Shown piece by piece: positions 1-21,503 of a DNA stretch of 21,503 nucleotides. The notes beneath the pieces are model-generated. The model saw only the letters and a list, made by a program, of their open reading frames with translations. It was not told where the DNA came from and ran no database searches. Source of the stretch: a virus; IMG/VR virus record IMGVR_UViG_3300028384_000983, positions 1-21,503 of that record. One strand, given 5' to 3'. The position numbers were made by a program, and so were the translations under genes. How positions within the stretch are numbered: the stretch's first letter is position 1; the number at the start of each line of letters is the position of its first letter.

Positions 1-2444
1 ATTACGCAGCCGCTATAGGTGCATTGAGCTTTGCTGACGGTGTAACTGCTCAGACAATTTCTGTTCCTATCATCGATGACCCAACATTTGAAGGCGATGA
101 GACGGTTAATCTAACACTGAGCACACCAGGAGGCGGCGCTACATTAGGAACACCGGCAACTGCTGTTTTGGTAATAGTTGATGATGATCAGCAAGTGATA
201 GCGCCTCCAGGGCAAGGAACCATTGACTCTGTTGTCAGAAATGAGGACCCTATACCTGACACAACACCGCCACAGGTTCAAATAACCAGCCCGGTAGATG
301 GCGTCACAGTTAATACAGCAAGTATCACTGTTAGCGGTACTGCTAGCGATGAAACTGAACTGTCAAGTGTAAGTGTTAATGGAGTACAAGCTACATTCGG
401 TGGGGGTACATACAACGCCACTATTACGTTGACAGAGGGATTGAACACGGTAACGGCCACAGCTACAGATAGCAGTAATAATTCTAGTGCGACATCTGTT
501 CAGGTCACGTATGCGCCGGTTGTCAGCGATCTTGAGATTATTACTGGCGGCTATCCGCGCGCGTTTCTATTTCACACAGAGGTAGCGAGCGTACAGGAGT
601 CAAGTAATACTTACGATACGAAGGAACAATATTTTAACACCTTACAGGGTATCAATGTTCCAGCTAATCATGTCGATGAGTATGTGTTGTACAAGGAGAG
701 AAACCCAGAGAAACTGGTATTGCTGTTCCATCAAGGTAGAGTGTTCAGTGACGATACAACAACATTCCGCTTTGATTTTATTGACCGCAGACAGTTTATT
801 GACGGCCACTGGCTGTATCATGAAGGCTCAACTATAACTAGCTTTATATCTACTTCAGCAACGTCTATACCTGTTGCAGATCCGGCGAAGTTCGTAGTAG
901 GACAAGATGCCGCTATGTGCACCTTATCTGGTGGCCAGCCTAACTGGGAAAACTGCGAGCAGATGAGGATTACAGGGAAAAGCGGCAATAACATAATCGT
1001 TAACAGAGCGGAATACGGATCTTCTCCTATTACAGTTCCTGCTAATGGTGGTTGGCTTGCTGCTCATGCTAGTTATTCGTGGGGTGATGTGTCTTGGGCA
1101 CCTAACTTCACCAATCGCTGCCCTGTAGACAGTCAAGGACGTACTGCCAGCGACATTTACATTGATCAAATGATTAGTGAATTAAACGCTGGAGGCTCCA
1201 GGTATACGTTCGATGGAGTCGAGTTCGACGCTTTCGCTACGAGTATGCGCGGGTATACACTTGGAGGTAAACCGCTTATTGATGTAGACGGCGACGGAGT
1301 TGGTGAGGATGGTATATTCAACGGTGTTAATGAATACCAACTAGGGCTTTATGATACCTACAAGCGATTCAGAGAGCAGCTTGATCCTAAGCATTATTTC
1401 ATGGCTGATGCTGCATCATGGACACCTAGCCAAATATTCATAGATGCTTTCGGCGGGATTGAGAACGAAGGCTGGCCAGTAATGTTCGATGCTGAAGCTG
1501 ATAGATGGCCAACAGCGATGAATAGATTGTACTTCTGGAACCAGATGCCTGAGCAGGGTCCTATATTCACGTACATCAATCATAAGCCAACGAATATCCT
1601 TAATGATTTCCGGGCACTCCCGTACTCTAATCATAGGATTGTGTTTGCTGCAGGTGTGTTTACTGATGCTGCGTTAACAACTTTCAATACACCTCCAGCT
1701 GAGCCGGGTCAATTACGAGGAGTTTTTGACGAGTTTTACAAGGGAACTGAAAGGCAATCTGGGTGGCTAGGACTACCACTTGCACCAGCTAAGCATATCG
1801 CTAATGATGCACCAGATCAGCTCAACGGTATCGGCCAGAACATAGGTACGACTTTCGCTAATAAGGTGACAAGCTCTGACTATTCCAAGTCCATTGTAAA
1901 TGGAAACCTGGTCTTGAGCCAAACATCGACCAGCGGTAGCCCGACGTTCACGCTTAATAACGTATCTACTCCTTCTGGGGATATAGTCGTTAGAGTTAAG
2001 ATACAAGCCTCAGAGTCTCCTATTTTTGGCGGCAGGGGTATAGGTCGATTGATAAATGCTCGATTAACACAAGGTTCAGAGATAGTGACTAGTCAAGCTC
2101 ACACTGATTGGTTTGAGGCAAGATTCTATTTCCGTGATGTTCAACCTGTTAACGGTGAAATCGATGTATTATTCACAATGGTTCAGCCTGGTGATGTGAC
2201 AATAACAGACGTATCGGTTCATCAATTACAAGATGTTATGTACAGAGAGTTCGAAAATGGCTTAGTTCTAGCTAATCCGTCGAATAGTCCGTATACATTT
2301 AATCTGGATCAGCTAACGCCTGGAAGGACGTACAGAAGGCTTAACGGCTCTCCGCAGCAGGACCCTGTAACCAATAACGGTACGGTCCAGGGAAATATAC
2401 TAACACTGCCTGCTCGTGACGCCTTGTTCTTAGTAGCTCAATAA
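1..2444 (+). CDS. Partial Calx-beta / Ig-like / glycosidase-like phage surface protein (5' end outside window)
   Basis: The frame is open from base 3, so the start lies upstream; the TTG at 24 falls inside a domain and is not a real start. In order I read a Calx-beta repeat end (about 3-200, with GDETVNLTLS and VIVDDD), a bacterial Ig-like domain (about 265-525, opening with DTTPPQVQITSP), a long region resembling putative TIM-barrel glycosidases (about 535-1830, with YTFDGVEFDAF as a possible acidic active-site strand and a beta insert near 820-1070), a beta-sandwich (about 1860-2235) and a C-terminal glycosidase-type beta domain (YREFENGLVLANP, PARDALFLVAQ). By family knowledge such proteins bind or cut polysaccharide; catalysis is inference. 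It precedes the head-tail connector genes, so it may be a head-associated appendage rather than a tail spike. Its stop overlaps the next start as TAATG. Confidence 0.75.
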   Translation, partial: YAAAIGALSFADGVTAQTISVPIIDDPTFEGDETVNLTLSTPGGGATLGTPATAVLVIVDDDQQVIAPPGQGTIDSVVRNEDPIPDTTPPQVQITSPVDGVTVNTASITVSGTASDETELSSVSVNGVQATFGGGTYNATITLTEGLNTVTATATDSSNNSSATSVQVTYAPVVSDLEIITGGYPRAFLFHTEVASVQESSNTYDTKEQYFNTLQGINVPANHVDEYVLYKERNPEKLVLLFHQGRVFSDDTTTFRFDFIDRRQFIDGHWLYHEGSTITSFISTSATSIPVADPAKFVVGQDAAMCTLSGGQPNWENCEQMRITGKSGNNIIVNRAEYGSSPITVPANGGWLAAHASYSWGDVSWAPNFTNRCPVDSQGRTASDIYIDQMISELNAGGSRYTFDGVEFDAFATSMRGYTLGGKPLIDVDGDGVGEDGIFNGVNEYQLGLYDTYKRFREQLDPKHYFMADAASWTPSQIFIDAFGGIENEGWPVMFDAEADRWPTAMNRLYFWNQMPEQGPIFTYINHKPTNILNDFRALPYSNHRIVFAAGVFTDAALTTFNTPPAEPGQLRGVFDEFYKGTERQSGWLGLPLAPAKHIANDAPDQLNGIGQNIGTTFANKVTSSDYSKSIVNGNLVLSQTSTSGSPTFTLNNVSTPSGDIVVRVKIQASESPIFGGRGIGRLINARLTQGSEIVTSQAHTDWFEARFYFRDVQPVNGEIDVLFTMVQPGDVTITDVSVHQLQDVMYREFENGLVLANPSNSPYTFNLDQLTPGRTYRRLNGSPQQDPVTNNGTVQGNILTLPARDALFLVAQ

Positions 2445-4951
2445 TGGCAGCATTTACGGTTCAGCACTTAGCTTATGACGTTCCCTCCTCGGGGGGAACG
2501 CAAACCGTAACGTCTGTTGATACTACTAAATCAGTAATAATAAACACCGCAAATAACTTCTCAGCCGCGGATAATGCGGATGCAGACGAGAACTCAGTAG
2601 GCATAGATTTAAATTCTGCAACAAGTGTCGGATACACAAGGCAGGGGACAGCATTACTAACTTGCCAGACTCACGCGTCTCTACTTGAATACACTGGGGC
2701 AGCTAACGGGCCAAACGAGTTTCTAATTCGCGGTACTGGAACAGTATCAATTACTGCTGGAAATAGAACAACAACCGCAACTTGTTCTACAACGCCAACT
2801 AACATAGATAACTGTGTTGTATTCTTGAGCGTAACGACTAGTGGCGCTGGGGCTTGGTTTCTTGATGATAAAACCGGTGAGTCTTGGTTATCTGGAACTG
2901 ACACAATTAATTTCGAGCGTGGAGGTTCATCAGGAACAACAACATTCCATTATCAAGTTGTAGAGTTTGTTGGAAGTAATTGGACTATTCATCACGGATT
3001 TAGCGGCGATGTAAGCACTGATACAGGAAGTATAACCCTATATGATGGCCAGAAAGGAACAGGAACAACATCAACAGTAACAAGCTGGGGTAAGGCGTTT
3101 ATTCTTGGTCACTTTAAAGCCGATGACAGCACTGGTAATACGGCTATTGCCGACTTGTGGCCTGTTTATGCCCCTGGAACTGGCACAGGAACAGTTGACT
3201 GGACTTTTGACGCTGGTCGAGACGGAACAGACAACCAGCATTTGGTTTATGTTATTGAAAACAGTGATACTAATTTTACTGTTGCAAGATACAACAGCGG
3301 TGCGATCACGCTACCAGCAGGGAACCATACGCAGACTATTACCGCAGTAACTTCATTAACTGAGGCGATAGTTTTAAATACCTGCGAAACAAGCGGAGGC
3401 GGTAACGCTCACCCGAGAGGTGCCAGATCATCTGGGTTTAACTCTACAACGCAAGCTTTTGCATACTGTTCAATTTCTGGTAATGTTGGACAGATTGAAT
3501 ATCAAGTAATTGATTTCAACGGAATGGATGAGGGCAGTACTGCTCTAACTGCCTTACCTGGTTTAATTTCAGCAACAGCTACTCTTTACGGGCCTACTCT
3601 GGCTCCAGGCTCAGTAACAACGACTCCAGCGCGTATTACGTCAACAGCTACGCTTTACAGCCCGACATTAGCTCCAGGCCAGGTCAGCGTAACAGCAAGC
3701 CTGATAGATTCAACTGCTACTGTTTACAGCGCTACTGTCTTAGCTGGTCAGGTAACAACTTCTCCAGTATTAATTGACTCAGCAGCTACTTTATACGGCC
3801 CTACGGTTCAGCCTGGATCTGTAACTACATCCGTTAGTCTGATTGACTCTGCGGCGACTTTATACAGTCCTGGCGTAAATACTTCGGTATCGGTTGGAGT
3901 TAATCTAATCGATTCTGCAGCTACGCTGTATGGTCCTAGCGTGCTGGCTGGACAAGTAACGGCTCAGGCGCAATTAATTGATTCTGCCTCAACTGTATAT
4001 AGCCCGACGGTTGCTCCAGGGCAAGTAACGACAAGCCCGAATCTGATTGATTCAGCTGCTACGGTTTATAGCTCATCTGCGTTAGCTGGTGCGGTCACAG
4101 CTTCACCTAATTTAATCACTGCTACGGCTACTCTTTACAACCCAGCGGTATTGGCTGGTCAGGTTTCTATTGGACCTGGACTGATTACAGCAACCGCTAC
4201 GCTTTACGATCCGACTGTTGCTCCTGGGGCGGTATCGATATCTCTTAATCTGATTGACTCAACGGCTACATTGTATAGCCCGAGTTTGACGATTGTAACG
4301 ACGATACCGACGCAACTTATTGATTCTACGGCTGTTTTATACGGGCCATCGATAGCAACTGGAGCGGCAACGACAAATCCAGGGTTGATCGATATCACTC
4401 CGACTCTGTATCAGCCTTTTGTGTCTGCTGGGGCTTCACTGGCGGCTCCTGCTTTAATCAATTCGGCTGCTGTTCTCTATGGGCCGACTATCGTTGCAGG
4501 ACAGGCAGAGTTAACGCCTAATCTGATCGATATTACGCCTACTCTGTATAATCCTAGTGTTCAGCCTGGATCTGTCACGCTAACGGCTAATCTGATCGAT
4601 TCTGGGGCCGTTCTTTACACTCCATTACTTATCGAGGGGCAGAGCCTAACCCCTAACCTGATCGACTCGTCAGCGACCTTATACGCGCCCACGATAGCAA
4701 CTGGATCGGTTACGGTAAGCGTATCTCTGATTGACTCTGCTGTTACGATGTACAGCCCGAGCTTGATACAGGGGCAATCGATAGACCTGCAATTAATTGA
4801 TTCTGCGGCTACTTTGTATTCGCCAGGGGTATCAGCTGGGGCAGGTTTAGTCAGTCCAGCGCTAATAGATTCAGCCGCAATACTGTATAATCCTAATGTA
4901 ATAGCAAGGGTTCCATCTGAGAATCCGATAATGTTTGGAGCTAACTTTTAA
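2444..4951 (+). CDS. Repeat-rich phage structural protein, possible fibre (835 aa)
   Basis: The ATG at 2444 overlaps the upstream stop (TAATG), which supports translational coupling. Residues 1 to about 370 contain loosely repeated beta-rich modules; the pairs HYQVVEF/EYQVIDF and WTIHHG/FTVARYNSG mark the repeated ends, a pattern I associate with phage and virus structural proteins. From residue 374 there are 20 tandem units of 22-23 residues with consensus LIDSAATLYxPxVxxGxVT, then a short tail ending MFGANF. No signal peptide or membrane span is visible. The composition (Ser, Thr, Ala, Gly, Val, aromatic Tyr at a fixed place) suggests an elongated fibre or solenoid. Position between the upstream surface protein and the connector gene suggests a virion component, possibly a head fibre. 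Function is inferred; an adhesin role is an alternative. Confidence 0.75.
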   Translation: MAAFTVQHLAYDVPSSGGTQTVTSVDTTKSVIINTANNFSAADNADADENSVGIDLNSATSVGYTRQGTALLTCQTHASLLEYTGAANGPNEFLIRGTGTVSITAGNRTTTATCSTTPTNIDNCVVFLSVTTSGAGAWFLDDKTGESWLSGTDTINFERGGSSGTTTFHYQVVEFVGSNWTIHHGFSGDVSTDTGSITLYDGQKGTGTTSTVTSWGKAFILGHFKADDSTGNTAIADLWPVYAPGTGTGTVDWTFDAGRDGTDNQHLVYVIENSDTNFTVARYNSGAITLPAGNHTQTITAVTSLTEAIVLNTCETSGGGNAHPRGARSSGFNSTTQAFAYCSISGNVGQIEYQVIDFNGMDEGSTALTALPGLISATATLYGPTLAPGSVTTTPARITSTATLYSPTLAPGQVSVTASLIDSTATVYSATVLAGQVTTSPVLIDSAATLYGPTVQPGSVTTSVSLIDSAATLYSPGVNTSVSVGVNLIDSAATLYGPSVLAGQVTAQAQLIDSASTVYSPTVAPGQVTTSPNLIDSAATVYSSSALAGAVTASPNLITATATLYNPAVLAGQVSIGPGLITATATLYDPTVAPGAVSISLNLIDSTATLYSPSLTIVTTIPTQLIDSTAVLYGPSIATGAATTNPGLIDITPTLYQPFVSAGASLAAPALINSAAVLYGPTIVAGQAELTPNLIDITPTLYNPSVQPGSVTLTANLIDSGAVLYTPLLIEGQSLTPNLIDSSATLYAPTIATGSVTVSVSLIDSAVTMYSPSLIQGQSIDLQLIDSAATLYSPGVSAGAGLVSPALIDSAAILYNPNVIARVPSENPIMFGANF
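3563..4927 (+). repeat. 20 tandem protein-level repeats of 22-23 residues (LIDSAATLYxP)
   Basis: The units start at LISATATLYGP and end with LIDSAAILYNP. The core LIDSxATLYxPxV is kept in nearly all units, while codons differ freely between copies (for example LID as ctgattgac, ttaattgac, ctgatcgat). The periodicity is 66-69 bases. Synonymous divergence indicates old duplication under protein-level selection rather than recent slippage. Confidence 0.9.
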
Positions 4952-5532
4952 TGAGCGCATTGAGAATACTTACACAACCGACAAGTTACCCTGTTTCGGT
5001 GGATGAGGTTAAGCTACATGCACGGATAACCAATGACGCTGAGGATGCGCTTGTTTTAAGGCTGATCATGGCAGCAACAAGCAGAGTTGAGAAGATCACT
5101 GGAAGGGCATTGATCACACAGACATGGATTGAATACTTTGATTGCTTCCCTCCTATTATCCATCTGAGAATGGGTGACGTTCAATCTGTTACATCTGTAA
5201 AATATCTCGACAGTGATGATGTGGAGCAAACATTAGCAACTGCTAATTATGATGTAGACACAGTAAGTAACCCGGCAAGAATAATCTCTTCAGAAGGCAA
5301 TAGCTGGCCAAGCGGCATAAAGAACACATTAAACCCAATCTATGTGGAATATGTCTGCGGATATGGGGATGACGCGGACAATGTCCCAAATGACATCAAA
5401 TGGGCCATATTCATGCTTGTATCGCACTATTACGAGAATAGGGAGGCCACTACAGACCTTAAACTGATCGATACTCCTATGGGCGTAGATAGCCTCCTGG
5501 CGGCCTATAAAATCTGGTGGTTGAGGTCATGA
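4951..5532 (+). CDS. Head-tail connector protein (gp6-like / phiE125 gp8 family)
   Basis: This 193-residue protein matches the pattern of the HK97 gp6 / SPP1 gp15 / phiE125 gp8 connectors, which form a ring under the portal and join it to the tail. Visible hallmarks are the N-terminal PVSVDEVKLHARI segment, the helix VLRLIMAATSRVEKITGRALITQTW, written here in parts as VLRLIMAAT and VEKITGRALITQTW, a central beta region and a C-terminal helix with VPNDIKWAIFMLVSHYYENRE. Length is typical for the family. The start overlaps the previous stop as TAATG, and the stop overlaps the next gene as ATGA. The next genes are the expected downstream partners in neck assembly. Confidence 0.88.
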   Translation: MSALRILTQPTSYPVSVDEVKLHARITNDAEDALVLRLIMAATSRVEKITGRALITQTWIEYFDCFPPIIHLRMGDVQSVTSVKYLDSDDVEQTLATANYDVDTVSNPARIISSEGNSWPSGIKNTLNPIYVEYVCGYGDDADNVPNDIKWAIFMLVSHYYENREATTDLKLIDTPMGVDSLLAAYKIWWLRS

Positions 5533-5861
5533 GAGCAGGCGCCCTAAGGCATATAATCGAGATAGAGGTTAATACGCCTACGCGGGATGCGTATGGTGGC
5601 CTGGTTGACGTGTGGACGGTACATAAGCGCGTATGGGCACAAGTTGGGCCTCTTGGCGGCACTGAGTTACTGAGGTCTGATCAGCTAACAGCAAAAACGA
5701 CACATCGTATTATAATCAGATACTTAGGTAGTGTTACTGAGCAAATGCGGGTAAAATTTGAGGGTAGATACTTCAATATTAAGAATGTGATGCACAGGAT
5801 TGTATATGGCGATATGACAACCTTAATGTGCGAGGAGCTGCCAGATGGAAATCGAAGCTAA
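5529..5861 (+). CDS. Head closure / head-tail joining protein (SPP1 gp16-like)
   Basis: A protein of 110 residues starting MRAGALRHIIEIEV. The family (Phage_H_T_join, SPP1 gp16) closes the connector channel and docks the tail. Typical signs are the N-terminal RAGALRHIIEI, a middle VWAQVGPLGGTELLRS and the RIIIRYLG / VKFEGRYFNIKNV beta strands followed by LMCEEL. I chose the ATG at 5529, which overlaps the previous stop as ATGA; an in-frame GTG at 5517 would lengthen it by four residues but runs into the upstream gene. Its 3' end overlaps the next gene by 17 bases. Confidence 0.88.
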   Translation: MRAGALRHIIEIEVNTPTRDAYGGLVDVWTVHKRVWAQVGPLGGTELLRSDQLTAKTTHRIIIRYLGSVTEQMRVKFEGRYFNIKNVMHRIVYGDMTTLMCEELPDGNRS

Positions 5862-6267
5862 GATTTCAGGCATTGATGAGCTAAATAGAATGCTGAATGA
5901 GATTGGCTCTCCTAAGATAGAGAAAAAGCTAGTTTCTCAGTCATTGAGAAAAGCCGCCAAGGTCGTTCTAAAGGAAGCTAAAAATAATGTGCCTGTAAAT
6001 ACCGGAACTCTGAAGAAAAGTCTTGGAATTGTAGCAGAGAGACAAAGAGGCAGAGAGAAAAAGGTTCTTAAAGTTGGGGCTAGGGCCGATCAAAGATGGC
6101 GAGGTTATCACGGCCATTTAGTTGAGTATGGTGTTCCTGCTCGCGGTATACCTGCTCAACCTTTCTTGCGCCCTGCTGTGCAGACAAAGTTTGAAGAGTT
6201 TCTAAAAGAATACATGGACTCTCTTGATGACGGAATTACCAAAGTTGTGAGGAAACATGCTAGGTAA
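5845..6267 (+). CDS. HK97 gp10-like neck/tail component
   Basis: A 140-residue basic protein of the HK97 gp10 family. Family marks are the N-terminal KISGIDELNRMLNEI, the helix SLRKAAKVVLKEAKNNVPVNTG, given in parts as LRKAAKVVLKEAK and VPVNTGTLKKS, and the GHLVEYGVPARGIPAQPFLRPAV signature near residues 92-114 (key pieces HLVEYG and PAQPFLRPA). Members lie between head closure and tail terminator genes and contribute to the neck or tail connection. It overlaps both neighbours (17 and 11 bases), consistent with coupled translation. Confidence 0.88.
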   Translation: MEIEAKISGIDELNRMLNEIGSPKIEKKLVSQSLRKAAKVVLKEAKNNVPVNTGTLKKSLGIVAERQRGREKKVLKVGARADQRWRGYHGHLVEYGVPARGIPAQPFLRPAVQTKFEEFLKEYMDSLDDGITKVVRKHAR

Positions 6268-6643
6268 AGCCATTTTTGATCTGTTCACGAATGATGCTGG
6301 AATTTCGGCTTTGGTCGGAACAAGGGTTTTCCCTACAGTGATGCAGCAAGGCGTAGATATGCCAGCGATTTGTTATACTATCATCACATCGAGCAGATAT
6401 GAGGCATTGACGCAAGATACTGATTTAGTTGATAACTTGGTTCAAATAGACTGTTACTCTGAGACGTATCCAGAGGTAAGGTCTGTTTACCAGGCTGTCA
6501 GGGCTGCTCTGCAGAGGTATCAAGGCACTAATGCTGCAATCGAGATAGTTGATGCTGTAATTGATGACGAGCGAGACATTAGAGAGGAAGAGACGAAATT
6601 ATTCAGAACTTCCGTGGATTATTTAATCACGTTTAGGGAGTAA
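6257..6643 (+). CDS. Tail terminator / tail completion protein (DUF3168 family)
   Basis: A 128-residue protein with the DUF3168 pattern (related to SPP1 gp17): an N-terminal IFDLFTNDAGISALVGTRVFP, cited as IFDLFTND and ALVGTRVFP, a strand MPAICYTIITSSRY, a central VQIDCYSETYPEVRSVYQAVRAAL region (VQIDCYSE and AVRAALQRY) and a final strand FRTSVDYLITFRE. Family members cap the tail tube at its head-proximal end. It overlaps the previous gene by 11 bases and is followed three bases after its stop by a 51-residue gene. Order and length both fit. Confidence 0.85.
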   Translation: MLGKAIFDLFTNDAGISALVGTRVFPTVMQQGVDMPAICYTIITSSRYEALTQDTDLVDNLVQIDCYSETYPEVRSVYQAVRAALQRYQGTNAAIEIVDAVIDDERDIREEETKLFRTSVDYLITFRE

Positions 6644-6645
6644 AA

Positions 6646-6801
6646 ATGAATATTCCTATGCATAAGGACAATGTAGTAATTTATGTTCATCCATCTAAAG
6701 TTGAATGGATGGAGCAAGTTGGATGGACTGTGGAAAAACAGTTTGAAGATAAACCAAGCGAAGACGAGGTGAACGAAAATGGCGGCGATAACGGGGCGTA
6801 G
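6646..6801 (+). CDS. Small acidic phage protein between tail terminator and major tail protein (51 aa)
   Basis: A 51-residue frame with ATG at 6646 just after the upstream stop; the GTTTAGGGAG before it supplies a ribosome site. The centre reads VIYVHPSKVEWMEQVGW, and the C-terminus is acidic (EDKPSEDEVNEN). I have seen small phage proteins with a similar HPxKVExM...GW core at this position in siphovirus genomes, but I know no function. It overlaps the start of the major tail protein by 23 bases in another frame, and its 3' part supplies the GAGGTGA ribosome site of that gene. A folding or regulatory partner for the tail tube is only a guess. Confidence 0.7.
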   Translation: MNIPMHKDNVVIYVHPSKVEWMEQVGWTVEKQFEDKPSEDEVNENGGDNGA

Positions 6802-7168
6802 CGGCATTGTCCAGGTAGGAACGGCTACTGTAGCTGAGATTACATCTTTCTCTGTAGAGGAGACTGGAGAAGTCGTAGAAGATAGTGAACTGACTGATGG
6901 CGTGAAAACATTCCTTCCAGACATTAATGCCTGGTCTGGATCTGCTGAGTGCCATTGGGATCCTTCTGACACAACTGGACAGGAAGCATTGACAGCTGGA
7001 GCAAGTGTTACATTGCACTTTCTTTTCCAAGGTACTGGAGCAGGCAATATTGATTATAATGGCGCGGCTATTGTAACCAGTATTTCACGAAATGCTGCTG
7101 GCGGATCGACTGTGACAGCAAGTTTCAGCTTCCAGGGTTCAGGAGCTCTAACCAGAACTACACTTTAA
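6779..7168 (+). CDS. Major tail (tube) protein
   Basis: A 129-residue protein with the features of short siphovirus tail-tube proteins: an N-terminal GRSGIVQVGTATVAEITSFS, cited as GIVQVGTATVAEI, then SVEETGEVVEDSELTDG, a WSGSAECHWDPSD strand near residues 51-64, and a C-terminal beta hairpin VTASFSFQGSGALT. It stacks into the tail tube that the tape measure spans. The ATG at 6779 lies inside the preceding small gene and is preceded by GAGGTGA at a good distance. The gap to the chaperone gene (19 bases) holds AAGGAG. Location between tail terminator and chaperone supports the call. Confidence 0.85.
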   Translation: MAAITGRSGIVQVGTATVAEITSFSVEETGEVVEDSELTDGVKTFLPDINAWSGSAECHWDPSDTTGQEALTAGASVTLHFLFQGTGAGNIDYNGAAIVTSISRNAAGGSTVTASFSFQGSGALTRTTL

Positions 7169-7187
7169 TTAACCAAGGAGAAATCAG

Positions 7188-7526
7188 ATGGCCGAATCTG
7201 TAATCGAAAAAGCGAAAAAGCACTTTCTTGACCATATCAATGATATTAAGTGCGTAAAAGTCCCAGAGTGGGATGCGGAGATTTATTTTAAACCTCTGTC
7301 ATTATCTGACCAGGACAGGATTTATAAATATGTCCAGAAGGGTTCTCTTGAATCTATTGCTGAAACATTGATCGTTCGCTCTCTTAACAAGGACGGATCA
7401 AAGATGTTTACATCAGCAAACAAGACCGAGCTTATGCGGATGGTAGATCCTGACATAATGAACAAGATTGTTATGGCGATGGCTGATGATAATGACGAAA
7501 CCCTAGAGGAGATAGTGGGAAACTAA
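7188..7526 (+). CDS. Tail assembly chaperone, short form (gpG-like)
   Basis: A 112-residue protein beginning MAESVIEKAKKHF, with ITS core VPEWDAEIYFKPLSLSDQDRI that is typical of tail assembly chaperones (pieces VPEWDAEIYFKPL and LSDQDRIYKYV). These proteins coat the tape measure while the tube polymerises and are absent from the finished virion. AAGGAG at 7175-7180 sits before the ATG. The stop (TAA 7524) directly follows a GGGAAAC heptamer in the correct phase, which would allow a fraction of ribosomes to move into the -1 frame and make the longer G-T fusion. The acidic C-terminus (DDNDETLEEIVGN) ends at the slip site. Confidence 0.85.
   Translation: MAESVIEKAKKHFLDHINDIKCVKVPEWDAEIYFKPLSLSDQDRIYKYVQKGSLESIAETLIVRSLNKDGSKMFTSANKTELMRMVDPDIMNKIVMAMADDNDETLEEIVGN
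7517..7523 (+). promoter_or_regulatory. Predicted -1 ribosomal frameshift site, slippery heptamer GGGAAAC
   Basis: In the chaperone frame the bases read G GGA AAC TAA, which is the X XXY YYZ form; both tRNAs can re-pair after one step back to GGG AAA. A purine-rich GAGGAG lies at 7506-7511, five bases upstream, and could act as an internal stimulatory ribosome-binding element. The zero-frame stop comes immediately after. Lambda uses the closely similar GGGAAAG at the equivalent G/T junction. I see no obvious downstream stem-loop. Confidence 0.8.
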
Positions 7527-7672
7527 GGGAGGACAAGGAGGTTTATTTTCGCTTTATGTTAGCAGAGAGCTTGCATATCACAATACAGGAAGTGTTGGAT
7601 ATGCCGGTATCTCACTATAACGGATGGAAAGCTTATTTCCAGATAAAATTCGAGAAGAACCATAATGGCTAG
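7523..7672 (+). CDS. Tail assembly chaperone frameshift extension (gpT-like)
   Basis: This is the -1 frame read after the slip, not an independent gene. It is open from 7496 to the TAG at 7670-7672 and gives 49 residues: LREDKEVYFRFMLAESLHI, then ITIQEVLDMPVSHYNGWKAY and a basic end. The MAESL...TxxEVLDMPVSHYNGWxAY pattern is what I expect of gpT-like regions, with the MPVSxxxxW motif. The fusion would be 161 residues (112 + 49). Initiation at the internal ATG 7556 is possible but its nearest AAGGAGG (7535-7541) is 14 bases away, too far for efficient use. It overlaps the tape measure start by 8 bases. By family knowledge the T part recruits the tail tube protein while the G part binds the tape measure. 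Confidence 0.8.
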   Translation, partial: LREDKEVYFRFMLAESLHITIQEVLDMPVSHYNGWKAYFQIKFEKNHNG

Positions 7673-9479
7673 AACGGTAACAAGTGTCAGTGTTGACTTA
7701 GAGGCGAAAACCGCCAATTTTAAGGATGAGCTAAAACAGGCTGGCAGGTCATTAAAGAACTTCGAGAAAAACGGTAAAAACTCTTTTCGCTCAGCAGGGA
7801 AGCACGCGAAAGGATTCAGGGTAACAGTTGAACAGGTAACGAGTGCCTTAGGACCACTCGCTGGCGCCTTGAGCGGTATCACGGCTGCTCTTGGCTTCAG
7901 CGAGCTAGTTAAGGCTAACACTCAATATCAAAAGCTCAATGCATCTCTGGAGACAGTAACAGGGAGTGCTGAGAGTGCTGATCGAGCATTCATGCAGATC
8001 AAGGAGTTCGCTGCAGAAACCCCATTCCAATTAGGTCAAGTAGTTGACTCATTCATCAAGCTAAAAGCTATGGGCCTGGACCCGTCTCAACAAGCTCTAA
8101 TGTCGTATGGCAATACCGCGTCAGCAATGGGTAAAAGCCTTAACCAGATGATAGAGGCTGTTGCCGATGCCACTGTTGGTGAGTTTGAGAGACTTAAAGA
8201 ATTTGGCATTAAGGCCAGCTCTGAAGGCGATAGGGTTAAGTTTACATTCCAAGGCGTGACAACTGAGATAGAGAAGAACGCGCAAGAAATACAGCAGTAT
8301 CTATTAGATATTGGGCAGACTCAATTCGCTGGCGCTATGGAAAAGCAAATGAATACGCTTGGAGGCGTGTTCTCTAACCTTGAAGACTCTTTCTTTAATC
8401 TAGCCATATCCATAGGTGAGGCTGGATTAAACGACCTTGTAATGGATTTCGCCAAAGCCACAAATGAAGCCGCCAAGGCTGTTACAGGCTTTGTGCAGAA
8501 TCCTGCATCCATGCCTGACTGGCTTAAGAATCTCTCTTTCTGGGTCAAGTCAGCAGTGTTAGAGGTCCAGGACTTAGGGGATTGGATAGGCGCTGTAGGA
8601 GCAATTATAAATAAGGCTGCTGATTTTGACCTGCAGGGCATTAAGAGGATTGTTGCAGAGCGTAAATTAGCCAGAGCTGAAATGGAATCTGATTTAGCTG
8701 ATTTTGCCGTTAAGTTACAAGAAGAGATAGCACCAAAGGTTCAGCAGGCTTATGCTTCTATGTTTAAGCAGCCTGAGATGGAAGTTGACTCCTCTGGTGG
8801 TCTTGGCAGGCAAGCTTTGACTCCAGTGATGACAGATGACGAATTTGAAATAGAATTCGCTAGAGCAGAAGCGCAATTTGACCAATTGAATAAACTTTAT
8901 GCTGATAAGGCTAGAGCGCAAGCTGCAATAGAAAAGAAATATGATGACATGATCATCGGAATGAAAATGAATGTAGCAAGCCAAGCTCTTGGCTTTATCA
9001 AGATGGTAGCTGGCGAGCATGATGTTGTAGGCAAATTGATAATTTTTGCTGAGAAAGGACTAGCAATGGCGCAGATCAGAATATCAACTGAGGTCGCTGC
9101 CATGAAAGCATTAACGCTAGGGCCAACAGGTGAGGCATACGCAGCAAGAATTAGAACATTAGGCGCAATATCAATGGGTATAGTGGCGGCCACAGGGATA
9201 GCGCAGGCTGCAGGAATCGGTGGGGCTGGTGGATCAGGAATCGGCGGCGTTCCGGCCATCGACACCGCTGCAGGTGCGCCAGTCCCACCACCTACTCCTT
9301 TGGATAACACTAGCTCTACGAGTGGCGGCACTGTTGGAACAGTTACAATTAACGTTAATGGCGTGGTTACAGAGGATATTATTAACGATCTGATGATTCC
9401 AGCAATTCAAGAGTCAATAAACGAGAGAGATGTTATCCTTATCAACAGCGATAGCAGGCAGGCTTTGGAGCTGACATAA
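7665..9479 (+). CDS. Tape measure protein (604 aa)
   Basis: Directly after the chaperone pair, as expected. The N-terminus (VSVDLEAKTANFKDELKQA, residues about 8-26) is a typical tape measure opening, followed by a hydrophobic stretch near residues 57-80 and the family core ASLETVTGSAESADRAFMQI and FAAETPFQLGQVVDSFIKL around residues 95-135. The remainder is helical, with hydrophobic Ala/Gly-rich segments near residues 495-530 and a Pro/Ser/Thr linker before a C-terminal beta segment TVTINVNGVV. At 604 residues it is short and, by the usual rule of about 0.15 nm per residue, predicts a tail near 90 nm. No lysozyme or peptidase motif is seen. The TAA overlaps the next ATG (TAATG). Confidence 0.88.
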   Translation: MARTVTSVSVDLEAKTANFKDELKQAGRSLKNFEKNGKNSFRSAGKHAKGFRVTVEQVTSALGPLAGALSGITAALGFSELVKANTQYQKLNASLETVTGSAESADRAFMQIKEFAAETPFQLGQVVDSFIKLKAMGLDPSQQALMSYGNTASAMGKSLNQMIEAVADATVGEFERLKEFGIKASSEGDRVKFTFQGVTTEIEKNAQEIQQYLLDIGQTQFAGAMEKQMNTLGGVFSNLEDSFFNLAISIGEAGLNDLVMDFAKATNEAAKAVTGFVQNPASMPDWLKNLSFWVKSAVLEVQDLGDWIGAVGAIINKAADFDLQGIKRIVAERKLARAEMESDLADFAVKLQEEIAPKVQQAYASMFKQPEMEVDSSGGLGRQALTPVMTDDEFEIEFARAEAQFDQLNKLYADKARAQAAIEKKYDDMIIGMKMNVASQALGFIKMVAGEHDVVGKLIIFAEKGLAMAQIRISTEVAAMKALTLGPTGEAYAARIRTLGAISMGIVAATGIAQAAGIGGAGGSGIGGVPAIDTAAGAPVPPPTPLDNTSSTSGGTVGTVTINVNGVVTEDIINDLMIPAIQESINERDVILINSDSRQALELT

Positions 9480-9901
9480 TGGCAGTAATAGAATATACGG
9501 CAGCAGATAGAGCTGACTTGGTAACTGGTCACACAGTAGGCACAAATTATCAGATTTTAGTCAAACTGATTTCTTACTCAATGTCTGTAGACCAGCCTAA
9601 AACGATGCATACCGCTTTGAACGGAAGGGTTGAGACTGTTCTTAAGAGAGCGACTAAAATCTATTCTGCTACTGTATCCTGGTCTGATGCCATTAATGCA
9701 AATATGGAAGAGTTTCTATTTTCAATAGCTGGCGGTGAATTGTTTTCTTTTGATCCATACGGAACAATAGTAACGCCAGACCAACCGCTAGAGGTCGTTT
9801 CTATAAACTCTCAGCAGTACGGAATAAGCCCTATTCAACGAAGCTCAACACCCGCAAGAAGGGTTATGTTAACCATGCGGCCTGCCATATCTAGACTATG
9901 A
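9479..9901 (+). CDS. Distal tail-like / baseplate protein (140 aa)
   Basis: A beta-rich 140-residue protein beginning MAVIEYTAADRADLVTGHTV. It sits between the tape measure and the tail tip protein, where lambda gpM/gpL or a distal tail protein would be. The segment KTMHTALNGRVETVLKRATK followed by YSATVSWSD and the strand LFSFDPYG resemble proteins that form the ring below the tube and serve as a platform for the tip. I do not recognise a precise family, so the role is read from order and composition. It begins at a TAATG overlap and ends in an ATGA overlap with the tip gene. Confidence 0.65.
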   Translation: MAVIEYTAADRADLVTGHTVGTNYQILVKLISYSMSVDQPKTMHTALNGRVETVLKRATKIYSATVSWSDAINANMEEFLFSIAGGELFSFDPYGTIVTPDQPLEVVSINSQQYGISPIQRSSTPARRVMLTMRPAISRL

Positions 9902-12900
9902 AGACTTATTCTGATAACTACAGACTTTATGAGCAGGCTGCAACAAAGGAACCAAGATTTGTAGCTCAGGTGTCGTGGGATGTAGACGATACCGATTATA
10001 CTTATTTTACGTCTAGCTCTAAAGCTGCATTGCCAACTGGAGTTGATTTCATACATGGCGCTGTATATAAAATATCAGGCCAGACGCAGAAGATAAATCC
10101 AGACATAGCAACTAGCACTATTGGTGTTGTAAAACTTTCATTGCTTGACGTTCATGAGAATGAGAACTTAATAAGATGGTCACAGCAGTTTGATAATGCT
10201 GTATGGCAGAAAAGCTTACTATCAGTAACTGCTAACCAGGTAAAAGCGCCAGATGGATCATTTACCGCAGACAAGATCATCTATTCAGGAAACAACAGCC
10301 TTTTAGCGCAAGGTAATTCTGCTGGTGGTACTGTTGGTAATAGGACTTTTACATACAGTGTTTGGTTATGGACTGATTCAGGTCAGCCAATTAGTGTAAG
10401 TATTACAGTTTATAGCGGTTCTAATTCTCAAACAAAGAATATAACACTGACAGAGAAGCCAGTTAGGCATACTGTTAGTTATACTTTTCCAGGATCTGAT
10501 TTAGGCACTCTAATAAATGCCAGGATTAATGGGCCATCATCAGGCGTTGTAAGTGGTGAATACGCTTATGGATGGGGAGCTCAATTAAGTGAAACTGGTG
10601 GAAGGATTCCTTATACAGAAACAGAATCTACACAAAGAACAACATCGTACCCAGCTGTAACTACTAAGATTTCTGACAAGCTTGCTGCTGGTGATGGCCT
10701 AAGGCAGAAGACAGTCAGGATATATGTTGGCTATGGCGATATGCCATTTACTGAGTATGATTTGAGGCTTACTTACATTGTAGACTCAATATCATACAAG
10801 GACGGTGTTTATAGTATCACTATGTCCGATATTCAGAGGGAAGAGCGGCATAAGATATTTACTCCTCTGGAGACTACGCTAGCTGAAAATGTTGATGAGC
10901 TTACAAATATAATCCCGATAAACACTTCAGACTTAAACTTCTTTCCTCTTGTTAGGACAGGGCCGCTCGACTCTGTTTCACCAAGAAAGCATGTCGGATA
11001 TGTAAAGATAGAGGAAGAGGTTATACAACATATTGGGATTCTGTTTGATGCTGGTATTGGATATTATTTAAATGTGTCAAAGAGAGGAGCTTTAAATACC
11101 AGGGCTGCAGAACATAGAATAAGCGATGATGCTACAACTACAAGCTCGCCAATAAAGGTCATAGAGCATATTTATTTTGAATGTCCGGCTCCTAAGGCTA
11201 TTTATGCTTTACAGACAGGTCTTTATCTGCATGGAAATAATCTTTTAGGCGATGTATTGCCAAATGATTCTTTTGACCTGTCAACATGGAATCAATTCAA
11301 CAGCCCTACTGTTTCATTATCAACTGAAGTTAGCCCAACAGGATGGGGACAGGTTTGGGATGTAATAGACAACAGCGCTACGTTAAATGAGCATATAAGA
11401 ACAGATGAGTATACAAGCGCTCTAGGCTATGTTCACGGAGATGAATACTCTGGTAGTATTTTTGTAAAAAAAGATACATTAGACACTATAAATGGATCTA
11501 TATATATATCATTTAATAATGGTGCTGCATCGTCTTATGGGTACTTGGTTTATAGCGCAGCTTCTGGGTCATTTTCACTCGCAAATGATGGGACTGCTTT
11601 TTTCTTTACTAAGGGTTCTGTTCTTGATTATGGCGACTGGTGGCAGGTGGTGGTAGGAGGATATTCGACTACAACCGGAACAACATCAGCAACATTTCGA
11701 GTATTTTCAGCAGCATCTGCAACAGACACTGGTTCTAAAACTTATTTTGGCGCAAGCTTTCAAGGCGGCGTTAGATCTGCAGGGATGAATATATTGCCGT
11801 TACATTGGCATTTGGGGATTAATGAAAAGTTTGTAAGGCTATCGGACTATAAAAATATAGGAATAGATTACTGGAACCCAGACGATGACTCAGGAAAGAT
11901 AGTAAGAATCGAAAATCCAGGCACACAGGACGGCAAGAAATATATCGAGTCTCAGTTACTATTGTGGCTTGGAGCATTTCAGCCTATTTATTCAGATGGC
12001 GATATAGGACTTAGAAAGCTAGCTAATGTATTGCCGTTTACTGGATATAACCTGCATTTGACAGAGACTAACGTTAAAAGCTATTCGGATCTGATTCACG
12101 ATATGAAATCCGTTGTTAACGATATTCGTATCAGGTGGAATTATGTAGATAGTAAAGAAACGTATACAAAAGAAAACGTTTTGATAGACGCTGATTCAAT
12201 CGGAAAGCATAGAACGGCAGACACAAAGGTTTTCGAGTTTAAAGCTGTCCACACTGGCGCGCACACAGATGAGAACATATTAACCTACTTTGACACGCTG
12301 AGGGACAGGTATTCTGGGCCTCCTTTAAGGATGTCTCTTTCTGTTATGCCGTCCTCATCAAGTCTTGAGGTTGGAGATAGGGTTAGAGTAACTTTACCAC
12401 AAATCAGAAATTTCTCTGATATAACCCCATTCAATCAGACTGTTGACAGGGTTTTCGAGGTTCAGCAGGTAAACACTGACTGGACAACTGGAGAAATGAA
12501 ACTACAGTTATTTGGTTCATCACAGAAGGCTGGAGAGTTAGGAAGAACTACAACCAATTCAGTCTTGTTGGATACTTTTTATACAAGCGCCGGAACCAAT
12601 TTAACCAGTGTTTTAACTATCACGGCTGGAGCGGTTACAGCTAACGGTACGCTTACAGGTAACGCCAATAGCATGGATAGCGCAATCTATTATTATGATG
12701 GCGACTTAACCATCAATGCTGGGGTTACTGTAACAATTACAGAGAACGTTCAGTTAAGGATTAAAGGGACTCTAACGATTAATGGAAAGATCGACGGAGC
12801 AGGTAATGGTGCGACAGGCGGAACGACTACTACACAATTTGTCGGTGGCGGCACTACTGATTTAGTCCTGACCTTGGCCTATCTTCCTGGAGGTTATGAT

Positions 12901-14946
12901 CCACTTAAAGATATTGATTTTGACTTTGGTGAGCAAGGTTATTTATTCAACACTATTCCTGCTGCTGCTTTAAATGCTTACGGACTTGGAAGCCTTACGA
13001 CAATTCAAGAGACTGACCAATTTGACGTTTCCTCTACCTATGTGGATGAATATGAATATGCTTGGTATGGATTCACAATACAGAAGGCCATATCTGAAGG
13101 TATAGAGGAAGAATTACCCTATTTTAATATCACGAACGATCAGCAAACCAACACTGTAGAAGGTTACTCTCTCGATTTAAGGGGCAACTCTGGTGGTGGA
13201 GGAGTTCCATTAGTAAGAAGAGGTTTCACATTTGGAACATATGAGGCTCTACATTCGATAGTCGCTAATGGCGGATCTGGCGGTGATGGTGGTGCTGGTC
13301 TGTTGATAATATCTCGCGGCGTAGTGTTTGGCGGGTCTGGAGAAATAGACCTGTCAGGCGGACCATCGGGTATTGGTGGTAGCTGGACATCTGCAGGCGG
13401 AGACGTTTTTTATGCTGGCAGCGGTGCTCCTGGCGCTCCAGGGGGGCTGTTAATCCTTCTTGATGGGGGCGTTACAAACCCAGACATCGATGACACGGTA
13501 TTTACGGCTAATTTCGGTGACGCCGTTCATGGTGTTGGGGCCACAGAGGTAGATAGAAGCTTTTTCGCTCCTCCAGGACAGGATTGGAATTTATACTCTG
13601 TTGCAACCTGGCCACATGGCGATGCTGTATGGAACGGCGCTCCTACAGCTGCACTTGAGAACGGATCTGCTACAGATGCAGCTCACAGGATACAGTATAT
13701 TCCGGCTGATATTACTCCTGCTTTATCTGAAGACTCAGCACCAAATATCATATACAGAACTTACAAGCCAATTCAATTCAGAGAAGGACTGCCAAGCAAT
13801 CAGGCTGCTTATCTTGGCAAATATGTCACTATTAGCGAGGATAATCAGCGGATTGCATACAGCGAAGGCAACCCAAATTTTAATACGCCAAAGATAACGA
13901 TTGAGGCAGGTTTAGAAAACGGCATCCAGGAAATGCAGACTACGCTTGGAACTGGTGAAGATAATAACGCAAGTGAAGTTCTTGCATTCAATAGGACTAG
14001 TGATGTATTCATAGAAGGAAGGCCAGAGACTACTTCTAATTCTGGCAATGTAAGAGTGTGGACAAGAAGCATAAATTCTTGGACAAACACGCAGTCGATA
14101 ACATGGGCAACTGCAAATGATAACTTTGGCAGGTATTTGGCAATGCGTGGTGATGGTCGCTCTCAAGGGTTTTTAGCTGGAACAGCTAATACTGCTACCA
14201 CAAACAATAGGGTTTACTATTTTGAAAACACAGGAGCATCTTGGGTTCAGCAGCAGACATTAAATTACACAGGACAGCCAACATCATCTGCTGCATGTCG
14301 AAATAATGCATTAAGAATGTCTGGTGATGCTAATTGGTGTATTTTTGGTGACGTAAATTTCGGGACTGCAAATGATGGGTGTGCAGCTGTATTCCAGAGA
14401 ACAGGAACAGGTGCGTCAACTTGGTCAGAGGCTGCTGTTTTAACCATTGCATCTGGAGTCTCATCAAACCTTCTAGGAACACAGGTAGATCTTGACTCAA
14501 CAGGGCAAACGTTTGTTGCTAGTTCTGAGTATCCAATATCAGGATTTAACCTAGGACGTGTTGAGGTATGGCAGAGAGATATAAATGTGTTCAACCATTT
14601 TCAGACGATATTTGGTCCTGCTGATTCTATTGGTTCATATAATGCTACGTTTGGGCGAGCATTATCTATCTCAGATGATGGACTAACTCTTGTAACGAGC
14701 TATGGCAATTCAGGAAATACTAATACAACTGTCCAGGTTTACAAGCGCGGATCAATCGATGTTAAATTTAAACTGCTTGAGAACATAGTTCTTGAAGATA
14801 TAACATCCACGTACAGAAACCACATAGAGATATCCAAGAATGGCAACTACATAATATTGCCATCGCCTACTTATAGGACCAATGGAGTGACTACAAACGG
14901 GCTTATAGTGATTTTTGAGAACCAATTCAACCTTATAGGCTCGTAA
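9898..14946 (+). CDS. Tail tip / host-recognition protein with inserted carbohydrate-binding-like domains and C-terminal propeller (1682 aa)
   Basis: The largest gene. The backbone is a tail hub/tip protein: KISGQTQKINPDIATSTIG (residues about 60-78), KISDKLAAGDGLRQKTVRIY (from about 257), LHWHLGINEKFVRLSDYKNIG (about 638-658) and DYWNPDDDSGKIVRI. Two domains interrupt it: residues about 86-253 (LIRWSQQFDNAVWQ, then KAPDGSFTADKI) and about 446-634 (SFDLSTWNQF, then GDWWQVVVGGYS); both look like carbohydrate-binding beta-sandwiches. From about residue 890 comes a Gly-rich beta region with LTINGKIDGAGNG. Residues 1306-1682 hold six copies of an FGRxLxISxDG-type motif, like FG-GAP propellers. 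It lies directly after the distal tail gene and probably ends the tail transcription unit. Receptor binding is inferred from position and domains. Confidence 0.85.
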   Translation: MKTYSDNYRLYEQAATKEPRFVAQVSWDVDDTDYTYFTSSSKAALPTGVDFIHGAVYKISGQTQKINPDIATSTIGVVKLSLLDVHENENLIRWSQQFDNAVWQKSLLSVTANQVKAPDGSFTADKIIYSGNNSLLAQGNSAGGTVGNRTFTYSVWLWTDSGQPISVSITVYSGSNSQTKNITLTEKPVRHTVSYTFPGSDLGTLINARINGPSSGVVSGEYAYGWGAQLSETGGRIPYTETESTQRTTSYPAVTTKISDKLAAGDGLRQKTVRIYVGYGDMPFTEYDLRLTYIVDSISYKDGVYSITMSDIQREERHKIFTPLETTLAENVDELTNIIPINTSDLNFFPLVRTGPLDSVSPRKHVGYVKIEEEVIQHIGILFDAGIGYYLNVSKRGALNTRAAEHRISDDATTTSSPIKVIEHIYFECPAPKAIYALQTGLYLHGNNLLGDVLPNDSFDLSTWNQFNSPTVSLSTEVSPTGWGQVWDVIDNSATLNEHIRTDEYTSALGYVHGDEYSGSIFVKKDTLDTINGSIYISFNNGAASSYGYLVYSAASGSFSLANDGTAFFFTKGSVLDYGDWWQVVVGGYSTTTGTTSATFRVFSAASATDTGSKTYFGASFQGGVRSAGMNILPLHWHLGINEKFVRLSDYKNIGIDYWNPDDDSGKIVRIENPGTQDGKKYIESQLLLWLGAFQPIYSDGDIGLRKLANVLPFTGYNLHLTETNVKSYSDLIHDMKSVVNDIRIRWNYVDSKETYTKENVLIDADSIGKHRTADTKVFEFKAVHTGAHTDENILTYFDTLRDRYSGPPLRMSLSVMPSSSSLEVGDRVRVTLPQIRNFSDITPFNQTVDRVFEVQQVNTDWTTGEMKLQLFGSSQKAGELGRTTTNSVLLDTFYTSAGTNLTSVLTITAGAVTANGTLTGNANSMDSAIYYYDGDLTINAGVTVTITENVQLRIKGTLTINGKIDGAGNGATGGTTTTQFVGGGTTDLVLTLAYLPGGYDPLKDIDFDFGEQGYLFNTIPAAALNAYGLGSLTTIQETDQFDVSSTYVDEYEYAWYGFTIQKAISEGIEEELPYFNITNDQQTNTVEGYSLDLRGNSGGGGVPLVRRGFTFGTYEALHSIVANGGSGGDGGAGLLIISRGVVFGGSGEIDLSGGPSGIGGSWTSAGGDVFYAGSGAPGAPGGLLILLDGGVTNPDIDDTVFTANFGDAVHGVGATEVDRSFFAPPGQDWNLYSVATWPHGDAVWNGAPTAALENGSATDAAHRIQYIPADITPALSEDSAPNIIYRTYKPIQFREGLPSNQAAYLGKYVTISEDNQRIAYSEGNPNFNTPKITIEAGLENGIQEMQTTLGTGEDNNASEVLAFNRTSDVFIEGRPETTSNSGNVRVWTRSINSWTNTQSITWATANDNFGRYLAMRGDGRSQGFLAGTANTATTNNRVYYFENTGASWVQQQTLNYTGQPTSSAACRNNALRMSGDANWCIFGDVNFGTANDGCAAVFQRTGTGASTWSEAAVLTIASGVSSNLLGTQVDLDSTGQTFVASSEYPISGFNLGRVEVWQRDINVFNHFQTIFGPADSIGSYNATFGRALSISDDGLTLVTSYGNSGNTNTTVQVYKRGSIDVKFKLLENIVLEDITSTYRNHIEISKNGNYIILPSPTYRTNGVTTNGLIVIFENQFNLIGS

Positions 14947-15013
14947 CATGATTTTACATTCTTTTACATAATTGTATGTATAATGGTTAAATGTTAGTCA
15001 AAAAGGTAAAGAG
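14947..15013 (+). promoter_or_regulatory. Intergenic region with promoter-like motif before the lysis module
   Basis: An AT-rich 67-base gap, unusual in this packed window. It contains TATAAT at 14979-14984, TTTACA at 14963-14968 (10 bases upstream) and a second TTTACA at 14953-14958 (20 bases upstream), so neither spacing suits ordinary sigma70. The two TTTTACAT copies form a direct repeat 10 bases apart. A short inverted pair ACATA/TATGT overlaps the second copy. AAAGGT near 15003-15007 is the ribosome site for the next gene. A promoter is likely, but its sigma class is unclear. Confidence 0.45.
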
Positions 15014-15015
15014 AT

Positions 15016-15366
15016 GTGGCAGTTAATCAGAAAAGCACACTATTGGCTTATGGAAAATTACTCGGCATTATTGCGGTGGCTGCTGCTGTTGGTGTTGATT
15101 TTATTGTTAGCCAAAACATGGCCACAGATCCCTATGCTCGACCGGACCCTTTTACGGGTTCAGACTTCGAGCGATTCAGAGATGGAGAATTTAACGAGCT
15201 TAAACAACAAGTTAGAGAATGTCAGCGATGGCGAGAGAATCACACGAGATGGGGTCGTGAGCGGGCCGGAAGAAACGACGAAGTGCACAGGAACCTGGAG
15301 AAATCTTTGTCAGACATTCAATCTCAAGTTTTATATCTATACCAACAACAACAGAGACACGATTGA
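15016..15366 (+). CDS. Small bitopic membrane protein of the lysis module (116 aa, GTG start)
   Basis: A 116-residue protein with one predicted membrane span (GKLLGIIAVAAAVGVDFIV, residues about 13-31) and a soluble basic, heptad-like C-terminal part. The segment ARPDPFTGSDFERF just after the span resembles a motif I associate with small phage membrane proteins near lysis genes. The GTG start overlaps an ATG two bases earlier (ATGTG) that opens a different, equally long frame; I prefer this frame because of the RPDPFTG motif and its more ordinary composition. The charged helix suggests an inner-membrane spanin-like or holin-accessory role, but that is inference. The stop is three bases before the next start. 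Confidence 0.65.
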   Translation: MAVNQKSTLLAYGKLLGIIAVAAAVGVDFIVSQNMATDPYARPDPFTGSDFERFRDGEFNELKQQVRECQRWRENHTRWGRERAGRNDEVHRNLEKSLSDIQSQVLYLYQQQQRHD

Positions 15367-15369
15367 AAG

Positions 15370-15690
15370 ATGGCAAATATGAATTGGATCACTAGAACAA
15401 TAGTCTGCGGATTTGCTACTGCAGGCGTAATGTTTATACTTATAGGATGCGGCAACCACGGAGGTAGCATATATGGCGGCTTTGGGAACGCATTCCACCA
15501 TCACGATTCATGGGAATATGGCGCAGAAGGAAACGACCATTACGGTATTGTAGGGATTGAGTATGAAACTCAGATTCACCATGTTCAGCCTGTTTACCTA
15601 AGGGGCGCTATAGAGCATAACAGCGACCACAAAGGCAGGGATAAGCCAGGCGGCAACTCTGCCAGAGTGACAGGACATGTAAAATTTTAG
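15370..15690 (+). CDS. His-rich predicted lipoprotein (106 aa)
   Basis: Residues 1-27 form a lipoprotein signal: NWITRT positive region, hydrophobic ATAGVMFILI and lipobox LIGC with Cys27 as the lipidation site. The mature part is rich in Gly and His (GGFGNAFHHHDSWEYG) and ends in beta-like strands IVGIEYETQI, PVYLRGAIEHNSDH and ARVTGHVKF. ATG 15370 follows the previous stop; an in-frame ATG at 15379 has better spacing from GAAAG and may be the real start. Family unknown. It lies between a bitopic membrane protein and the endolysin, so it could be an outer-membrane spanin partner, or a lipoprotein acting in superinfection exclusion; neither is shown. Confidence 0.7.
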   Translation: MANMNWITRTIVCGFATAGVMFILIGCGNHGGSIYGGFGNAFHHHDSWEYGAEGNDHYGIVGIEYETQIHHVQPVYLRGAIEHNSDHKGRDKPGGNSARVTGHVKF

Positions 15691-15699
15691 GAGAATATT

Positions 15700-15837
15700 A
15701 TGGAATATGATTTTGAGGCACAGATAGAAGAATACGAGTCAAAACTAGAAGAGTTAGAAGAAGGCTCTGAAGAGTATGAAAAGCTAGTTGAAGTTATTAA
15801 TTTTCTTAAAATGCTCTATGAATCGGTAAAAAAATGA
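15700..15837 (+). CDS. Small acidic coiled-coil protein (45 aa)
   Basis: A very acidic 45-residue frame (EEYESKLEELEEGSEEYEKL) with a heptad-like helix and a less charged end FLKMLYESVKK. AGGAGA at 15689-15694 gives a good ribosome site, partly inside the preceding stop. Its stop overlaps the amidase start as ATGA, so it is probably translated with it. No family recognised. An amidase inhibitor or lysis timing factor is a guess from position only. Confidence 0.65.
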   Translation: MEYDFEAQIEEYESKLEELEEGSEEYEKLVEVINFLKMLYESVKK

Positions 15838-16241
15838 GAAAAATCAACACAATTATAGTCCATTGCTCAGCGACAACCGCCAGGCATGATATAGGTGTGG
15901 AGGAGATTAGAGACTGGCATGTTAATGGTAACGGATGGTCAGACATTGGCTATCACTATGTTATTAGGCTTGATGGGCAGATAGAAGACGGCAGGCCGAT
16001 AGAAAGATCAGGTGCTCACGCTAGAGGGCATAATGCTGAGTCTATAGGCATATGTTTAGTAGGCGGAATTGGTGATAATGGAAAGGCTGATGCTAATTTT
16101 TCAATCGAGCAATATATTAGTTTAAGACAACTTATCATTGATTTAAAGAGCAAATATGACATCGTAAAGATTATTGGACACAGGGATGTTAGCAAAAAAG
16201 ATTGTCCATGCTTTAGTATACAGGGCTTGATAAGGAATTAA
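15834..16241 (+). CDS. Endolysin: N-acetylmuramoyl-L-alanine amidase (amidase_2, T7 lysozyme type)
   Basis: A 135-residue zinc amidase that cuts the bond between N-acetylmuramate and the L-Ala of peptidoglycan stem peptides. Zinc ligands are readable as His10 (IIVHCSAT), His116 (IIGHRDV) and Cys124 (KKDCPCF); Tyr40 (IGYHYVI) and Lys122 match the catalytic Tyr46 and Lys128 of T7 lysozyme, with the same spacing to the ligands. It is close to T7 lysozyme's length and has no signal peptide or cell-wall-binding domain, so a holin should release it. The start overlaps the small acidic gene (ATGA). T7 lysozyme also inhibits T7 RNA polymerase; nothing here indicates that second role. Confidence 0.93.
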   Translation: MRKINTIIVHCSATTARHDIGVEEIRDWHVNGNGWSDIGYHYVIRLDGQIEDGRPIERSGAHARGHNAESIGICLVGGIGDNGKADANFSIEQYISLRQLIIDLKSKYDIVKIIGHRDVSKKDCPCFSIQGLIRN

Positions 16242-16266
16242 ATATTTCAGACAAGCGGCATATTTT

Positions 16267-16289
16267 TTGACATAATTTTACTTTATACA
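16267..16289 (+). promoter_or_regulatory. Promoter-like motif between endolysin and second lysis gene set
   Basis: In the 75-base gap 16242-16316 lies TTGACA at 16267-16272 with TATACA at 16284-16289 (11-base spacer) or CTAAAT at 16291-16296 (18-base spacer, weak -10). The stretch TTGACATAATTTTA closely matches TTTACATAATTGTA at 14963-14976, which precedes the first lysis gene. The similarity and similar distance to the next start argue for a shared control element. Whether sigma70 reads it is unclear. Confidence 0.4.
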
Positions 16290-16316
16290 ACTAAATGAGA
16301 ATGAAATAATGCCTGC

Positions 16317-16589
16317 ATGGGTGATGAGAATGAGAATCAAAAGCGAGAGCCAGGCCGTGTTCACATGTCCCAAGGACTCTTATACACAACTGCTATTGCA
16401 GCTCTCACTTACAGCCTCAGCGGTTTGTATGTTTCTATCGTCCGCAATCCTGTTGCTGAGTTAGATGACCTGGCAGACGAGTTTAAAAGTCACGTTCAAA
16501 TATACGATGACAGAATTGATGACCTAAAGAGCAAAATAGACCGAAACTCATACAGGATCGAGGATTGTATGGACAAGGTAAACAGATAA
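16317..16589 (+). CDS. Bitopic coiled-coil membrane protein, inner-membrane spanin candidate (90 aa)
   Basis: A 90-residue protein with a charged N-terminus, one membrane span (LLYTTAIAALTYSLSGLYV, residues about 21-39) and a charged helical C-terminal part, NPVAELDDLADEFKSH and IDDLKSKIDRNSYRIEDC. This plan, one N-terminal span then a periplasmic coiled coil, is that of i-spanins, and a small lipoprotein follows at once. The start at 16317 lacks a clear ribosome site; ATG 16365 in the same frame would still keep the span. A second frame from ATG 16309 also has a fair start. The call as i-spanin is inference from architecture and neighbours. Confidence 0.65.
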   Translation: MGDENENQKREPGRVHMSQGLLYTTAIAALTYSLSGLYVSIVRNPVAELDDLADEFKSHVQIYDDRIDDLKSKIDRNSYRIEDCMDKVNR

Positions 16590-16603
16590 GAGAGGCTATA
16601 TTA

Positions 16604-16807
16604 ATGAAAACGATAACAATTCTTATTACCATTCTTATTATAAGCGGTTGCGCTTATTTCCAGGAAAAGGCAGCACCAGAGATAGCAGAAGCAATTAACA
16701 AATACTGCATAAATACCCCTCTAAGCGCGAGAGAGGCTGTCAGAGAAGAGATTAACGTTCTTTTGATAGATGGTGCCAGTATTAAAGTTACATGTCCTGG
16801 CGATTGA
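16604..16807 (+). CDS. Small lipoprotein, outer-membrane spanin candidate (67 aa)
   Basis: The protein starts MKTITILITILIISGC: a short hydrophobic signal with lipobox ISGC (Cys16). The mature part of 52 residues includes EIAEAINKYCINTPLSARE and ends SIKVTCPGD, so it has two further Cys that could pair. I prefer ATG 16604 because AGAGG at 16591-16595 lies at the right distance and the signal peptide begins there; an upstream in-frame ATG at 16565 lies within the previous gene. Small phage lipoproteins with a YC...AR...E...VTC pattern are familiar near lysis genes. An o-spanin role with the preceding bitopic protein is likely but unproven; it lacks the Pro-rich character of Rz1. Confidence 0.72.
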   Translation: MKTITILITILIISGCAYFQEKAAPEIAEAINKYCINTPLSAREAVREEINVLLIDGASIKVTCPGD

Positions 16808-16808
16808 T

Positions 16809-16979
16809 ATGGAAGGCTTTCACAAAGTAGGCCGAATTATCCTGGCTGGCTTTACTGTTGCTGTTCTGGCTGCTGTATCTGTTCTTATCCCTGATGTAAA
16901 AATAGAGGTACTGGGGCTTATTGCATCCCCAGCACTTGGTTATATTGGGATTAAGGGAACTGGCACTAAACAGAATTAA
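16809..16979 (+). CDS. Two-span membrane protein, holin candidate (56 aa)
   Basis: The protein has two hydrophobic segments, VGRIILAGFTVAVLAAVSVLI in residues about 7-27 (core ILAGFTVAVLAAVSV) and EVLGLIASPALGYIGIKG (residues about 33-50), with a short basic tail GTGTKQN. This size and topology fit small two-span holins (class II-like), and no better holin candidate is seen beside the endolysin. I chose ATG 16809, one base after the previous stop; an in-frame ATG at 16770 would add 13 residues inside the lipoprotein gene. Its stop overlaps the stop of the oppositely oriented gene at 16976. Confidence 0.65.
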   Translation: MEGFHKVGRIILAGFTVAVLAAVSVLIPDVKIEVLGLIASPALGYIGIKGTGTKQN

Positions 16980-17209
16980 AGCTTTAGGCTAGTTTTAGTC
17001 GGCTTTGCCTGGTATAGAAAAAAATGCTCTTGTTGCCAGCCTTTTGGAGCCACGCTATCAAGCAGCTCTTGGAAGCTGTTAAATCTGCTTTTCATGTCAT
17101 GAAATGATCCTTCGCAGATATTAGCAGTTGCACACCATTCCTTGTACCCCATCGTTAATACTCTATTTTTCCACTTTCCCGTATATAAATTACAATTTGG
17201 TTTTGTCAT
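16976..17209 (-). CDS. Hypothetical early protein, last gene of leftward operon (77 aa)
   Basis: A basic 77-residue protein with MGYKEWCATANICEGSFHD in the middle and FNSFQELLDSVAPKGWQQEH after it. The central part could form a small helix-turn-helix, but I do not recognise a family. AAGGAAG lies eight bases before its ATG (17209), partly in the end of the upstream gene. The coding end meets the holin gene head-on with overlapping stops (TTAA), so transcription from both sides converges here. Confidence 0.6.
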   Translation of the reverse strand: MTKPNCNLYTGKWKNRVLTMGYKEWCATANICEGSFHDMKSRFNSFQELLDSVAPKGWQQEHFFLYQAKPTKTSLKL

Positions 17210-17211
17210 GA

Positions 17212-17406
17212 TTATTCTTCCTTTAGTGATTCGATTGCTCTTTCAATATCTTCAAAAGAGCCTTCATCTATGTACGCGTCCCTTGCTTCTTTGCTAGCAG
17301 CATCCATGCAGAGATTGATTATTTCTTTTGCTGCTACAGTGTAAGTTTTTCCATTAGCTTCAAAATCCCATAATTCTTTAGCTATTTTCTCTTTCAATTT
17401 ACTCAT
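17212..17406 (-). CDS. Small protein, paralogue of the gene at 19741-19980 (64 aa)
   Basis: The ATG at 17406 has GGAGGA just upstream (reverse strand) and overlaps the end of the winged-helix gene by 8 bases; a longer start at 17436 would lie inside that gene and lacks support. The protein is MSKLKEKIAKELWDF... with EIINLCMDAASKEA and the ending ERAIESLKEE. The middle and end match the protein at 19741-19980 (EIINICMYAAIEKC, QAIESLKEE), and the two genes share an identical 24-base stretch. Helical and acidic; no function known. Confidence 0.65.
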   Translation of the reverse strand: MSKLKEKIAKELWDFEANGKTYTVAAKEIINLCMDAASKEARDAYIDEGSFEDIERAIESLKEE

Positions 17407-17719
17407 TTTTATCCTCCACAGGACTAGGAAACTCAAAGCCCTGAACGATTAGTTTGTACTCATACAGACCACCAGTAACGCGCCGTCTGTCAATCCGATG
17501 CTTGCCGAATCTTTCCTTGCGTAAATCCCTCAACCTCGCTGACACACTTGCCTCGCTTCCCTGAGCTTCTTTTGATATTTGGGATAGGGTACGCCACTTT
17601 CCATCAGACATCAGAGCATAGACCCTTAGAAGCTGCCCTGTGAGGCGTTTCTGGTCAATTCCTGGCTCATATGTCTCACCATCGAAATAGGCTGGAATTA
17701 CTGTTTTTATTTTAGTCAT
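17399..17719 (-). CDS. Winged helix-turn-helix protein (106 aa)
   Basis: The N-terminus has AYFDGETYEPGIDQKRLTGQ, then a winged-helix core: LLRVYALMSDGKWRTLSQI (helix 1-2), SKEAQGSEASVSARLRDLRK (helix-turn-helix) and the wing RRRVTGGLYEYKLIV. I have met the same layout (RLTGQL.RV..LM.DG.WRTL..I, then SVSARLRDLRK) in small proteins of many phages. It is probably a DNA-binding regulator or accessory factor. ATG 17719 is preferred: it overlaps the previous stop as TGATG and follows GGAAGAGG; the longer start at 17749 would add ten residues inside the upstream gene. Confidence 0.8.
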   Translation of the reverse strand: MTKIKTVIPAYFDGETYEPGIDQKRLTGQLLRVYALMSDGKWRTLSQISKEAQGSEASVSARLRDLRKERFGKHRIDRRRVTGGLYEYKLIVQGFEFPSPVEDKNE

Positions 17720-17901
17720 CACCTCTTCCCCGTTGCGATCATCCAGCAAACCTTTCTATCTATGCCGGTCATCTCTTCAATGTCTTTCAGCGTGTAATAT
17801 CCATGCTGCTTTTCACCTGGAGTAAAGTTCTCTCTTCCTTGCCTCCAGTAATCCCTAGTTTCCTGTTTTATCTCTTCTGAGTATTTTCGTTTTGCTGGCA
17901 T
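17719..17901 (-). CDS. Small basic protein, possible helix-turn-helix (60 aa)
   Basis: The protein begins MPAKRKYSEEIKQETRDYWR and ends with YTLKDIEEMTGIDRKVCWMI. The last part has the spacing of a helix-turn-helix (LKDIEEMTGIDRKVCWM), with TG.D at the turn, so DNA binding is possible. No family recognised. AGGTGA precedes the ATG, and the stop overlaps the winged-helix gene start (TGATG), so the two are probably translated together. Confidence 0.6.
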   Translation of the reverse strand: MPAKRKYSEEIKQETRDYWRQGRENFTPGEKQHGYYTLKDIEEMTGIDRKVCWMIATGKR

Positions 17902-17905
17902 GTTT

Positions 17906-18094
17906 TCACCTAAAAAATGGCTGTGATTTTATTTCTTCGATTGCTGATTCTTTCATTGTTAATGTGCGAATTCCGTCGCTACCAAAATATACAACTTGTC
18001 CACCAACATTAGCTGTAGATGTGTAGCAATAAATTTCATCAGATTCAATATATGAATAGTCGGTATCTGAATCATATTCAATATTTGCTGGCAT
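17906..18094 (-). CDS. Small acidic Tyr-rich protein (62 aa)
   Basis: The first half is acidic and Tyr-rich (IEYDSDTDYSYIESDEIYCY); the second half reads GGQVVYFGSDGIRTLTMKES and may be a short beta hairpin plus helix. No family recognised. AAGGA overlaps the end of the exonuclease gene and gives a ribosome site; the gene begins four bases after that gene ends. Acidic early phage proteins can mimic DNA, but there is no direct support for this here. Confidence 0.6.
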   Translation of the reverse strand: MPANIEYDSDTDYSYIESDEIYCYTSTANVGGQVVYFGSDGIRTLTMKESAIEEIKSQPFFR

Positions 18095-18098
18095 GTCT

Positions 18099-18692
18099 CT
18101 ATCCTTTTGATATAGTTAACATTTCTCTGTACTTCAACATTCTTTCTATGAACTTAAATACTAGCTCCTCCATTCTCTGTATGTATTCATTATCCCTGTA
18201 AACGCGAATGATTCTCAAATCAAGGTCAGGATGACGGAACATGAAATCGCACCAGTCACGTCCTGTAATCCATAGCTGGCCCTGTATCTGTGGCTTATAC
18301 TTTGACGGCTCCTTGTCGCTAAGGTAATACTCGATAAATGTCGATCCTTTAGGATTCTTAATCTCAAGCAGCCCATCTTCACCCACAAGGCCATCAGGAG
18401 AGCATCCTACAAGCCTGTCCTCGTTTAAATAGCAGAAGCCTATCTCTTGCACCTCCTCGCCAGTGATAAGCTCATATAGCGCCCTAGATTCAGCCTCACG
18501 CTCATTTCCTGCTTCAGTAAAGACGTTTCCATCAAATGCGTCTACTGGATGCCCAGCGAACCAGTCAGCTAGCAGCTGGTTCATGTAGGTTTTTGATGAT
18601 GCGCTCGGCTTGCCGGTTGAAGTTATGATCTTGTCGAACATTGAGGCACTCGGTATTCCTAATCGCCTCTTCAGTGCCTTGAGGTATGTCAA
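18099..18692 (-). CDS. YqaJ / lambda-exonuclease family recombination nuclease (197 aa, TTG start, N-terminus displaced)
   Basis: A 5'-3' double-strand exonuclease of the PD-(D/E)XK fold; with the ERF annealase it would form a two-component recombination system. Active-site residues are Glu66 (GNEREAESRALYE), Asp100 (VGCSPDGLVG), Glu110 and Lys112 (LLEIKNPK), with the same spacings (34, 10, 2) as lambda exonuclease Glu85, Asp119, Glu129, Lys131; Gln137 (QIQGQLW) follows. RLGIPSAS at residues 10-17 matches lambda RLGVITAS. The frame can only start at TTG 18692 or later because TAA lies two codons upstream; the TTG overlaps the DUF551 stop (TTGA). The expected N-terminus is found in another frame (18702-18667), so this copy is probably frameshifted or shortened and lacks the usual Trp before RLG. 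Confidence 0.85.
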   Translation of the reverse strand: MTYLKALKRRLGIPSASMFDKIITSTGKPSASSKTYMNQLLADWFAGHPVDAFDGNVFTEAGNEREAESRALYELITGEEVQEIGFCYLNEDRLVGCSPDGLVGEDGLLEIKNPKGSTFIEYYLSDKEPSKYKPQIQGQLWITGRDWCDFMFRHPDLDLRIIRVYRDNEYIQRMEELVFKFIERMLKYREMLTISKG

Positions 18693-18702
18693 GAATTATC
18701 AT
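18667..18702 (-). pseudogene. Out-of-frame relic of the exonuclease N-terminus
   Basis: On the minus strand ATG 18702 opens MIILDIPQGTEE, the standard start of YqaJ-type exonucleases, with GGAG at 18713-18710 and a 7-base spacer. After GAG (18669-18667) the family expects W plus about three residues and then RLGIPSAS. Here the next usable frame resumes one base later at CGA TTA GGA. This fits a loss of about 11 bases. Followed in its own frame the ATG product ends at TGA 18565 after 45 residues. Confidence 0.6.
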
Positions 18703-19000
18703 TAGGTGGCTCCGGCAGTGGCATCCAATGGGTTACATTTGGATAAAAGTCTTCGAAACCATATTCGTTGTACATATCTTGATACCAATGATCTAACTTA
18801 GAGTTATAACTAGCCGTTAAAATATTGTGATCTCTATTAGGTTTTGGCCATACTAGTACCTCTGTATGATCACTCGGCAACATATCATAAACGCTTATCC
18901 AGTTATTTTTTAGTATTTTCTGTATTTCATACGCAAGGTCTCTATCTGTTTGTCCAAACCTGTCAAATATAATTTGTGTTATCTTATCCTGACTAGCCAT
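18689..19000 (-). CDS. DUF551 domain protein (103 aa)
   Basis: The protein begins MASQDKITQIIFDRFGQ and carries the DUF551 pattern in its second half: WISVYDMLPSDHTEVLVW, then VTHWMPLPEPP at the end. DUF551 proteins are frequent in early regions of phages and prophages; their function is unknown. ATG 19000 is chosen because AAGGAGG (19016-19010 on the reverse strand) lies 9 bases ahead; it overlaps the ERF gene by 8 bases. A start at 19021 would extend it further into that gene. Its stop overlaps the TTG of the exonuclease frame, while its last codons also hold the older ATG of that gene. Confidence 0.82.
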   Translation of the reverse strand: MASQDKITQIIFDRFGQTDRDLAYEIQKILKNNWISVYDMLPSDHTEVLVWPKPNRDHNILTASYNSKLDHWYQDMYNEYGFEDFYPNVTHWMPLPEPPNDNS

Positions 19001-19748
19001 TTTTGCCGACCTCCTTTTCATTCATTGCCTGAATGCGCTTATTCAAGATACTGTAAGCTTCTACTGCCTGACTCTCATTTAAGAGTTTTACCTCATTTAC
19101 TCCAAAATATGATAAGAACTTTTCCTTGTTGGCTTTTGCGGTTTTCATCAGTGATGATAGGTCATCAGCAATCTCATCTGATACAAGAGAAACCGAAGAC
19201 TGCGCATCATCATCAACATCCTCAGTTGTGGTTATGTTGAATATCTCACGGAGCAGGTAGCGCCTAAGGTATGATCTGGTAGAAGCCAGGCCATGCACAG
19301 CTGTCTTATTCACTTTCCCTTGCATGCCCATATTATCTGGCGGCAGCTCCATTGTGTGCTCTGTGGTGGCTCCTGAACGGTGAGAGACAGTAGCCTTCAT
19401 GGCGACATATCCCTCATTTTGAGGAGGAAAGCTGTTGAATGATACTGCAAATCCCCATTTGGTATAGCATGGCTTGATCGCATTGTTCAGACTATCCAGC
19501 TGCTCATACTTTGAATGAGTCTGATTATTATTCGCATTCTTAAGTACCTTAGGCATTTCTGACTGGCACTTTGACATGTCAATTGCGAAGTCCTGCCTGG
19601 CTTGTCGGTCAAGAATTCGTTCCTGCGCGTCAAGGACCATCTTTAGCTGCTCAGGCTGTAGCTGCCCGCCGCTAATAGCCGACATTAGCGTATTAGTAAT
19701 TTGTGATTCAGCGGTGCTTTCTGTTAGTTGTTTGTTTTCTTCAGTCAT
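18993..19748 (-). CDS. erf: ERF family single-strand annealing protein (251 aa)
   Basis: A single-strand DNA annealase of the ERF superfamily (P22 Erf). Readable marks: AQERILDRQARQDFAIDMSK (about residues 41-60), the ERF core NNNQTHSKYEQLDSLNNAIK and WGFAVSFNS (about 73-107), MKATVSHRSGATTEHTMELP, and STRSYLRRYLLREIFNI (about 154-170), followed by an acidic DVDDDAQ linker and a helical C-terminus. The family pairs complementary strands made by an exonuclease such as the YqaJ protein encoded two genes downstream. The ATG at 19748 overlaps the upstream gene by 8 bases and is preceded by GGAAGAGAG. Confidence 0.9.
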   Translation of the reverse strand: MTEENKQLTESTAESQITNTLMSAISGGQLQPEQLKMVLDAQERILDRQARQDFAIDMSKCQSEMPKVLKNANNNQTHSKYEQLDSLNNAIKPCYTKWGFAVSFNSFPPQNEGYVAMKATVSHRSGATTEHTMELPPDNMGMQGKVNKTAVHGLASTRSYLRRYLLREIFNITTTEDVDDDAQSSVSLVSDEIADDLSSLMKTAKANKEKFLSYFGVNEVKLLNESQAVEAYSILNKRIQAMNEKEVGKNG

Positions 19749-19980
19749 TACTCTCTTCCTTTAGTGATTCGATTGCTTGAATGTCTTCATCATACGTAGA
19801 CATGTTGTGAGTTATGCCTGAATCTTTTTTATTTTCTAAGCATTTTTCAATAGCAGCATACATGCAGATGTTTATTATTTCCAATAGGTATTGTCTATAC
19901 TCTTCTTGGTGATGGCAGCCAAAATATTCATCAACAAAATTATCAGCAATTAATTCAACGTGCTCAAGTAATTCACTCAT
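19741..19980 (-). CDS. Small acidic protein, paralogue of the gene at 17212-17406 (79 aa)
   Basis: The protein runs MSELLEHVELIADNFVDEYF, then EIINICMYAAIEKC and the end QAIESLKEESND. ATG 19980 is preferred over GTG 19986: GGAGG lies 7 bases before it. The second half matches the 17212-17406 product and includes a shared 24-base identity (19754-19777 and 17216-17239). Two Cys and two His (YFGCHHQ) near residue 24 are not part of a clear metal site. Function unknown; it precedes and overlaps the ERF gene. Confidence 0.68.
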   Translation of the reverse strand: MSELLEHVELIADNFVDEYFGCHHQEEYRQYLLEIINICMYAAIEKCLENKKDSGITHNMSTYDEDIQAIESLKEESND

Positions 19981-19982
19981 TT

Positions 19983-20087
19983 TCACCCTCCAAATGCCTC
20001 ACCAAGCGCCATCATTGCCACAAGGAACAATACAAACATCAGCGCACCAAAAAACGATTCTATAAAGCTTTCTTTTTCATGTTTCAT
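19983..20087 (-). CDS. Tiny membrane protein (34 aa)
   Basis: The 34-residue frame reads MKHEKESFIESFFGALMF then VLFLVAMMALGEAFGG: a charged N-terminus and one membrane span of about 18 residues. Its ATG overlaps the previous stop (ATGA), and its stop lies three bases before the next gene's ATG, whose GGAGG site is within its last codons. The tight coupling is the main reason to believe it. Role unknown; small early membrane proteins of phages often interfere with host functions, but that is not shown here. Confidence 0.6.
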   Translation of the reverse strand: MKHEKESFIESFFGALMFVLFLVAMMALGEAFGG

Positions 20088-20338
20088 TTCTTTTTCTCTA
20101 CTTTTGATTCCCAGTCTAAAAATTCTCCACAACACAGCGGGCGCTCTTCCATTTCTCCATTGTCTATCTTCTCAAGATAGTAATAATCACCATTAAATGT
20201 GTATCCTGCAGCATCCTTAACGCCTGCTTTCCAGCCGTAAAATTCTGACTTGAGAATATTATGCTCATGCTCTGTTTTTGTTTCGTCGTTTACTTGAATT
20301 AAGCGCCTTATGTATTCATCGTATAATCTTTCAATCAT
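20084..20338 (-). CDS. Hypothetical protein (84 aa)
   Basis: The N-terminal half is helical (MIERLYDEYIRRLIQVNDET), the middle FYGWKAGVKDAAGYTFNGDY, and the end holds a Cys pair, RPLCCGEFLDWESK, with a Lys tail. No family recognised. Its ATG overlaps the previous stop (TAATG), with AGGAGGAAG inside the end of that gene as the ribosome site. Its stop overlaps the tiny membrane gene's ATG. Confidence 0.65.
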   Translation of the reverse strand: MIERLYDEYIRRLIQVNDETKTEHEHNILKSEFYGWKAGVKDAAGYTFNGDYYYLEKIDNGEMEERPLCCGEFLDWESKVEKKK

Positions 20339-20625
20339 TACTTCCTCCTGATTATCTCAAAATCATTAGAGAGAGCCATCGTAAGCTCTGTCATGACGTT
20401 TTCTATCTTCTCTAGGGCTTGTGCTAGGCTTTCTGCCTCCTGTTGCCTGACGCGCATCTGAGCGTGATGTTTGATTGCCATTTCTGGAGTCGGGTGAAAA
20501 TTAATAGAAGTCCATTTTTCCTCCCATTCTCCAGTGTCTTTATTTTTTACCCTGCCAAGCTCTTGTATCATCCATTGGCGACTGTCAGAGCTTAAGCGAT
20601 ATCCTTTGTCTAGCGGAATGTTCAT
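20338..20625 (-). CDS. Small phage protein with SDSRQW N-terminal motif (95 aa)
   Basis: The protein starts MNIPLDKGYRLSSDSRQWMI, followed by ELGRVKNKDTGEWEEKWTS and INFHPTPEMAIKHHAQMRVR, then a long helix. I have seen phage early proteins with the same plan (short strand, SDxxQxx, a beta loop with Lys/Asp and Trp, then a helix with AxxxxxxMRVR), but I know no function. GAGAGG lies about 7 bases before the ATG. It is followed by a TAATG junction. Confidence 0.65.
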   Translation of the reverse strand: MNIPLDKGYRLSSDSRQWMIQELGRVKNKDTGEWEEKWTSINFHPTPEMAIKHHAQMRVRQQEAESLAQALEKIENVMTELTMALSNDFEIIRRK

Positions 20626-20628
20626 TTT

Positions 20629-20796
20629 TTAATCCTCTCTGTTTTCTTTCAATCTATCCGGAACGTAATCATCATCTGCTTGATATTCCTCATCTTCTTT
20701 CTGCAGCCTGTAATCCATTAGATGGATACCTGATAACAGACCGCCAAAGTAAGAAACGGCTGCAGCAATGACTGCGTAGATTGTGCATTCATTCAT
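20629..20796 (-). CDS. Small membrane protein (55 aa)
   Basis: A 55-residue frame with one span at the N-terminus (IYAVIAAAVSYFGGLLSGI, residues about 6-24) and a charged acidic tail, KEDEEYQADDDYVPDRLK. Its ATG overlaps the last codons of the upstream gene by 8 bases, as in other junctions of this operon, and it ends three bases before the next gene. Topology probably puts the acidic tail in the cytoplasm or periplasm depending on orientation; function unknown. Confidence 0.6.
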   Translation of the reverse strand: MNECTIYAVIAAAVSYFGGLLSGIHLMDYRLQKEDEEYQADDDYVPDRLKENRED

Positions 20797-21025
20797 GTCT
20801 TAACCTCATATTTTCAATACACTTTTGCAGAACATCGATCTCAATCTGCTGAGACACCAGCTGGTCTTTGGTTCGTTTATAAATCCCGCGATAGTTAGCA
20901 GAAAAGACATTCGTCATATTCTCCATAGCATCCAAGTTATCCATAAAGAACTGGTATAGCTCAGGCTGGTTATTGAGAATGTGGTCTGCTTCTCTTTGGG
21001 CTTTCTCTTCTATTGATAATTGCAT
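20789..21025 (-). CDS. Hypothetical protein, first gene of the leftward operon (78 aa)
   Basis: A mostly helical protein: MQLSIEEKAQREADHILNNQ, then MENMTNVFSANYRGIYKRTK and a coiled-coil-like QLVSQQIEIDVLQKCIENM. No family recognised. The start at 21025 is preceded by GAGAGAAAG, a plausible ribosome site. As the first gene after the divergent control region it would be among the earliest products of the leftward operon. Confidence 0.62.
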   Translation of the reverse strand: MQLSIEEKAQREADHILNNQPELYQFFMDNLDAMENMTNVFSANYRGIYKRTKDQLVSQQIEIDVLQKCIENMRLRHE

Positions 21026-21132
21026 AGCTTTCTCTCTTTCTATTAGTTGTTGGCCCTTTAACGGTGGCCAGCCGACCAGGATGTTTTTTATCTAGTAATC
21101 AGTGTTCAACCTAGTATGACTCTCACTGCATC

Positions 21133-21161
21133 TGGACTATGTGTTTATAGTAGTGCATAAT
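21133..21161 (+). promoter_or_regulatory. Putative sigma70 promoter for the rightward RHH gene
   Basis: TGGACT at 21133-21138 and CATAAT at 21156-21161 are separated by 17 bases. The CATAAT overlaps a perfect short inverted repeat (21154-21168), so a repressor bound there would block RNA polymerase. The start codon is at 21196, with AGAGGA at about 21179-21184 as the ribosome site. Confidence 0.45.
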
Positions 21162-21168
21162 ACATGCA
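21154..21168. promoter_or_regulatory. Inverted repeat TGCAT-N5-ATGCA, possible operator
   Basis: TGCATAATACATGCA is a perfect 5-base inverted repeat with a 5-base centre, overlapping the likely -10. Another TGCAT lies at 21127-21131, before the -35. The next gene encodes a ribbon-helix-helix protein of the type that often represses its own promoter by binding such paired half-sites. Confidence 0.4.
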
Positions 21169-21195
21169 GATACAATAGCAGAGGATAAAAAAATA

Positions 21196-21336
21196 ATGAT
21201 AAAAACTACGATCCAAGCACGGATGCCAGCAAGCATTAAAAGAATGGCAGTAAAGCAGGCTAAGAAGCTAGACATGAGCCTATCGCAGTATATTAGATAT
21301 TTAATAAGAACTGATGCAGGAGAGAATAAAAAGTGA
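21196..21336 (+). CDS. Ribbon-helix-helix (Arc/CopG-like) regulator (46 aa)
   Basis: A 46-residue protein: a strand IKTTIQARMP that would form the DNA-contacting ribbon, then helix ASIKRMAVKQAKKLDM and helix SLSQYIRYLIRTDAG. This is the RHH layout of Arc, CopG and small phage repressors, which bind DNA as dimers of dimers. It lies just after a divergent control region with an inverted repeat, which suggests it controls the early/late choice or its own promoter. The stop overlaps the next start as GTGA. The frame is too short for most gene callers. Confidence 0.8.
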   Translation: MIKTTIQARMPASIKRMAVKQAKKLDMSLSQYIRYLIRTDAGENKK

Positions 21337-21503
21337 ACGCTCAAAAATTTACAATGATCGTTAATGATAAATTTAAATTATCTATCGAAAATGACAGATG
21401 GGATGATACAGATAGGATGTTGAGAATATCAACAAACGGATGGCAATGGACCGGAATATATCTAAAAGACGAGCAAATTAAAGATCTTAGGGATTTCCTA
21501 GAC
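21333..21503 (+). CDS. Hypothetical protein, cut by the window end (57 aa visible)
   Basis: Frame open to the last base, so the 3' end lies outside. GTG 21333 overlaps the RHH stop (GTGA) and has AGGAGAG at 21318-21324, 8 bases ahead, which favours it over ATG 21354. The visible part is NAQKFTMIVNDKFKLSIEN, then ISTNGWQWTGIYLKDEQIKD. No family recognised. Co-translation with the RHH gene suggests a linked function. Confidence 0.65.
   Translation, partial: MNAQKFTMIVNDKFKLSIENDRWDDTDRMLRISTNGWQWTGIYLKDEQIKDLRDFLD

Follow-up and report, generated by a model that had tools for sequence, protein, structure and literature searches.

The locus analyzed here raises the question of whether a phage exonuclease gene, whose conserved N-terminus lies in a different frame from its catalytic part, could still give rise to a working enzyme or is simply damaged, either in the sampled phage or in its assembled sequence. 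The window, i.e. the whole stretch of 21,503 nucleotides that was analyzed, comes from a 23,149-base IMG/VR virus record in which a run of N follows directly after the window's last base, so that the record has the look of a scaffold built from metagenomic reads. The features of the exonuclease locus are as follows.

18565 to 18702, minus strand: ATG-frame open reading frame of 45 amino acids, its first 12 codons (MIILDIPQGTEE) the canonical lambda-exonuclease N-terminus and its remainder out of frame.
18710 to 18713, minus strand: Shine-Dalgarno-like GGAG, 7 bases ahead of ATG 18702 and 17 ahead of TTG 18692, read from the sequence.
18666 to 18667, minus strand: junction lacking 11 bases that relatives have, from a DNA alignment with the relative L014 and from protein alignments.
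18099 to 18692, minus strand: catalytic frame with a TTG start, a YqaJ/lambda-exonuclease domain by profiles, alignments, a structural model and PDB matches.
18689 to 19000, minus strand: DUF551 gene directly upstream of the exonuclease (PF04448, 4.1e-13), its stop overlapping TTG 18692.
18993 to 19748, minus strand: Erf-type single-strand annealing protein (PF04404, 1.3e-20; phrog_155, 7.2e-36).

From ATG 18702 the minus strand reads MIILDIPQGTEEAIRNTECLNVRQDHNFNRQAERIIKNLHEPAAS, with the stop ending at 18565, and this frame opens with the N-terminus that is standard among lambda-exonuclease/YqaJ proteins. The catalytic domain, from RLGIPSAS onward, lies in the +1 frame relative to this ATG, where TTG 18692 begins a run of 197 amino acids ended by a stop at 18099. 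A preliminary description of this DNA had pointed to the GGAG 7 bases ahead of the ATG and to the catalytic part in another frame, and both can be read directly in the sequence. It had also taken TTG to be the only start left for the catalytic frame; its overlap with the TGA of the upstream gene (TTGA) is indeed there, and CTG 18674 and ATG 18641 are also in frame, the latter giving a product from which the conserved Arg is lost. Erf annealing proteins are the usual partners of exonucleases of the lambda-exo/YqaJ type, and both Pfam and PHROG profiles place such a partner nearby.

Chance does not account for the N-terminal piece found in the other frame. A position-specific scoring matrix covering the nine residues that precede the Trp was derived from 58 relatives and scored over all six frames of the window, and the top-scoring place was LDIPQGTEE, with 20.2 bits. 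In 200 shuffles of the whole window that preserved its dinucleotides, this score was never reached (median maximum 7.8, highest 17.4), which is the reason for setting chance aside.

Relatives were drawn from scans of IMG/VR and from ten annotated phage regions, giving 95 loci that match an exonuclease; in three of them the contig ends before the N-terminal region, leaving 92 that are readable. In all readable relatives a Q-G-T-x-E-W-like N-terminus shares the frame of the catalytic domain, W-x3-R is in frame with the domain in 92 of 92 (in L080 through a variant motif), and both Trp and Arg are kept in all 59 members of a distinct set from which duplicates and loci found via a Trp-requiring pattern had been removed. 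Set against these 92, the window gene alone breaks the Trp-x3-Arg frame. A TTG start shared by relatives that lack PQGTEE in the other frame would have spoken against the reading of a displaced N-terminus, and as there was none among the readable relatives that reading survives. No really close relative is at hand, because all 365 records with relatives in the phage collection are below 60% identity. Plasmids likewise gave matches only below 60% identity, two scans of genome contigs gave no relative, and the Erf gene used as bait found no match in viral contigs. Close DNA-level relatives were found neither in phage records nor, by exact pattern, in viral contigs, sets from which records very near the window are possibly absent.

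The nearest relative found, by tree path, is the exonuclease of IMGVR_UViG_3300021381_000187 (L014), which is 44–45% identical and reads MIILDKLEQGTDEW then RLGIPTASMFDK in a single frame. In the DNA alignment with L014 the window gene has one clean 11-base gap at the junction, taking out the Trp and most of the three codons after it. The size of this gap agrees exactly with the earlier suggestion that the Trp and about three residues between EE and RLG had gone through the loss of 11 bases. What remains of the gene is open and not visibly decayed: the catalytic frame has 197 codons without a stop, departures from well-conserved columns number 5 of about 34 in the window exonuclease and the same in L014, the end branches are similar, 0.83 for the window gene vs 0.64 for L014, and a search for signs of long decay found no excess over this sister. 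The open frame together with the lack of excess decay means that the frame break is recent, or not real.

The catalytic frame matches PF09588 YqaJ (E=5.4e-22, residues 8–145) and phrog_149 (4.6e-33), and its catalytic residues E66, D100, E110, K112 and Q135 (E, D, E-x-K, Q) are all kept and are invariant in the alignments. Membership in the YqaJ/lambda-exonuclease family, as judged by homology, therefore stands. The 5′-phosphate pocket calls for a Trp and an Arg in frame with the catalytic domain, and only the Arg is present, at residue 10 of the TTG product, the ungapped Trp position (Arg minus 4) being Ala6; this is as the preliminary description had it. In lambda exonuclease the 5′ phosphate is held by Trp24 and Arg28, and a review reports that in mutants of this pocket activity is abolished or barely detectable (PMC7496540). 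With Ala6 at the Trp24 position and these mutant data in hand, the likely outcome for a TTG product would be a weakened or dead enzyme; the missing Trp lowers any claim of an active enzyme and leaves the homology unaffected. An AlphaFold model of the TTG product has a mean pLDDT of 91.3 and predicts complete folding, with a helix at residues 3–10 in a stretch (residues 1–10) that is less certain, at pLDDT 63.

The reading toward which we lean is that the gene encodes the nuclease of a phage pair of exonuclease and annealing protein (lambda-exo/YqaJ plus Erf) and that 11 bases directly behind codon 12 were recently deleted, which broke it. Such a deletion would shift the catalytic frame +1 relative to its own start, ribosomes entering at ATG 18702 would make a useless 45-residue peptide, and at best a trace of protein without the conserved pocket Trp might be made from TTG 18692. 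Against this, translation from TTG would likewise keep the remaining frame fully open and conserved, as it is, and the predicted complete fold of that product (pLDDT 91) points the same way. The frame break, the exact size of its gap, the in-frame Trp throughout the readable relatives and the open, undecayed remainder of the gene are directly observed; what we infer is that the sampled phage really carries the deletion and that function is abolished. The deletion may be present in the assembly only, the 11 bases having been lost in assembly or consensus calling from a gene that is intact and ordinary; we regard this as a somewhat less probable account. The gapped, scaffold-like record, the absence of excess decay, and the fact that no relative shares the break are all consistent with it. 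Yet the junction has no repeat of at least 11 bases that would favor a mis-join (a few 10-mers are shared once elsewhere), and no unexplained frame break disturbs the family matches of the other genes considered (Erf, DUF551, head-tail genes, tape measure). Homopolymer indels are the typical sequencing error, and an 11-base loss is of another kind. A real recent deletion is ranked somewhat above an assembly error.

Could translation instead rescue the gene as it stands? Ribosomes ending on DUF551 might re-initiate at TTG 18692 and give a 197-residue exonuclease with a replaced N-terminal helix. The overlap of TTG with the upstream TGA would suit this, as would the retention of all the catalytic residues and the pocket Arg and a predicted fold, including the helix, that matches LHK-Exo of Laribacter hongkongensis and lambda exonuclease over nearly the whole product. 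However, the GGAG serves the ATG, from which it is 7 bases away; at 17 bases from TTG it is not usefully placed for that codon, and initiation there would presumably depend on re-initiation after DUF551. The first ten residues of the product are of low confidence, the Trp24 position is occupied by Ala where lambda pocket mutants are almost inactive (PMC7496540), none of the readable relatives uses such a start, and the normal N-terminus can still be read in the other frame, which makes the change a recent one. A functional product of this kind is thus unlikely. It is more doubtful still that after the deletion the exonuclease exchanged its Trp-bearing turn for the new helix MTYLKALKRRLG through re-initiation at TTG and works, or works with an altered 5′-end preference; were the product active, the pocket Trp would be dispensable, contrary to the lambda mutant data. 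A programmed +1 frameshift joining MIILDIPQGTEE to RLGIPSAS is hardly credible. A shift after codon 12 does yield exactly EE-RLG, but the junction has neither a stop codon nor a recognized signal for a +1 or −1 shift; a −1 slippery heptamer and unusual RNA structure were sought there and neither was found (the fold offers no gain over shuffles, z = -0.30). A fusion of this kind would remain without the Trp turn, and none of 92 relatives needs the shift; the junction thus has neither the slippery site or stimulatory structure nor the conservation in relatives by which programmed frameshifts are recognized. Of the four explanations offered initially (a broken gene, TTG re-initiation, a +1 shift, bases lost in assembly), a lesion, real or of the assembly, is the one that gains support, the evidence speaks against the shift, and a functional TTG product looks improbable.

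The same record does contain a textbook frameshift site. The tail assembly chaperone gene at 7188–7664 (plus strand) has a canonical −1 slippery heptamer, G_GGA_AAC, at 7517–7523, immediately ahead of its stop; in the −1 frame the reading goes on as LREDKEVYFRFMLAES through about 49 residues until the tape measure gene starts, and the fused product matches phrog_16513, a family of tail assembly chaperones, over residues 2–151. This arrangement is of the known lambda G/GT type (PMC5009743). The presence of such a site there and its absence at the exonuclease junction speaks against programming in the exonuclease. Elsewhere on the plus strand, an 806-residue protein at 24–2444, open at the window start, has matches to Calx-beta, Glucodextran_B and Ig-like domains, its larger C-terminal part having no Pfam match, and an 835-residue protein at 2444–4951, also without a Pfam match, has many near-repeats of the type LIDSAATLYSPTVAPGQVT and is perhaps a virion surface repeat protein. 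Beyond the window end in the same record (G000), a putative replication-initiation-type protein (L013:897-1748) has PHROG matches divided between two parts, and its middle part (NKGYVYLVKDNDIYKIGRTQSIHARM...) resembles a GIY-YIG/T5orf172-type domain.

Most likely, then, a commonplace recent mutation or a fault of assembly lies behind the locus, and no new mechanism; either way, what it holds is a well-known gene in an ordinary copy that was damaged or mis-assembled. The value of the finding is mainly for annotation, as the record should be flagged for a frame-broken exonuclease beside an intact Erf gene. The L014 exonuclease starts MIILD, as does the ATG frame of the window, and adjoins an Erf-like gene, but it is intact in one frame. 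L014 has no DUF551 gene between annealing protein and exonuclease, and its exonuclease start overlaps the annealing-protein stop directly, whereas in the window the DUF551 gene (18689–19000) intervenes. The best structural match to the model of the TTG product is LHK-Exo (PDB 3SYY; TM 0.88, 32% identity), which, unlike the window gene, has its N-terminus MEQRTEEWFAARLG in frame. Lambda exonuclease (Red alpha; PDB 1AVQ, 3SM4) has the same fold (TM normalized by query 0.85–0.86) and shares with the window protein the catalytic residues and the equivalent of Arg28, but the catalytic frame of the window lacks an equivalent of Trp24 and its normal N-terminus is out of frame.
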